NCBI RefSeq assembly: GCF_025151215.1
Contig: NZ_CP102286.1
Location: 3,472,001-3,536,000 of the forward strand
DNA length: 64,000 nt
Reading direction: 5' to 3'
DNA from: Parabacteroides merdae ATCC 43184
GTDB lineage: Bacteria; Bacteroidota; Bacteroidia; Bacteroidales; Tannerellaceae
Numbering within the stretch: position 1 is the first letter of the stretch; each line of letters opens with the position of its first letter. This document shows positions 1 through 64,000 of the stretch, piece after piece. Position numbers and translations under genes: made by a program. A model generated the notes under the pieces. It did not search any database. It had not been told where the DNA came from and saw nothing but the letters and a program-made list of their open reading frames with translations.

Positions 1-3000
1 GCGAAACGTCCTTTTACACGCTCGATATTGATTTCCTTCTCGTACAGATAGCCAGAAGTCACATAGATTGCTATGCAGAACGCCCACAACACCCCGATCG
101 TCCCCACCAAGTTCGGATTATCCAATTTGTGGAACAGACCAAAAAGGATCAGTGGAGGAAGGCCCCAAAAGATGATCCGGTTAACGTATTTCACCGTCCG
201 GCTTCCTGCAAACCGTCCATAGAGATATTCACGTACCTTGCGCCACAGGTAAAGCGTTGCGGCGTAGACTGCGAAAGAGAGAAGAAATATCCACAACCTG
301 TTCCCGACAAAGAACCAGGTGAACCAGACACCGAAACCTAACAGGACGAACTGCCAGCCCAGTTCCATAAAGAATCCTCTTTCTCGCGTCTGAAGCGGGA
401 TCGCAGAAGCACCAGTGGTATCCACATAATCAGAGGAGGTATCAGGACTGATCTTTTGCGATCCCATGTCAGGCACGGGAACGGGACAGTCATCCGGCAA
501 TCCGGCAGGTATAAGGTAGTTTTTCTCCAAACCTAACCGTCGACGGATCAGCAGGCCACTCTTCCACTGGCGGCTGACACGTCCCGGCCAGTCGTATATC
601 TTCACCAGGTTGCGGACGGATATATGGATGTCCGTCTCCGGATCGATCACCTTCGAACGGGCACGGCGGAGACTTGTCTGCATAAAATAGGTCACTCCCG
701 GAATACCGGCCAACAACAACACCCCATAGACGGACTGCCACAGGAGGCCACCACCATAAAACCAGATACAGCCGGCTCCTGCCATAAAGAGCAAACCGTG
801 CAGAACCCATACTTTCGCGGACAGCTCCTTGTACCATTGTAGCGTGTTTTCCAGTCCCATACAAACGGTAGGGATCAGGATCAGCGTCAACAATGCAGAG
901 AAGGAAAGACCGCCGATCACAGTAATGGCAAACGGTGCACCGATCGCTCCGGCATACTCAGAGTTACCCATCGCCATCGGCAACATGGCTACGATCGTCG
1001 TGATGGAAGTAATTAGGATCGGGCGAATACGTGACAGCCCAGCCGTCATCAACGCCCTGTTGCGGCGATAACCTCGCCGGCGGAGAATGTTGGCATAATC
1101 GATCAGGATAATACCGTTGTTCACCACTACTCCCAGCAGGATCAGAAACCCGATCATCACGTTCGCATTGTTCAGCAGGCTGTTGCCCGTCAGCAACAAC
1201 GCCAGCAGCGAACCGATCGCAGCCAGCGGGATGGAGAACAGCAGGACGAACGGCGTCACAAAGGACTCGAACACCGAAGCCAGGATCATAAAGATCAGGA
1301 TAAAGGCAGCCAACAGCAGAAACTTGAAGTCGGCAAACATATCTTCCTCGTGAAACACTTCGACCGCCACGCCCGAAGGCAGGTTATAACCCGACACCAA
1401 CTGGTCGATATCCGACCGGTAGCCTTCGAGGAGGTCTCTCGACTCTTCAACGTCGCGCGAGAAAGAATAGAACAACTCAATCTGCTTGTCCTGGTTCACA
1501 CGGGTGACACGGGCACGCCCGCGGCCATAATTGACGGAGGCGATATCTTCCAGCCTGTGCAGGCTGCCGGAAGCGCTTGGTATATGCACTTCGCGCAGGT
1601 CGTCCACCGTCTTGTCCCGATTCTTGCCAGCCTCTTCCTCCTCTACCGTCCGGTTACGGATGATGATATCGTAGGTATCCTCCCCCACCTTGAAAGAAGT
1701 CCCGGACGAAATCTCCGGGTTCAGAGATGTGAGGCCGGAAGCTATGTTCTGGCGAGAGATATCGTAGGAGGTCAGCAGGATCGGGTCGAAACCGAGACGA
1801 ATCTCCGGCTGCGGGCGACTGTAGGAGACACGGGTATTGCGGATGAACTCCTGTTCGTCGAGGTAATAGCGAAAATCCTCCGCCACCCGCTGCATAAGGT
1901 CAAAATCAGAGCCTTTGATCACAATGCGTTCGCGGTTCTCACCGATACCCAAAAGACGCATGAAGCTCCCCATGCCACCCATCATATCCCCGGAGCCGCC
2001 TCCCCCTCTGCCTCCACCGCTTCCGGCTTCAGAAAGTGATATTTCGGCGCCGTTGATGGTACGGAGGCGAGTTTGCACATCGGATTTAATGTCAGTGATG
2101 CTGCGCTTCCCGATCTGGCGGTAATCTTCTTTGAGAACAAGTGTCAGCTCGGCGTCCGTTTCCCGGATACGGCTGATCAGATCTTGTTTCTCCGGAAACC
2201 CGGCAAGGCGTTCCTCGATGACACGAACGACCTGGTCGGCATTCTCCAGCGTGCTGCCGGTCGGCATCGTCACATAGATGCTGAAACGGTCGCTCTCCAC
2301 CTCTTTTCGGTCCTGGATATTCAGGGAGACAGAAAGGATCAAGCAAAGGAACAGCAGGATGACGGCCCCAAAGACCGTCACACCGGAATTCCTCATGCAG
2401 GTCTTCAACAACACCAGATAGATTTGTACCGGCCGCTGCGTGACAGATACTTTTTCATAAAAGACCGTGCCCCTATCCGGCTTCCTCAGTACCGTATAGG
2501 TAGCCATCGGAATGAAAAGGAGGGCGACAGCGAGAGAGATCAGGAGAGTCGAGATGATGGAAACGCCGATATGGTGTCCCATCAGCTTGATCAAAAAATT
2601 ATCGGAAAAGACGAATGGAAGGAAGACCGTAACCGTTGTTAGGGTAGCGGCAAGGATGGAGCGCCAGACCTCGCGCGTACCTTGCGTCACGGAACGTTCG
2701 GGTGTATTGCCGGTAGATGAGATGCGGTAGATGTTCTCCAAGACTACCACACTGTTGTCCAGCAGCATACCAATCGCCAGCGCCATACCAACCAACGTAA
2801 GGCTATTGATCGTAATCCCTGCCCCGTAGAAGAAATTGAATGCCGTATAAACGGAAATCGGGATGGACAGAGCGATGAAGAACACCAACCGTAGGTTCTT
2901 CAGGAAAAGCCAGAGAATGACGACGGCAAGTAGACCACCCACGATCGCAAGGCGGATGATTTGGTCAATGTTATCCTCCATCGTCTCCGCTTGGTTATTC

Positions 3001-3947
3001 TCTACGACGATCGAGAGGTCGAGCGGGGCAAGCTGCTCGTTCAGACGGTCAATCACTCCGACCGTACGGTGAGAAAGCTGGATCAAGTTGGCCTGCGAGT
3101 CAGCAAGCAGGGAAACGGAAACGGCATCTTTGCCATTGACCCGACTGTAGCTTGTCTCCTCTTTCATGTCGAAGAAAACGGTGGCAACGTCTTTCAGCAA
3201 CACGGGGCCAGAGGCAACGACGATGTTTTCGAGGTCGGAAACTTCGGTATAAGGAGAATTGACATGGACAAAGTATTTCCCGTCCGGCTCACTGGCATAG
3301 CCGACAAACGCCTTCTCTTGCGTATTCTGTGTTAAGAGGCTGCTAATAGCGGAAGGAGTCAAATTGAGGGCTTTGCAGGCATCAGGATCGAGTTGCACCT
3401 CTATGGCCTTCTCGCGACCACCATAGATATTGACGGAAGCGATGCCGTCAATGTTTTCCAGGTCGGGCCTTATCTCTTTCTCCACTAAGTTACGAACCCG
3501 GTCCGTACCACCCGATCCACGCACCTGGAGCGACATGAAGCCACCGGCAAGCATCGAAACATCGATCTTTTGTACCTGTATTGTAAAGCCTTCGGGAAGA
3601 GAAGAGGCGATTTCGTTAATCTTCTCCTGCAACTTCAGGGCAGTAATTTTGAAGTTGATATTTGACTTGAAGTCAATCTTGATGGAAGACTGGCGGCTAT
3701 CGATCAGGGATTCGATTTGCTCTACTCCACCTATGGTTCCGATAGCCCCTTCGATAGGGATCACGACTTCCGACTCGACATACGACGGATCCATATCCTG
3801 TGCCGAGGTGACTTGTACAAACAGCATCGGAAGCTCCGCGTTAGGCAACAGTTCTACCGGCAACTGCTTGTACGACACGTAGCCTAATCCTGTCAAGGCT
3901 ATGAACAGCATACAGATCGCAATCTTCCTATGTAGTAAAAAATTCAT
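1..3947 (-). CDS. RND efflux transporter with long C-terminal extension (3' end outside window)
   Basis: Inner-membrane RND (AcrB/CusA/MMPL-type) permease, last visible gene of the export operon. The frame is open from ATG at 3947 to the window edge, so about 1315 codons are visible and no stop is seen. It starts MNFLLHRKIAICMLF, has the usual N-terminal helix, porter loops, the helix clusters of an RND protein (for example VGMALAIGMLLDNSVVVLENI) and a glycine-rich loop (GGGRGGGSGDMMGG). A normal RND protein is about 1030 residues. Here the chain continues for at least 300 more, with extra hydrophobic helices (around 1000-500 on the map) and the segment ISVRNLVKIYDWPGR (about 570-615), which resembles the first strand of an ABC ATPase. 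The ATG overlaps the upstream RND stop by 4 bp, so translation is probably coupled. The RND part is confident; the fused ABC domain is inference. Confidence 0.9.
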   Translation of the reverse strand, partial: MNFLLHRKIAICMLFIALTGLGYVSYKQLPVELLPNAELPMLFVQVTSAQDMDPSYVESEVVIPIEGAIGTIGGVEQIESLIDSRQSSIKIDFKSNINFKITALKLQEKINEIASSLPEGFTIQVQKIDVSMLAGGFMSLQVRGSGGTDRVRNLVEKEIRPDLENIDGIASVNIYGGREKAIEVQLDPDACKALNLTPSAISSLLTQNTQEKAFVGYASEPDGKYFVHVNSPYTEVSDLENIVVASGPVLLKDVATVFFDMKEETSYSRVNGKDAVSVSLLADSQANLIQLSHRTVGVIDRLNEQLAPLDLSIVVENNQAETMEDNIDQIIRLAIVGGLLAVVILWLFLKNLRLVFFIALSIPISVYTAFNFFYGAGITINSLTLVGMALAIGMLLDNSVVVLENIYRISSTGNTPERSVTQGTREVWRSILAATLTTVTVFLPFVFSDNFLIKLMGHHIGVSIISTLLISLAVALLFIPMATYTVLRKPDRGTVFYEKVSVTQRPVQIYLVLLKTCMRNSGVTVFGAVILLFLCLILSVSLNIQDRKEVESDRFSIYVTMPTGSTLENADQVVRVIEERLAGFPEKQDLISRIRETDAELTLVLKEDYRQIGKRSITDIKSDVQTRLRTINGAEISLSEAGSGGGRGGGGSGDMMGGMGSFMRLLGIGENRERIVIKGSDFDLMQRVAEDFRYYLDEQEFIRNTRVSYSRPQPEIRLGFDPILLTSYDISRQNIASGLTSLNPEISSGTSFKVGEDTYDIIIRNRTVEEEEAGKNRDKTVDDLREVHIPSASGSLHRLEDIASVNYGRGRARVTRVNQDKQIELFYSFSRDVEESRDLLEGYRSDIDQLVSGYNLPSGVAVEVFHEEDMFADFKFLLLAAFILIFMILASVFESFVTPFVLLFSIPLAAIGSLLALLLTGNSLLNNANVMIGFLILLGVVVNNGIILIDYANILRRRGYRRNRALMTAGLSRIRPILITSITTIVAMLPMAMGNSEYAGAIGAPFAITVIGGLSFSALLTLILIPTVCMGLENTLQWYKELSAKVWVLHGLLFMAGAGCIWFYGGGLLWQSVYGVLLLAGIPGVTYFMQTSLRRARSKVIDPETDIHISVRNLVKIYDWPGRVSRQWKSGLLIRRRLGLEKNYLIPAGLPDDCPVPVPDMGSQKISPDTSSDYVDTTGASAIPLQTRERGFFMELGWQFVLLGFGVWFTWFFVGNRLWIFLLSFAVYAATLYLWRKVREYLYGRFAGSRTVKYVNRIIFWGLPPLILFGLFHKLDNPNLVGTIGVLWAFCIAIYVTSGYLYEKEINIERVKGRF

Positions 3948-6900
3948 TTTTCCCTTTTCATTTTTTCAAATACATAATATACACACGGGATTACCATCAG
4001 ACTCATGACGGTCGAAGTCACCAACCCACCGATCACTGCGATCGCCATAGGTGAACGAAGTGAAGCACCTTCGCCGAAGCCGAACGTCATCGGCAGGAGA
4101 GCTAGGATCGTCGTGAGCGTCGTCATTAGGATCGGGCGGATACGTTGCTGGCCGGATTCCACGATGGCATCCGTCAGCTCCATGCCGGATTGTTTCAACT
4201 GGTTGATACGGTCGACTAGGATAATCGAGTTGTTCACCGCAATACCGACCAACATCACGATGCCGATCACTCCCATCATATTGATCGTCGTCCCCGTCAG
4301 AAAGAACAGTAGAATCGCCCCTACCACCGCCAACGGGATCGTCAGCAAGATCGTGAAGGGATGCAACAGCGACTCAAACTGCGAAGCGAGTACCATATAG
4401 ACTAGGATCACCGAAAGGGCCAAAGCAAACATCAGGCTGTTCATGGACTCCTGGCGCATCTCTTCCTCGCCGGTAACGGTAATCAAATAGTTGGCAGGCA
4501 AGTCAATATCTTTCACTGCAAAGCGTATTTCGTCCGCCACCTTGTCAAGCGAATAGCCAACATCGAGATTGGCCGTTACCTTGCTGATGCGGTTCTGTCC
4601 ACGACGGAAGATTTCTTTCGGAGCCTGCGAACAGGTGATCGTTGCGATCTCCTGCAAGCGGAATTCTTTCTCACCGTTTCGTATGACCAGTCCACCGAGG
4701 TCGTGCAAGGTGATATCGGGAACCTTGATCAGGATATCCCGCATCTCTCCCCGGTACTCCATCTTGCCGGATTCGAGACCGCTGAGTTGTTGCTTCAACT
4801 GTTCGATAACGGTCGAGACGCTGACATTATGAATGCCGGCAACCGTGCGGTCGACGGAGATCGTTACCTCCGGGGCACCGTCTTCAACGGACGACTGGAC
4901 ATTGTAAAGTCCCGGCAGACCGGTGATCCGTCCTTTTACTTCTTCCGTGATAGACGCTATTTCGTCCAGTTCCTCTCCTTTTACCTCGACCACGATGGGG
5001 GCTCCTTCGCTTCCCAAAAGGGAGCTGAGGGAGTTCTCTTCCTGCTTCAGGGTGACCTCTAACCCTTCGGTATCTTCGGTAGCCTGTACGAACTGCGCCA
5101 TCACCTCTTCGGGCGGAACGGGGCAGGAAGGCGAAAGGATCACTTTCATGACAGCCGTATTCTCCCCTTCGAATATATCATTCTCCGAACCGCTACCCGA
5201 TCCGACATGGCTGTAGATCGTACACAGGGAGTCTTGCGAGATGGTGTGCATCAAATCCTCCAGGTTACCGACAGCCGAAGCGGTACGCTCCAACGGAGTC
5301 CCTTCCGGCAACTTGATAACGGCAGAGAACGCCTTGCTCCCGGCTCTCGGCATAAACTCCGTACCGATAAAGGGAACCAACAACCCCGCTATCACCAGCA
5401 ACATCAAAGCGCAGCCGATCACCACCCAACGGCGGCGGAGCAGCGTGCGCAACAAGGGGCTGTAACCGGTAATCCGGATGCCGTTTCCCCCCCGTGTACC
5501 ACCACCAGCACCACGATCCTGCCATCCGGTAATCCGGTCATACAACATCGGGATCACCAAGATCGCCACAAACAACGACGATACCAGCGAGAACGTCACC
5601 GTCCAGGCCTGATCTTTAAACAGTTCTCCAGAAGCGCCATGTAGATAGACAATCGGCAGAAAGACGACGATCGTCGTCAACGTCGAGGCAATGACCGCAC
5701 CGGCCACTTCGGAGGTTCCCGCTATGGCAGCTTCACGTATCGTCATCCCTTTCTCCTGATTACGGAAAATACTTTCGATCACTACGATCGCATTATCCAC
5801 CAACATACCGGCTCCGAGCGCCAATCCACCAAGCGTCATGATATTGAGGGTAAGATGATTAAAGAACATCAAGTTGAAAGTTGCGACAATGGAAATCGGG
5901 ATAGCCAAGCTGACAATCAACGTCGTCCCCAAACGACGAAGGAAGACGAACAAGATCACCACCGCAAGGATAATCCCTAAAACGGCACTGCTCTTCACCT
6001 CTCCTATTGCATTCTTGATAAAGGTACCCTGATTCGTGATCACCTGAAAACGATAGCCGGGCAACGCCTGCTCAATAACCGCCAACCGGCGGATCACACC
6101 ATCGACAACCTTCACCGTATTGAAACGCATTTCCTTGTAAACAGACAATCCGATACTGCGCTTGCCATTGATGCGGACAATATTTTCCGGACGATCATTC
6201 TCGAAGCTGACAGTAGCGACTTCACGTAGGAATATCGGAGCTTTGTCCATAGACGATGTGGAAACCGCACCGGAAGTCCCCGAAGCCGTAGCCTCAGCCG
6301 CAACCGGCTTATAACCGACAATCAGATTCTCAAAATCACTCTCCGTCGCAAACAAGCTCGAACTCTTGACCAAGTATTGCAGCCCCAACTCGCTGACACG
6401 ACCGCCGGAAACGCTTTGGTTATTCGCCTCTATCTTGGAAGACAAATCATTTATCGTCAATTTAAAGGCATCCAGCTTATAAGGGTCCGTACGGATCATT
6501 AGCGTACTAACCTCATCGCCCGACAACGTAACATCCGCAACCCCTTCCAGACTGATCAACTCGTTACGAATATAGCTCTCCGCCACCTTCCGAAGCTCCG
6601 CCATATCGGTAATGCTACGGTGCGAAAGTCCAATCAGAACGACAGGAGACTGATTCGGATCATGCTGCGTGATCTTGAGTTCGGTGATATCTTTATTTTG
6701 GGCAAAAGGGTTCATAGCTTTCTGCAAGTCAAGAAAGGCCTCATCCATATCTTTCTTCCAAGTGTACTCGACCGTAATGCGGGCGGAACCGGCACGGATC
6801 ACGGATGAAACCTGTATCACGTCACTCTGCCGAATCGCCATCGACTCCATGTTCTTGACAAACTGCTTCTCAATCTCCTCCGGCGGACGTTCGCCTGCCT

Positions 6901-7051
6901 TCAACTCGATAAAAAGACGGGGATTATTCAGGTCGGGCAACAGGTCAACCGCCAACTGGTCATAGGAAATCTTGCCCAACAGCAGGATCGCCAATACCAA
7001 CATACAAATTGTGACCGGATTGCTTACCGCAAATTTGATAATACTTTTCAT
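3944..7051 (-). CDS. RND efflux transporter permease (AcrB/CusA family)
   Basis: Proton-driven inner-membrane pump of 1035 residues, the normal family length. It begins with the cytoplasmic/TM1 segment MKSIIKFAVSNPVTICMLVL. It contains the first membrane block, with GGLALGAGMLVDNAIVVIESI at about residues 405-425 (the helix that carries acidic proton-relay residues in this family), and the second block with VNNSIILVDRINQLKQSGM near residue 950. It overlaps the membrane-fusion gene upstream and the second RND gene downstream by 4 bp each, so the three are co-translated. Two different RND permeases behind one MFP suggests a hetero-oligomeric pump, as in MdtBC-type systems; that is inference. 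Substrate unknown. Confidence 0.95.
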   Translation of the reverse strand: MKSIIKFAVSNPVTICMLVLAILLLGKISYDQLAVDLLPDLNNPRLFIELKAGERPPEEIEKQFVKNMESMAIRQSDVIQVSSVIRAGSARITVEYTWKKDMDEAFLDLQKAMNPFAQNKDITELKITQHDPNQSPVVLIGLSHRSITDMAELRKVAESYIRNELISLEGVADVTLSGDEVSTLMIRTDPYKLDAFKLTINDLSSKIEANNQSVSGGRVSELGLQYLVKSSSLFATESDFENLIVGYKPVAAEATASGTSGAVSTSSMDKAPIFLREVATVSFENDRPENIVRINGKRSIGLSVYKEMRFNTVKVVDGVIRRLAVIEQALPGYRFQVITNQGTFIKNAIGEVKSSAVLGIILAVVILFVFLRRLGTTLIVSLAIPISIVATFNLMFFNHLTLNIMTLGGLALGAGMLVDNAIVVIESIFRNQEKGMTIREAAIAGTSEVAGAVIASTLTTIVVFLPIVYLHGASGELFKDQAWTVTFSLVSSLFVAILVIPMLYDRITGWQDRGAGGGTRGGNGIRITGYSPLLRTLLRRRWVVIGCALMLLVIAGLLVPFIGTEFMPRAGSKAFSAVIKLPEGTPLERTASAVGNLEDLMHTISQDSLCTIYSHVGSGSGSENDIFEGENTAVMKVILSPSCPVPPEEVMAQFVQATEDTEGLEVTLKQEENSLSSLLGSEGAPIVVEVKGEELDEIASITEEVKGRITGLPGLYNVQSSVEDGAPEVTISVDRTVAGIHNVSVSTVIEQLKQQLSGLESGKMEYRGEMRDILIKVPDITLHDLGGLVIRNGEKEFRLQEIATITCSQAPKEIFRRGQNRISKVTANLDVGYSLDKVADEIRFAVKDIDLPANYLITVTGEEEMRQESMNSLMFALALSVILVYMVLASQFESLLHPFTILLTIPLAVVGAILLFFLTGTTINMMGVIGIVMLVGIAVNNSIILVDRINQLKQSGMELTDAIVESGQQRIRPILMTTLTTILALLPMTFGFGEGASLRSPMAIAVIGGLVTSTVMSLMVIPCVYYVFEKMKREK

Positions 7052-8106
7052 TTCTGAACTTTTACCTTTGCATTCTCTTTTAATGTCTCGAAACCTTTCA
7101 CCACCAAATTATCGTTCTCTTTCAGCCCTTCCAGAATCTGGATGTTCTTGTCGTCTTCCAGTCCGGTCTTGAGTTCGCGAAGCAGGGCCGTGTTCTTCTC
7201 GACGATATAAACGTATTTGACACGGCGGTTGGACTGAATCACATCTTTCGGTATGATGATAGCACTGTCCGCCTTATTCACCACGATATCAGCTTTGACA
7301 AACATGCCGGGACGGAGTTTCAAACCGTCATTCTGTATCAGTATCTTCCCTTTGAAAGTACGGGTTTCGGAACTGATGGCAGGCGACAATTCGCTAATCA
7401 CCCCTCGGATCGTATCTTTGGGCAACGTATAATGGGTGATATAGACCGGCTGATCCGCTTTCACATACCCGATAGCACTTTCCGGCAGATTGATATCCAT
7501 GTACATACGAGCATAGTCCATGATACCGACTATCGGTTTCCCTTGTTCGATACGGACATCAGACGTATAATGGGGCAAATCCACGATCACACCGTCGAAA
7601 GGAGCTTTGACATTCATCTTCTCCAAATTGAGCTTACCGTTCTCGTAATCATAGCGGGCGTTTGTCACTTTTACCTCCGTATTACGCATTTCACTAAGCG
7701 TCACACCGCCTTTCTCATACAAGGCTTTCTGCTTCACTTGCTCCTGCTCGGCTATTTCAAGACTCAACTCTTTGGCATCGATAGCGATACCGTTTTCGTA
7801 TTCCCGGTCTTCGAGGCGGACGATCAGTTGTCCTTTGGAGACGATATCTCCCAGTTTAAAGGGCTTGCCTGTACGGGGATTGGTTTGCAGTTTGTACAAG
7901 CCACTCATTTCGGAATTGAGCGTTACTCCATAGGTAGGCTGTGCCGTACCGGTCGTATTGACCAGCTTGCTGATAGAACCTTTCTTCAATTTCGTTACCG
8001 ACACGGGTGTAGCAATATCGTTCTGTGTATTCTGTGGCTGATTATTACAACCTGCCGTCAACAGGACGAACAATAAGAGAGATGTGATTGTATATTTCAT
8101 ATTCAT
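7048..8106 (-). CDS. Efflux RND periplasmic adaptor (HlyD/AcrA family), lipoprotein
   Basis: Periplasmic membrane-fusion protein of 352 residues that should bridge the RND pumps and the TolC-like channel. The N-terminus has a lipoprotein signal with lipobox LTAGC near residue 19-20, so it is predicted to be lipid-anchored. It then shows the split lipoyl domain (GDIVSKGQLIVRLEDREYE, and APFDGVIVDLPHYTS after the hairpin), a helical hairpin at about residues 110-160, and the beta-barrel and membrane-proximal domains (PGMFVKADIVV). It starts 1 bp after the TolC-like gene stops and overlaps the RND gene by 4 bp. The start may be the ATG at 8106 or the one two codons later. Confidence 0.93.
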   Translation of the reverse strand: MNMKYTITSLLLFVLLTAGCNNQPQNTQNDIATPVSVTKLKKGSISKLVNTTGTAQPTYGVTLNSEMSGLYKLQTNPRTGKPFKLGDIVSKGQLIVRLEDREYENGIAIDAKELSLEIAEQEQVKQKALYEKGGVTLSEMRNTEVKVTNARYDYENGKLNLEKMNVKAPFDGVIVDLPHYTSDVRIEQGKPIVGIMDYARMYMDINLPESAIGYVKADQPVYITHYTLPKDTIRGVISELSPAISSETRTFKGKILIQNDGLKLRPGMFVKADIVVNKADSAIIIPKDVIQSNRRVKYVYIVEKNTALLRELKTGLEDDKNIQILEGLKENDNLVVKGFETLKENAKVKVQK

Positions 8107-8107
8107 A

Positions 8108-9583
8108 TTATTTTTTCGTTACTAAATCTTCCATCGGGACAATAGGCACATCGTGCTCGAAATCGTAGAGGGAAAGTATCTTAAGGTTCAATAATTCGAT
8201 CTTATAATTGATAAGCGCCTGCGTATAGGCGATCTTTTTATTTGAAAGCTGGGTCTGGAATTGGTTCATGTCCATACCAGTTATATCGCCTTCCCGGTAA
8301 CGGGTCAGATTCAAATCATAGGTACGCTGTGCATTTGCAACATTCTGCTTGGCTATCTTGATCTGCGAAAGCAAGTTTTCCAGGTTACGCCAGGTCTGGC
8401 GGATGTTCAGTTCAATGTTGACTTTGTCTTCATGGAATTCCAGCCTGTTGATCTTCTGGGCTACTTCCTGCGCCTTGACACGGGCTTTCTTCTCTCCCCA
8501 ATCAAAGATCGGGACACTGAAGCTGATGGCAACACGCGGATTCTGCGTCGGGTTATTATAAATCTTTTCCAGATGTCGGTTATCACCGATCAGACCGAAA
8601 GAGAGAGCAATATCTCCCTTGAACTCGTTCAGAGCCTTCGTCTTAATCATATCGAAAGCTAGTTCTTTGCTCTCAATCTCACGCTGACGCAGTTCCAGAC
8701 GCGATTCAAGACCATGCTGTATCGCCTTTTCCAGATTCACTTCCACCGGCTTGATCTGTACTTCGGCAAAGACCATGATATCCTCGTTCAGATCCATCCC
8801 CAACGTCTGCTTTAACTGGTCTTTCGAGTTTTCAAGCGATACTTGCTGTTCTTCTAGAGAAGAACGCGCGGAAGCGAGATTCACTTCCGCTTGAAACAAC
8901 TCATCGCGGGCAGCCAGGTCGGCTTCCACCTTATTCTTGATAATCTCATAGCTTTGCTGTGCATTGGTCAGTTCTTCCCTAGTAATAGCCAATTGGCTTT
9001 GTGCCATATAGACAGAATAGAACTGTTGGGTAATATCCTTTTCCGTACTCAATCGTTGCAATGCGTAGCTGATATTGGCATTCTCATAATCGTATTCGAT
9101 CTGTTGCAGTTCCATCTTACGCTTGTTATAAGTAAAGATGGGTTGCGAAAGCTGCAGGTAAAGGTCGTTGCTGAACGCCTTGTTACTGGTCTTCGTACCG
9201 TCGATATTGGAGTTATTATCCTGCCAGCCGAAACGGTTGATCAATGAGAGAACACCATCCGTCCACAAGATCGGTTGATCCACTTGGAATGTTCCAGTCG
9301 CACTGAACCTCTCATTCGTATACCACTGAGACAGGCGGTTATCGAAACTGCGGCTCTTGCTGTAATCCACCGGATTAAGGTTCAACGAGAACTTCGATTT
9401 CAGGGAAGCCCGCTGTGCAACCAAGTTCTGCTGATAACGTTCCAGATTCATGTGGGACCGGCGCAGGGAAGGACTATGCTCTTCCGCTATATCCATCGCC
9501 TTCTCGATCGTCAGCGAGACCTGCCCCTGCAACGGGACATACCCACCTAGGCAGACGGCAGCCGTCAGTATTATCTTTTTCAT
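8108..9583 (-). CDS. TolC-like outer membrane efflux protein
   Basis: Outer-membrane exit duct of the tripartite pump, about 490 residues. MKKIILTAAVCLGGYVPLQGQ is a clear signal peptide, so I prefer the ATG at 9583; an in-frame ATG at 9607 adds eight residues before the signal. The rest is the duplicated OEP pattern of long amphipathic helices (for example QSYEIIKNKVEADLAARDEL and the matching repeat RTYDLNLTRYREGDITGMDM) separated by beta segments such as PRVAISFSVPIFDWGEKKAR. It follows the ABC-2/M1-like gene by 37 bp and precedes the MFP by 1 bp. Confidence 0.93.
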   Translation of the reverse strand: MKKIILTAAVCLGGYVPLQGQVSLTIEKAMDIAEEHSPSLRRSHMNLERYQQNLVAQRASLKSKFSLNLNPVDYSKSRSFDNRLSQWYTNERFSATGTFQVDQPILWTDGVLSLINRFGWQDNNSNIDGTKTSNKAFSNDLYLQLSQPIFTYNKRKMELQQIEYDYENANISYALQRLSTEKDITQQFYSVYMAQSQLAITREELTNAQQSYEIIKNKVEADLAARDELFQAEVNLASARSSLEEQQVSLENSKDQLKQTLGMDLNEDIMVFAEVQIKPVEVNLEKAIQHGLESRLELRQREIESKELAFDMIKTKALNEFKGDIALSFGLIGDNRHLEKIYNNPTQNPRVAISFSVPIFDWGEKKARVKAQEVAQKINRLEFHEDKVNIELNIRQTWRNLENLLSQIKIAKQNVANAQRTYDLNLTRYREGDITGMDMNQFQTQLSNKKIAYTQALINYKIELLNLKILSLYDFEHDVPIVPMEDLVTKK

Positions 9584-9620
9584 GGATAGTAACTCTCTTC
9601 GTATCATGTATCTAATTCTA

Positions 9621-12600
9621 TTAATATCGTTTTACTATTTTGACCGCATCTGCCGTCACGCTTCGTAGCTTGCACTCGTTCGTCAGGGTGATCCGGACCG
9701 TATCGGAACTGAAGTAGTAGGCGCCTATAGGTTCCCAGCCTTCATTCGCTTTTTTCAGATCTATATAAGCATCTTCGTTTTCTTCGTCATACTCCACCTT
9801 AAAATGGTATTCACCGCCAGCCTGCTTATTATATTTCAGCTCATTGTCTTTGGAAACATAATAGTAGACATCATATTGTCCGGCAGAAAGAATCGGAACT
9901 TTCCAGGTTGCCGTTTGGCTGCCGTTACCACTCTTGATCACATAGGCTGACCGGATATAGCGGCCATAGTAGGCGGCATTCGTCGTAGCCGTCCACTGCA
10001 ACGGGGCACGCCAGGGAGAGACACCGGCATATTTAAAAGAAGTATTTTCGACCTTATCGAGCCACTTGGGCAGAAGCCCAACCACGGCTGGTTCGGACAG
10101 GAAAAAAAGAGAATCTTCATTATCGACGATCACCTCTCCTTCCACTACGGGAGAAAAGTCTGTAACAATGAAATCTCCTTCGGTATCGACCGCCCTCTCT
10201 CGTTCTTCCCGGATGTTAGTAACAGGCAGGTTCAGTATACTCGGCAGATTTCCGGCTATCAGCGTATTCACATCCACTTGGCGAGGCGCTTCCTCCCAGA
10301 CCGTTACCAGCAACTTGGTCTGTCGGGCGGCAAGAGGCAGTTTACGGCTCACACGCGGATCGATACTCGGACCATAGCCTCCGATCTGTATATTGAGTTG
10401 AAGCATACCGTCATTATCAGAATTATTGCTGACCAATTGCTTCAGCACGAAACTCTCCTGTCCCTTGTTCGTGATCTTGGTCACTTCGGGCTGCCCGATC
10501 GTATAGAAAGGAAGAGGCGTCGGACGATCCCATCCGGAAATACCTGCACGGATATCGGCCCCGCTGATCATCTCCAACGTATCTAACAGGTTCTCAAAGC
10601 GCATATTACGAAATTCGTTCCGTTCCAACAGGGCATACAGGGAATCCCTGAACAGACTGATCCCCATATTCACTTCGGCAGGAGCAAACAAGCAATACCC
10701 TTTCAGACTGATCGTGTTATTCAGCAAATCGAGATGTTTCACATCAGACAGAAGCTCTTTAAACGAATATCTCTCCATCAGCAGGTTCGCTTTCTCATTA
10801 TTGCTGATCCCGTTTATCTCGCGTTCCCACCCATTATTATCGGATTTCCTCTGCAGATAAAGTTCGACCAACCGGTTCGTAACAGACCATTCGGAAGAAT
10901 AGATATTATACCGGAAATTATAGAGTTCGGGAAACAGGAAATATGGATTGCTTTGGGAAGAGATATTGAACTTGCCTCGACTGCCAGAAGAGAAATTATA
11001 GTTACCTTCCGTCTGCGAAAAAATCCACAGGAAACTGTTCATCACCCGAATCTCCGCCTCTTCTTCACTGATCTCACGCCCTCCCCGCTTCGACCATTTC
11101 AACTGGTTTTTCTTGCTTCTGACAAAATCCATCTGATTGAACATACAGCCCAGTTCCGGGAAAAGAACCATTTCCGGCTGCACCACTTCCTGCGCTTGCG
11201 ACCAGGAACGGACATAGCTATAGAACTGTGCCGGAACTTCCACCACTGAAAACCGGTCGAACGGGTAACTCAACTTATACGTACGTTCGAGATTCTCCCG
11301 CAGGTTGCGGATCAATCCCGGAATCGTATCACGGATCGAATCGAACGCCGCCTCGTAATAATCGTGCCCTTTTATATGCCAGATGCTATAGAGCGTACTA
11401 TCACTTTCCACACTCTTCTGTTCGTATTTTCCGATAATAAGGGAAATGGACTGATAGGGATTGTTTGCTGACTGCGAAATAGCAACCAGTCCGGGAAGCG
11501 GCTTCACATCCAACCGAAAACGACTGAAATAGGTCTGTTGCCAATCAGGACTCTTGTCGCTATACCCCGTTCCGGGGCGCGGATACCAATAGGTTTCGGG
11601 CGTAAACAGCACATAATCTGATGTCTGAAAACTATATTTCTTATCGAGCTTAAGCATTTCCTTATCATACGGTTGCTGCAAGACCTCCTCCGGGATATCC
11701 AGATAACAAAAATCATCTTTTATCCTCCCTTCATAACTGACCGAAAACGAAATGGTATCACCCTTTTCTATCTCCCTTCCGAAATCCACCGCTAAAATCT
11801 GTTCCTCCCGCTTAAAATTCAACGACTTCTCTCCATCCTTTACCTCCTCGACCCTCAATCCGGGATTCAGGCAAAAGATAAATACTTCCGATGCAGCAAG
11901 CGCCGTTCCCTCCATCCCGACAACGGAACGGATTGTTTCAGACTTCTGTTCCACCGAAATATCGTAGTAATCAATCGCCATCTTTGGCTCATATACATAT
12001 TTATTGTTAATACTTGTGTACAAAGCACGCATCTCCCCTTCCCTGAGAATCGAACGTACATGTCGAAAACCCGCCGTCACCATTAGCAAGAACATGCAGA
12101 ACGAAAGGAACAACCACGGATAATGGCTTCTCCTAGCATTCGGCAACCGCTTGAACAAGAAGATCGTAAAGAAGATGAATCCCAAACCGGCAAAGAAATA
12201 AATCGCTCGGTGGTTTAAGATCAGCTCCAGGTTACTGAACCCGACGATCGTCGATTTGAACAACGGCAAGTTATACACCATATAATCGAACAGGTAGTAG
12301 AACTTATCCTGTATATAAAACAAGGTCAGCCCAATATACCCTAACAAAAGTATAAAAGTGAGCGCCTGGTTCTTTAACAACAACATAAGGAAAATTGAAA
12401 GTCCGATGATAAATATCAAAGTAGGAATACTGATCAGAAAGAAATAAACCAGATAAGCCGGCAAATCGACCGTCACGCCCGATGCCATAAAGTTAAAAGC
12501 CAGCACAATCGCCAATACCAGCAGGTTCAGGAACAGGAACACCCTGAGGTTTCCCCATATCTTCCCGACCACATACTCGGCATTACTGAGCGGCCGGACA

Positions 12601-12893
12601 TAAAAGACCTCGGAAGTATCGAGCTTCTTGTCCCTTTTCAGAAATTCGGAAGAAAGGAAAACTGCGACCACCGCCTGTCCCGTATTCAACAACAAAAGGT
12701 TCAGATAGGGTATATTGGATGAAACCGATTTTGCAAACCACAGGCCGAAATTGTCCTCCATCAACATCATGGCAAAGTTGAAAAATCCTAAAAACACCAC
12801 GGCAAGCAGGGTGAAGATACGGAAAAACCAACTCCTCACCAATATCTTGCTTTCGTATTTAGCTACAGATCGTATGTTCGTGATAAATGACAT
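9621..12893 (-). CDS. ABC-2 permease fused to degenerate M1-peptidase-like and golvesin-like domains
   Basis: A chimeric membrane protein of about 1090 residues. Residues about 15-285 hold six or seven hydrophobic helices of an ABC-2 permease (SWFFRIFTLLAVVFLGFFNF; the run around LISIPTLIFIIGLSIFLMLLL). The remainder is predicted to be extracytoplasmic. About residues 300-870 resemble the M1 aminopeptidase scaffold found fused to ABC-2 permeases in Bacteroidetes, with a beta N-domain and the segment FSVVEVPAQFYSYVRSW, but no HEXXH zinc motif is present, so peptidase activity is unlikely. The last 150 residues (SAYVIKSGNGSQTATWKVP to the end) look like a golvesin/xanthan-lyase C-terminal beta domain. 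The ABC ATPase gene lies 16 bp upstream and is the obvious partner. ATG 12893 is chosen over an upstream TTG. Confidence 0.8.
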   Translation of the reverse strand: MSFITNIRSVAKYESKILVRSWFFRIFTLLAVVFLGFFNFAMMLMEDNFGLWFAKSVSSNIPYLNLLLLNTGQAVVAVFLSSEFLKRDKKLDTSEVFYVRPLSNAEYVVGKIWGNLRVFLFLNLLVLAIVLAFNFMASGVTVDLPAYLVYFFLISIPTLIFIIGLSIFLMLLLKNQALTFILLLGYIGLTLFYIQDKFYYLFDYMVYNLPLFKSTIVGFSNLELILNHRAIYFFAGLGFIFFTIFLFKRLPNARRSHYPWLFLSFCMFLLMVTAGFRHVRSILREGEMRALYTSINNKYVYEPKMAIDYYDISVEQKSETIRSVVGMEGTALAASEVFIFCLNPGLRVEEVKDGEKSLNFKREEQILAVDFGREIEKGDTISFSVSYEGRIKDDFCYLDIPEEVLQQPYDKEMLKLDKKYSFQTSDYVLFTPETYWYPRPGTGYSDKSPDWQQTYFSRFRLDVKPLPGLVAISQSANNPYQSISLIIGKYEQKSVESDSTLYSIWHIKGHDYYEAAFDSIRDTIPGLIRNLRENLERTYKLSYPFDRFSVVEVPAQFYSYVRSWSQAQEVVQPEMVLFPELGCMFNQMDFVRSKKNQLKWSKRGGREISEEEAEIRVMNSFLWIFSQTEGNYNFSSGSRGKFNISSQSNPYFLFPELYNFRYNIYSSEWSVTNRLVELYLQRKSDNNGWEREINGISNNEKANLLMERYSFKELLSDVKHLDLLNNTISLKGYCLFAPAEVNMGISLFRDSLYALLERNEFRNMRFENLLDTLEMISGADIRAGISGWDRPTPLPFYTIGQPEVTKITNKGQESFVLKQLVSNNSDNDGMLQLNIQIGGYGPSIDPRVSRKLPLAARQTKLLVTVWEEAPRQVDVNTLIAGNLPSILNLPVTNIREERERAVDTEGDFIVTDFSPVVEGEVIVDNEDSLFFLSEPAVVGLLPKWLDKVENTSFKYAGVSPWRAPLQWTATTNAAYYGRYIRSAYVIKSGNGSQTATWKVPILSAGQYDVYYYVSKDNELKYNKQAGGEYHFKVEYDEENEDAYIDLKKANEGWEPIGAYYFSSDTVRITLTNECKLRSVTADAVKIVKRY

Positions 12894-12909
12894 AGGCAAG
12901 TGATCTCTT

Positions 12910-13803
12910 TTAATCGTTTCTCCAACGGTTCAACTTGTTTTCCATATAATAGACATAGGCATGTTCCAGATTAGGCGGATAGGATTCCGCATCATATCCC
13001 TGTACCTCGTCAGCCACGACCTGCACTTCCCAGCCCGTACCGGAGGGAATCGTCGAGATAACCGGATACAGTTTATCCACCTCATGCAATTCGTCGCTAG
13101 TCACCCGTATACGCCACACTTTTCCTTCCGCCTGCCTCAACATATCTTGCGGGGAACCGTAAAAAGAAACTTCTCCCTTATTCATAAGCGCCATACAGTT
13201 GCATGTACTCGATATATCGCCCACGATATGGGTGGAAAGGATAATTGTCACGTCGTTTTCGCTGACTTCCGACAGGAGATTGCGAAAACGAATCCGCTCC
13301 TCAGGATCGAGCCCCGTCGTGGGTTCGTCTACAATAATCACTTTCGGGTGATGAATCAATGCCTGCGCAATCCCCAAACGGCGCTTCATACCTCCCGACA
13401 ACTTATTGGCATACCGGTCGCGTACATCGAAAAGTCCGACATTCTCCAGCATCTCGTCCACTGCATTTTTCCGCAAAGACTTACAGTTCATACCGGAAAG
13501 ACGCGCAGCATAATCTAAAAACTCATACGTTTTATATTTGGCGAAAAAACGGAAATCCTGTGGTAGATATCCCAATACCCCCCGTATCTCCTTGCGCTGC
13601 CGCATCAGGTCGTACCCGCAGATATTCACCTCACCCGAAGTAGGTTCCATAAGAGCCACTAAAATACGCATCAAAGTAGATTTGCCAGCCCCGTTCGGGC
13701 CCAAAAGTCCGAACATACCAGTCGGTATTTCTAGACAGACATCTTTCAATGCGTGGTTTCCGTTCGGATACACTTTATTGAGTTTTCTAATCGATATGCT
13801 CAT
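12910..13803 (-). CDS. ABC transporter ATP-binding protein (ABC-2 type partner)
   Basis: Cytoplasmic ATPase of about 297 residues. Motifs seen are Walker A GPNGAGKST (near residue 37), the signature LSGGMKRRLGIAQ, Walker B KVIIVDEPTTGLDP, and the H-loop STHIVGD. The order and sequence fit the CcmA/NatA-like class that pairs with ABC-2 permeases. It is the first gene of the operon, 16 bp before the permease/M1-like gene, with which it should form the transporter. The ATG at 13803 is preferred to the TTG two codons earlier. An AT-rich leader upstream contains a weak TATCTTTA match to the Bacteroidales -7 box, but I cannot fix the promoter. Confidence 0.95.
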   Translation of the reverse strand: MSISIRKLNKVYPNGNHALKDVCLEIPTGMFGLLGPNGAGKSTLMRILVALMEPTSGEVNICGYDLMRQRKEIRGVLGYLPQDFRFFAKYKTYEFLDYAARLSGMNCKSLRKNAVDEMLENVGLFDVRDRYANKLSGGMKRRLGIAQALIHHPKVIIVDEPTTGLDPEERIRFRNLLSEVSENDVTIILSTHIVGDISSTCNCMALMNKGEVSFYGSPQDMLRQAEGKVWRIRVTSDELHEVDKLYPVISTIPSGTGWEVQVVADEVQGYDAESYPPNLEHAYVYYMENKLNRWRND

Positions 13804-13867
13804 CAACAAGTAAATTCAAATTCATATAAATAGAGAGTCTAAAGATAATAGTTATAATATAAAAACA

Positions 13868-13934
13868 GGCACGGATTACATGGATTTCACAGTTTTAAAT
13901 CAAATTAAACCGTGCAATCCGTGTAATCCGTGCC
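13868..13934. terminator. Inverted repeat between convergent-end gene and rubrerythrin; probable terminator
   Basis: The arms GGCACGGATTACA (13868-13880) and TGTAATCCGTGCC (13922-13934) are perfect complements around an AT-rich loop that itself contains a partial copy (CCGTGCAATCCGTG). It lies just after the rubrerythrin stop on the minus strand. The GTAATCCGTG unit repeated in both orientations may be a small repetitive element rather than a plain terminator. Confidence 0.5.
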
Positions 13935-13967
13935 CGAAAAACAGATAAAACTATGTAAATCTATCGA

Positions 13968-14546
13968 TTAATAGTTCTGTTTCATCGGTTCGAAGTAAGC
14001 CTGAGGATGTTCGCATGCCGGACATTTCTGCGGAGCTTTCTTTGATTCGATAACGAAACCGCAATTACGACACTGCCATAAAATAGCTTCGGCTTTTTCA
14101 AACACCGTACCTGTTTCGATGTTAGACAACAGCTTGCGATACCGTTTTTCGTGTTCAGCCTCAACCTTGGCAATCATACGGAAAGCAACAGCAATAGTTT
14201 TAAATCCTTCTTCTTCAGCAATATCAGCGAAAGCAGGGTAAAGGTCAGCCCACTCTTCGTTTTCTCCGGCAGCAGCAGCAGCCAGGTTTTCAGCAGTTGT
14301 TCCGATCACGCCTGCCGGATAAGCTGCTGTGATTTCAACCATACCACCTTCGAGGAATTTGAAGAAACGTTTGGCGTGTTCCTTTTCCTGTTCAGCTGTT
14401 TCCATAAATACACCTGCAATTTGTTCGTAACCTTCTTTTTTGGCCACGCTTGCGAAGAACGTGTAACGACTTCTTGCCTGAGATTCACCGGCAAATGATT
14501 TCAGCAGATTCTGCTCGGTACGAGTACCCTTAATACTTTTTTCCAT
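13968..14546 (-). CDS. rbr: Rubrerythrin
   Basis: Non-haem di-iron peroxidase of 192 residues that reduces hydrogen peroxide in anaerobes, using electrons from rubredoxin-type carriers. The ferritin-like four-helix domain shows the family's Glu pattern ([45 protein letters not shown]). The C-terminal rubredoxin-like knuckle has CRNCGFV and [11 protein letters not shown], giving the four iron ligands. Length and domain order are normal. It is transcribed alone, divergent from the SulP gene, and has one of the best Bacteroidales promoter matches in the window. Confidence 0.97.
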
Positions 14547-14606
14547 AATGCTAATTTATGTATATATAAAATAAGTTCATATAATCACCCCTAAATAAAT
14601 AACGTT

Positions 14607-14639
14607 CAAAGGTAGGAAAATGTTCAAGCAAACAGCAAA
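14607..14639 (-). promoter_or_regulatory. Bacteroidales-type promoter of rbr
   Basis: On the minus strand, TTTG (14639-14636) is followed after 21 bp by TACCTTTG (14614-14607). This fits the Bacteroides consensus TTTG-N19-21-TAnnTTTG and leaves a leader of about 55 nt before the rubrerythrin ATG. Confidence 0.65.
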
Positions 14640-14811
14640 TTTACATATACAAAATATTTCTATAACCCAATAGATAATATTTATGCTAACCCGAAAATAA
14701 ATTATTTAAGTATCTAACTGCAGATTCCTTTGCAGGAGACAGAAGGTTTCATTGCAACAACAGATTCATACAAGCTTATAAAAAAGATTAAAAACATATT
14801 TACTTTTTTTG

Positions 14812-14819
14812 TAACTTTG
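14812..14819 (+). promoter_or_regulatory. -7 box of the SulP gene promoter
   Basis: TAACTTTG followed by C matches the Bacteroidales -7 consensus TAnnTTTG, 28 bp before the ATG. No clear TTTG -33 element was found at the usual spacing. Confidence 0.5.
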
Positions 14820-14847
14820 CAGCACTTTTAATCAATCAGGCAGAAAG

Positions 14848-16524
14848 ATGAAGAACAAGTTTGATTTTCAGCCCAAGCTAGTATCAGCGCTGAAAAACTA
14901 CTCTAAAGAGAAATTTATGACCGACCTGATGGCCGGTATTATTGTTGGGATCGTAGCATTACCACTCGCTATCGCTTTCGGTATCGCTTCGGGAGTAAGC
15001 CCGGAAAAAGGGTTGATCACCGCTATTCTCGGTGGATTTTTCGTATCGTTGTTAGGAGGATGCAACGTACAAATCGGCGGACCGACAGGTGCGTTTATCG
15101 TAATCGTATACGGCATTATCCAAAATTTCGGAATCGAAGGACTGGCTATCGCCACTGTTGTCGCCGGTATTATTCTAGTAATCATGGGGGCGTTGAAACT
15201 AGGAACAGTTATCAAGTTTATCCCCTACCCGATCGTTGTCGGTTTCACCAGTGGTATCGCCCTCACCATTTTCACCACGCAGATGAAAGACCTTTTTGGG
15301 CTGACAATGGATAAGGTCCCTGCGGATTTCATTTCCAAATGGATCGCCTATTTCGAACATTTCGATACGATGAACCTCTGGTCGTTACTGATCGGGCTTA
15401 CCAGTATCGTGATTATCGCCATCACACCGAAGTTTTCCAAAAAGATTCCGGGTTCGTTGATTGCCATTATCCTGATGACAGTTGTCGTCTACGTCATGCG
15501 CTATCATTTAGGGATCACGGGAATCGAAACGATCGGAGACCGTTTTACGATCAATGCTTCCCTGCCCGGTCCCGAAACGATCAACTTCAATATGGAAACG
15601 ATCAATCTTCTGCTTCCTTCCGCATTCACCATCGCAATGTTAGGAGCAATCGAATCGTTGCTGTCCGCTACGGTGGCCGACGGTGTGACAGGAGACAAGC
15701 ATAACTCCAATACCGAACTGATTGCACAAGGGGCCGCCAATATCATCGTACCTGTCTTCGGCGGTATTCCCGTTACCGGTGCGATTGCCCGTACCATGAC
15801 GAATATCAACAACGGCGGACGCACTCCGGTTGCCGGCATCATCCATGCAATCGTATTGTTGCTGATTTTACTCTTTTTGGGTCCGTTGACCAAACATATT
15901 CCGATGGCTTGCCTGGCAGGCGTGTTGATTATCGTTTCGTATAATATGAGTGAATGGCGTACGTTCCGTTCGCTGATGAAGAACCCGAAAAGCGATGTGT
16001 CGGTGTTGCTGGTAACTTTCTTTCTGACGGTTATCTTCGACCTGACGATCGCAATCGAAGTAGGATTGCTTATCGCCATGTTCCTCTTTATGAAGCGTGT
16101 AGCTGAAACGACTCATGTATCGGTAGTAAAAGACGAGATCGATCTATCGGACGATGGAGAAATCCACCATGACGAAGAAGTCCTTTCCCTTCCTAAAGGT
16201 GTGGAAGTATATGAAATCGACGGTCCGTTTTTCTTCGGGGTGGCAAGTAAGTTCGACGATATCATGCACAATATGGGAGATAAACCGAAGATCCGTATCA
16301 TCCGCATGCGTAAGGTTCCCTTTATGGACTCGACAGGATTGCATAACTTAGAGAACCTGTTCCGCCTGTCACAAGCCGAACACATACATATGATTCTTTC
16401 AGGGGTGAACGAGCATGTACGTCGTGTACTTGTCAAATCTGGTTTCGACAAAAAGATCGGAACGGAAAATATTTGCAGCAATATAAACGAAGCTGTAGCA
16501 AAAGCACACGAAGCAATAAGATAA
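14848..16524 (+). CDS. SulP family inorganic anion transporter with STAS domain
   Basis: Membrane anion transporter (SLC26/SulP), 558 residues. The N-terminal part opens with KFMTDLMAGIIVGIVALPLAIAFG, the conserved TM1 region, followed by many hydrophobic helices to about residue 420 (for example GGCNVQIGGPTGAFIVIVYG). The C-terminal STAS domain (about residues 445-558) carries FMDSTGLHNLENL, the usual STAS Ser-Thr-Gly loop. Substrate cannot be read from sequence; sulfate, bicarbonate and dicarboxylates are all known in the family. It is a single-gene unit with its own promoter box and a strong terminator. Confidence 0.93.
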   Translation: MKNKFDFQPKLVSALKNYSKEKFMTDLMAGIIVGIVALPLAIAFGIASGVSPEKGLITAILGGFFVSLLGGCNVQIGGPTGAFIVIVYGIIQNFGIEGLAIATVVAGIILVIMGALKLGTVIKFIPYPIVVGFTSGIALTIFTTQMKDLFGLTMDKVPADFISKWIAYFEHFDTMNLWSLLIGLTSIVIIAITPKFSKKIPGSLIAIILMTVVVYVMRYHLGITGIETIGDRFTINASLPGPETINFNMETINLLLPSAFTIAMLGAIESLLSATVADGVTGDKHNSNTELIAQGAANIIVPVFGGIPVTGAIARTMTNINNGGRTPVAGIIHAIVLLLILLFLGPLTKHIPMACLAGVLIIVSYNMSEWRTFRSLMKNPKSDVSVLLVTFFLTVIFDLTIAIEVGLLIAMFLFMKRVAETTHVSVVKDEIDLSDDGEIHHDEEVLSLPKGVEVYEIDGPFFFGVASKFDDIMHNMGDKPKIRIIRMRKVPFMDSTGLHNLENLFRLSQAEHIHMILSGVNEHVRRVLVKSGFDKKIGTENICSNINEAVAKAHEAIR

Positions 16525-16526
16525 AT

Positions 16527-16572
16527 AAAAAATAGCTCCCGTCCTCCTTTTTTCAGATGGGAGCTATTTTTT
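16527..16572 (+). terminator. Rho-independent terminator after the SulP gene
   Basis: Stem AAAAATAGCTCCC (16528-16540) pairs with GGGAGCTATTTTT (16559-16571), followed by a T-run. It starts a few bases after the SulP stop codon. Confidence 0.85.
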
Positions 16573-16609
16573 CAGATTGGAGAAAAGATAATTCCGTACG
16601 ACTCAAACA

Positions 16610-16774
16610 TCACACAAACGCTATATGAAGAAAACGGTCTCCCGATTTATCCTCCCTTGCCTCAAACACAAACTCTTTTGCAATCGTCTCTGCATCTTCA
16701 AAACTAAACCCATTCTCCGGCTGGCTCCAATACCAGAGCTGCGGGACATTTTTTTTGCTATTCGATGATTCCAT
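16610..16774 (-). CDS. Small hypothetical protein (54 aa)
   Basis: Open frame from ATG 16774 to TGA 16610. It reads MESSNSKKNVPQLWYWSQPE and then continues with NGFSFEDAETIAKEF to the end IAFV. It is too short for most gene callers. The amino-acid content (tryptophans, acidic helix) looks like coding sequence, and it fills an otherwise empty gap between the SulP terminator and the protease gene. No family is recognised, and there is no strong ribosome-binding site, which is normal in Bacteroidales. Conservation in related genomes would decide whether it is real. Confidence 0.4.
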   Translation of the reverse strand: MESSNSKKNVPQLWYWSQPENGFSFEDAETIAKEFVFEAREDKSGDRFLHIAFV

Positions 16775-16938
16775 TATTTTATATATTTATCCAACTTTAT
16801 CCATAAGACACAGAATATGAAAAAACCCCTATCCAAATCAGAAATAAATATTACATTTGTCAATTCTGTCTATACCTTTAAATTGGATACCAGGATATTG
16901 GTTATACAAAAACAGATTTATATCCAATTATAAAATAT

Positions 16939-19743
16939 ATGAACAAAAAGGCCCTACTCCCGCTAATCGGTTTATTCCTGTTGGTAACAGGAATAGTTCT
17001 TCCCGGATCTGCCTATGCACAAATCAGCGAAGGTGGAACACCCACTTCCTTCAAGTATCAAAACACACTGAAAAGCGATCTGCCAACCGTTCAGATCCCC
17101 ATCAATTTCAGCGTAGAGGACCTGAAAACAGTAGACAGATGGCAGGTCAGCCAAGGGGCACCGCTGAAAGTAGGAGTTTTACTCCCGACAGACCTGACAA
17201 TAGACAATGCTGGTAGCTGGAATACCCTACCTGATGGCAAAAGAGTATGGCGACTACAAGTACAGGCAAAAGACGCCATAGCTTTAATGCTCAGTTTCAG
17301 AGATTTTTATATTCCGGAAAATGGGAAACTCTTTATTTACAGCTCCGATAAAACACACCTGATTGGTGCCTTTACCCATCATACCAATCCACCAACGAAA
17401 GAATATGCCACCGAATTTTTAGCCGGTGACAAGATCATACTCGAATATGAAGCAGGCATATCGGAAAACGAACATCCCCGCATCGCAATAGATGCTGTAG
17501 GATACGGATATAACCATTTGCATGTTTCACGTACGATGGCCGATACAGGCCCTGGCACTTCTGGATCTTGTATGGTAAATATCAATTGCGAAGAGGGGGA
17601 AGCTTGGCAAACAGAGAAAAACGGTGTTTGCCAAATGACATTGCCTATTGGAAACTACATCTATATCTGCTCCGGAGCTTTGGTAAACAACACAGCTGAA
17701 GATTTGAAACCTTACATCCTTTCTGCTTTCCATTGCATTGACTTGGATATACCAGTCACAGAAAAAAACTTAAACAAATATACTTTCTATTTCCATTTCG
17801 AACATACCGGATGTGAAAATAACTCCAGTATCGCATCTTATAGAACAATAACCGGATGCAAGAAAATAGCCGGAATCCCATTAGATGGCGGTTCAGACGG
17901 TCTGCTTCTTTTATTGAACCAAACTATCCCGGAACACTACAATGCCTACTACAACGGTTGGGATCGGAGCAACACAGCCGCCCAATCAGGAGTAGGTATC
18001 CATCATCCGTCAGGGGATTATATGAAGATATCGACTTTCAACAAGGTGGCAAGGACCTCTACTTGGTATGGTATAGACAACATCAAAGGCGCACCAAACG
18101 CACATTGGAACGTCGTGTTCGAACAAACAGCCAATGGGCATGCTGTAACGGAAGGAGGATCCTCAGGTTCTCCATTGTTCAATCAAAACAAACAGATTGT
18201 CGGTACATTGAGTGGCGGTTCATCTTCTTGCGAAAAACCGAACGGAGCCAATACTTATGGTAAACTTTATTATCACTGGGATCAATATCCAAACAAAGAC
18301 AATACATCTCGTATGGATATATATTTAGATCCCAATCATACCGGCAAAACACAACTGGCCGGCCGATACGCGACAGCTCCGAAAGCAATGCCAACTGATC
18401 TGACATCGGTCTACCAAAACGGAGAGGTTCTATTGAAATGGAAAGCACCCGTCTCTGCCAGCGAAAAACCGGAACAGTATAACGTTTATCGAAACAATAT
18501 ATTGATCGGACGTACCTTTTCTACATCTTATATTGACAAAGAACCTGAAACCGGTATCCAATCTTACAGCGTTTCCGCATCGTATACAGACAACAAAGAG
18601 TCTGCTGTAGCCACCACATCTATTTATGTCTATGAACTGAAGATCCCAACCGATGTAACCACCTCAACTGATGGCAAGAATATCCTCGTCAAATGGAAGG
18701 AACCTATTTACCAGCAAATGATCTACTGGGGAAATGGGACAGCTTATCTTTCGTTAGGTTTCAAACAACCTTTCTATTTCGGACAAAGATGGAATAAGGA
18801 AGATCTGAAACCTCTGCACGGGCACCTTGTTGAATCTGTTTCCTTCATACCAACCTCAGGTTCATCTTATACGCTGAACATCATACAAGGAAAACGAAAA
18901 TATGTACAAAAGTTGACTAATTTACCTTTTGATAAATTAATTGAAATCCCGCTTAAAGAACCATTTGTCATTGATGCTTCCCAAGAACTAATCATCGCTT
19001 TCCACGCTGAAGCTAAACTATCCACCGCCTATCCAGCAGTCATGGACGAAGGACCAGCAGTCAATGGAAAAGGTAATTTGATTTCATTCGATGGAGAAAC
19101 GTGGGAATATCTGTATGAACCTTCTGAAAATGAAAATGAAAATTATGATTTCAACTTCTTTCTTGCCGCCACCGTCAGTTCAAAAACAAAGGATATACCA
19201 ACTATAAAAACTGCATCCAACGACACAACATTGTTAAGTAAGTCATCAGCAATGCCCATACTCACTCGGATATCCGAAGTCGGTTCTTCACTCCGGAGCA
19301 GCCAGGCAAGTGCATTTCCGACAATAACAGGTTATAACATTTATCGTAATGGAAGCAAAATCGGCAACGTCCCCAATAAGTTTATCACCCAATATATAGA
19401 CAAGCAAGCACCGACAGGTAGTATCTTGTATCAGGTTTCCACTCTATACGGAAAAGACGAAAGCAAGAAAGCGGATGCCGACAAAGAAGTAAATGTAGGA
19501 AATGAAAAGATCATCCTTTCGGAAACAACGATCTCTCCCACTGTGTTTACAGATCAGGTAGAACTATTCGGAAATGAAAAAGTGGATTTGCTAGAAGTCA
19601 TCACGTTAGACGGTAAAACGGTCATTCGCCAAAAGAACCCTGGAAAGATCGTTTACACCGGCTCTCTTTCTTCCGGTATTTATATCTTCCGCATCCATAC
19701 AGATGGAAAAGCTAAGACAATGAAAGCACAAAAAATAAATTGA
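16939..19743 (+). CDS. Secreted trypsin-like serine protease with Fn3-like modules and T9SS sorting domain
   Basis: Predicted exported peptidase of 934 residues, similar in layout to lysyl endopeptidases. It has an N-terminal signal peptide (MNKKALLPLIGLFLLVTG to AYA-Q). The protease core, about residues 190-475, shows the triad context ILSAFHCID (His), LDGGSDGLLLLL (Asp) and EGGSSGSPLF (Ser), with several Cys that could form disulfides. Two Fn3-like modules follow (LTSVYQNGEVLLKWKAP; ITGYNIYRNGSKIGN), interrupted by a beta-rich insert. The last 80 residues (ISPTVFTDQVELFGNEKVDL to the end) match the type A type IX secretion sorting pattern, so export by T9SS and surface release or attachment is inferred. 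Cleavage specificity for lysine is only a family guess. Confidence 0.82.
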   Translation: MNKKALLPLIGLFLLVTGIVLPGSAYAQISEGGTPTSFKYQNTLKSDLPTVQIPINFSVEDLKTVDRWQVSQGAPLKVGVLLPTDLTIDNAGSWNTLPDGKRVWRLQVQAKDAIALMLSFRDFYIPENGKLFIYSSDKTHLIGAFTHHTNPPTKEYATEFLAGDKIILEYEAGISENEHPRIAIDAVGYGYNHLHVSRTMADTGPGTSGSCMVNINCEEGEAWQTEKNGVCQMTLPIGNYIYICSGALVNNTAEDLKPYILSAFHCIDLDIPVTEKNLNKYTFYFHFEHTGCENNSSIASYRTITGCKKIAGIPLDGGSDGLLLLLNQTIPEHYNAYYNGWDRSNTAAQSGVGIHHPSGDYMKISTFNKVARTSTWYGIDNIKGAPNAHWNVVFEQTANGHAVTEGGSSGSPLFNQNKQIVGTLSGGSSSCEKPNGANTYGKLYYHWDQYPNKDNTSRMDIYLDPNHTGKTQLAGRYATAPKAMPTDLTSVYQNGEVLLKWKAPVSASEKPEQYNVYRNNILIGRTFSTSYIDKEPETGIQSYSVSASYTDNKESAVATTSIYVYELKIPTDVTTSTDGKNILVKWKEPIYQQMIYWGNGTAYLSLGFKQPFYFGQRWNKEDLKPLHGHLVESVSFIPTSGSSYTLNIIQGKRKYVQKLTNLPFDKLIEIPLKEPFVIDASQELIIAFHAEAKLSTAYPAVMDEGPAVNGKGNLISFDGETWEYLYEPSENENENYDFNFFLAATVSSKTKDIPTIKTASNDTTLLSKSSAMPILTRISEVGSSLRSSQASAFPTITGYNIYRNGSKIGNVPNKFITQYIDKQAPTGSILYQVSTLYGKDESKKADADKEVNVGNEKIILSETTISPTVFTDQVELFGNEKVDLLEVITLDGKTVIRQKNPGKIVYTGSLSSGIYIFRIHTDGKAKTMKAQKIN

Positions 19744-19748
19744 GAATT

Positions 19749-19808
19749 AAAAATGGAGAATTGAAAAGCATTGTGACTTCTTACAATGCTTTTCAATTCT
19801 CCATTTTT
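19749..19808. terminator. Strong bidirectional terminator hairpin
   Basis: Perfect 26-bp stem: 19749-19774 pairs with 19783-19808 around an 8-nt loop, with A-run and T-run flanks on both sides. It sits between the convergent protease and radical SAM genes and can end transcription from both. Confidence 0.9.
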
Positions 19809-19815
19809 TAATTTT

Positions 19816-20595
19816 TCAAGCTGACACCGTTACATCAAACCCTTCTTGACGGGCACGGTCGGCAATAGCTTCCAATTCATCTTTTGTCACCTTTTTCAAG
19901 TTTTTTACGGGAGTTTCACGGTCGATTGTATAGATCATAACCTGTCTAGGCTTGATTTGTTTTAAAGCTTCCAACCAACCGGAAATTTCGTGTTCGGTTG
20001 TATTCGTCACGCTTTCTCCATCCACTTCCCCTTTCAGAAACATGGTTTGTATAATCAGATTGCCATTAAAACGGCAAAGTTGTTCCAACAACCTATCGAA
20101 AGTAAAAGCCGGGGAATTGGGAACATTCAACTGCCCGATACGACTATCCGAAATGGAGTCGAGTTTCAATATATTATCTTCAATCTTATTCAATGCCAAG
20201 AAGACATCCTCCTTATGGAGCATGGTCGAGTTCGAGAGCACGGCAATCTTAGCCTTCGGGAAAAAACGGTTACGGGTTTCAATCGTATCATCGATAATAT
20301 CGGCAAATTCAGGGTGCATGGTAGGTTCACCATTCCCAGCAAAAGTGATTACATCGGGAGCAATACCCTCTGTCTGCATGGAAGACAATTTATTTATCAA
20401 AGCCTCCTTTACCTCTGCACGGGTTGGCAGTTTACTGCGCGTACGGTGATTCTCGTTTAGTCCGCATTCACAATAAATGCAATTGAATGAACAAAGTTTC
20501 CCGTCTGTAGGAAGCAGGTTCATACCTAAAGAAATACCTAACCGACGGCTATGTATCGGTCCGAATACTATTTTATCAAAAAGAATTGTAGACAT
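19816..20595 (-). CDS. Radical SAM protein
   Basis: Cytoplasmic radical SAM enzyme of 259 residues. The cluster motif is CSFNCIYC (Cys-x3-Cys-x2-Cys) near residue 35, preceded by FGPIHSRRLGISLG, and followed by the SAM-binding GNGEPTMHPEF. This resembles the short group of radical SAM proteins related to MoaA/pyruvate-formate-lyase activases. No auxiliary cluster motif is apparent at the C-terminus. The substrate is not known. It is a single gene, flanked by a bidirectional terminator on its 3' side. Confidence 0.88.
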   Translation of the reverse strand: MSTILFDKIVFGPIHSRRLGISLGMNLLPTDGKLCSFNCIYCECGLNENHRTRSKLPTRAEVKEALINKLSSMQTEGIAPDVITFAGNGEPTMHPEFADIIDDTIETRNRFFPKAKIAVLSNSTMLHKEDVFLALNKIEDNILKLDSISDSRIGQLNVPNSPAFTFDRLLEQLCRFNGNLIIQTMFLKGEVDGESVTNTTEHEISGWLEALKQIKPRQVMIYTIDRETPVKNLKKVTKDELEAIADRARQEGFDVTVSA

Positions 20596-20681
20596 AATAA
20601 TTTATATTTGAGTGCAAAGCTACAAAAGCTATCAAAATGGAGATATGAATTTCCCCAGCTTTAGGACTATTTAGCAAACCG

Positions 20682-22709
20682 TCAAAATTTCCAGCGCAGT
20701 AACGTATATATATCTGCTTTAATATTTCCTTCGATCTCTTCTAAGTCAGTACCGACCACGTCACGATCAGCATAATATGTGTATCCTAATTTAGCAGACA
20801 CAGAAAGTTGCTTCACAATATCCCACCGGAAAGAAAGCGCCAACCGAACACCTTTTCCATAAAAGGAAGGCATATTGAAAGCATACAAGATATTTTTTTC
20901 ATAAGAAGATATACGGGTCCGATAATTATCCGTATGAAATCCGGCTATATGAAAATCTGTTTGAACAGGAACATCAACCGGTTTCCAACCTACGCTTTGG
21001 GCAATCATCCACCCTCTGCTTTTTTCGTTCGCTTCTGTATAACAAATACCGTCTGCAGATGTCCGCAGCGAGACGGATGAAGAAATCGTATATAAGGCCT
21101 GCATACGCAAACGCTGTTGATGGTAAGGTGTTATATTTTCCCTTTGTTTGTATTTATAACGGACATATACGGACAAATTCCGGCTCGGCGTATAATCAAG
21201 TTGAAGCATATATTCCTTTCCCGTCGACGGCGCATCCACTCCATATTTCAGCCAGGGAAACCGGAATACATCCGCATACGCGGACAACTTCCAGCGGGCA
21301 AAAGGCGTCCATTGCATCCCTATATACATTCCCTGTTCATTCCGGACAGCCGAGTTTTGTGAAAAAGCATTCCCGAAAAAAGCCTGGTAACGTTTATCAT
21401 AATAACGATACAATAACAGCAAGGAAAAATAAGAAGCAGGTGTCAACTGCAAGGCATTCAGGGAAGCAACCGCCCCATTCCGGCTTAAAGCCGTTTCACC
21501 ATAAAACTTGATCAACTTATTTTTCAACAAGTAATCCACACTGATATTCAGATTCCGGTTACCGCGAAAATAGAAAAGATTATAAGGTTTCGGATCGGGC
21601 TGTATCGAATAATTTCCGAAAGAATAAGAAAGGGCAGTCAGACCTATACATAAACCGGGAGTTGCATATCGTACATTCCCACCATATGTCTGCATGGAAA
21701 CTTTATGCATCTTCTCCCTGTCTCGTACCAAACGATGTAAACCGTCCGTTTTAAACGAAGTAACGATCGTACTGTCCACACCTCCATCCAACTTCCGATA
21801 CGAATAGAAGAGGTTGATATCTAAATTTTTCCAATTGACAGTAGCAGCAGCTCCCCGGAAAAAGTCATTTTCATTGGTTGAAAAATGACGGCGAAATCCG
21901 TTTGTCCTTCTTTCCGTTTGTGAAACAAGAGCACTTCGGCCTGGAGAAAAGTCATTGCTGATCACCAAGCCTTGTCCAAAAGATATTTTATAATCACCTA
22001 TGGCAAGACTTTTCAACCATTTATTCATTTCTTTGAGAAAAAGATGCACCGAATAATAGTCATACCCTTTATGATATTCATTCCAGAAAGGTTCTCCTGC
22101 ATCTTTTTCTGTAACCAGACCGAATTGGATACGTTCATCAAATTCATACGAATAACGGACAGAATGATAGAACGGCTCTCCCAGATACTTCCGATTCGGA
22201 TATTGTTGTAGTACACTATCGGGATATGAACAATAGCCTTTCTTTTGTTGAAAACATCTGTCATATCTGATTTGTAAGTTATTAGAACCTCGTTTCAACA
22301 AATTTTTCACTGTAATAGGACGTTTATCAACTATTATTTCACTTATATAAATAAACGGGACAAGCAGAGAAATCGTCTCTAAATCGAATGCTTCCACATT
22401 TTTAAGCTCATAAAGGGTTAACATTTTTCCATAACGGGAACGATATTCCAACAATTCCCTTATTTGTAGATCAGATAGGAAAGGGAGACGTTTCAATTGT
22501 CCCTCCGTCACCGTATTGAGTTCGAAAGGATGTTCGGTAAGATAGGAAAGATCAGTGTAAAGTGCTTCAATACGCTCTTCATCTTCTGTTTCCGAAGCCA
22601 TTTCTTCTATATATTCCATCCACTTATCAACAGAATATAATGTCTGACTTTTAAGCTGATAACTACTTATTAACAGATATACCAACAGATTTATAAACAT
22701 TCGTTTCAT
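20682..22709 (-). CDS. Helix-hairpin-helix outer-membrane beta-barrel protein
   Basis: About 675 residues with a signal peptide (MKRMFINLLVYLLISSYQLKSQ). Near residues 60-125 are helix-hairpin-helix repeats like those of ComEA (PFELNTVTEGQLKRLPFLSD; LLEYRSRYGKMLTLYELKNV). The remainder is long alternating beta segments ending in YTLLRWKF, with an aromatic C-terminal residue typical of outer-membrane barrels. Such HHH-plus-barrel proteins are widespread in Bacteroidetes, with no settled function. The gene lies 12 bp after the PorV/PorQ-like gene and is probably in its operon. ATG 22709 is chosen over a TTG at 22715. Confidence 0.7.
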   Translation of the reverse strand: MKRMFINLLVYLLISSYQLKSQTLYSVDKWMEYIEEMASETEDEERIEALYTDLSYLTEHPFELNTVTEGQLKRLPFLSDLQIRELLEYRSRYGKMLTLYELKNVEAFDLETISLLVPFIYISEIIVDKRPITVKNLLKRGSNNLQIRYDRCFQQKKGYCSYPDSVLQQYPNRKYLGEPFYHSVRYSYEFDERIQFGLVTEKDAGEPFWNEYHKGYDYYSVHLFLKEMNKWLKSLAIGDYKISFGQGLVISNDFSPGRSALVSQTERRTNGFRRHFSTNENDFFRGAAATVNWKNLDINLFYSYRKLDGGVDSTIVTSFKTDGLHRLVRDREKMHKVSMQTYGGNVRYATPGLCIGLTALSYSFGNYSIQPDPKPYNLFYFRGNRNLNISVDYLLKNKLIKFYGETALSRNGAVASLNALQLTPASYFSLLLLYRYYDKRYQAFFGNAFSQNSAVRNEQGMYIGMQWTPFARWKLSAYADVFRFPWLKYGVDAPSTGKEYMLQLDYTPSRNLSVYVRYKYKQRENITPYHQQRLRMQALYTISSSVSLRTSADGICYTEANEKSRGWMIAQSVGWKPVDVPVQTDFHIAGFHTDNYRTRISSYEKNILYAFNMPSFYGKGVRLALSFRWDIVKQLSVSAKLGYTYYADRDVVGTDLEEIEGNIKADIYTLLRWKF

Positions 22710-22721
22710 AGTCAAGCCTGA

Positions 22722-23528
22722 TTAAAAAGAATAGCTCAAACCCAGTCCGGTACTGACTCCCAAAACCGGATGATAAATAGTCGCGACATCTACTGTAAAT
22801 CCAGTCAGACGGTATCCGATCCCCAAAGTGGGCAGGAGGGGAGTAGTCTGTACCCCCGCCCGTATATGAAAGTTTTTGAACGGAGCATATTCAATGCCCG
22901 CATTTCCCATCCACATATGTTCTTTATTACTTTCGATAGTTCCTACTATCAACAACCTGTTAATTATCTCCCATTGAAAACCTATTTGTACTGAATAACT
23001 AGTAAAACATTTTGTTTCAGTAGTATATTTATGAATGGTAATAGAAGGAAAATTCATTATCAACATTCCAATCAACAATTTGTCAATGGGAACAAACAAG
23101 ATTCCGACATCTGTGGAAAGCTGCTTCGGTACTTCTTCCCACAACTCGGTCTGCAACATTTTATATTGGAAACCAATGCCGATCCTCCACCGGCCATTCA
23201 GCTGTTTCCCTACCGATAACCGAAAAAGAGTTTCCCTATACTGATCATATCCGAAAGAAGAGATATCAACACCTGCCGACAACAACGGATTCGGATATAC
23301 AAAACCTATTCCAACCGTTCCCAGTTCTTTTACTCCATAACGATTAAAGTATTCTAAATGAAGAACTTTATCCGTATACAAAGCCACCAATGCCGGATTA
23401 AACAAAACAGATTGTGTAACCCCGTTTCCTCCCATTCCCAAACTACGGATATCAGATATACGAAGGTTATCAACAGCATGAATGTTGATAGATGCCCAAA
23501 ACAAAACGAATAAACTTATTGATTTCAT
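22722..23528 (-). CDS. PorV/PorQ-like (FadL-type) outer-membrane protein
   Basis: 268 residues with a signal peptide (MKSISLFVLFWASINIHA). It then shows the pattern of PorV/PorQ and FadL-like barrels: an early SLGMGGNGVTQSVLFNPAL segment (compare the G-N-P-A motif of this group) followed by regular beta hairpins, ending in GLGLSYSF with a terminal Phe. It is shorter than typical PorV or PorQ, so assignment to the type IX secretion attachment complex is tentative. It is first in a two-gene unit with the HHH-barrel gene. It could instead be a UPF0164-like barrel of unknown role. Confidence 0.55.
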   Translation of the reverse strand: MKSISLFVLFWASINIHAVDNLRISDIRSLGMGGNGVTQSVLFNPALVALYTDKVLHLEYFNRYGVKELGTVGIGFVYPNPLLSAGVDISSFGYDQYRETLFRLSVGKQLNGRWRIGIGFQYKMLQTELWEEVPKQLSTDVGILFVPIDKLLIGMLIMNFPSITIHKYTTETKCFTSYSVQIGFQWEIINRLLIVGTIESNKEHMWMGNAGIEYAPFKNFHIRAGVQTTPLLPTLGIGYRLTGFTVDVATIYHPVLGVSTGLGLSYSF

Positions 23529-23756
23529 AGCAAGGTTTTGTTTAAGTTGTCAACTTTCCGGATTATCTCTTTTCACAGCCTGAAGTTCTCTATTATCTCC
23601 ATTTTGGACAATCAGATAGCATGGCTGCAACTTATTCAGAATTAATGAATATGGAAAGATGGCAAAATATTTCATAGTCTGTTGATTTTAGTTGTTTGTA
23701 TTATCACAAAGATATGAATTTTCTGTAAAATCTGTAGTTGCTATTCGTAAATCAAT

Positions 23757-23764
23757 TACTTTTG
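23757..23764 (+). promoter_or_regulatory. -7 box upstream of the DUF4294 gene
   Basis: TACTTTTG matches TAnnTTTG and lies only 6 bp before the ATG at 23771. If used, the transcript would be leaderless or nearly so. A TTG at 23738-23740 is a poor -33 candidate because its spacing is short. Confidence 0.35.
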
Positions 23765-23770
23765 TGAACG

Positions 23771-24376
23771 ATGTTGAGAAAAGGCAAGTATAAAATATTG
23801 ATAATATTCATGTTGTGCGCAATAGGAGTCCATGCACAGAAATTGAAGATCAATACCGTTCCCGAAGGATTACAAAAGGCATATCTGGATGGAAAGGATA
23901 CGGTACCTATTGTTAACCTGCGGGAAATCTACATTTACCCGCAGGTCAAGTTTAAAAACAAACGTGAACAGGCACGTTACACCAAACTGGTCCGTGACGT
24001 AAAGCGCACACTACCTTATGCCAAAATGGTTTATGAAACACTGATCGAAACATACGAATATATAGAGACACTCCCCGACGAAAAATCCCGTCAAGCTCAC
24101 TTGAAACGGATGGAAAAAGAACTTTTTCAGGAATATAAACCGCAGTTGAAAAAACTGACCTTTTCCCAAGGAAAACTGCTTATCAAACTGATTGACAGAG
24201 AATGTAACCAATCGAGTTACAACCTATTGAAAGCCTATTTAGGTAGTTTCCGGGCAGGTTTCTGGAACATATTTGCCGGCATGTTCGGCGCCAGCCTGAA
24301 AACCGAATACGATCCTAAAGGAAAAGATGCCATGACGGAGCGAGTTGTCGTACTTGTTGAAAACGGATTAATCTGA
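23771..24376 (+). CDS. DUF4294 family exported protein
   Basis: 201 residues with an N-terminal signal (ILIIFMLCAIGVHAQ). It is then largely helical, with the conserved DUF4294 phrase VNLREIYIYPQVKFKNKREQ and the later LLIKLIDRECNQSSYNLLKA. It is predicted to be periplasmic. The family is common in Bacteroidetes and functionally uncharacterised. Its last 9 bp overlap the 3' end of the convergent TrmH gene, so no terminator separates them. Confidence 0.82.
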   Translation: MLRKGKYKILIIFMLCAIGVHAQKLKINTVPEGLQKAYLDGKDTVPIVNLREIYIYPQVKFKNKREQARYTKLVRDVKRTLPYAKMVYETLIETYEYIETLPDEKSRQAHLKRMEKELFQEYKPQLKKLTFSQGKLLIKLIDRECNQSSYNLLKAYLGSFRAGFWNIFAGMFGASLKTEYDPKGKDAMTERVVVLVENGLI

Positions 24377-24898
24377 CAATTGCTTAAAGAAATCCCAGAT
24401 GATAATACCGGTAGTCACCGAAACATTCAAAGAATGCTTGGTCCCATACTGCGGTATTTCAATACACATATCACAGTTATCAACGACACATTGTTGAACA
24501 CCTTTCACCTCGTTTCCCATGATAACTGCATACTTTTTATTCTTGTCCAACAACAAATTATCCAACATCGTACTCCCTTCGGCCTGCTCAACCGCACAGA
24601 CAGTATATCCCTGTTGCTTCAGTTTATCAACAGCCTCCATCGTATCTTCAAAATACTCCCAATCGACAGTTTCTTCCGCTCCCAAAGCCGTCTTATGAAT
24701 CTCGGCATGAGGCGGACAAGCCGTGATACCGCACAGGTAAATACTCTCCACCCTAAAAGCATCAGACGTACGAAACACGGATCCTACATTGTTTAAGCTT
24801 CTTACATGATCGAGCACAACAACCAACGGAATCTTTTTACTATCTTTGAATGCTTCCGGAGTCAAGCGATTCAACTCTGTTATCTTTAACTTGCGCAT
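24368..24898 (-). CDS. TrmH/SpoU family RNA 2'-O-methyltransferase
   Basis: 176 residues forming a single SPOUT domain, without the N-terminal substrate-binding domain of longer rRNA enzymes. Motif 1 is LDHVRSLNNVGSVFRTSDAF, motif 2 VIMGNEVKGV and motif 3 IPQYGTKHSLNVSVTTGI, which together form the knot that binds S-adenosylmethionine. The target is a tRNA or rRNA ribose and cannot be specified. It overlaps the DUF4294 gene tail-to-tail by 9 bp. Confidence 0.9.
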   Translation of the reverse strand: MRKLKITELNRLTPEAFKDSKKIPLVVVLDHVRSLNNVGSVFRTSDAFRVESIYLCGITACPPHAEIHKTALGAEETVDWEYFEDTMEAVDKLKQQGYTVCAVEQAEGSTMLDNLLLDKNKKYAVIMGNEVKGVQQCVVDNCDMCIEIPQYGTKHSLNVSVTTGIIIWDFFKQLSD

Positions 24899-25651
24899 AG
24901 CTATCGTTTCTTTACTTGCAAAAGTAGTGAATTAATGTGGATATACCGTTGAAAAGCTATTGATAAGTGGTGGACACAAAATGAAAAATAGTTCTTGCAT
25001 TATTCAATTTGTTCACTATACATCCTCTAGTTTCTATTATGCAATAAAAATAACGGATTATTTATTACGCCCTATCAACAGTGGTTATACACGTATCAAC
25101 AGCGCTCAACTGCCATTAACTTTTACACACAGGTTGTTTTCAACTGAATACTAATAAAGTCTATAAAGTAAAGGATATCAGTATGTAAAACGATAAATAG
25201 GATGTTGGTATCTATTTAATAAGTCATTTATATCGTTTAATAACGAACTGGACAAGTATTATAGCACAATTGTATTAACTGTTTCAACAGGATATTATAT
25301 TCATCATATTTAGATTTAAAATAAAGAATAAATAAGATAATAATAATATGATTGTGGATAACTTGGGAAAAGAACGCAGACGTTTGGGTGAATATCTGCC
25401 GGAAGTCTTTGAGACTTGTTTAGCAAATTTTTTATATTACCTCCTGCTTGTTTATTCGTTTTATATGTGTTTCCTATGGGAAAATCAATAAAGTTTTTAC
25501 CTTTGCACATTATCAACTTATAGTTGATAATAGGAGTAAAATAAAGATTATCAGTTATAAAGAATGATGATAACTTTGTTGATAGACTGTAAATAGCGGT
25601 TTATACTCATTAGTGATTATCGAATTTTACAATCATTTAATACAGGTAACT
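24899..25651. other. AT-rich intergenic region upstream of nadA with DnaA-box-like sites
   Basis: No credible gene. Sites seen: TTATACACG at 25085-25093 flanked by TATCAACA at 25073-25080 and 25094-25101; TTTTACACA at 25121-25129; a perfect TTATCCACA on the minus strand at 25361-25353; and TATCAACA on the minus strand at 25585-25578. The first two TATCAACA copies are 21 bp apart. The region also holds the nadA promoter and a palindrome, listed separately. Confidence 0.5.
25499..25531 (+). promoter_or_regulatory. nadA promoter -7 box and adjacent palindromic operator candidate
   Basis: TACCTTTG (25499-25506) matches the Bacteroidales -7 box. It is followed at once by TTATCAACT (25511-25519) and AGTTGATAA (25523-25531), a perfect 9-bp inverted repeat with a 3-bp spacer that would cover the start of transcription. 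This is the geometry of a repressor operator; the regulator is unknown. Confidence 0.5.
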
Positions 25652-26638
25652 ATGTTGACAAACCAATCGATCGGATATATAGACGCACCCATCCCAAAGG
25701 GGTTGGACCTGAAAGAAGAGATAAACAGGATGCGTAGAGAAAAAAACGCCGTTATCCTTGCTCATTATTATCAGACAGGTGATATTCAAGATATAGCAGA
25801 TTTTGTGGGAGACAGTTTGGCATTGGCTCAACAGGCAGCTAAGACGACGGCCGATATCATCGTTTTCTGCGGTGTTCATTTTATGGGTGAAACGGCGAAG
25901 GTGTTGTGCCCGGACAAGAAAGTGCTGGTCCCGGACTTGAATGCCGGTTGCTCATTGGCAGATAGCTGTCCGGCTGTCGATTTTGCGGAATTTGTCAAAC
26001 AGCATCCCGGTCATGTGGTTATTTCGTATGTAAATACGACTGCTGCTGTAAAAGCCGTGACGGATGTTGTGGTAACGTCTACCAATGCACGTCAGATAGT
26101 CGAAAGTTTTCCGGAAGACACGAAGATCATCTTCGGTCCAGACCGGAACTTAGGCAATTACATAAATGGCATTACCGGGCGCAAGATGTTGCTTTGGGAT
26201 GGTGCCTGCCATGTGCATGAACAGTTTTCACTGGAAAAGATATTGGAATTGAAAAAACAGTATCCCGATGCGGAAGTCATTACTCACCCGGAGTGCAAAC
26301 AGCCCGTTGTGCAGGTCTCGGACTTCGTAGGATCGACTGCAGCTCTTTTGAAACATACTGTCAAGTCGGATAAGAAACAATTCATTGTAGCGACAGAAAG
26401 TGGCGTTATTCACGAAATGCGTAAGCAGAGTCCCGATAAAGAATTTATCCCGGCTCCTCCCAATGACAGTACATGTGCTTGCAACGAATGTAATTTTATG
26501 CGCTTGAACACGATGGAGAAACTTTACAACTGTTTGAAATACGAACTTCCTGAAATATTTGTCGATGAACAAGTACAGGAAAAAGCGATCCGCCCGATCA
26601 AGAAGATGCTGGAGATATCGGAGAGGTTGGGGTTGTAA
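25652..26638 (+). CDS. nadA: Quinolinate synthase
   Basis: Condenses iminoaspartate with dihydroxyacetone phosphate to quinolinate in de novo NAD synthesis, using an oxygen-sensitive [4Fe-4S] cluster. The sequence shows the family's repeats and ligands: NAVILAHYYQTGDIQDIADF, VFCGVHFMGETAK (Cys), THPECKQPV (Cys) and CACNECNFMRLNTMEKL (Cys). From ATG 25652 it is about 328 residues, normal for the family; an upstream GTG at 25613 would add 13 residues that do not fit. Its pathway partner nadB is 13 kb away on the other strand. nadC is not in the window. Confidence 0.96.
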   Translation: MLTNQSIGYIDAPIPKGLDLKEEINRMRREKNAVILAHYYQTGDIQDIADFVGDSLALAQQAAKTTADIIVFCGVHFMGETAKVLCPDKKVLVPDLNAGCSLADSCPAVDFAEFVKQHPGHVVISYVNTTAAVKAVTDVVVTSTNARQIVESFPEDTKIIFGPDRNLGNYINGITGRKMLLWDGACHVHEQFSLEKILELKKQYPDAEVITHPECKQPVVQVSDFVGSTAALLKHTVKSDKKQFIVATESGVIHEMRKQSPDKEFIPAPPNDSTCACNECNFMRLNTMEKLYNCLKYELPEIFVDEQVQEKAIRPIKKMLEISERLGL

Positions 26639-26670
26639 GAATTGTTAGATAGACGAAACAAGATAAAATG

Positions 26671-26710
26671 ATCCACTGTGAATAAGACAAATACCACAGT
26701 GGATTTTTAT
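26671..26710. terminator. Terminator between convergent nadA and porZ-like gene
   Basis: ATCCACTGTG (26671-26680) pairs with CACAGTGGAT (26695-26704), followed by a T-rich run on the plus strand. It probably serves nadA and perhaps the opposite gene too. Confidence 0.8.
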
Positions 26711-26713
26711 TTT

Positions 26714-29044
26714 TTATTTTATAACTGCGATTTTAGTAACTACACTTTCTTTAGAATCTTCGGTGGCAGAGAGCACCAGATATACGCCTGAAGCAACACG
26801 GACACCTTTTGTATTCCGGCAGTTCCAGATAGCTTGACCACCTAAAGATTTAGTCTGATAGACCAGATTTCCATTCAGATCGGTGATTTTGACGATCGAG
26901 TTATCCATCAATCCCGTGATGGTTACTTTGTCCCTGTATTCAGGTCGTACGGGGTTCGGATATGCATACACGTCTGAATAGTCATCTTTACCTTTTGTCG
27001 CTTCTCCTTTGTAAGAAACCAAACCTTTGTCGGAACCGATGAACACTTCGCCAGTATTTTCATTAATTTCTATGGAATATATTTTATCTGATAGTAGCGG
27101 ACTGTTGGATGTATTGAACTGATGGACGATTTCCTGATTGTCTTCGCTCAATACATAAACACCGCTACCGTCCGTTCCAATCCATTTCCGGTTTCCGTTA
27201 TCTACCTTGATGGTCGTTATTATCGTATTGTCGAGAAAATAATAAGGGATTCCTTCTTCATTGATTAGTTTTACACGTGTGCAACGCATAGATTGATTGT
27301 TTTCTGTTGTTGCCAACTTTGGATTTGTTAAGTATATAGCTCCTTTATTGGTTCCTATCCATATATATCCGTTTTTATCCTCTGCCATACAAGTATAATT
27401 GTTAGGGGAAAAGTCGTTATTATCTGTGTCAATGAAGTTTTTAAATTCATATGATGTCGCTTCATCTAAAGAGTTGCTGTTGGTTACGACTGTTAGGCAG
27501 GCTTGACTGGTAGGGCGAGATATATTGATCCATTTGTCATTGTTTGAGGTGACGAGTATGTCGTTTATCGTGTATTTTCCATTTAACGACTCGACAGACA
27601 GGCTATGCCATTTTCCTTCTTTATCCAATATCTTGATAGCTTTGCTCACTTCAGAGTTAGTCATCCATAGGTTTCCTTCCTTATCGAAAGCAAGTCCGTC
27701 TACACGACAATAAAAGCCCTCATTGCCATGTGCGTTTTCAAGCGGACTGTTTGTTTTGTTATAAACGGCGGAAGGTTCTCTGTCTATGAATTGAAAAAGG
27801 CCATAACCGAAGGAAGATACGTAAATAATCTCTTTTTCAGTATCATTTTTTGTGACGACAATGCTGGTATAGTCTTTAGGCCATGTATTTAGTTTATTCT
27901 GAACGACGGAAGGTTCTAGTACACTCCATTTTTCATAGTCATATATCATGACCGATCCGGCTTTATTAAAAGAATTATCCCCTGTCAGGCTTTTTCCACC
28001 AGGTATAATATATATTTTATCGTTTTTTGATACGATATCATAAGAACTGTTGGAGTAGGGGCCATCCAAAATTATGGCTTCGTTTATGGCTTCGAACTGG
28101 TTGGCTCCTTTTCTTTGGATAGAACGTAGACCTTTGCTTCCTTCGGCTATCCAATATTTGTCAGTCTGATAAGTGCTGATATCTTTGATGGATAGATTGT
28201 TGATTTGGTCAAAAGTTTTCGTATCTGTGAAAATATAAACTTGGGATGTGGCCATGCAAGCCAGTTTTTCTCCCACAATTTTCATATTGTTCATTTGTGT
28301 GTTGCTGACCAAAGGGACTGTAGTTTCATTCGATTCATAGTAGATACCTTTATTTTGAGACAAATAGAATAGCTTATTTTTAAATGAGGATATTTTGTCT
28401 ATGGAATTTTCAGATGGGAATCCCGGAATCGAATAAGTTTTCCAGTTTGATCCGTCTAACAGATTATCATTCAAAGAAGCGTATATGATCGTAGACTTTT
28501 GACCTTCCTTTGTGGAAGCATATATATTATTGTTGAAAATAGCACAGGATGTTATATTCTTAGATAAGTTATAGGTATCGGTTATTTCTTTTTTGTCCAT
28601 GTTAACAACTACTATGCCCGACTGTATGGATAAATAGGCATATTCGTTATAAATCATAACGGAATTAAGTGATTTATCTCTTAAAGATGTAGTCGTGTAC
28701 AGATAAGGTATGTTTTTTACTGAACCTTCTTCTAAAATGTCTATATTGCAGTTTTTGTAAACAATCAATAGTGATTTTGTTTGTTTGTTGTAGGAAATAG
28801 ATTGGATATCCGTGTCACTCAATCCATTTCCTTTGTAATATTGTTTGATGCTGTTATCTTCTTTCCCATATGTGTATAAAGCACCTTCTGCTACGACAAA
28901 TACTTGGTCTGCGGATTCTTCCACACAATCAGTATTATTGTAGGAGAGATATGTTTTCCATCCAAGCGTGTTGCCATTGTCATTAACTGATAAAGCAGGA
29001 AATGATAATAAGAAAAGCAAGATGACAGTTAATATATTTCTCAT
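26714..29044 (-). CDS. porZ: PorZ-like two-component-propeller protein with T9SS C-terminal domain
   Basis: 776 residues with a signal peptide (MRNILTVILLFLLSFPALS). Two groups of propeller repeats follow, for example GLSDTDIQSISYNKQTKSLL early and DKNGYIWIGTNKGAIYL, GNRKWIGTDGSGVYVL and TGEVFIGSDKGLVSY late. The final module begins YAYPNPVRPEYRDKVTITGL and runs through SGVYLVLSA to the end, a type IX secretion C-terminal domain. This domain order and size match PorZ of Porphyromonas gingivalis, a cell-surface part of the T9SS attachment complex that handles anionic LPS. Assignment rests on architecture; a generic propeller sensor-like surface protein is the alternative. It follows rdgB by 13 bp. 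Confidence 0.75.
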   Translation of the reverse strand: MRNILTVILLFLLSFPALSVNDNGNTLGWKTYLSYNNTDCVEESADQVFVVAEGALYTYGKEDNSIKQYYKGNGLSDTDIQSISYNKQTKSLLIVYKNCNIDILEEGSVKNIPYLYTTTSLRDKSLNSVMIYNEYAYLSIQSGIVVVNMDKKEITDTYNLSKNITSCAIFNNNIYASTKEGQKSTIIYASLNDNLLDGSNWKTYSIPGFPSENSIDKISSFKNKLFYLSQNKGIYYESNETTVPLVSNTQMNNMKIVGEKLACMATSQVYIFTDTKTFDQINNLSIKDISTYQTDKYWIAEGSKGLRSIQRKGANQFEAINEAIILDGPYSNSSYDIVSKNDKIYIIPGGKSLTGDNSFNKAGSVMIYDYEKWSVLEPSVVQNKLNTWPKDYTSIVVTKNDTEKEIIYVSSFGYGLFQFIDREPSAVYNKTNSPLENAHGNEGFYCRVDGLAFDKEGNLWMTNSEVSKAIKILDKEGKWHSLSVESLNGKYTINDILVTSNNDKWINISRPTSQACLTVVTNSNSLDEATSYEFKNFIDTDNNDFSPNNYTCMAEDKNGYIWIGTNKGAIYLTNPKLATTENNQSMRCTRVKLINEEGIPYYFLDNTIITTIKVDNGNRKWIGTDGSGVYVLSEDNQEIVHQFNTSNSPLLSDKIYSIEINENTGEVFIGSDKGLVSYKGEATKGKDDYSDVYAYPNPVRPEYRDKVTITGLMDNSIVKITDLNGNLVYQTKSLGGQAIWNCRNTKGVRVASGVYLVLSATEDSKESVVTKIAVIK

Positions 29045-29057
29045 ATTAATTACAATA

Positions 29058-29639
29058 TTAAAATGTGTAATTCGATAAAAAAGCAGTCAATTTTTTGACA
29101 GCTTCGGCACGGTGGCTGATCTGGTTTTTTATATCATTGCCCATTTCGGCAAATGTTTGTGAGTAAGTGTCGGGGACAAATATGGGATCGTACCCGAAAC
29201 CGCTTTCGCCTCTTTTTTCGTTTATGATCGTACCGTTGACAATACCTTCAAACAAATATTCTTTTCCATTCAAGATAAGAGCAATTACCGTACGGAAACG
29301 AGCTTTCCGGTTTTTCTTGTTTTCCATTTCATGGAGAAGTTTGTCCATATTGGCTTCCGAATCATGTCCGGGACCGGCATAACGTGCCGAATATACTCCG
29401 GGAGCGTTGTGTAGGGCTTCTACTTCAAGGCCAGTGTCGTCTGCAAAACAGTCATATCCGAAATGTTCTTTTATGTAACGGGCTTTTTGCAAGGCGTTGC
29501 CTTCTAATGTTTCTGCTGTTTCGGGTATATCCTCATGGCAGTTGATCTCTGAGAGGCTGACTATTTCGGTATATCCGGATGTGATTTTCCGGACTTCATC
29601 TAGCTTATGTCGGTTGTTTGTTGCGAATACAAGTTTCAT
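29058..29639 (-). CDS. rdgB: Non-canonical purine NTP pyrophosphatase (RdgB/HAM1)
   Basis: House-cleaning enzyme that hydrolyses ITP, dITP and XTP to monophosphates. From ATG 29639 it is 193 residues and starts [19 protein letters not shown], the conserved family opening; the in-frame ATG at 29666 would add nine unmatched residues. Other motifs are [25 protein letters not shown] and [11 protein letters not shown]. It is followed closely by the porZ-like gene and preceded by a hairpin that separates it from yitT. Confidence 0.95.
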
Positions 29640-29658
29640 GTTTGTTGAGTATGAATAA

Positions 29659-29704
29659 AAAAGCACTTCTATACGATGTGTATATAACGTATGGAAGTGC
29701 TTTA
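29659..29704 (-). terminator. Hairpin between yitT-like gene and rdgB
   Basis: AAAGCACTTC (29659-29668) and ATACG pair with CGTAT and GAAGTGCTTT (ending near 29703), giving a long stem with A/T-rich flanks. It lies between two co-directional genes, only 20 bp before the rdgB ATG, so it may be a terminator, attenuator or processing site. Confidence 0.65.
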
Positions 29705-29723
29705 AATTGTTTGGATGATTGTT

Positions 29724-30602
29724 TTATGTTTTTATCTGGTCAAACCCTTCCCCGTATACCCCTCTGACGATACTTTGAGAGATGAAGGCCTGATGGTCGA
29801 TTTGTTTTACCAGACGGAAAATGGAAACGGATTCTGATTTTTTTGCCAGCAATACAACGACCTTGACCGGTTTGCGGGAATATCCGCCTACACCGTCGAG
29901 AATGGTACAACCGCGATCCAGGTCATGGATGATCCGCTCAGCTATTTCATCGTATTTCTGAGAAAAGATCAGGAATTGGACGGATTGACGGTTCCCATTC
30001 AGTACGGCATCTATGATATAGTTGCTTACGAACATTTCGACAAAACCGAACACGATCTTTTCAACATCATGGAAAAGAAAAAATGAGGAACCGATGATAA
30101 TGAAGTCACAAAACAACAATGCACGCCCGATGGAGATATTTTTGTATTTGTTTACAATAGCTCCCACGATATCCGTTCCTCCGGTACTACCGTTTGCCGA
30201 AAAGACAAGTCCGAGACCTGCCCCGCAAAGGAATGCACCAATAATAATGGACATGAACGGTTGGTCATGTAGAAGTGGCTGTCCTTTCAGAAGCCATTCA
30301 AAGAATGACAAGGAGGCTGACAGGGAAAAAACTCCGAAAATTGTTTTTATCAGAAATTTAAGTCCTAGAATTTTTAAAGCAGCCAATAATAGAACAACGT
30401 TGATAACGAAGTAAGACACAGAAACGGGAATAATCTCGTTACTGGCAAAAAAGATTAAGGCACAAATACCACTGACTCCACCGGTGATGATTTCATTCGA
30501 CAGAATGAAAGCGTTGAAGCCGAAGCCGTACAAGAGAGTACCCAACAGGATCATCAGGTAATCTTGTACAGCAAAATAGACTTTGTTGTTTATAAGCTTC
30601 AT
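29724..30602 (-). CDS. YitT family membrane protein (DUF161/DUF2179)
   Basis: 292 residues. The N-terminal two-thirds has about five or six helices (LMILLGTLLYGFGFNAFILS; SIIIGAFLCGAGLGLVFSANGSTGGTDIVG, the conserved YitT segment). The C-terminal cytoplasmic DUF2179 domain (about residues 205-285) includes DRGCTILDGVGGYSRKPVKV and ends VRGVYGEGFDQIK. It is a putative transporter-like family with no settled substrate. It starts 10 bp after leuS ends and is probably co-transcribed. Confidence 0.92.
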   Translation of the reverse strand: MKLINNKVYFAVQDYLMILLGTLLYGFGFNAFILSNEIITGGVSGICALIFFASNEIIPVSVSYFVINVVLLLAALKILGLKFLIKTIFGVFSLSASLSFFEWLLKGQPLLHDQPFMSIIIGAFLCGAGLGLVFSANGSTGGTDIVGAIVNKYKNISIGRALLFCDFIIIGSSFFLFHDVEKIVFGFVEMFVSNYIIDAVLNGNRQSVQFLIFSQKYDEIAERIIHDLDRGCTILDGVGGYSRKPVKVVVLLAKKSESVSIFRLVKQIDHQAFISQSIVRGVYGEGFDQIKT

Positions 30603-30612
30603 ATAAATAAAT

Positions 30613-33450
30613 TTAGATTACGATGTTTACAATCTTTCCTGGAACAACGATAATCTTTTTCGGAGTCTTGCCTTCCATCCACTTAGCCGAATTTTCATGG
30701 GCAAGAGCGGCTTTCTCAATCTCTTCGCGAGGCATATCAGCTGGAAGTTCCATGCTGAAACGAGCTTTGCCGTTGAAGGAGATAGCGTAAGTAAGCGAGT
30801 TTTCTTTCAAGTATTCTTCGTTGTAGACAGGCCATTCGGCATCGCATACGGTAGTATTGTGACCGCAGGTATGCCATAATTCTTCAGCGGTATGAGGAGC
30901 GAACGGAGCAAGCAGAACGATTAACTGTTCCAGGATCGCCCGTTTGTTGCATTTCAGGCTGCTCAATTCGTTTACACAGATCATAAAGGCACTGATGGAA
31001 GTGTTGTACGAGAAATGTTCGATGTCGTATGTCACTTTCTTGATCAGTTTATGCAGTGATTTCAGTTCGTCGGCTGTCGGTTCCGCATCCGTAATCTGCA
31101 AGGTGTCCGTATTGCCGAAGAACAATCCCCAGAGCTTTTTCAGAAAGCGGTGTACACCGTCGATACCGTTCGTATCCCATGGTTTGGATTGTTCCAACGG
31201 GCCTAAGAACATTTCATACAGACGAAGTGTGTCAGCACCATATTTCTCGACAATCATATCCGGATTGACCACGTTGAACATGGATTTCGACATCTTTTCA
31301 ACAGCCCATCCGCAGATGTATTTTCCATCTTCCAATACGAATTCCGCGTCGTTATATTCCGGACGCCAGTTTTTGAAGGCTTCGATATCCAGTATATCGT
31401 TTGATACGATATTTACGTCTACATGGATAGGAGTGACTTCGTACTGGTCTTTCAGGTTCAGGGATACGAATTTGTTCGTGCCGTTGATACGGTATACGAA
31501 GTTGGAACGTCCTTGGATCATACCTTGGTTGATCAGTTTCTTGAACGGTTCCTCTTCACAAACGATACCTAAGTCAAACAGGAATTTATTCCAAAAACGG
31601 CTGTAGATCAGGTGTCCGGTAGCATGTTCGGTACCACCGATATACAGGTCTACGTTGCGCCAGTATTCATCTACGTCTTTAGCTACTAAAGCTTGGTCGT
31701 TGCGCGGGTCCATGTAACGCAGGTAATAGGCGGATGAACCGGCGAATCCCGGCATCGTGCAAAGTTCCAGCGGGAAGATAGTCTTGTTGTCTATTTTGGA
31801 AACTTCCGTGACTTCCTGTTTTACGGTGTCCCATGCCCATTTTACGGCGTGTCCCAGAGGCGGTTCACCTGTTTCGGTCGGCAGGAATTTATCTACTTCC
31901 GGCAATTCTAACGGTAATTTGTCTACCGGCAACATCTGAGGCATACCGTCTGCATCGTAATAGACAGGGAACGGTTCGCCCCAGTAACGCTGGCGGCTGA
32001 AGATAGCGTCGCGCAGACGGTAGTTCACCTTTACACGTCCTAACTTATGTTCTGCCACGTATTTTTTGGTGGCGGCGATTGCTTCTTTTACGGTCAGGCC
32101 GTTCAACGACAGGTCGCAATGAGGCGTTACGTCCGGTCTCGGTGAGTTGCAGACGATTCCTTCTTTCGCATCGAAACTTTCTTTGCTTACGTCGCAACCT
32201 TCGATCAGCGGGACAATCGGCAAGTTGAAATGTTTGGCAAATGCATAGTCGCGACTGTCGTGTGCCGGAACAGCCATGATGGCACCGGTTCCGTAACCGG
32301 CCAGTACATAGTCGCTGATCCAGACAGGCACGGCGTCGCCCGTGAACGGATTGATTGCGTATGAACCGCTGAATACACCGGTAACGGAACGATCAGCGAT
32401 ACGTTCGCGTTCTGTACGTTTTTTAGTACGGTCCAGATAAGCGTCGACTTCTTGTTTCTGCTCCGGAGTCGTCAATTGTGCGACCAGTTCGCTTTCGGGA
32501 GCCAAGACCATGAAAGTGACACCGAACATAGTGTCGGCACGGGTTGTAAAGATGGTAAATTCGAGGTCGCTGTCTTTTACTTTGAATTGGATTTCGGCAC
32601 CTTCGCTGCGGCCGATCCAGTTACGCTGTGTTTCTTTCAGCGAGTCTGTCCAGTCGATCGTCTCCAGTCCATCCAGAAGCCGTTGTGCATAGGCGGATAC
32701 GCGCAGGCACCACTGACGCATGATCTTTTGTTCCACCGGATAGCCACCACGTTCGGAAACGCCGTTCACCACTTCGTCGTTGGCCAGTACCGTACCCAAT
32801 GCGGCACACCAGTTTACCATCGTTTCGCCTCGATAAGCGATCCGGTAGTTCAACAGGATTTCCTGTTTTTCTTTATCATTTTTGGCTTTCCATTCGCCGG
32901 CAGTGAAATGCAATTCTTCGCTGCAAGCTACATTCAAACCTTCCGTTCCGGACTGTTCGAAAGCGGCAACCAGTTCGCTGATGGGACGTGCCTGCTTTTT
33001 ATCGTTGCAGTAATAGCTGTTGAACATCTGGATGAATGCCCATTGCGTCCATTTATAATATTCGGGATCGCAAGTACGGATCTCGCGGTTCCAGTCGTAA
33101 CTGAAACCTATTTTGTCCATCTGTTCCCGATAACGGGCGATGTTTTTCTTTGTCGTTACTTCAGGATGCTGTCCGGTTTGGATAGCATATTGTTCTGCCG
33201 GCAGTCCGTAGGCATCGTAGCCCATCGGATGCAAAACGTTGAAGCCTTGCAGGCGTTTGTAACGGGAATAAATATCAGAAGCGATATAACCGAGTGGGTG
33301 GCCTACATGTAGTCCTGCTCCTGATGGATAAGGGAACATGTCCAAAACGTAATACTTTGGTTTGTCGGCATTTTTTTCGACTTTATAAACCTTATTGGCA
33401 ATCCAGTATTCGTGCCACTTTTTCTCAATTTCTCTGAAATTGTACTCCAT
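30613..33450 (-). CDS. leuS: Leucyl-tRNA synthetase
   Basis: Class I synthetase of 945 residues that charges tRNA-Leu. The HIGH-type site is [17 protein letters not shown] near residue 40 and the KMSKS loop is [15 protein letters not shown] near residue 690. Between them lies the CP1 editing domain ([40 protein letters not shown] sequence), which clears mischarged amino acids. The C-terminal anticodon-binding region ends [14 protein letters not shown]. Full length and typical of bacteria. It heads the leuS-yitT-rdgB-porZ run. Confidence 0.98.
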
Positions 33451-33491
33451 GATCGTCTATCGTTTATTTTATCGTTTTCTATTTAAAGCCA

Positions 33492-33499
33492 CAAAGTTA
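33492..33499 (-). promoter_or_regulatory. -7 box of the leuS promoter
   Basis: TAACTTTG on the minus strand (33499-33492) matches the Bacteroidales consensus about 42 bp before the leuS ATG. The -33 element is not clear. Confidence 0.5.
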
Positions 33500-34049
33500 G
33501 TGAATTTTGTAATACATAAAGAGTTGAAGCGGCAAATTGCAAGGACGGGCAAAATAAAATTTCATTCTGGAGGTTGTGGATGTCAATCTGGAAATTACAA
33601 AATGCAAAATTTTGAAAAAGGGAAGAGTATTACAACCAATGCCGATAGAACCCTTAAAAGAAGTATGCGCCGTAATTTGTATCGTTGCAAATTACGGCGT
33701 GACGTGTTAATCGAGCTTTTGAAAAAAGTCGGGTTTATTCCTGAAAAACAATGGAAGTAAATACTCCGGGGCAGCAGTTGGAACTGTTTTAAAAAGCAAG
33801 AATCCTACTCAATGCAGGATTCTTGCCTTGAAACAACGTCTGTTTTTTATTTTTAATTTGAATTATAAATCATTGATTATGAATTGATAATAGCAATTGT
33901 GTTGTTTCTAATGGTTCAAATATACTAAAATGAAAGTAAATCACAACGCATGGCTTATTGTAGCCAGGGCAACCACACAAAATTCGGAAATCGTATGAAC
34001 TATATCAAAGAAAAAACAGAACCTTATCATATAAGTATTTCCCATTTCC
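33500..34049. other. Intergenic stretch with two perfect hairpins, no convincing gene
   Basis: CGCCGTAATTTG (33668-33679) and CAAATTACGGCG (33688-33699) form a perfect 12-bp stem with an 8-nt loop. GCAAGAATCCT (33796-33806) pairs with AGGATTCTTGC (33816-33826), a terminator-like hairpin. A 52-codon plus-strand frame from ATG 33602 to 33760 runs through the first hairpin; its basic residues resemble no family I know. The rest shows nothing recognisable. Confidence 0.5.
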
Positions 34050-34712
34050 TCTGTCACTGTGTCACTGATTCCTTTTTACCAATTGATATTCAACTTGTTT
34101 GATTAGTGATATATGCCCGTTTTCTCTATCACTACGGTATCACAACCCTATCACTGGCAACTTGGATGGGAAACAGGTATTCCGCTTATATATATATGTA
34201 TATTAGTATATTACAAATAAAACAAACAATAAACACTTGATTCCCATCCCTGCAAACCACTCGATTATTTTATGTAAAAACGGCTATAAAATAGGTGAAA
34301 CCGGGTAGTTTTTATTGTCCGGCACGGTACTTTAGTTGCCGGACACCCCCATGTTACCCCCTTTTACACCCGGATGTACCGGCTCCCTACACCCGGATGT
34401 AAAGGATGGCAACATGGGGGTGTTTACGGAATTATCTGCTTGTTTCTGCTAAAAAAAGAGAAGGCTTTTGTGGAATGAAGAACCGTATTTTGTCAATTTA
34501 ATATCTATTATATTCGTTTTTACATTTATTTATTCGATTATTTTATATGCTTTTTCAAAAGTAACAGAAGGTAATATGTTGGTTTCCAATCATATGATAA
34601 AAATGTCCTGTTTCAGGAGTGATAGAGGCAGTGATACAGGAAAACATCCTGTATCACTGCTATAACGCTTGAATATCAATATCTGAAACTTTTGTAGTGA
34701 TAGAGTGATAGA
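34050..34712. repeat. Large imperfect palindrome with mirrored AGTGATA/TATCACT sites
   Basis: Two inverted half-sites of about 300 bp centred near 34382. Matching pairs at constant symmetry are: 34050-34066 with 34696-34712 (14 of 17); ATTGATATTCAA at 34082-34093 with its complement at 34669-34680 (12 of 12); AGTGATA 34105 with TATCACT 34652; TATCACT 34127 with AGTGATA 34630; ATGTAAAAACG 34272-34282 with its complement 34515-34525; and ACACCCCCATGTT 34343-34355 with AACATGGGGGTGT 34411-34423. The core holds two direct copies of TACACCCGGATGTA (34365 and 34388). It is non-coding. See findings. Confidence 0.8.
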
Positions 34713-34773
34713 AGATTTGCAGAAAAACTGATTCTTCGTCACTTTCAGGGTAGTTCAAGCACATGATTGCTAG

Positions 34774-35352
34774 ACTGACCGCAGACCGGACAGCGGACTC
34801 CGTGATGCGTATCGGACAATGTTACATAATGGAACCAAGTCTGACCCTGTTACTCCTCCTTCTGGTGGTGATGGAGACGAAAACGTTACGATCTCTTTGG
34901 ATGCAACGACAAAAGCTCTTCCACGTCTCGAAGAATTCGTTTTGGAAGCAACTGTTTCTCCTTCCGGTAAAACAGTGACATGGAGCAGTAGCGATCCGAC
35001 GATCGCCAGCGTGACAGCCGATGGCAACAAGGTAACCGTAAAGGGGCTTAAAGTCGGAACAGCTACGATCACAGCTAAGATCGGTGACGTGACCGCTACT
35101 TGTGAAGTGACGGTAGACTTTGCAACCGGCCTTGAAGAAGCCCTTGCCAATACGGAAGTGTTTGGAAGAAAGGGAAATATTTATGTGAATCCGATTCAGT
35201 CGCTACAAGTGACCGTTGTGAACATGATCGGTAAGATCGTCTACAATGCACGTATCAGTAGCTATGCGCGAATACCGGTAACAAAAGGCATTTACATTGT
35301 GAAATTAACCAATGTCGGAAATACGAAAGTTATTAAGGTAAATGTATACTAA
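34774..35352 (+). pseudogene. Truncated Ig-like (BIG2) protein with T9SS-type C-terminal domain
   Basis: The open frame begins directly after a TAG at 34771 and has its first ATG at 34819. There is no signal peptide or promoter. The translated part contains a bacterial Ig-like group 2 domain (VTWSSSDPTIASVTADGNKV, VKGLKVGTATITAKIGDV) and then a sorting-type C-terminal domain (GNIYVNPIQSLQVTVVNMIG, and GIYIVKLTNVGNTKVIKVNV). A protein of this kind should be exported and much longer, so this looks like the 3' remnant of a surface protein whose 5' part has been lost, with the break next to the large palindrome. The alternative is a short gene with an unseen start. Confidence 0.65.
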
Positions 35353-35374
35353 TCCATATTTAGTATTGAATGAG

Positions 35375-35404
35375 AAAGGGCGTCCACGAGGATGCCCTTT
35401 TTTG
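35375..35404 (+). terminator. Terminator after the Ig-like remnant
   Basis: AAAGGGCGTCC (35375-35385) pairs with GGATGCCCTTT (35390-35400) apart from one G-T wobble-type position, followed by a T-run. It is retained from the parent gene. Confidence 0.8.
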
Positions 35405-35570
35405 TTTCTTTTCGTTTCCTGACAGTCCGGTATCCCCTCCCTGCTTATGCCAAAAAAGAAACTCTCTTCTTTTCACTCTCTTTTTAATTTATATTTTGAT
35501 CAATATGAGGTTATGCCTCATTCTATTATTTTGAGAAAACAGCCTATATAGGACGCAGTCCCATGCTATG

Positions 35571-37115
35571 TTAATTTATCTCATCCGGCCACGGGCAAGC
35601 CTTTCCTGTCGCCTTGAAAGATGGCCGTTGGGCATCTACTTTACGGAGGTGGTCGCCGAGTTCTTTGGAGAGGCGTTTGACGATTTCCGGGTGACGGGTG
35701 CTAAGGTCGTTCTTTTCGCCGATATCGTCGGAGATGTTGAACAGTTCTTTCTTGCCGGTACCGTAATAGTAAATCAGTTTCCAGTCGCCATTGCGGACCG
35801 CACAGTTGAAGTTGATGCCCGGACCGTCGTTGCCCCAGTTGTTCGGCATATTCCAGAAGAGGGAACGCCCTTTGGAAGGATCGCCCGTCCCGGTGAGCAG
35901 AGGAACGAAGCTGATGCCGTCGATAGGTTGCACCGTCTCGTAGTCCTTCACTCCGGCCATTTCCAGGATAGTCGGGTAGAAGTCTTCTATCAGCAGGTAT
36001 TTGTCGCAACGGGTATTCGGTTGGGCTACTCCCGGCCAACTGACGATCATCGGTTCGCGGATACCCCCTTCGCAAAGGGAACCTTTGCCGCTCAGCAACG
36101 GATAGTTCTGCGTGTACAACGGGCCGTCACGCCATTCGGACGTAGAGGCAAGGCCGCCGTTATCGCTCATGAAGAGGATGATCGTATTGTCTGCCTCCCC
36201 GTTCTTTTCCAACCAGTCCATCAGATCGCCCAGGCTCTTGTCCATCCCTTCGATTAGGGTGGCGTAGGCTGCCTCATGGTCTGTCATTCCCTTCTTTTTG
36301 TATTTCTCGTAGAAGCGCATGTCCTTATTCAGTGGAATATGGATGGCATAGTGGGACATGTAGAGGTAGAACGGCTGGTTGTATTTCTTCGCCTTGTCGA
36401 GCGCCTTGATCGCCTCCAATGTCAAGGCTTCGGTAGCGAATGTTTCCGTGCCCCAATACTTTTCGAGGCCGGGGATGGACATCAGCGAAGTCGGTTTGCC
36501 ATCCTTCGTATGGCCGTAATTCTCTTCGCCTAAATAGCTTGCCAGACCGCCGGCGGCATGACCGGCAATGTTGACTTCGAATCCCCAGTGGTGCGGGTCC
36601 TCTCCCGGAGTGTCGATCGCGCCGAAATGGGCTTTCCCGCAGTGGATCGTATGATAACCGCTATTTTTCAAGAGCTGGACGAAAGAAGTCCCGACGAAGG
36701 TATTGTTTGTTCCCGTAACCTGACTGACGCCGTTATAGTTCCAGTCAGGTATGTCGAGCAGACTGTCTTTGCGGTCGGTCGTCTTATCCTTTTGCAGCGT
36801 CCAGTTGGTGACACGGTGGCGGGCGGCATTCGTCCCGGTGATCAGGCTGCAACGAGACGGGGAACTGATACTGCTGGCATAGGCCTGGGTGAACATGACT
36901 CCCTGGCGGGCGAGGCGTTCCATGTTGGGCGTCTCGTAGACTTCGTTATAATGCGTCTTTTCTGTCCAGAAAGGCAGGGAAGTGTCTTCCCATCCCATAT
37001 CGTCAACCATAAAGAGGATGATGTTCGGCCGCTTGGCAGGCTGGTCGGCTGCCTGCATATTTCCTGTCTGGAAAGCGGGCAGGATTACTAAAGGCAATAA
37101 GATTCGTTTGTCCAT
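35571..37115 (-). CDS. Sulfatase (arylsulfatase family, Ser-type)
   Basis: Exported sulfate-ester hydrolase of 514 residues, with a signal peptide MDKRILLPLVILPAFQTGNMQA. The alkaline-phosphatase-fold sulfatase features are NIILFMVDDMGWED (metal-binding Asp pair), the modification motif SSPSR followed by CSLITG near residue 84, YHTIHCGKAHFG, and MSDNGG with downstream SGKGSLCEGGIREP. The modified residue is Ser, so maturation to formylglycine would need an anaerobic radical SAM maturase (anSME), which is not in the window. The substrate is probably a sulfated glycan, not determinable here. It lies 114 bp after the DUF362 gene. Confidence 0.95.
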   Translation of the reverse strand: MDKRILLPLVILPAFQTGNMQAADQPAKRPNIILFMVDDMGWEDTSLPFWTEKTHYNEVYETPNMERLARQGVMFTQAYASSISSPSRCSLITGTNAARHRVTNWTLQKDKTTDRKDSLLDIPDWNYNGVSQVTGTNNTFVGTSFVQLLKNSGYHTIHCGKAHFGAIDTPGEDPHHWGFEVNIAGHAAGGLASYLGEENYGHTKDGKPTSLMSIPGLEKYWGTETFATEALTLEAIKALDKAKKYNQPFYLYMSHYAIHIPLNKDMRFYEKYKKKGMTDHEAAYATLIEGMDKSLGDLMDWLEKNGEADNTIILFMSDNGGLASTSEWRDGPLYTQNYPLLSGKGSLCEGGIREPMIVSWPGVAQPNTRCDKYLLIEDFYPTILEMAGVKDYETVQPIDGISFVPLLTGTGDPSKGRSLFWNMPNNWGNDGPGINFNCAVRNGDWKLIYYYGTGKKELFNISDDIGEKNDLSTRHPEIVKRLSKELGDHLRKVDAQRPSFKATGKACPWPDEIN

Positions 37116-37229
37116 CTTGTTTGTGTTTTTCGGTTTATATTCCTGTGAAAGTTACTGATATGACAAAGATACATATTGATTCGGAATATTTTTTACAATA
37201 GGAGGACAGACTGAATCTTTTATCTGGAA

Positions 37230-38264
37230 TTATGTATCTAATACTACCAATTCATAGTTCTTGCTTCCGAGTCCGATCGTCTCGGCATAATCAACCGTGT
37301 GACGTCCATGAAGGCTTTCAATGCGATTGACCAACGGTCTATTGTCGTTGCCTTCGGTTGGCTTTACAGCATATACTAAATCTAGACAAGCCTGATCCAG
37401 AGCTACGGGGTCGGTTGAAGCAAGTATTCCGATGTCTTTCATTTCGGGATCATGAGGGTTGGAATCGCAATCGCAGTCAATTGAAAGATTATTCATTACA
37501 TTAATATATAAAATATTATCACCGAAATAATCTGCTACACTTTGCGCCGAAGCTGCCATTGATTCGAGGAAAGCATCTTGTTCGGGTAGGTTATTCCATA
37601 ATTCGGCAGTCTCTGCTGTTTTACCGGCCGTATGAATATAGGTTTTGCCTTTAGAAGAGGCGACACCGATGGACTGATTTTTGATTACACCTCCGAATCC
37701 ACCCATTGCATGTCCTTTGAAATGCGCCAGGTTAATCATGAAATCATAGTTCTTCAGATGGGTTCCGACGATGTTATATTGGATATGTTTTTTATCTTTT
37801 ACCGGAATATTGAATTCACCTTCAGAATCCATGATGTCAACCTTTGCTATGTCGAAGAAACCATGGTCTTTAGCTGCTTGGATATGCTCTTCTGTCGTAA
37901 AGCGTTTTCCGACATAGGCCGTATTGCATTCTACTATTGTCCCGCTTACTTTCTGCACTAAGTCTTTGATCAGAGACGGCTGCAGGAAATTATGTCCGCC
38001 CGGTTCGCCTGTACTGATTTTGATGGCAACTCGTCCGGATGCTTTACGCTTGAGTGCTTCGTATATTTTGACCAAAGCATCGGGAGAGATCTCTTTTGTC
38101 ATCAGGACTTTTGATCTATTTTGGTTTGTTCCTCCTTTAAGAGGGATGACGGCGGGCACGATATTGCCCTTCAAATGAATTGGCAGACTGGAAGCTGCTG
38201 CTAAGGATGCTAATGTAGTCAATGAAGACCTCATCCAGGACCTTCTTGTCATTTTCTCTTCCAT
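37230..38264 (-). CDS. DUF362 domain-containing protein
   Basis: 344 residues with an N-terminal twin-Arg-like export sequence (MTRRSWMRSSLTTLASLAAAS). The DUF362 body shows VAIKISTGEPGGHNFLQPSL, NLAHFKGHAMGGFGGVIKNQ and GILASTDPVALDQACLDLV, all characteristic of the family. Members often carry ferredoxin-type Cys clusters; here only CDCDSN near residue 267 is Cys-rich, so iron-sulfur binding is uncertain. The function of the family is unknown. It sits between the DUF4221 remnant and the sulfatase, with about 115-bp gaps each side. Confidence 0.88.
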   Translation of the reverse strand: MEEKMTRRSWMRSSLTTLASLAAASSLPIHLKGNIVPAVIPLKGGTNQNRSKVLMTKEISPDALVKIYEALKRKASGRVAIKISTGEPGGHNFLQPSLIKDLVQKVSGTIVECNTAYVGKRFTTEEHIQAAKDHGFFDIAKVDIMDSEGEFNIPVKDKKHIQYNIVGTHLKNYDFMINLAHFKGHAMGGFGGVIKNQSIGVASSKGKTYIHTAGKTAETAELWNNLPEQDAFLESMAASAQSVADYFGDNILYINVMNNLSIDCDCDSNPHDPEMKDIGILASTDPVALDQACLDLVYAVKPTEGNDNRPLVNRIESLHGRHTVDYAETIGLGSKNYELVVLDT

Positions 38265-38379
38265 ATAAATCTTTCCTTTTAATTATTTCTTCAAAAGTAG
38301 TGGACAAGATTTAATTGTGTAATACCTGAATTACGGATAAATATACCTTTATTACTGCATGTGTTGTTCGAGTTGTCGC

Positions 38380-39501
38380 TTATTCTTCCTTCAACTCAAA
38401 CTTCCGGAAACTAAGGATATCGTCATTGAACTGGGGATTCAGGTAATGGCTGTCGGAAATGTATAGCCCTTCGGGACGAACCAGCATGATGGTTGGATTA
38501 TAGGTATTGTCGGGAAAGAGGGTTTCGCCGAGAATACGGAAATCTTTATCGAGAATAATAATGCTGAAGTTCTTACGCCCGAATTGTACGAGTTCCATAG
38601 GACGGACGCCTTTATCCAAAGTCGAGGGCGGATAAGCAATCCGGTAATAAACCTCCCGGTAGGGATCGTACAGCAAGTTATTATACCAGGCATTCACACA
38701 GAAGTCTTCGGGGCTTGCTGTCAACTCGTCCGGCAGTTGTACTTTGTCGAAGTACTTACTTTTAACCGAGACTTTCCGTATCGAGTCGTGTTCAGGAGTA
38801 GCCACATAGATATTCTCGTCATAGTGGAACGAGTAAATGAAGCGTTGGCCGTCATAGCAACGACTGTAACTGGCTTCCATGCCGTATCGTTTCAGCTTGA
38901 CTTCCGAACCGGGATAATCGGGATAATCGAAGGGCAGTTTCTTCTCCTCTTTCGTATTCATATTGATTGCGACGGAAACAGGGTCATGCTCAATCAGGCG
39001 ATTTGGTTCTATGCAGGTATATAGAGTGTGTTCGATACGTACAGGTAATTGTGAGGCTGTAGCCATAAAACAAGAAGGTTTTAATCCAGGAAAAGGCTGC
39101 TTATCAAGAAGGTCGCAGTTCTTATTAATCAAGTATAGCCCACTTTCGTAAAAATTGAAGACGTAAATACTGTCGAGATTCTGAATGTAATAACCGAATA
39201 TCCTTCCAACACCGTTACTTCCTTCCTGCGAAGGGGTTATCCTGAACGCCGGTTTCTGCTGTTTCAGGTCATAGAAGTGGATCGTATTGTTTTCAATATT
39301 CTGGAAAGTGAAATACTCTTTTCCGTCTTTGTCTTTATAGACTGAATAAATGTTGAAGTTGTTTTTCGTGTCCGAATCGATCGGGAAAGACAGCGTTTCG
39401 TCTGTCTCTTTCAATTAGCATGCTCCGTACTTTTTGTGCGTTGAACAGGAGATAAACAGGAATAAAAAGAATAGTAATAGATGGTGCTTTTTCATGTTCA
39501 T
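38380..39501 (-). pseudogene. DUF4221 lipoprotein gene interrupted by in-frame TAA
   Basis: From ATG 39501 the frame reads a lipoprotein signal (KKHHLLLFFLFLFISCSTH, lipobox ending in Cys) and reaches TGC-TAA at 39420-39415. It then continues in the same frame, starting with TTG at 39414, as a 344-residue DUF4221-like body (LSFPIDSDTKNNFNIYSVYK to LSFRKFELKEE). The body alone has no export signal, although the family is secreted or lipid-anchored. A single base change (for example CAA to TAA) would explain this, so I read it as one nonsense-mutated gene. Readthrough or a sequencing error are alternatives. Confidence 0.7.
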
Positions 39502-39536
39502 AATAAATTATAAGGAAAGGAAGAAAATTAAAAACT

Positions 39537-39577
39537 CCTTGTTCCCGTGCCTCGTGTGGGAGAGTGCGGGAACAAGG
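39537..39577 (-). terminator. nadB terminator
   Basis: CCTTGTTCCCG (39537-39547) pairs with CGGGAACAAGG (39567-39577). On the minus strand the stem is followed by a T-rich tract, 28 bp after the nadB stop. Confidence 0.8.
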
Positions 39578-39604
39578 TGATTTTGACATGCTTTTTCCGG
39601 GCTT

Positions 39605-41179
39605 TTAATCTTTCTTTAACGGCGGATAGTCGATCGTATAGTGCAACCCGCGACTTTCCTTACGTTCCATTGCCTGACGGGTGATCAGGTAACCGACGTT
39701 GATCATGTTACGCAGTTCACACAGTTCTTTGGAGGCCTTGCAACGTTTGAAGAGGCTTTCCGTCTCTTCGTACAGGATGTCCAGGCGGTTCCAGGCGCGG
39801 GTCAGGCGGGTATTACTGCGGACGATGCCGACATACGATTCCATGATCTGGTTCACTTCTTTCATGCTTTGGGTGATCAGTACGCGTTCTTCGGTGGAAA
39901 TCGTACCTTCATCGTTCCATTCGGGGATGTCGGTATTGAAGTCGTAGCGTTCGAGGACGCTTAGGATATGTTTAGCGGCTGCATCCGCATATACGACTGC
40001 TTCGATCAACGAGTTGGAAGCCAGGCGATTTCCACCGTGCAACCCTGTGCAGGAACATTCGCCGATGGCATAGAGACGACGGATGCTGGATTGCCCGTTC
40101 AGATCGACACTAATACCGCCGCACAGATAATGGGCTGCTGGAGCTACCGGGATATAATCCTTCGTGATGTCGATGCCGATGCTGAGGCATTTTTTATAGA
40201 TATTGGGGAAATGCTTTTTCGTCTCCTCCGGGTCTTTATGGGTCACATCCAAGTAAACGTGATCTTCACCTCGGAGTTTCATCTCGTTATCGATCGCACG
40301 TGCTACGATGTCACGCGGGGCGAGAGACAGACGTTTGTCGTATTTTTGCATGAACTCCTTTCCGTCCAGCGTACGTAAGACGCCGCCATATCCGCGCATG
40401 GCTTCGGTGATCAGAAAACAGGGACGGTCTCCCGGGTGGAAAAGAGCGGTCGGGTGGAACTGGATGAACTCCATGTTTTTGACAGCTCCTTTCGCGCGAT
40501 ACACCATTGCGATACCGTCGCCCGTAGCGATCAGCGGGTTGGTTGTGTTGCGGTAAACGGCTTCGCAACCACCTGTTGCCATAACTGTTACCTTGGACAG
40601 GAACGTGTCTACCTTACCGGTGTCTTCGTTCAGCACATAAGCGCCGTAACATTTGATGCCCGGCGTATGACGGGTGACGATGATACCCAAGTGATGCTGC
40701 GTGATGATCTCTACTGCAAAGTGATGGTTGAATATCGTGATGTTGGGATGTCTCTTGATCGCTTCGATAAGGCTTAGTTGGATCTCGGCGCCGGTGTTGT
40801 CCTTGTGATGTAGGATGCGGAATTCGGAATGCCCTCCTTCGCGGTGAAGATCGAACTCGCCGTTCTCCTTCTTGTCGAAGTTCACACCCCAACTTATGAG
40901 TTCCTTGATCTGATCCGGTGCGCCTCGTACAACCATTTCCACGGCTTCCCGGTCGTTGATCCAGTCGCCGGCAATCATTGTGTCTTCAATATGCTTGTCG
41001 AAATTGTCTACCAGCAGGTTTGTTACCGAAGCAATGCCTCCCTGCGCGAAATAGGTGTTCGCTTCTTCCAGCTCTGTCTTGCAGATGATGGCTACTTTCC
41101 CTTTATCGGCTACCTTCAAGGCGAGGCTCATGCCAGCGATACCGGAACCGATCACTAAGAAATCGAATTGTTGTACCAT
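39605..41179 (-). CDS. nadB: L-aspartate oxidase
   Basis: FAD enzyme of 524 residues that oxidises L-aspartate to iminoaspartate, the substrate of NadA. The dinucleotide site is GSGIAGMSLALKVADKGKVAII at the N-terminus. Other family features are ANTYFAQGGIASV, FHPTALFHPGDRPCFLITEAMRGYGG and GECSCTGLHGGNRLASNSLIEAV. Full length. It is transcribed alone, with a minus-strand TAACTTTG -7 box at 41210-41203 and a terminator. In anaerobes the electron acceptor is usually fumarate (family knowledge). Confidence 0.97.
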   Translation of the reverse strand: MVQQFDFLVIGSGIAGMSLALKVADKGKVAIICKTELEEANTYFAQGGIASVTNLLVDNFDKHIEDTMIAGDWINDREAVEMVVRGAPDQIKELISWGVNFDKKENGEFDLHREGGHSEFRILHHKDNTGAEIQLSLIEAIKRHPNITIFNHHFAVEIITQHHLGIIVTRHTPGIKCYGAYVLNEDTGKVDTFLSKVTVMATGGCEAVYRNTTNPLIATGDGIAMVYRAKGAVKNMEFIQFHPTALFHPGDRPCFLITEAMRGYGGVLRTLDGKEFMQKYDKRLSLAPRDIVARAIDNEMKLRGEDHVYLDVTHKDPEETKKHFPNIYKKCLSIGIDITKDYIPVAPAAHYLCGGISVDLNGQSSIRRLYAIGECSCTGLHGGNRLASNSLIEAVVYADAAAKHILSVLERYDFNTDIPEWNDEGTISTEERVLITQSMKEVNQIMESYVGIVRSNTRLTRAWNRLDILYEETESLFKRCKASKELCELRNMINVGYLITRQAMERKESRGLHYTIDYPPLKKD

Positions 41180-41202
41180 AGTTTATATCCTTTGTGGCTG
41201 AC

Positions 41203-41210
41203 AAAGTTAG
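41203..41210 (-). promoter_or_regulatory. -7 box of the nadB promoter
   Basis: TAACTTTG on the minus strand, 24 bp before the nadB ATG, fits TAnnTTTG. No convincing -33 box was found. Confidence 0.5.
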
Positions 41211-41381
41211 GAATTAACTTATTTAGTTGTACCTTATACAGCCCGCTTTCGTGCAAAATAGTCCGCATTACTGATTCTTTGGATATTTTAAACTTCTCGT
41301 CGTAAACATCTCAGAATGGAACCCTGTTCTATTGGGGCATTGGATATCCTGCTAATTATTAACACTTAAACGTTTTAAAAT

Positions 41382-42083
41382 ATGAAATCTAAAGTTGTAT
41401 TGAATGCTCTGGCCTTGTTGTTTGCGGCTGGTGCGATGGCTCAGGATTGTACGTTCTTTTTCCCGCAGACCAAAGGTACGCAGCTCGTAAAAAAAGGCTA
41501 TGATGCAAAAGGAAACCTGCAGAGTGTGATGACCTACACGGTCGATGAAGTGAAGAACATCCCGTCCGGCCTGGAAGTGGAAGCCGATTATGTGTTCAAA
41601 AATAGCGCAGGTACGGTTTATGACAAGGGTGACCTGGAAGCATTCTGCCGAGATGGTGAGTTCTTTATCGAGATGAAGGAGACTTTGTCAAATCCGTCTT
41701 TCGTGTCGACCATCCAGTCTGATTTGGCTGCTACCGAAGCAGTCATTAACTATCCGAGTGTATCGAACGCTCCGTCCAATAATGGCGACGATATGTATTT
41801 CGATGATGCAACCATTCAGATCTACTCGAAGAAGAATCGGAAGGATCGCAAAAACGTGTCTATCTACGACCGCGAATATGTGACGACCGAACAGGTAGCG
41901 ACTCCCGCCGGCACGTTCGACTGCACGAAAGTAAAATATAAAATCAAATCCCGCTCCCCGAAGGAAACGATCGAGGGCTATGGATATGAATGGTACGCTC
42001 CGAATGTGGGTGTCGTAAAGAACGAACAGTATAATAACAACAATCAGTTGCAATATTATACTGTCCTCGAAGTTGTAAAGTAA
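41382..42083 (+). CDS. Secreted DUF3108-like protein
   Basis: 233 residues with a signal peptide (MKSKVVLNALALLFAAGAMAQ). The mature part is beta-rich, with GTQLVKKGYDAKGNLQSVMT, VATPAGTFDCTKVKYKIKSR and YEWYAPNVGVVKNEQY. The phrase combining a Gly-x-Phe-x-Cys strand with a later Tyr-Ala-Pro-x-x-Gly-x-Val is typical of DUF3108/TapB-like periplasmic proteins. The role is unknown. It is the first gene of a co-directional run with two small PH-like membrane proteins and lpdA, but the 136-bp gap after it makes a shared operon uncertain. Confidence 0.6.
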   Translation: MKSKVVLNALALLFAAGAMAQDCTFFFPQTKGTQLVKKGYDAKGNLQSVMTYTVDEVKNIPSGLEVEADYVFKNSAGTVYDKGDLEAFCRDGEFFIEMKETLSNPSFVSTIQSDLAATEAVINYPSVSNAPSNNGDDMYFDDATIQIYSKKNRKDRKNVSIYDREYVTTEQVATPAGTFDCTKVKYKIKSRSPKETIEGYGYEWYAPNVGVVKNEQYNNNNQLQYYTVLEVVK

Positions 42084-42219
42084 TGTAAGATATATTCCTT
42101 TTTGGGAATTGTTTGACCGGTTTAAGTGGATGCGTTGTTACTGAGAAGTTGCAGCGCATTTTCTTTTCCCTGAATCGCCAAAAGAAATAAAATGATTATC
42201 TTTCGGCAAAATTCAGGAT

Positions 42220-42639
42220 ATGGACAGAGTCTTTAAATCAAAAGTTGGTTGGTGGTACCATTTGGTACTGTTGGTGATGGTGGCAAGCACTGTTTTTGCA
42301 TTTGTGGGCGGCAAGTCTCCCGTGACGATGGTCATGCTGCTGTTGTTTACATTGGAATGCATTCACATGCTGTTGTCGACTTGGTATAAAATAACGGCGG
42401 ATGGTCACTTGATAGCCCATTGCAGTATCTTTCCGGAGAAAAAGATTCCTATCTCGGAGATTAGTGCCGTCGAGGTGACAGTGATGCCTGTCTCGAGCTA
42501 CGCCCTGTCACTGGACCGTCTGATCATCTACAAAGGCGACACGCAGTGGCTATTGATTTCGCCGGTCAACAAGCAGGACTTTGTCAAGCTGTTGAAGAAG
42601 CATAATCCCGATATCCGGATAAAGGAACCGGTTATCTAA
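42220..42639 (+). CDS. Membrane PH-domain (bPH-like) protein
   Basis: 139 residues. Two close hydrophobic segments (WWYHLVLLVMVASTVFAFVG and SPVTMVMLLLFTLECIHMLL) are followed by a small cytoplasmic domain with YKITADGHLIAHCSIFPEKK, IPISEISAVEV and LIIYKGDTQWLLISPVNKQD, the bacterial PH fold pattern. Function unknown. The next gene, 19 bp downstream, has the same layout and is likely a paralogue. Confidence 0.7.
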   Translation: MDRVFKSKVGWWYHLVLLVMVASTVFAFVGGKSPVTMVMLLLFTLECIHMLLSTWYKITADGHLIAHCSIFPEKKIPISEISAVEVTVMPVSSYALSLDRLIIYKGDTQWLLISPVNKQDFVKLLKKHNPDIRIKEPVI

Positions 42640-42658
42640 AACTTAAAAACAGATTACC

Positions 42659-43039
42659 ATGAAAGCACGGATTCGGAAAAACCAGAAAGATTGGCATGTA
42701 TACATCTTCTGGATTTTATTAGGAGTATTTGCATTGTTGGTTATTATGGATGCTTTCAGCGAGGACAAATTTGATCGACTACCCTTGATCCTTTGTTTCC
42801 TGCCGTTAACTATACTTCAGTTACGTCCGTATCAGATAACGGATAGGGACATGTTGCACGGAAACGGGCAAATCGACGTGAAACTGATCTCCCGGCTCGA
42901 GTGCAGCGGTAACAAAGTCGTCGTCTATTACTCCCGTATGGAAGGAGGCATAGAGAGGCACTCCTCTTTTTATCCGGCCGACAAGGAAGAATTTATTTCG
43001 ATCTTACAACAAATTAATCCCAATATAAAATTTAATTAA
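42659..43039 (+). CDS. Small membrane protein, PH-like paralogue of the preceding gene
   Basis: 126 residues: two hydrophobic helices (VYIFWILLGVFALLVIMDAF and LPLILCFLPLTILQL), then a short domain with YQITDRDMLHGNGQIDVKLI and FYPADKEEFISILQQINPNI. The ending parallels NKQDFVKLLKKHNPDI of the upstream protein. It lacks a complete strand set, so the PH assignment is weaker. It is 10 bp before lpdA and 19 bp after its paralogue. Confidence 0.6.
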   Translation: MKARIRKNQKDWHVYIFWILLGVFALLVIMDAFSEDKFDRLPLILCFLPLTILQLRPYQITDRDMLHGNGQIDVKLISRLECSGNKVVVYYSRMEGGIERHSSFYPADKEEFISILQQINPNIKFN

Positions 43040-43049
43040 ATCTGAGAAC

Positions 43050-44393
43050 ATGAAATACGATGTTGCCATAATCGGAGGCGGTCCCGCCGGTTATACGGCT
43101 GCCGAGAAGGCGGCTGCGGGTGGCTTGTCCACCGTGCTTTTTGAGAAGAACGCGTTAGGCGGTGTGTGCCTGAATGAAGGATGCGTGCCGACAAAGACTT
43201 TGCTTTATTCTGCGAAAGTGTTTGATACGATCAAACACGCCCCCAAATATGCGGTAAGTGCGGAGAATCCTGCTTTCGATTTCCCGAAGATCATCGCTCG
43301 TAAAAATAAAGTCGTAAAGAAACTGACAGCCGGCATCCGCATGAAGATGAAGGAGAACGGCGTGGAAGTGGTGAGCGGCGAAGCCGAAATCAAAGGGCGG
43401 GCAGCCGACGGAACGATCACTATCGCCTCGGGCGAAGCTGTTTATGAAGCCGCCAACCTGCTTATCTGCACCGGTTCGGAAACTGTCATACCTCCCATTC
43501 CCGGATTGGCGGAAACGGAGTACTGGACAAGCCGTGAGGCGTTGCTGTCTAAAGAACTGCCGACTTCGCTGGTGATCATCGGTGGCGGTGTGATCGGCAT
43601 GGAGTTCGCCTCCTTCTTCAACAGCATGGGAACGGAAGTGCATGTGGTCGAGATGCTGGATAAGATTCTCGGTCCGATGGATAGGGAGCTGTCCGAGATG
43701 TTGCAGGTCGAATATGCCAAACGGGGCGTCAAGTTCTATTTAGGACATAAGGTGACTGCCGTAAACGGCGGCGATGTGACGGTCGAGAAAGACGGCGAGA
43801 CATCAGTCATCCAAGGCGAAAAAATCCTGTTGAGCGTAGGCCGTCGTCCCGTGACCAAAGGTTTCGGCTTGGAAACACTGGCCCCCGAACCTTTCCGCAA
43901 CGGGATCAAAGTGAACGGATTTATGCAGACTTCCGTCCCGAATGTGTATGCCTGCGGCGATATCACCGCTTTCTCCCTGTTGGCCCATACGGCTGTCAGC
44001 GAAGCGGAAGTGGCTGTCGATCATATTTTAGGCAAGAACCGCAGCATGAGCTACAAGGCCATTCCGGGCGTTGTCTATACCAATCCCGAAATCGCAGGCG
44101 TTGGCAAGACCGAAGAGGAACTGCAGGCCGAAGGCACGCCCTACACCGTCAAGAAGATACCGATGGCGTTCTCCGGCCGCTTTGTCGCTGAAAACGAGCA
44201 GGGCAACGGCGTCTGCAAGCTGATTTTGGCTGAAGACGAAACGATCATCGGCGCCCACCTTTTGGGAAATCCGGCCTCCGAGCTGATCGTCATAGCCGGG
44301 ATCGCTGTCGAAAAAGGCATGAAGGCCTCCGAGCTGAAGTCCATCGTCTTCCCACATCCGACCGTAGGCGAGATCCTTAAGGAAGCGCTCTGA
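43050..44393 (+). CDS. lpdA: Dihydrolipoyl dehydrogenase
   Basis: Flavoprotein disulfide reductase, 447 residues, that reoxidises dihydrolipoyl groups of 2-oxoacid dehydrogenase or glycine cleavage complexes. Motifs are FAD-binding IIGGGPAGYTAAEKAA, redox-active GGVCLNEGCVPTK, NAD-binding LVIIGGGVIGMEFASFF, FAD-contacting YACGDITA, and the C-terminal catalytic His-Glu context FPHPTVGEILKEAL. No E1, E2 or lipoylation gene is nearby, so its complex cannot be told from context. The preceding two genes are membrane PH-like proteins, an unexplained neighbourhood. Confidence 0.95.
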   Translation: MKYDVAIIGGGPAGYTAAEKAAAGGLSTVLFEKNALGGVCLNEGCVPTKTLLYSAKVFDTIKHAPKYAVSAENPAFDFPKIIARKNKVVKKLTAGIRMKMKENGVEVVSGEAEIKGRAADGTITIASGEAVYEAANLLICTGSETVIPPIPGLAETEYWTSREALLSKELPTSLVIIGGGVIGMEFASFFNSMGTEVHVVEMLDKILGPMDRELSEMLQVEYAKRGVKFYLGHKVTAVNGGDVTVEKDGETSVIQGEKILLSVGRRPVTKGFGLETLAPEPFRNGIKVNGFMQTSVPNVYACGDITAFSLLAHTAVSEAEVAVDHILGKNRSMSYKAIPGVVYTNPEIAGVGKTEEELQAEGTPYTVKKIPMAFSGRFVAENEQGNGVCKLILAEDETIIGAHLLGNPASELIVIAGIAVEKGMKASELKSIVFPHPTVGEILKEAL

Positions 44394-44416
44394 TATTTTA
44401 TTCCCCATACATGCCC

Positions 44417-44463
44417 GATCCCGATCCATCCCGGCGACTGTTCGATGGATCGGGATCTTTTTG
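44417..44463 (+). terminator. lpdA terminator
   Basis: GATCCCGATCCATC (44417-44430) pairs perfectly with GATGGATCGGGATC (44444-44457), followed by a run of T. Confidence 0.9.
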
Positions 44464-44754
44464 TTGAAAGTCCTGCTTTAATCAACCTGAAGTGTGGAAT
44501 GTTTTATCTGTTTCCATGAGGAGAAAATAACTTTTCTCGCCAGTGAAAATTTGTTTTCTATGGGAAGAAACAAAAGATTCATGCCAATGGAACAAAATTT
44601 CCCCCTCTATGAAACTGCTCCGAAACGGGTAGCCGTTCGTCCTTACCAGGATAGGAGTTGGTTTCATTTAGCTGATGTTTCTTCGAAAATATCCTTATAA
44701 GATGCTGAAAATGCTACAGGTTACCAAAAAAATCATTTACTTTGCAAACTTAAT

Positions 44755-44791
44755 AATGTGCCAATGCACAAAAATGGCACATTGGCACATT
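44755..44791 (+). promoter_or_regulatory. Leader hairpin upstream of glyS
   Basis: AATGTGCCAATG (44755-44766) pairs with CATTGGCACATT (44780-44791), a perfect 12-bp stem. It lies just after a TTACTTTGC promoter-like box (44737-44745) and 22 bp before the glyS ATG, so it should fold in the mRNA leader. No T-box or known riboswitch features were seen. Confidence 0.55.
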
Positions 44792-44813
44792 AATTAATTG
44801 GCAAATTATTATT

Positions 44814-46358
44814 ATGGCACAAGAAGATGTATTTAAGAAATTAGTTTCGCACTGTAAAGAATACGGGTTTGTATTCCCCTCTTCAGAGATTTATGACGGT
44901 TTAGGAGCAGTGTACGATTATGGGCAGTATGGCGTAGAGTTGAAAAATAACATAAAGAAATACTGGTGGGACAGCATGACGTTGTTGCACGAAAATGTAG
45001 TCGGCATCGATTCGGCTATCTTTATGCACCCTACTATCTGGAAGGCATCCGGCCATGTCGACGCGTTCAATGACCCTCTGATCGATAACAAGGATTCCAA
45101 GAAACGCTATCGTGCCGATGTACTGATCGAAGATCACCTGGCGAAGATCGAGGAGAAGATAAATAAGGAAGTGGCCAAGGCTGCGAAGAAGTTTGGTGAT
45201 GCTTTCGATGAAGCCCAGTTCCGCGCGACGAACGGACGCGTGCTTGAATATCAGGCTAAGTGGAACGAGATCCACGAACGCTACTCGAAAGACATGAATG
45301 ATTCCAATTTCGAAGACCTGCGCCAGCTGATCCTGGATTGCGAAATCGTTTGCCCGATCTCCGGAACCCGTAACTGGACCGATGTCCGCCAGTTCAATTT
45401 GATGTTCTCTACGGAGATGGGTTCTACTTCAGACGGTGCCATGAAAGTATATCTGCGGCCGGAAACAGCACAGGGTATTTTCGTCAACTTCCTGAACGTA
45501 CAGAAGACCGGCCGCATGAAAATACCTTTCGGTATCGCTCAGATCGGTAAGGCTTTCCGTAACGAGATCGTTGCCCGTCAGTTCATCTTCCGTATGCGCG
45601 AGTTCGAACAGATGGAAATGCAGTTCTTCGTTCGTCCTGGCGAAGAGATGGAATGGTTCAAGCAGTGGAAGGCTACTCGTCTGAAATGGCACCAGGCAAT
45701 GGGATTGGGTAATGAAAAATATCGTTATCACGATCACGAAAAGCTGGCCCACTATGCAAATGCGGCTACTGATATCGAATTCGAAATGCCGTTCGGTTTC
45801 AAGGAAGTGGAAGGTATCCATAGCCGTACGAATTTCGACTTGAGTCAGCACGAAAAGTTTTCCGGCAAGAAAATCCAGTATTTCGACCCTGAACTGAACC
45901 AGAGCTATACTCCGTATGTAATCGAGACCTCTATCGGTGTAGACCGCGTGTTCTTGAGTGTGATGGCCGGTTCTTATTGCGAAGAGACATTGGAAAACGG
46001 CGAAACACGTGTTGTATTGAAGTTGCCCGCAGCGTTGGCGCCTATCAAGCTCGCCGTATTGCCGTTGGTGAAGAAAGACGGTCTGCCTGAAAAAGCTGAG
46101 GAGATCATGAAGATGTTGCGTTTCGATTTCCGTTGCCAGTATGACGAAAAAGATTCTATCGGCAAGCGCTATCGTCGCCAGGATGCTATCGGAACCCCGT
46201 ACTGTATTACAGTTGACCACGATACTTTGAAGGATAATTGTGTCACGATCCGTTTCCGCGATACGATGGAACAGGAACGTGTGAGCATCGACAAGTTGCA
46301 TGACATTATCTCCGAGAAGGTAAGCATGAAGAATTTATTAAAAAAGATAATGGAATAA
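44814..46358 (+). CDS. glyS: Glycine-tRNA ligase, single-chain type
   Basis: Class II synthetase of 514 residues, the dimeric single-chain GlyRS type rather than the bacterial alpha/beta tetramer. It starts with KLVSHCKEYGFVFPSSEIYD and YGQYGVELKNNIKKYWWDSM (motif 1 area). Motif 2 lies in FRNEIVARQFIFRMREFEQM, and motif 3 is IETSIGVDRVFLSVMAGSYC. The C-terminal anticodon-binding domain includes LAPIKLAVLPLVKKDGLPEK and RYRRQDAIGTPYCITVD. The ATG at 44814 follows the leader hairpin. The FKBP gene begins 4 bp after its stop. Confidence 0.97.
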   Translation: MAQEDVFKKLVSHCKEYGFVFPSSEIYDGLGAVYDYGQYGVELKNNIKKYWWDSMTLLHENVVGIDSAIFMHPTIWKASGHVDAFNDPLIDNKDSKKRYRADVLIEDHLAKIEEKINKEVAKAAKKFGDAFDEAQFRATNGRVLEYQAKWNEIHERYSKDMNDSNFEDLRQLILDCEIVCPISGTRNWTDVRQFNLMFSTEMGSTSDGAMKVYLRPETAQGIFVNFLNVQKTGRMKIPFGIAQIGKAFRNEIVARQFIFRMREFEQMEMQFFVRPGEEMEWFKQWKATRLKWHQAMGLGNEKYRYHDHEKLAHYANAATDIEFEMPFGFKEVEGIHSRTNFDLSQHEKFSGKKIQYFDPELNQSYTPYVIETSIGVDRVFLSVMAGSYCEETLENGETRVVLKLPAALAPIKLAVLPLVKKDGLPEKAEEIMKMLRFDFRCQYDEKDSIGKRYRRQDAIGTPYCITVDHDTLKDNCVTIRFRDTMEQERVSIDKLHDIISEKVSMKNLLKKIME

Positions 46359-46362
46359 ACGC

Positions 46363-46929
46363 ATGAAGAAATACCTGCATATCGCGTTGATGTTGTTGTG
46401 TGTCTTTGTTGTCTCTTCTTGCAAGGATGATGACGATGATACTGAAGCTGTTGAAAGAGAGGCTTATAAGTTGGAACAGGACATTGCCTTCCAGGCAAAA
46501 GTAAATGAAACCGGTTTTGTAAGATGGTATTCGGAAGCCGGTGATGGTTATGTTTGTGCCAAACTGATTGAAAAGGGGAATGGCAAGCAAGCCTATTTCA
46601 ATAGCCGTGTCTCGGTCTACTATAAAGGTTCTTTGACAGATGGAACGGAGTTTGATGCCCGGTTGTTTGAAGACGGTACGCCCTTCAAGTGTGCGGTCAG
46701 TTCATACTATGCGAATTATTCGAACTCCAATCCGAATGGATATGGTTCCGTCATATCTGGTTGGACAGTTGCTTTGCAACATATGGTTGAAGGAGATAAA
46801 TATGAGGTTTGGATTCCGCAGCAGCTAGCCTATGGCGCAAGCGACAACGGTGATATCCCGGCTTATTCGACTTTGATATTCGAAATCGAGCTGGTATCGG
46901 TGGATGAGCAGGCAGCTTCGGCAAGTTAA
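46363..46929 (+). CDS. FKBP-type peptidyl-prolyl isomerase, lipoprotein
   Basis: 188 residues. The signal ends in a lipobox (CVFVVSSC) followed by a KDDDDD run, an anchor pattern of Bacteroidales lipoproteins often linked to outer-membrane or surface placement. The FKBP domain spans about residues 80-182: VSVYYKGSLTDGTEFDA, VISGWTVALQHMVEGDKYEV and IPQQLAYGASDNGDIPAYST. It probably aids folding of exported proteins. The gene starts 4 bp after glyS and is presumably co-transcribed. Confidence 0.92.
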   Translation: MKKYLHIALMLLCVFVVSSCKDDDDDTEAVEREAYKLEQDIAFQAKVNETGFVRWYSEAGDGYVCAKLIEKGNGKQAYFNSRVSVYYKGSLTDGTEFDARLFEDGTPFKCAVSSYYANYSNSNPNGYGSVISGWTVALQHMVEGDKYEVWIPQQLAYGASDNGDIPAYSTLIFEIELVSVDEQAASAS

Positions 46930-46950
46930 AAGTTGATTTATAAAAGAATA

Positions 46951-46995
46951 AAAAGGGGGTGGCTATACAATGTGTAGGCAACCCCTTTCTACTTT
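46951..46995. terminator. Probable terminator between FKBP and DUF417 genes
   Basis: AAAGGGG (46952-46958) with partner CCCCTTT (46982-46988) forms an imperfect stem followed by a T-rich tract. It lies between convergent genes. Confidence 0.5.
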
Positions 46996-47583
46996 TTATT
47001 TCTTCTGTTTCAATATCCTCTGTGCACAGTCCGAGAACACTACGATCGCCCCGGCAATGATTGCCGTATCTTTTATTACTAGTCTGCCTGCCCCGGTCAG
47101 CAGTGGGAATCCATGTTCTCCGCTTCCCAAGTCCGGTACCCATACTTCAGGCGTCGTCACCAGGAAAGAGAGCGTTCCGATCGTCATGATAATAGCAAGT
47201 CCTGCACCTACCAGGCCGATTTTAGGGGAGAAAATACCTAAGAACGTCAGGATACCGATCGCCATGATCAGAATGCCTAACCCGTGCGAGAAGCCGTACG
47301 TGTTGTTTTCCACATGCCACTGATGTTTGGCCTCGTTGAATTCCCCCTCTTTTAGTTTATATTCTTTATATTCGGGAGCGCTTTTCGTATAGAAGAAGCT
47401 CATAAAAGGACTGTTCGCCACAAACGGCACGATACCTTCTGCTTCATAGTTATAGAATTTCAATCCTCCGATCCATACGAAGATGATCAGGATTGCCACG
47501 CGGATCAAGTTAATGCCCAACTTTTGAGTCGAAGCTGCAATGTTCAGGAAAGTGTAAAATAGATTACTTAATTTAGTCGTCAT
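46996..47583 (-). CDS. DUF417 (YkgB/RclC-like) membrane protein
   Basis: 195 residues with four hydrophobic helices: INLIRVAILIIFVWIGGLKF, GFSHGLGILIMAIGILTFLG, IGLVGAGLAIIMTIGTLSFLV and VIKDTAIIAGAIVVF. Conserved family phrases are YEAEGIVPFVANSPFMSFFY and EVWVPDLG plus FPLLTGAGRLVIKD. The E. coli relative RclC belongs to a reactive-chlorine defence operon, but no RclA or RclB is nearby here, so the role is open. It is a single gene. Confidence 0.9.
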   Translation of the reverse strand: MTTKLSNLFYTFLNIAASTQKLGINLIRVAILIIFVWIGGLKFYNYEAEGIVPFVANSPFMSFFYTKSAPEYKEYKLKEGEFNEAKHQWHVENNTYGFSHGLGILIMAIGILTFLGIFSPKIGLVGAGLAIIMTIGTLSFLVTTPEVWVPDLGSGEHGFPLLTGAGRLVIKDTAIIAGAIVVFSDCAQRILKQKK

Positions 47584-48131
47584 GTCTTTGCTGTTTTATA
47601 TGTTTGTTTTATAATGCAAATATCGACCCATTGTGGCTTGCGGTAAATGGCAATTCTGCCGGATAACTTATCAATTTTCCCCGATCTGGTTATTTATAGG
47701 CAAAAGAAACCCCTATAAACAATTAAAGGCTGTCTCACGACAACCCCTAACCAAACTTTGTTAACCTTAAATCTAATACTATTATGAAAAAACCACAATA
47801 CAAAGATACGGGTTTGTCCGAACTTGTCAAGAGCCAAGATGCTAAATAGTGTTGTAAGAGGTATAAGAAAAATTAATTGCAGATGAATAAGCCTTTTATT
47901 GAAAATAAAATTATCTTTGTCTGGAAATATAAAGAAAAACGTAGAAGCGTTTCGTATTATTCTTTGTTAGGAATCTGGTAAATTCATTGTACAAAAAGAA
48001 TAATAGGCAAAAACGCTCGCGCTCCCATAGGGCGTGGGCTATTGCTTATTTGTTGTACAAGCTTACCAGAGCTCCTAACCGGATGAGACAATAGCTCCAC
48101 GCTTTTTTACCACAAATAGAAAGAATACGAT
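47584..48131. other. Intergenic region upstream of the first ECF sigma gene, with long inverted repeat
   Basis: An inverted repeat spans 47966-48079: GTTAGGA...CTGGTAA...TTGTAC on the left is mirrored by GTACAA...TTACCAG...TCCTAAC on the right, with a GC-rich inner hairpin near 48017-48040. A 21-codon ORF at 47784-47849 (starts MKKPQYKDTG) is probably not a gene. The segment GTAGAAGCGTTTC (47941-47953) is shared with the second sigma locus. Confidence 0.6.
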
Positions 48132-48719
48132 ATGATGGAAGCGAAAATTGACATTGAAAAAGTCAGGAAAGGAGATCATGCTGCTTTTAAAACTTTCTTT
48201 GAATGTTTCTATCCTAAATTGATGGCGCTCGCTTGTCGTTTTGTAGATGAGCAGGTTGCCAAAGATTTGGTGCAAGAAGTCTTCACTTCCTATTGGGAAC
48301 AGAAAAAGGTTATACAACCCGACAATATCCAATCTTTCCTTTTTAAATGGTTGCAAAATAGTTGCTTGAACCACATTAAACACCAGATGATTGTTGACGA
48401 GTACGAATCATGTGTTCGTATCGCTGAGGCGCGTATCGCTTTTTGGGGCGAATCCACCGACTCCAACGATGTCCTTAAGTCTGTTATAAATCAGGATTTG
48501 CGGGAAATCATAGAACTCTCCGTTAATAAACTGCCTCCCAAATGCGCACAGGCTTTCCGTCTGGCCTATTTCCATGATATCAGCCATAAGGAGATAGCCG
48601 AGATTATGGGAATCTCTCCCCGTACAGTCGAAGGACATATCCGGCAAGCACTTGCCTTCTTACGGAAAGATTTGAAAGGCCTTTTCCTGCTTATATTCCT
48701 GCTCTGCAACATAAATTGA
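48132..48719 (+). CDS. ECF RNA polymerase sigma factor (sigma-70 family)
   Basis: 195 residues with region 2 at about residues 15-85 (ACRFVDEQVAKDLVQEVFTS) and region 4 at about 130-185, whose helix-turn-helix is IAEIMGISPRTVEGHIRQAL. Regions 1 and 3 are absent, as in extracytoplasmic-function sigmas. It heads sigma-fecR-susC-susD, so it should direct transcription of that locus when FecR receives a signal from the STN domain of SusC. FecR starts 73 bp downstream. The start may be ATG 48132 or the next codon. Confidence 0.95.
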   Translation: MMEAKIDIEKVRKGDHAAFKTFFECFYPKLMALACRFVDEQVAKDLVQEVFTSYWEQKKVIQPDNIQSFLFKWLQNSCLNHIKHQMIVDEYESCVRIAEARIAFWGESTDSNDVLKSVINQDLREIIELSVNKLPPKCAQAFRLAYFHDISHKEIAEIMGISPRTVEGHIRQALAFLRKDLKGLFLLIFLLCNIN

Positions 48720-48792
48720 ATTTTTCTTTGTTTTTGACCACGTAGTACCTCCCGCTTCGATTGTCTTCTTTCTATAAGTACAATCAAAGAAG

Positions 48793-49770
48793 ATGGACGA
48801 ACAATTACTCATACAATTCCTTACGCATACCTGTACCTCGGAAGACCTCCGTTTAGTCGACCAATGGATCGCATCCGGCAAACCCAATGCTGACTGGCTG
48901 TTCGAAATGGAACGCATATGGAGTTTGAAGGATGAACTGCGATTCTCGGATAGGAGAGAGATAGAGGAGGCGTACAACCGTTTTACTCTTTCCCTGGGAA
49001 AGAGTAAAAATGCGAAACCGCATTTTTACATATATCCGATATTGAAATATGTGGCAGCTGTTATCATCATCGGATTATTAGGATTGAATCTTTATAAAAT
49101 GGTTCAACCGGCAACTGTAGGCGAGAATACGGTAGAAGTGCCGAAAGGACAAAGAGCATCTCTAATGCTTTCCGATGGAACAAAGATCTGGTTGAATTCC
49201 CAAAGTAAACTTATTTACCCGACTCAATTCTCTGATAAGGAAAGGAATGTCCGGCTTGAAGGGGAGGCTTTTTTCGATGTGGCCCATAAGGAACATCTTC
49301 CTTTTGTCGTGCATTCACCTTTGCTGGCAATAAAGGTATTGGGAACGAAATTTAATGTAAAAGCTTACTTCGACGAAAAATCCGTTGTCACATTGGCAGA
49401 GGGAAAGGTTGAAGTGGAAACAAACGACTGTAAAAACAGATTGACTCTTAAACCAAACGAACAGGTTTCATATTCGGGAAGTTCCGGTTTGGCATTGGAG
49501 AAAAATATCAATACGAATACGGTTAAATTATGGATGAAAGGAGAAGGCGCTTTTATCCAATGTCGGCTTGATCATATTGTCCGTGATTTGGAACGGAAAT
49601 TTGATGTGAAAATAGTTATAACGGATCATTCTTTAAGTTCTGAAGTTTTTACTTGCCGCTTTAAGGATACAGCTACAATTGAACAGGTTTTACATTTACT
49701 GAAAGAAACCAGGAGATTGGATTATTTATTTGAAGGGGAACAAATACGGATTTTCAAACCATTAAAATAA
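48793..49770 (+). CDS. FecR-type anti-sigma factor
   Basis: 325 residues. The cytoplasmic N-terminal part (about 1-75) should hold the sigma factor. One membrane helix follows (KYVAAVIIIGLLGLNLYKM, about 78-98), and then the periplasmic FecR domain (TVEVPKGQRASLMLSDGTKI; RLEGEAFFDVAHKEHLPFVV; IKVLGTKFNVKAYFDE). The C-terminal DUF4974 segment (GAFIQCRLDHIVRDLERKFD) should contact the SusC STN domain. It sits between its sigma factor and susC, which follows after 123 bp containing two hairpins. Confidence 0.95.
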   Translation: MDEQLLIQFLTHTCTSEDLRLVDQWIASGKPNADWLFEMERIWSLKDELRFSDRREIEEAYNRFTLSLGKSKNAKPHFYIYPILKYVAAVIIIGLLGLNLYKMVQPATVGENTVEVPKGQRASLMLSDGTKIWLNSQSKLIYPTQFSDKERNVRLEGEAFFDVAHKEHLPFVVHSPLLAIKVLGTKFNVKAYFDEKSVVTLAEGKVEVETNDCKNRLTLKPNEQVSYSGSSGLALEKNINTNTVKLWMKGEGAFIQCRLDHIVRDLERKFDVKIVITDHSLSSEVFTCRFKDTATIEQVLHLLKETRRLDYLFEGEQIRIFKPLK

Positions 49771-49802
49771 AAAGCCTATGGGAAAGGATTGATAAAAACG
49801 AA

Positions 49803-49851
49803 GGCTGAAGATAGGCCAATATCTTCAGCCGGGATTAAGCGAGTAACGCTT
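49803..49851 (+). promoter_or_regulatory. Twin hairpins between fecR and susC (locus 1)
   Basis: GGCTGAAGATA (49803-49813) pairs perfectly with TATCTTCAGCC (49820-49830), and AAGCG with CGCTT at 49837-49851. They could attenuate transcription from fecR into susC or mark a separate susC transcript. Confidence 0.5.
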
Positions 49852-49893
49852 TAGCGAACCTAAATTTATTACTAACTAATCATTTACAAATGT

Positions 49894-52800
49894 ATGCATT
49901 ATATTATGAAAAATACGCCATGCGGTGTATATAAATCGTCATGGCTGCGAAAAAGTCTAAATATTATGAGATGTGTTATATTATTCATACTATTGGGAAC
50001 CTTACAGTCTTTTGCTAATTTAAGCTATTCACAGTCGGTGAAATTGTCATTGAATATGGAAAATACGACCGTACAGGAGGTTCTCACTACTATTGAACAA
50101 AAAAGCGGTTTCTATTTCACGTATAATTTGGAACAGGTAAAAGTAACTCGTAAGGTTACTGTCAACTTTAAGGATAAGACAGTTCCCGAAGTATTGGATG
50201 AACTATTTGCAAAAGAGAATATCCATTATGTGATAAACGACAAGCATATTGCCTTATATAAAGGAAACGAAAGGCAAGTTGCTTTACAAGCAAAGAAAGA
50301 TATAAAAGGTGTGGTAACGGATAAAAACGGAGAACCGATCCCCGGCGCCAATATCATTGAGAAAGGAAATCCTACCAATGGAACTATTACCGACGTCGAT
50401 GGAAATTACACTTTGTCCGTATTCGGAAATTCCGTGTTGGTAGCTTCTTACATAGGATATAATAGAATCGAAATTCAAGTTAAAGATCGTTCTGTTGTCG
50501 ATATTACATTATCGGAGGATACGCAAGCATTGGAAGAGGTAGTTGTCGTTGGTTATAGTACCCAGAAGAAAGTAAACCTGACCGGTTCGGTCTCCACTGT
50601 TAATTTCGAATCGATGTCATCGAGACCCGTCACCGATGCCTCTCAAGCTCTTAGCGGTGCTTCACCCGGCCTTCAGATCATGCAAAGTTCCGGACAACCT
50701 AATGCAGAGAGTTTTTCCTATAACATTCGCGGTGTCGGGACATTGAATTCTTCCAGTCCTCTTATTCTTGTTGATGGAATGGAACAAAGCATCAGTATGG
50801 TCAATCCTTCTGATATAGCCAATGTCTCTATCCTTAAAGATGCAGCTTCTTGTGCCATATATGGAAACCGTGGTGCTAACGGTGTTATCCTTATCACGAC
50901 CAAAAACGGCACGGAAGGTAAAATTAGTGTGACGTATGATGGTACAGTCTCCTATAATGAACCTTTCAAAATTGTTCATACAATTTCGGATTATGTTCAG
51001 TATATGAAATTGATGAATGAATCATCTAATAACTTAGGAAACTCTGATATCTTTTCTCAGAGTTCTATTGATCTTTGGGAAGCCGCTAAAGCTGATCCTA
51101 ACGGAATTTCTGCTTCGGGTTATCCGAACTATGTTGCTTATCCCAATACAGACTGGTGGGATGAGATTTATACGAAGCAATGGATGCAGAAGCACACGAT
51201 TTCACTCAATGGCAAGGAGAAGAAAACAGGTTATTCAATGAGCTTTTCCTATATAGATAATCCGGGTATCATGAAGAATACGGGATATAATCGTTATATG
51301 GGACGTGTGAACTTGTATTCTGATATTACCGACTGGTTGCGGGTTGGAACTCGTACCTCGGGAAATGTTACCGATCAAGAAGTCAGTGTTACTAGTTATA
51401 ATGGGAGCAGTCATATCAATTCTATGAACACGGAAAAGATGGTTCCTTGTATATATCCGTATTATGATGGAAAATATGGTGCACCGGAAGGACCTGAAGA
51501 AGATCCACAATCGCATAACGGACTTTGGGATAATGTATTGAATGGGTTTGACAAATATTCACAGCTTTATACGGAGTGGTATGCTCAAGTCAAGTTTCTG
51601 AAATATTTTACATATAATTTTGATTTTTATTATCAGGATCTTCGCCGGGAGCGAAAAGTATCGGACGCTTCCATTGGAAAGTTCAGTTTTTCTAAGGGAG
51701 CTTATTCAACAGGGGCCGATGACCCATCAACTCTTTATACTCGTATGTATTATACAAGGACGAATCGTACGAAGTTGAACCATTTACTTAATTATAACCA
51801 GTCTTTTGGTATTCATGATGTGTCGGCAATGGTTGGCTATGAGGAAGAAACGTATGATTACAGGGAGACGAATGTGAGTAAGCTGGGACTTACAGATGCC
51901 GCTGTAAATGACCTTGATGCCGCTACAACACCTTATTCGACGGCTGGTTATGGGACTGAATATGCTGCCCGTTCGGTGTTCGGACGTGCGAATTATGCTT
52001 ATAAGAGCAGATATTTGCTTGAGTTTAACTTGCGCTATGATGGCTCGTCGAGATTTTCTCCTGATTATCGTTGGGGAGCTTTCCCTTCTTTTTCGGCCGG
52101 TTGGCGTATGAATGAGGAGTTGTGGCTTAAACCAGTACAGTGGCTGACAAACTTAAAGCTTCGTGCTTCTTGGGGTAAGTTGGGTAATAATGCAATCGGT
52201 AACTATGATTGGCAGTCTGTATATTCGGCAGCAAATTATTCTACCGGTCAAGCTTTGACAAGTGGTATCGCCATCACTTCTATTGCCAATGCCGCTCTTA
52301 CTTGGGAAGAGACAGCTGTTACCAATGTCGGTCTTGATTTTGGTTTCTTTGATAATAAATTACATGGTAATATAGATGTTTATAATAAGTTGACTACCGG
52401 AATTCTGTACACTCCTGATATGTATATGGTAATGGGAAATGCGACTGCTCCGAAAGCGAATATTGCGGAAGTTACGAATAGGGGTGTTGAATTGGAGCTC
52501 GGATGGAGAGATAATATCGGCAGGGATTTCAGCTATAGCATTAAAGGTCAGTTTTCTTTTAATAAAAATTTTGTCAGCAAATATAAAGGTAAATTGGAAA
52601 AAGGATGGAATAAGGGACATACGGAATATTCTACTAATATAGGAGATGTTTCTACTGGTAGTACTACGAGAGTTATCGAAGGACGTCAGATTAATGAGTT
52701 TTATCTTCCTAACGTTTATAACGGTAACGGTTCATATTTCAATGCGGACGGTACAGTCAATATAAATGGTGGTCCTAAAGATGGTATGATCCGTACGGAA

Positions 52801-53472
52801 AACGATATGCAATGGCTTCAAGCCATGCAAGCGGCAGGTTATACTTTCCAACCTTATAATAATATTGCTAAAAATGCACTTTGGTATGGCGAGTATATTT
52901 ATGCGGATGCGAATGGGGATGGAGTTTATGGTAATTCATATGATTCTGAATTTCAGGGAACTTCAACAACCCCTAAATATAATTTTGGTATCCAGGCCAG
53001 TGCAAATTGGAAAGATTTCGATTTTTCTATGACTTGGGGAGGATCTGCTGGATTTAGTATTTATTACTATGGTAAGGCAAGGAATTCAAGTGAAACGACT
53101 TATGGTTATGCAATTCCGGATGCGGTAGCGAATGATCATTATTTCTATGATCCTGAAAATCCATCAGATCCGAGAACCAATCAGTCTTCAAAACAACCTC
53201 GTTTGGTTAATGTATCGGGGGCTCAGAGTTCAGCAAGTTCTTCGCTTCATCTGGAGAAAGGGAATTTCATTAAACTTAGAAATTTGACTTTAGGATATAC
53301 AATGCCTAAAAGCATTTCTAAAAAGTTCTATGTTGAAAGGCTTCGCGTATATGCTTCGGGGGAGAATCTGTTTGCGATTACCGGCTTCTCCGGTATGGAT
53401 CCGGAAATGCGTGTTAGTATGGGATATTCTACCATGCGTCAGTATGCCTTCGGTATTAATCTAACATTTTAA
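49894..53472 (+). CDS. SusC/RagA-type TonB-linked outer membrane protein with STN domain
   Basis: 1192 residues. The signal lies within about the first 48 residues (RCVILFILLGTLQSFANLSYSQ). Next comes an N-terminal STN domain (about 50-125, VQEVLTTIEQKSGFYFTYNL), which signals to FecR; then a carboxypeptidase-regulatory-like domain (about 134-212, GVVTDKNGEPIPGANIIEKG), the SusC plug opening EEVVVVGYSTQKKVNLTGSV, and the 22-strand barrel ending YAFGINLTF. It imports a substrate together with the SusD lipoprotein 31 bp downstream, powered by TonB. Substrate unknown; see the locus finding. The start could be ATG 49894 or 49906. Confidence 0.96.
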   Translation: MHYIMKNTPCGVYKSSWLRKSLNIMRCVILFILLGTLQSFANLSYSQSVKLSLNMENTTVQEVLTTIEQKSGFYFTYNLEQVKVTRKVTVNFKDKTVPEVLDELFAKENIHYVINDKHIALYKGNERQVALQAKKDIKGVVTDKNGEPIPGANIIEKGNPTNGTITDVDGNYTLSVFGNSVLVASYIGYNRIEIQVKDRSVVDITLSEDTQALEEVVVVGYSTQKKVNLTGSVSTVNFESMSSRPVTDASQALSGASPGLQIMQSSGQPNAESFSYNIRGVGTLNSSSPLILVDGMEQSISMVNPSDIANVSILKDAASCAIYGNRGANGVILITTKNGTEGKISVTYDGTVSYNEPFKIVHTISDYVQYMKLMNESSNNLGNSDIFSQSSIDLWEAAKADPNGISASGYPNYVAYPNTDWWDEIYTKQWMQKHTISLNGKEKKTGYSMSFSYIDNPGIMKNTGYNRYMGRVNLYSDITDWLRVGTRTSGNVTDQEVSVTSYNGSSHINSMNTEKMVPCIYPYYDGKYGAPEGPEEDPQSHNGLWDNVLNGFDKYSQLYTEWYAQVKFLKYFTYNFDFYYQDLRRERKVSDASIGKFSFSKGAYSTGADDPSTLYTRMYYTRTNRTKLNHLLNYNQSFGIHDVSAMVGYEEETYDYRETNVSKLGLTDAAVNDLDAATTPYSTAGYGTEYAARSVFGRANYAYKSRYLLEFNLRYDGSSRFSPDYRWGAFPSFSAGWRMNEELWLKPVQWLTNLKLRASWGKLGNNAIGNYDWQSVYSAANYSTGQALTSGIAITSIANAALTWEETAVTNVGLDFGFFDNKLHGNIDVYNKLTTGILYTPDMYMVMGNATAPKANIAEVTNRGVELELGWRDNIGRDFSYSIKGQFSFNKNFVSKYKGKLEKGWNKGHTEYSTNIGDVSTGSTTRVIEGRQINEFYLPNVYNGNGSYFNADGTVNINGGPKDGMIRTENDMQWLQAMQAAGYTFQPYNNIAKNALWYGEYIYADANGDGVYGNSYDSEFQGTSTTPKYNFGIQASANWKDFDFSMTWGGSAGFSIYYYGKARNSSETTYGYAIPDAVANDHYFYDPENPSDPRTNQSSKQPRLVNVSGAQSSASSSLHLEKGNFIKLRNLTLGYTMPKSISKKFYVERLRVYASGENLFAITGFSGMDPEMRVSMGYSTMRQYAFGINLTF

Positions 53473-53503
53473 TTATTTTGGAAACAGCTAATATATTGAG
53501 AAT

Positions 53504-55396
53504 ATGAAAAAATTATTTAGAAAAATAGCTATCATCGGAACTTTATCGGGCATGTTATTCGGTTTGGAAGGGTGTACCGGCGATCTTCTTGATACATCTC
53601 CAAGTTATAGTTTCTCGAGTTCGAATGTATGGACCAGCCCTATCTTGGCCCGTGCGGCTGTGATGGGGGTTTATAATGAACTGTATGAGAAATTCTCTAA
53701 GAATTACGATAGTCCTTCTATCGGTATTCCGTTTGATGCCTGGTCGTCCGTAATGGATATCGATATGAACTGGAAGAATAATTGTTTCGTGATTTCCGGT
53801 TCTTGTACGCCTTCGAATGGAAATGTAGGTAATCATTATAAATATTATTATACGGTTGTGTATAGGGCTAATGATGTTATCAACAACATTGATAATGTCC
53901 CGGAAATGGATGACAGCGAGAAAGCACGATTGAAAGCCGAATGTAAATTTCTGCGGGCTTGGGCATATTATCATTTGAATGTCTTGTGGAGAGGTGTTCC
54001 TATCTATATGGAAAATGTGGAGAGTTCGGAAGCAACCAAAGCGCGTTCATCGGAAGCTGAGGTATGGGAGCAAATTCTTTCAGATCTTACGGATTGTATT
54101 AATGAGCCTAATCTTCCTGGTAAATATGCTCAAGGTAATAGTAGTTATGGACGTATAACAAAAGGTGCTGCTTATGCTTTTAGAGGTTATACTTATCAGT
54201 TTATGGGAGATTATGCTAAGGCTCTTGCAGACTTTGAAGCGATTGAAGGGCTTGGATATGCACTTTACAGTCCGAGTAATGGCGTAAAAGGAAACAGAGA
54301 TTTCTTTCAGCTCTTTAAACCGGCTAATGAGCAATGTGATGAGATGATTTTTTCAGTACAGTGTGTTGAGACAAGTGGGATGGGAAACCCGAGAGGAATC
54401 AATTATGGTAATCGTTGTACGGGTGGTTCTGCTTGGAACAATTATCTTCCGAATCCTGCTTTTGTGGAAATGTACGAGTGTGCGGATGGCTCCGAATTTG
54501 ATTGGGAAAAATATTGTCCCGGATGGCATTCGATGACTCCCCAGGAAAGGGTTGCTTTCTTTCTGCGTGACGGACTTCAATCCGGTAAAGGAGAATGGGG
54601 AACAACTGAAGCAACTTCTAATTATCAGGCTCTTTATAATAATATGGTTTCTTATGGTGCCGATATGAGCAAATATTTGGATCAAGGGAACGAGGCGAGA
54701 ATACGCCAGGCATATGAAGATCGTGATCCGCGCCTGATGCAGTCGATTATAACTCCTTACTCGACTTACGACGGGAATCAAGCAGGTGTGGGAAATCATA
54801 CCTGGACCCTTCGTTGGCCGTACATTCTGGATGCTGGAGAGCCTTATGACATCCGTACAGATACAAATTCTAAATTTTATTATCTTTGGAGGAAATATGT
54901 AACAGAGAATGATGAATGTACGACTCGTTGGGTCTATTCCGAAGATATTATACTCTGCCGTTATGCTGAAATTCTTCTTAGGCGGGCTGAGTGCTTGAAT
55001 GAGCTGGGCAGGACAAGTGAGGCTGTTGCTTTTGTAAATAGGATAAGACAGCGTGTAGGGCATGTTCTTCTTAATGATCAGGCTTATCCTGCGACTATTG
55101 TGAGCGGGCAGGAGGATATGCGACAACGCATTCGGAAAGAGTTTTATGTTGAACTTGGCGGTGAGGATTCTATGTTCTTTAACGAGCTTCGTTGGGGTAC
55201 ATGGTATGACAGGAAGTTTAAAGATCATTCTTCCGGACAGGTAGGAGAACTTAATACGAATGGTTTGATGCAGATTTGGGGAGAGACTACTTACAAGCAT
55301 CTTAGCGTTGGTGAACAGATAAAGATTTGGCCGATCCCTGCAAAGGAAAGGGAGATGAATTCAAATCTTACGCAGAATCCAGGCTGGCAGGATTAG
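53504..55396 (+). CDS. SusD/RagB-type nutrient-binding lipoprotein
   Basis: 630 residues. The lipoprotein signal ends at LFGLEGC, followed by TGDLLDTSPSYSFSSSNVW, the usual SusD N-terminus. The TPR-like helices show AECKFLRAWAYYHLNVLWRG and ITKGAAYAFRGYTYQFMGDY, and the C-terminal SusD block includes ILCRYAEILLRRAECLNELG, FVNRIRQRVGH and the ending PIPAKEREMNSNLTQNPGW. It forms the lid over the SusC barrel. Several Trp and Tyr lie in loops, as in carbohydrate binders, but ligand identity cannot be read. Confidence 0.96.
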   Translation: MKKLFRKIAIIGTLSGMLFGLEGCTGDLLDTSPSYSFSSSNVWTSPILARAAVMGVYNELYEKFSKNYDSPSIGIPFDAWSSVMDIDMNWKNNCFVISGSCTPSNGNVGNHYKYYYTVVYRANDVINNIDNVPEMDDSEKARLKAECKFLRAWAYYHLNVLWRGVPIYMENVESSEATKARSSEAEVWEQILSDLTDCINEPNLPGKYAQGNSSYGRITKGAAYAFRGYTYQFMGDYAKALADFEAIEGLGYALYSPSNGVKGNRDFFQLFKPANEQCDEMIFSVQCVETSGMGNPRGINYGNRCTGGSAWNNYLPNPAFVEMYECADGSEFDWEKYCPGWHSMTPQERVAFFLRDGLQSGKGEWGTTEATSNYQALYNNMVSYGADMSKYLDQGNEARIRQAYEDRDPRLMQSIITPYSTYDGNQAGVGNHTWTLRWPYILDAGEPYDIRTDTNSKFYYLWRKYVTENDECTTRWVYSEDIILCRYAEILLRRAECLNELGRTSEAVAFVNRIRQRVGHVLLNDQAYPATIVSGQEDMRQRIRKEFYVELGGEDSMFFNELRWGTWYDRKFKDHSSGQVGELNTNGLMQIWGETTYKHLSVGEQIKIWPIPAKEREMNSNLTQNPGWQD

Positions 55397-55419
55397 TCTG
55401 CAAAATGTGAATAACGAAA

Positions 55420-55457
55420 ATAAGGGGTATAAAATGAAAGGTTTTTATACCTCTTAT
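55420..55457 (+). terminator. Hairpin after susD (terminator or attenuator)
   Basis: ATAAGGGGTATAAAA (55420-55434) pairs with TTTTATACCTCTTAT (55443-55457) with one mismatch. It lies between susD and the phosphoesterase gene and may lower expression of the downstream enzymes relative to susCD. Confidence 0.6.
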
Positions 55458-55501
55458 CTTAAATCAAGATTATATTTTACATCATATAAAAGAACCATAT
55501 C

Positions 55502-56635
55502 ATGAGACGAAGAGCTTTTCTAACAATTAGTGCAACATCGCTTGCCGGTTTGGCATTCGGAAACCGATTGTCTTCTTTATCTGAATCGAACCTGGAGAAA
55601 AAATATTCGATCGTATTGTTAGGCGATACACACTTTGATACGGAACCGGCCAGTGTGTATCATGCAGACTATAATGAACCGGTAGAATGGTTGAATCGGG
55701 TACAGCGTGCTGAATTTGCCCGTAATGGGGAAATGTGGCGAGAGCGTTGTCCTTTGTTACTTAAACGGGCTGCCCAACTGATTGGCACTGACACCAAAAT
55801 GGTATTTCAATTGGGCGACTTGATTCAAGGAGATTGCGGTAATCCGAAGGTTCACAAAAAAATGTTAGATGACGTGATGAACCGCTTTAAGTCAGAACTT
55901 CATGGTTTGCCTTTTGTGACTGTGACGGGTAATCATGATATCCGTGGAACGAACGCAAAAGAGGCTTATCATACTTATATGCCGGAACGGATGTCTGAGG
56001 AATTGGGAAAGTCCATTACGCATACGAACTTTTTTTTCACGATCGGCGATGATGCATATATTGTACTGGATTTCAATGATCCGGATGATACACTCATTGA
56101 TCAGATGCTAAAAGAGTGTGAAGGAGCCCGACATACATTCGTATTGACCCACGGTCCGGTTCTGCCCTATGACGGAGGAAGTTGCCGATGGTTCTTCCAC
56201 GGGGGAAAGTCGGCTGAAGAGACTGCTGCGCGTAGACATTTTCGTAAAGTATTTGCCCAGCGGAACGCCTTGTGTATCTGTGGGCACATTCATACGACTG
56301 AATTGGCTGATTGGCATGGGGATGGTGGCCGCATTACACAAATGACGGTCAATAGCGTCTGGTCTAAACCGGAATTAGGGACCTATTCTTGTACGTCGGA
56401 TCAGCCGCGGGATTACGGTAATATTCACGAAATGGCTAAATCCAATAAAAAAGAGGATGGATCCAAATATGAGGATGACAGTGGACTGCTGAATGAATAT
56501 AAGCCAGGTCTGAGAACTTATATCCGTTCGAATTCGGCAGGCTCTTATAAAATGAATGTTTCTGATCGGCATGTGACTATCGATTTCTATGCGGGTAATT
56601 CAAAGGAGATTAGTAAACATTTCGTGTTGAGGTGA
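55502..56635 (+). CDS. Exported calcineurin-like metallophosphoesterase
   Basis: 377 residues with a Tat-like or Sec signal (MRRRAFLTISATSLAGLAFG). All calcineurin-fold metal motifs are visible: GDTHFD near residue 41, GDLIQGD near 103, GNHDIRG near 142, THGP near 217 and GHIHTTE near 262. It hydrolyses a phosphate mono- or diester in the periplasm or on the surface; substrate unknown. It follows susD by about 105 bp and precedes an MBL-fold enzyme, suggesting both process the ligand imported by this SusCD pair. Confidence 0.92.
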   Translation: MRRRAFLTISATSLAGLAFGNRLSSLSESNLEKKYSIVLLGDTHFDTEPASVYHADYNEPVEWLNRVQRAEFARNGEMWRERCPLLLKRAAQLIGTDTKMVFQLGDLIQGDCGNPKVHKKMLDDVMNRFKSELHGLPFVTVTGNHDIRGTNAKEAYHTYMPERMSEELGKSITHTNFFFTIGDDAYIVLDFNDPDDTLIDQMLKECEGARHTFVLTHGPVLPYDGGSCRWFFHGGKSAEETAARRHFRKVFAQRNALCICGHIHTTELADWHGDGGRITQMTVNSVWSKPELGTYSCTSDQPRDYGNIHEMAKSNKKEDGSKYEDDSGLLNEYKPGLRTYIRSNSAGSYKMNVSDRHVTIDFYAGNSKEISKHFVLR

Positions 56636-56724
56636 TAAACGCGTACTCATCCGGATATCGCTTTATTGAATGTGACGCGAAAGTAGGGTAATATTTCACG
56701 AGCGAAAATTAAATAATTATTTAA

Positions 56725-57747
56725 ATGAGAAAGAGTGTATTTTTATTGTCATTGTTTGTTTTGCCATTGTATATGTTGTTACAAGCGCAGGAAAAAACGG
56801 CGCCTTTTTGGGGTAAGCAGGAAGTGTATCTGATGAATCAAACTGAAAAAACGTTTCATTTAGTAGATGCTCTCTTAAAAGAGAACCCTCCTTCCTCCGG
56901 TAATCCGGCATTAGCTCGTAAAGCAGCATTGCAATTATTGGATGGTATATTCCATGATACGCGTTTGGATGGTAGTAAAACGCTTTCGCAGTTTATGGAA
57001 TCTCGTTTGAGCGGACTTTTGGAAGACATGCAGAAACCTTTGGAAGAGGGTATGAAAGTGTATAAACTCTATAATGACGGATTTATAGTAAAGACAAAAA
57101 GTGTCACTGTCGCTTTTGACTTGTACCGTGGGGGAGCGATGAAGGAATCTCCTTCTTTGATTTCGGATGAAACGATGCAAGCTATTGTTGCCCAGTGCGA
57201 CATTATGTTCCTTTCTCATAATCATCCGGACCATATAGATCCGGTTGTCGTAAGGATGTTTACGGATATGGGAAAACAAGTGATTGCCCCGAACAATAGT
57301 TTGGTAGGGAATAAATGGGTGACCCACATCCGTTCGGAGCAGATTATCGATAAGGAATTTAAAACAAAGGGGGGCAAGTTAGATGTAAAAATATTACCGG
57401 GGCATCAAAGTGAACTGATTAACAATATCCATGTCGTGACGACTTCTGAAGGTTTTACTTTCGCACAGACGGGTGACCAATATAATGAAGAGGACTTGAC
57501 GTGGTTATTGGATGTGAAAACAAAAATTCCTGCATTGGATGTTTTGTTGATCAATTGTTGGGCGAATCGTTTCTCCGATACGATTGAAGGGTTCGATCCA
57601 AAACTCGTGATAACGGGGCATGAAAATGAATTAGGACATACGATTGATCATCGTGAGTCCTATTGGACTTCATTGATTAAATTGGAGGATGTTAAAAAGC
57701 CCAGTTGCTTAATGACGTGGGGAGAGGTCTATTGGTATAAACGATAG
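56725..57747 (+). CDS. Exported MBL-fold metallohydrolase (UlaG-like)
   Basis: 340 residues with a signal peptide (MRKSVFLLSLFVLPLYMLLQAQ). The metallo-beta-lactamase motif is FLSHNHPDHIDPVV near residue 165, with later metal/active-site loops LPGHQSE, QTGDQYNEED and VITGHENELGHTIDH. This resembles the UlaG/lactonase side of the MBL superfamily rather than true beta-lactamases. Probable roles are a phosphodiesterase or lactonase acting on the imported ligand. It is the last gene of the first SusCD locus; an AATCCGGAT inverted repeat (57768-57798) follows. Confidence 0.88.
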   Translation: MRKSVFLLSLFVLPLYMLLQAQEKTAPFWGKQEVYLMNQTEKTFHLVDALLKENPPSSGNPALARKAALQLLDGIFHDTRLDGSKTLSQFMESRLSGLLEDMQKPLEEGMKVYKLYNDGFIVKTKSVTVAFDLYRGGAMKESPSLISDETMQAIVAQCDIMFLSHNHPDHIDPVVVRMFTDMGKQVIAPNNSLVGNKWVTHIRSEQIIDKEFKTKGGKLDVKILPGHQSELINNIHVVTTSEGFTFAQTGDQYNEEDLTWLLDVKTKIPALDVLLINCWANRFSDTIEGFDPKLVITGHENELGHTIDHRESYWTSLIKLEDVKKPSCLMTWGEVYWYKR

Positions 57748-58557
57748 CTCGATTTTTATTAACTATCATCCGGATTTTGAATATGCAGGAATCCGGATAA
57801 GGTGTTATTTGGGTTCTGTTTTTATTTAAAAGTTGGCATGTTTTCGTTAGTCAGGTGCAATTTACCATATGATAAATTACAATAACCTCTTTTTGTGTCC
57901 TTTTTCTATTTTACTTGAAGTTTCAGTTTGTTTTCATTTTGCTTTGTGCTTTGATTTCGATACTTAAAGCTGACTGCGAACGTTATGAAGTTGGTATATT
58001 GTCCGAATATTGACTCAGTTTTGTCAGTCAAAACAGATAAAATGCAACAATGTGGTAAACTTTAACTGCTGGAGAATCGAATATTTGCGGGCAAGGTCGA
58101 GACATGGGCCATTTGTGGAAAAAATTTTTTCGTCTTTTCGCTGTGAGGTACGCAGGAATTTACCACGACGACCGTCTTTGTAGACGGTGAGCTGCTTGGT
58201 TCATAGGTAACGACGACCGTCTTTATGGCGATGAAGTCTTTTATCATGGTGGTGGCGACTGTCTTTGTGGTGATAAACGGCAAAATAGATGGAGAAAAAC
58301 TCGCTTTGTCCAAGAAAAAGCGATGTCTGAATTTATTCTATCGTTGAGTCATCCTAATGTTAAATAAACCATTAATTACAATAAGGGGAGGGAGATAAGA
58401 TGCCAATTGAAAGGTCTTTATTCGTTCAGCACACGAAATGAACTTTTCTTTCAATCGTTAAAAAACCTCTTATAAGTAAAAATATAACTTTTCCGTAAGT
58501 AGTTTTCCCGGATAAATCGTCTATACTTGTAGAAACGTTTCTTTGTTAGCATGTGTT
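57748..58557. repeat. Intergenic region with three 45-bp-spaced repeats upstream of the second sigma gene
   Basis: Three degenerate copies start at 58166, 58211 and 58256 (CGACGACCGTCTTTGTAGAC and variants), exactly 45 bp apart. The first contains an ACCGTCT/AGACGGT hairpin. An inverted repeat ATCCGGATT/AATCCGGAT is at 57768-57798. GTAGAAACGTTTC at 58529-58541 is shared with the upstream region of the first sigma gene. No convincing gene; the minus-strand frame here only reflects the repeats. Confidence 0.6.
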
Positions 58558-59109
58558 ATGGATAGACCGAAGGAGGATGATCGAGAGTTGATTCAGTTCA
58601 AGGAGTTATATAAATCAATTGCTCCAATGCTGATTTTCTACGCTGGAAAGTATGTAAATGCTGTTACTGCAGAGGATTTGGTGCAGGATGTGTTTCTTAA
58701 AGTTTGGCAAAAGAGGACTTTTTTGTTCTTGAAAGAAGGGATTAAAACTTATTTGTATCGCTCCGTTCAGCATGCCTGTTTGGATTATCTGAAGCATCAG
58801 GAGGTAAAAGGTGATTATATTAATGCCGTCACGACCAAATTAAAAATAGAAGAGATATATTACAATGACGATCCGCAATCCTTGTTTGCGGAAGACGAGC
58901 GCCTGGAGCTTATCTATAAAGAGATGGATAAGTTGCCGGATAAGTGTCGTGAAATCTTTACAATGTCCTATCTGGAAGAACGAAAAACTTCGGAAATAGC
59001 TGTACTGCTTAATATTTCCACTCGTACGGTGGAGGTACAACTTTATAAGGCATTGAAGATTTTACGGGGTATTTTGCTTAGCTGTTTGATTTTTCTTTCA
59101 AATTTTTGA
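58558..59109 (+). CDS. ECF RNA polymerase sigma factor (second locus)
   Basis: About 183 residues from ATG 58558; a TTG five codons earlier is less likely. Region 2 is YAGKYVNAVTAEDLVQDVFL with KVWQKRTFLF, and region 4 has the helix-turn-helix IAVLLNISTRTVEVQLYKAL. It heads a second sigma-fecR-susC-susD unit, 56 bp before its FecR. The organisation parallels the first locus, so each sigma is expected to serve its own SusC sensor-transporter. Confidence 0.95.
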   Translation: MDRPKEDDRELIQFKELYKSIAPMLIFYAGKYVNAVTAEDLVQDVFLKVWQKRTFLFLKEGIKTYLYRSVQHACLDYLKHQEVKGDYINAVTTKLKIEEIYYNDDPQSLFAEDERLELIYKEMDKLPDKCREIFTMSYLEERKTSEIAVLLNISTRTVEVQLYKALKILRGILLSCLIFLSNF

Positions 59110-59165
59110 AAATTGCGTAAGTAGATCTGAAGAGATAATCGTGTATAATATAAACGAACATCGGA

Positions 59166-60215
59166 ATGTCTGAAAAATATAGCATAGAAGAATTAATAGT
59201 CCGCTTCCTGCAGCAGGATATAAATGAGGATGAGCTTCGTTACCTGAAGTCCTGGCTGGAAGAAGATGTGGAACATAAGTCTTATTTTTTCGAGCTGAAA
59301 GGTATTTCGGATTCCAGTCGTCGTTCTTTTTTCTCGAAGGAAGGCTTGAACGAAACAAGCTGGCAGAAAATGTATGCCCGCATAGAGAAATTGCAGGAGA
59401 AGGAACCTTCTCGGGATAAATTACGTGTCCGTAATTTATGGATTTCATGGGTAAAATATGCAGCGATCGTCATACTGGCTGTCGGATTAGGTTGGGGAAT
59501 TCATGCATTTTATGGAAAGGTAGAATCTTCTTACCTGGCGGAAGAAAATGTAGTATATAACGAGATACATGTTCGGAAAGGAGGGCGTGCCAATACGGTA
59601 ATCCTTTCTGATGGAACAAAAGTCGTATTGAATGCTGCAACGACGTTCAAGTATCCGACCAGTTTCAATGGGAAAAACCGGCAGGTTTACCTGGATGGCG
59701 AAGCTTATTTCGAGGTGACTAAAAATGAAGAAAAACCTTTCGTTGTAAAATTGAATAAACAGGATATAACGGTATTGGGTACGACCTTCAATGTGCAGGC
59801 TTATGAAAACGAGTCTTATAGCGTGGTTACGCTTTTGAGCGGCCGGATTATGCTGGAGGCTTTCAATGAGTTCAGCGAATCCACGGGGCGTATGTTTATG
59901 AAGCCTAACCAGTGCGCCTTGGCCGATAACGAGAGCGGATCGATTTCGTTGTCCGAAGTGAATGCTTCTCTGACGAATGCTTGGATAAACGGCGAGTATA
60001 AATTTAAGGACGAACCTTTATCGTCTATAGTCAAACGTCTGGAGAATTATTATGATGTACGGATCCATTTGGATGATCCTCGTCTGGAACAGATCCGGTA
60101 TACCGGGACGTTTTCGTTGGATCAGGATATTCTGGACGTGTTCCGTATTATTGATTACGAGAAACAGTTTGTTTTCAAACGGATAAAGAAAGACATATTC
60201 ATAATAAGCAAATAA
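59166..60215 (+). CDS. FecR-type anti-sigma factor (second locus)
   Basis: 349 residues. The N-terminal cytoplasmic sigma-binding part (SIEELIVRFLQQDINEDELR) is followed by one membrane helix (YAAIVILAVGLGWGIHAFYG, about 99-118). The periplasmic FecR domain has VRKGGRANTVILSDGTKVVL, VYLDGEAYFEVTKNEEKPFV and ITVLGTTFNVQAYENE. A C-terminal DUF4974 module follows (KFKDEPLSSIVKRLENYYDV). A hairpin (60274-60304) separates it from susC. Confidence 0.95.
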   Translation: MSEKYSIEELIVRFLQQDINEDELRYLKSWLEEDVEHKSYFFELKGISDSSRRSFFSKEGLNETSWQKMYARIEKLQEKEPSRDKLRVRNLWISWVKYAAIVILAVGLGWGIHAFYGKVESSYLAEENVVYNEIHVRKGGRANTVILSDGTKVVLNAATTFKYPTSFNGKNRQVYLDGEAYFEVTKNEEKPFVVKLNKQDITVLGTTFNVQAYENESYSVVTLLSGRIMLEAFNEFSESTGRMFMKPNQCALADNESGSISLSEVNASLTNAWINGEYKFKDEPLSSIVKRLENYYDVRIHLDDPRLEQIRYTGTFSLDQDILDVFRIIDYEKQFVFKRIKKDIFIISK

Positions 60216-60273
60216 ATTGTAGAACCTCTAAATCTGATTGCCTATGTACAAAGTTCCGACCTTTTAAAAACAG

Positions 60274-60304
60274 AATCGGAAAATGGTTGCGACATTTCCC
60301 GATT
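60274..60304 (+). promoter_or_regulatory. Hairpin between fecR and susC (locus 2)
   Basis: AATCGGAAAATG (60274-60285) pairs with CATTTCCCGATT (60293-60304) with one mismatch. It matches in position the hairpins of the first locus, although not in sequence. Confidence 0.5.
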
Positions 60305-60398
60305 CAAGACTTATTTTTAATTAGTTAACCGATCTCTTTCGCTCTCGTCTGGAAAACTCTGCGAATGAGACAATTTAATAACAAAAACATCCAAATGT

Positions 60399-63300
60399 AT
60401 GAAAAAGAAACGAGATGACAGTGTTTCATTGTCACTAAAAGTAACACGTATCATGAAAATAACACTAATACTTATATTAGTAGGAGTTATTCAAGTATCT
60501 GCTACAACGTACGCACAGGAACATCGGATTTCTGTATCTGTGAAAAACGGAACTTTCTACGATGTCGTTTCACAGATCGAAAGACAATCTGAATTTATGT
60601 TTTTCTATAAGAGTGAGGAGATAGATGGTAATCAGCGAATCAACTTAAATGCAAAAAATAAATTGGTTTCAGAAATACTGGATGAAATTACCAAAAATAA
60701 TAATTTGACTTATAAAGTAACAGGTAAACATATTATTATCACGAAAACAGCAATAACCTCTCAGATAACTAAAGAAATTGTGGGGGTAGTTACAGATGAA
60801 AGAGGTGAGCCAATTGTAGGAGCGAATGTGGTTGAAAAAGGAACAAGCAACGGTACGATAACGGATTTAGAGGGGAAATTCTCGTTAACAGTATCTGAAA
60901 AGTCTGTGCTGATAGTTTCTTATATTGGTTATAATACTCAAGATGTGACAGTAACGTCGAAGACCGTATATAATATTCAGCTAGAAGAAGATTCTCAAGC
61001 ATTGGATGAGGTTGTCGTGGTTGGATATGGTACACAAAAGAAAGTTAACCTGACGGGTTCAGTGGCATCTGTTAGTTCTGATGAAATTAAAGATCGTGTA
61101 CAGACAGATGTATTAAGTTCTATCCAAGGAACGGTTCCTGGCGTTACTATCGTATCTCGCCCAGGGAAAGATGTGTCTATTAATTTTCGTGGTCGTGGTA
61201 ACTTGGGAACATCGGAACCTCTTTATGTGATAGACGGAGCAATTGCTGATGCAACTTTCTTTTCTAATTTGGATCCAAATAGTATAGAGAGTATTTCTTT
61301 TTTAAAAGATGCAGCCTCTTCAGCTATTTATGGTTCACGTGCTGCATACGGAGTCGTATTAGTTACGACAAAACAAGGAAAAGACGGGCGAATGGAAGTC
61401 TCTTATAGTGGTATGGTTGGAATGAAGGCTCCGACTTATACACAGGATTTGGTTAATTCATGGGAATATGCCGAACTATATAATGAGGCCTTATACAACA
61501 CAAATCCTTCTGCCGGTAAAAATCAGGGATACTCAGATGAAGAGATAAATTTGTTTAGGAACGGGACAAAACCGGATTTATATCCAAATACGAATTGGGT
61601 GGATTTATTATTTGATGACTGGACTGCCACGACAAAACATTCTTTGAATTTTTCAGGAGGAACAAAAAAATTACGTTATTTCGCAGGATTAGGTTATGTT
61701 TATGATACGGAGAATATACGAAACAGAGATACGCGTCGATATAATTTAAATTTGAATGTAGCATCTGATGTAACTGATTGGTTAACGTTTAGAGGAAGTG
61801 TGAAATATATACAGCGTAATAAAGATGTCGATGGAGGAACACCTTCCTTTGACAATATATTAATTGTTCCCAGTACGTTTGTAGCCCGTCAGTCTACGGG
61901 TGAGTGGGGATCTGTCGAATCAGGACATGAGGCAAGTGGTACATTTGTTGGTGGAAACCCGTTGCGGGCTTATAGTACGAATGATTGGAGCAAAAATACA
62001 ATTGAGAATTCAATGTATGAATTGGGATTCGATTTAAAACCTTTGAAAGATCTGGTTATTACGGGACAAGGCACTTATAAGTCGTATGAATATAAAAATA
62101 AGGCTTATGTGAGTTTAAAGGATGATGTTCCAAGTTTTCTTAATCCAGGTACAGTGATAGGTGGTACGGGTAATACAACTAACTCGATGGAAGTTAATTG
62201 GAAAAAACATAGTTTTTTAACTTACACTGGAATGGCTAATTATAGCTTGACGAAAAATATTCATTCACTTTCGGTTTTAGCTGGAGTATCTTATGAACAT
62301 TATCAAGAAGAGACATTAATGGCTTCCCGACAAGATTTTCCTGCAGATTCTTTTAGTGATTTGTCGGCAGGTGCGACTTCTGGGGCATTGTATCAAAATG
62401 GTTCTAGTATGCAAGAATATAAAATGTTTTCTTATTTTGGACGTATCAATTATACGTTGATGGATCGGTATCTGTTTGAAGCGAATTTTAGAGCAGATGC
62501 TTCTTCTCGTTTCTACGCGGATAATCGTTGGGGGTATTTTCCTTCGTTTTCTATGGGATGGAGGATTAGTGAAGAGCCATTTATGAAAAGTATGCGTCAT
62601 ATTATCGATAATTTAAAATTTCGTGTTTCTTATGGTACTTTGGGAAATATTAATAATGTGGGTAATTATGATTATTTCCAAAATTATTCGGGGACCGGTT
62701 ATTATTCTTTTGACGATACATCGGCCAAAGTAATTAAGGAGTCAAAGCCTGCTAATCCTTCGTTGAGTTGGGAAAAAGTAGCATTGACTGATATTGGTTT
62801 GGATTTCGATTTGTGGAATGGTAAACTGAGTGGTACAGCTGATTATTATATTAAAAATACGAGTGATATATTGCTTGCTTATAATGTTCCATTGGAAACA
62901 GGTATATCAAATGCACCTTCACAAAATGTAGCAAAAGTTCGTAATAGAGGTTTTGAATTCGCATTGACACACCGCAATACAATAGGTGAGGTTTCTTATA
63001 TGGTTAGCGCAAATATTGCGACGAATAATAATGAAATAACGGATCTATCTTCTTCAAATGACATTATTAATAACTTGGAAAATGGTCATGGTGTAGCTAA
63101 ATATATTTTACGAGAAGGAGAGTCTATCGGTTCTTTCTATGGTTTTGAAAGTGATGGTTTGTACACGCAGGAAGAGATTGATGCTGGACATTATTATACT
63201 TATGGAGGTGTAACACCGAATGCTGGTGATACGAAATTTGTTCCTCAGCGAGAATTGGATTGGGGTGAAGAAATTACAGATAGTGACCGTACAATTATCG

Positions 63301-63806
63301 GTTGTGAAGTTCCTGATTTTACTTATGGGATTAACCTTTCAGTTAATTATAAAAACTTTGAGTTTTCTATATTTGGACAAGGTATCTGTGGGGCAGATGT
63401 TGCTTTTGAGGTTTATCAGGTACACCCGTTTTTTCATGGACAAGATAATCCGAGGAGATACCATATGGGTAGATGGAGTGAGGAAAATCCTAATCCTCAT
63501 GCAATTTATCCCAGAATTTATACGGCAAGTAGCCCCCATACTACTTATAATAGGGCATTTAATGATTATCATGTATTTGATGCGGATTATTTCCGTTTTA
63601 AAACAATGACTATCGGATATAATATACCCAGGAATATAGTCTCACGTTTGGGTATGTCTTCGTTAAAAGTCTATTTAACTGGGGAAAATCTATTTACGAT
63701 TCGTGCAGATCATAAGATGAAAGATTTTGATCCAGAAGCAACAAGTAGTACGGTTCGTGCCTTAGGTAGCAAATCTTTGGCATTGGGAGTGAATGTTTCA
63801 TTTTAA
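60399..63806 (+). CDS. SusC/RagA-type TonB-linked outer membrane protein with STN domain (second locus)
   Basis: 1135 residues. The signal lies in about the first 40 (ITLILILVGVIQVSATTYAQ). An STN domain follows (about 43-115, FYDVVSQIERQSEFMFFYKS), a carboxypeptidase-regulatory-like domain (about 128-205, GVVTDERGEPIVGANVVEKG), the conserved plug start DEVVVVGYGTQKKVNLTGSV, and the barrel ending LALGVNVSF. It is a sensor-transporter paired with the FecR/sigma upstream. This gene is visibly more AT-rich than the left half of the window. susD begins 17 bp downstream. Confidence 0.96.
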   Translation: MKKKRDDSVSLSLKVTRIMKITLILILVGVIQVSATTYAQEHRISVSVKNGTFYDVVSQIERQSEFMFFYKSEEIDGNQRINLNAKNKLVSEILDEITKNNNLTYKVTGKHIIITKTAITSQITKEIVGVVTDERGEPIVGANVVEKGTSNGTITDLEGKFSLTVSEKSVLIVSYIGYNTQDVTVTSKTVYNIQLEEDSQALDEVVVVGYGTQKKVNLTGSVASVSSDEIKDRVQTDVLSSIQGTVPGVTIVSRPGKDVSINFRGRGNLGTSEPLYVIDGAIADATFFSNLDPNSIESISFLKDAASSAIYGSRAAYGVVLVTTKQGKDGRMEVSYSGMVGMKAPTYTQDLVNSWEYAELYNEALYNTNPSAGKNQGYSDEEINLFRNGTKPDLYPNTNWVDLLFDDWTATTKHSLNFSGGTKKLRYFAGLGYVYDTENIRNRDTRRYNLNLNVASDVTDWLTFRGSVKYIQRNKDVDGGTPSFDNILIVPSTFVARQSTGEWGSVESGHEASGTFVGGNPLRAYSTNDWSKNTIENSMYELGFDLKPLKDLVITGQGTYKSYEYKNKAYVSLKDDVPSFLNPGTVIGGTGNTTNSMEVNWKKHSFLTYTGMANYSLTKNIHSLSVLAGVSYEHYQEETLMASRQDFPADSFSDLSAGATSGALYQNGSSMQEYKMFSYFGRINYTLMDRYLFEANFRADASSRFYADNRWGYFPSFSMGWRISEEPFMKSMRHIIDNLKFRVSYGTLGNINNVGNYDYFQNYSGTGYYSFDDTSAKVIKESKPANPSLSWEKVALTDIGLDFDLWNGKLSGTADYYIKNTSDILLAYNVPLETGISNAPSQNVAKVRNRGFEFALTHRNTIGEVSYMVSANIATNNNEITDLSSSNDIINNLENGHGVAKYILREGESIGSFYGFESDGLYTQEEIDAGHYYTYGGVTPNAGDTKFVPQRELDWGEEITDSDRTIIGCEVPDFTYGINLSVNYKNFEFSIFGQGICGADVAFEVYQVHPFFHGQDNPRRYHMGRWSEENPNPHAIYPRIYTASSPHTTYNRAFNDYHVFDADYFRFKTMTIGYNIPRNIVSRLGMSSLKVYLTGENLFTIRADHKMKDFDPEATSSTVRALGSKSLALGVNVSF

Positions 63807-63823
63807 TAGGAGGAAATTGGTTT

Positions 63824-64000
63824 ATGAAATTATATATAAAAAATTTGATTCTGTTTTGTTCATTAGTGAGTGTGTTGACATCTTGTGATTTGGATGTTGT
63901 ACCGCCGGCTGAAATTTCTGCAGAGAATTTCTGGAAAACGGAGAAGGATGCGTGGTATGCATTGAATGGTTGTTATCAATCTATGCCTGCTGTGGATATT
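63824..64000 (+). CDS. SusD/RagB-type lipoprotein, partial (3' end outside window)
   Basis: ATG 63824 with AGGAGG eleven bases upstream. It opens MKLYIKNLILFCSLVSVLTS then Cys, a lipoprotein signal, and continues DLDVVPPAEISAENFWKTEK and AWYALNGCYQSMP, the typical SusD N-terminus. Only 59 codons are visible. It is the partner of the second SusC. Confidence 0.9.
   Translation, partial: MKLYIKNLILFCSLVSVLTSCDLDVVPPAEISAENFWKTEKDAWYALNGCYQSMPAVDI

Follow-up and report, generated by a model that had tools for sequence, protein, structure and literature searches.

A MITE with ISAs1-type ends in Parabacteroides merdae, and the primase-helicase units that share its mirrored repeat arrays

The palindromic feature near the middle of the window (the whole stretch of P. 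merdae ATCC 43184 DNA analysed, 64,000 nucleotides) is one copy of an ISAs1-type miniature element (MITE) and lacks its right end, as judged from shared terminal repeats, target duplications, an ISAs1-family relative in a congener and an empty site for a second family with the same ends. As a MITE alone, the element is ordinary. Its interior, however, is not a shrunken transposase gene, as in other ISAs1-family MITEs, but a pair of mirrored repeat arrays around a GC-rich core, shared with units that encode an HU-family protein and a BT4734-family primase-helicase. We consider it somewhat better than an even bet that these repeats are iterons of a BT4734 initiator captured in the MITE, binding and origin activity both being putative. 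We found no published description of the arrays in the open-access (PMC) literature, which is weak evidence of absence since subscription papers and preprints lay outside that scope; a MITE built around mirrored primase-helicase-unit arrays is likewise a variant for which none was found in the literature searched.

A palindrome within an ISAs1-type MITE

The initial annotation described a palindrome of about 660 bp at 34050..34712. The palindrome is real: alignment of the left half with the reverse complement of the right gives a local score of 54, while 300 dinucleotide shuffles give a mean of 19.9 (sd 3.5) and a maximum of 42, so the inverted diagonal goes beyond chance. Folded as single-stranded DNA, the sequence has a z of -7.8 against 20 shuffles. 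The sites originally listed are all present, each exact or at most one base off: TCTGTCACTGTGTCACT lies at 34050, AGTGATA at 34105, 34618, 34630, 34696 and 34704, and TATCACT at 34127, 34149 and 34652, while the core holds ACACCCCCATGTT at 34343 paired with AACATGGGGGTGT at 34411, and TACACCCGGATGTA twice (34365 and 34388). Two points require revision. The interval was drawn too short, given a left terminal repeat that begins at 33965. The 22-bp steps, though present, are a subset of a longer fixed order, in which a doublet 8 bp apart is followed by an inverted repeat at about +53 to +56, a further repeat at +20 and usually another at +11. The features are, in window positions:

33965..34727, + strand: ISAs1-type MITE, type A, with its left end; alignment to the full copy L004 (811 bp) shows that ~70 bp at the right end are absent
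33965..33984, + strand: terminal inverted repeat on the left side; its sequence, CAGGGCAACCACACAAAATT, is a variant form of the family end
34051..34155, + strand: left array; doublet at 34051 and 34059, inverted repeat at 34105, then 34126, 34137 and 34148 (profile match G000:C1:3506040-3506155)
34082..34093, no strand: ATTGATATTCAA, between left doublet and inverted repeat; exact reverse complement at 34669-34680
34343..34423, no strand: GC-rich core; 36-bp arms 34343-34378 and 34388-34423, 83% complementary, with TACACCCGGATGTA in each
34618..34710, - strand: right array, mirroring the left; 34618, 34630, inverted repeat at 34652, doublet at 34696 and 34704
34669..34680, no strand: TTGAATATCAAT, mirror partner of 34082-34093

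The sequence also recurs, both in its own genome and in others. The own genome, a single contig of 4,377,447 bases, contains 20 loci that match the query 34040-34730, the window copy included, which we call type A; the other 19 are 84-97% identical to the query, and there are further pieces besides. Twelve of 58 other genomes match at E <= 0.01 (best 2.5e-7), and within the genus it is mostly the GC-rich core that matches. In five of the 20 type A copies (L013, L016, L018, L019 and L020) the middle of the core is inverted, as if it had flipped between its palindromic arms. One of the copies (L002, G000:C1:3469313-3469998) lies just beyond the window, 36 kb from the window copy, in inverted orientation and 97% identical to 34040-34730; recombination between the two could invert the intervening segment.

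The full type A copy L004 spans 811 bp between inverted CAGGGCAAC... ends, and comparison with it indicates that the window copy lost its right end after ~34727. A second family, type B (15 loci, counted on the larger matches), has the same ends and a different body, copies of both types terminating in CAGGGCAACCGCAYCAAAAT. Target duplications of the ISAs1 family are 8-10 bp long. Among the six copies with two ends, duplications are exact (9-10 bp) in three, namely TAAAAACGGG (type B), GTTGTTCAA (type A) and CAACTTCGT (type B), imperfect in two as judged by eye, and absent in one, the full copy L004, where nothing longer than 3 bp is duplicated. An empty site for the type B copy at C1:4132046-4132562 is present in P. 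massiliensis (L252), where CAACTTCGT occurs once, uninterrupted, while the sister genome G013 carries the copy. The type A copy L012 proved unsuitable for the same comparison: its right flank is kept in all eight genomes, and its left flank matches only a single 117-bp stretch, elsewhere in G013.

A relative is present in the congener G011, in the form of a 1.4 kb insertion sequence (L093). Its ends are of the same kind, its target duplication is TAGACCACA, and it encodes an ISAs1-family transposase that matches NF033564 at 4.4e-98. Some ISAs1 transposase match is found in six of 38 congeners. A protein search of the own genome gave no match to this transposase at E <= 1e-20, and a search for the 21-base end (up to 3 mismatches) led to 20 places; six of these end matches fall outside type A loci, five being type B elements and the sixth a lone end beside housekeeping-like genes. 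An autonomous partner in the same genome is not required of a relic family. In size (a full copy of 811 bp), copy number (20 loci) and absence of a transposase gene the family is as expected of a MITE, and no open reading frame longer than 65 aa lies inside the window copy.

The CAGGGCAACCGCAC... ends, the 9-10 bp duplications and the lack of an internal transposase are those of ISAs1-family elements. REP and BIME sequences are likewise dispersed, palindromic, non-coding and intergenic, but the present element is far longer, has a conserved order of multiple sites and carries insertion sequence ends. The BrickBuilt MITE of Porphyromonas gingivalis, in the sections of its description available (PMC4596501), is also multi-copy and intergenic, a member of the same order, with internal repeats and insertion sequence-like ends. 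By that same partial account, however, BrickBuilt has IS5-type ends and head-to-tail 23-nt repeats, whereas the element here has CAGGG ends and spaced, mirrored words of 7-8 bp, and it does not belong to BrickBuilt.

Repeat arrays and the HU/BT4734 units

Each mirrored half of the MITE interior is a compound repeat array. Scanning for the ordered words (doublet, inverted, single, single; up to 3 mismatches) gave 61 matches against none in one shuffled copy, though the 501,737 bases of own DNA covered had been chosen as holding relatives, so that 61 is not a density. Most of these arrays have spacings of 8, 52-56, 19-21 and then 10-13 or 20-22; a few matches, such as those at 656016, 2033036 and 4175727, depart from the plan. 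Single array-plus-core modules also exist. A sequence profile built from 37 arrays and run on 78 genomes matches 12 of them, comprising 10 of 38 in the same genus, two of eight from other genera of the family and none of 32 from other families, with at least 47 arrays in the own genome.

Between copies, divergence is 3-5 times lower in the repeat words than in the remainder of the element. For type A (26 BLAST pieces, whole-element query) divergence is 0.026 at word positions against 0.089 elsewhere, and for type B (14 pieces; first ~550 bp only) 0.036 against 0.166; no circular shift of the mask reached the observed contrast (0/810 and 0/757). An earlier version of this test, in which arrays had been picked by their words, was circular and was replaced by the whole-element BLAST copies. 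The contrast, seen in both families, bears on whether the arrays might be an inert passenger, copied long ago from a unit and with no present role. ISAs1-type ends and duplications would by themselves account for dispersal of such a plain MITE, but neither the slow divergence of the words nor the match of two MITE families to two unit dialects is expected of a passenger, and we consider this explanation improbable.

The initial annotation proposed a search for a linked VirE-type gene, which came close: the same arrays flank HU genes together with genes of VapE/BT4734 type. The own genome has eight BT4734-like genes. At two loci (L065, whose words are of type A, and L064, whose words are of type B) an HU-family gene and a BT4734 gene lie between mirrored arrays in a unit of ~3 kb, so that one type A and one type B unit parallel the two MITE families of this genome. 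Read from the left, the unit has an array and a GC-rich hairpin core, then the HU-family gene and the BT4734-family primase-helicase gene, and finally a second array on the right; ACACCCGG-like core words sit between the left array and the HU gene in both units. Nothing but the two genes lies between the arrays of L064 and L065; there is no integrase there, as would be found in a SaPI/PICI-like satellite. Upstream of another BT4734 gene (L066) are four direct repeats, ATCCTGTA..., 22 bp apart, which are iteron-like and of a different word.

Five Parabacteroides relatives found by protein (L122-L126) have a word array on both sides in four cases, L122 (P. gordonii) having the left only. With the profile, both arrays are found in seven of nine clade units, one array in L227 (again the P. 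gordonii unit), and one weak match in L229. Outside the genus, L237 (G067:C103:4078-6150) has a BT4734 gene with two in-frame TAG codons and both arrays kept, in a genome with 25 array matches. Prevotella units have other words, for example AATATCA, AACATCA and CCTTGCC, and in three Prevotella units examined a DUF6078 gene replaces HU while words shared between the flanks are kept, an indication that it is the BT4734 protein that reads them. In a test for words shared between flanks, 14 of 27 BT4734 units passed, with no more than two of 200 shuffles doing equally well, and the other 13 failed; L067 was left out because its coordinates were lacking, L069-L071 and L134 were not entered, and the 450 bp taken downstream do not reach the right array of L132, which lies at +554. 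Among eight unit loci examined, L064, L124 and L125 have their right neighbour in common, and they share the left gene with L123 as well, so some units are evidently old residents.

Arrays and units also tend to occur together: of the 13 genomes that have a clade unit 10 contain arrays, against two of the 65 that lack one, a comparison made with no control for phylogeny and with a clade-unit threshold (full-length match, E <= 1e-180) that was set after the list had been seen. The exceptions are G064, G015 and G025, which have a unit and no profile match, and G059 (six arrays) and G001 (one array), which have no clade unit at that threshold.

Possible roles of the arrays

Three domains are seen in the BT4734 protein: one of PrimPol type (for which another search gave a weaker match, under the cut-off), a VapE-like helicase domain and DUF3874. 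The protein also matches phage primase and helicase families. Its helicase part matches PDB 7pds (E = 4.8e-5), an entry named 'Similar to D. nodosus vapE', which we take to be a SaPI protein. Our literature search found no account of what BT4734-like genes do in Bacteroidales. Part of one survey (PMC5862659) lists BT4734-like proteins as an archaeo-eukaryotic primase family outside the named clades; the unit gene has such an N-terminal domain, but the word 'iteron' does not occur in the text of that survey as available. Initiator helicases of SaPI and SCCmec elements bind short iterons adjoining their genes (PMC7581432, in part), and for the satellite PLE the portion of PMC7145576 available describes iterons and RepA as interacting partners. 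These precedents, together with the primase and helicase domains, are the grounds for reading the arrays as iterons. Short repeats next to an initiator gene, as in an iteron origin, are present in L064, L065 and their relatives, while the MITE itself has no such gene nearby. The likeness to SaPI/SCCmec replicons extends to an initiator helicase gene beside short-repeat arrays; going by the available part of PMC7581432, the present system differs in having arrays mirrored on both sides of the unit, no integrase, and gene-less copies in dozens.

Under the captured-iteron reading that we favour, the MITE interior would be a gene-less version of the array-bracketed HU/BT4734 unit, and the repeats would be binding sites of the unit's BT4734 initiator. 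Once loaded on the arrays, this protein may unwind the DNA and prime it locally, much as SaPI-type Rep helicases do at origins. The MITE would then be an origin fragment that jumped using an ISAs1 transposase in trans, and it could still be bindable by the BT4734 protein; as a first guess, it might gain extra local replication or an increase in copies. Counting against capture of an origin, CAGGG-type ends are absent from both own units, L064 and L065. Two of the original suggestions can be placed here. An iteron-like origin of a lost element comes close, in that the same arrays flank the units, but it missed a multi-copy transposed element with ISAs1-type ends; fused inverted element ends would be apt only in the sense that both unit arrays are kept and the genes are gone.

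Mirrored pairs also exist apart from ISAs1 ends. We retrieved 17 gene-less pairs, 436-755 bp long, from P. gordonii, P. goldsteinii, G021, G013, G004 and G067, and inspection of 90 bp on each side by eye finds a CAGGG-type end in only two, both from G013, so ISAs1 is not needed for such pairs. This raises the possibility, which we regard as rather unlikely, that the arrays are themselves ends of a mobile element, serving as subterminal binding sites and moved by the HU/BT4734 unit, with gene-less pairs of ~0.4-0.8 kb as non-autonomous derivatives and ISAs1 ends added later in P. merdae and its sister. Consistent with this, seven BLAST pieces in G021 and G023 begin at the same query base, and the pair L181 is missing from its place in G018. 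However, four of those seven copies share sequence past the apparent edge, the L181 junction is not base-exact (G023 has at that place ~5.6 kb with SusC/SusD-like genes), and neither a target duplication nor a base-exact empty site was found for the gene-less pairs. Moreover, no nuclease or recombinase domain is among the Pfam matches of the two unit genes, and some pairs and units occupy the same place across species (pairs L175/L178, L180/L183 and L182/L185 each in two species), which fits old relics. A bolder form of the proposal, in our view similarly doubtful, is that the BT4734 units of Bacteroidales form a novel class of mobile element, bounded by mirrored iteron arrays, each unit having words of its own. 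Such a unit would move or multiply itself and would act likewise in trans on gene-less pairs and on single array-core modules (dozens per genome), two of the word dialects being matched by two MITE families in one genome.

It is very improbable, in contrast, that the element is an operator, terminator or structured transcript serving neighbouring genes. Its intergenic position and the consensus stem of 34 pairs formed by the core would suit such a role, and BrickBuilt MITEs hold promoters according to part of PMC4596501. However, promoter-like sites number three against 4.6 expected and terminator-like sites one against 0.8, both at chance level, and we reject a promoter or terminator role. 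The structured RNA offered in the initial annotation fares no better, in that the element contains no Rfam match and two-sided change is seen in only one of the 34 core pairs, although the core folds strongly.

As to a free-living form, scanning IMG/VR with two peptide patterns confirmed no relative, and every plasmid match (55 records) is below 60% identity. A 98.9% match in a phage collection is to an unverified linear faecal scaffold, to which we give no weight in this respect.

We regard the array-bracketed BT4734 units of Parabacteroides and Prevotella as a larger finding than the MITE. Mirrored arrays with unit-specific words provide a concrete, testable DNA target for BT4734-like genes, and numerous gene-less substrates are available naturally in the MITEs. 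Should the arrays be origins, an insertion sequence family has been spreading candidate sites of initiation across chromosomes; should they be the ends of an element, a helicase-primase element would be moving without a known nuclease.

Neighbouring features in the window

At the broken right end of the window copy another small repeat seems to abut the element: the sequence at 34728-34760, TTCTTCGTCACTTTC..., recurs beside copy L013. On the left, a 121-aa open reading frame (33395-33760) weakly resembles the beginning of Cas9, at a score under the cut-off (TIGR01865, 23.6 bits), and next to it lies a single 47-nt CRISPR-DR49 repeat (33901-33947, 74 bits); the region 33395-33947 looks like a decayed type II CRISPR-Cas locus. 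To the right, a 177-aa open reading frame (34819-35352) that matches Big_2 and DUF6383 and, at a score under the cut-off, a T9SS tail is apparently the end of a longer secreted protein. Farther along the window, at 47713-47796, there is a FopS-type sRNA (RF04319) scoring just above the gathering score.
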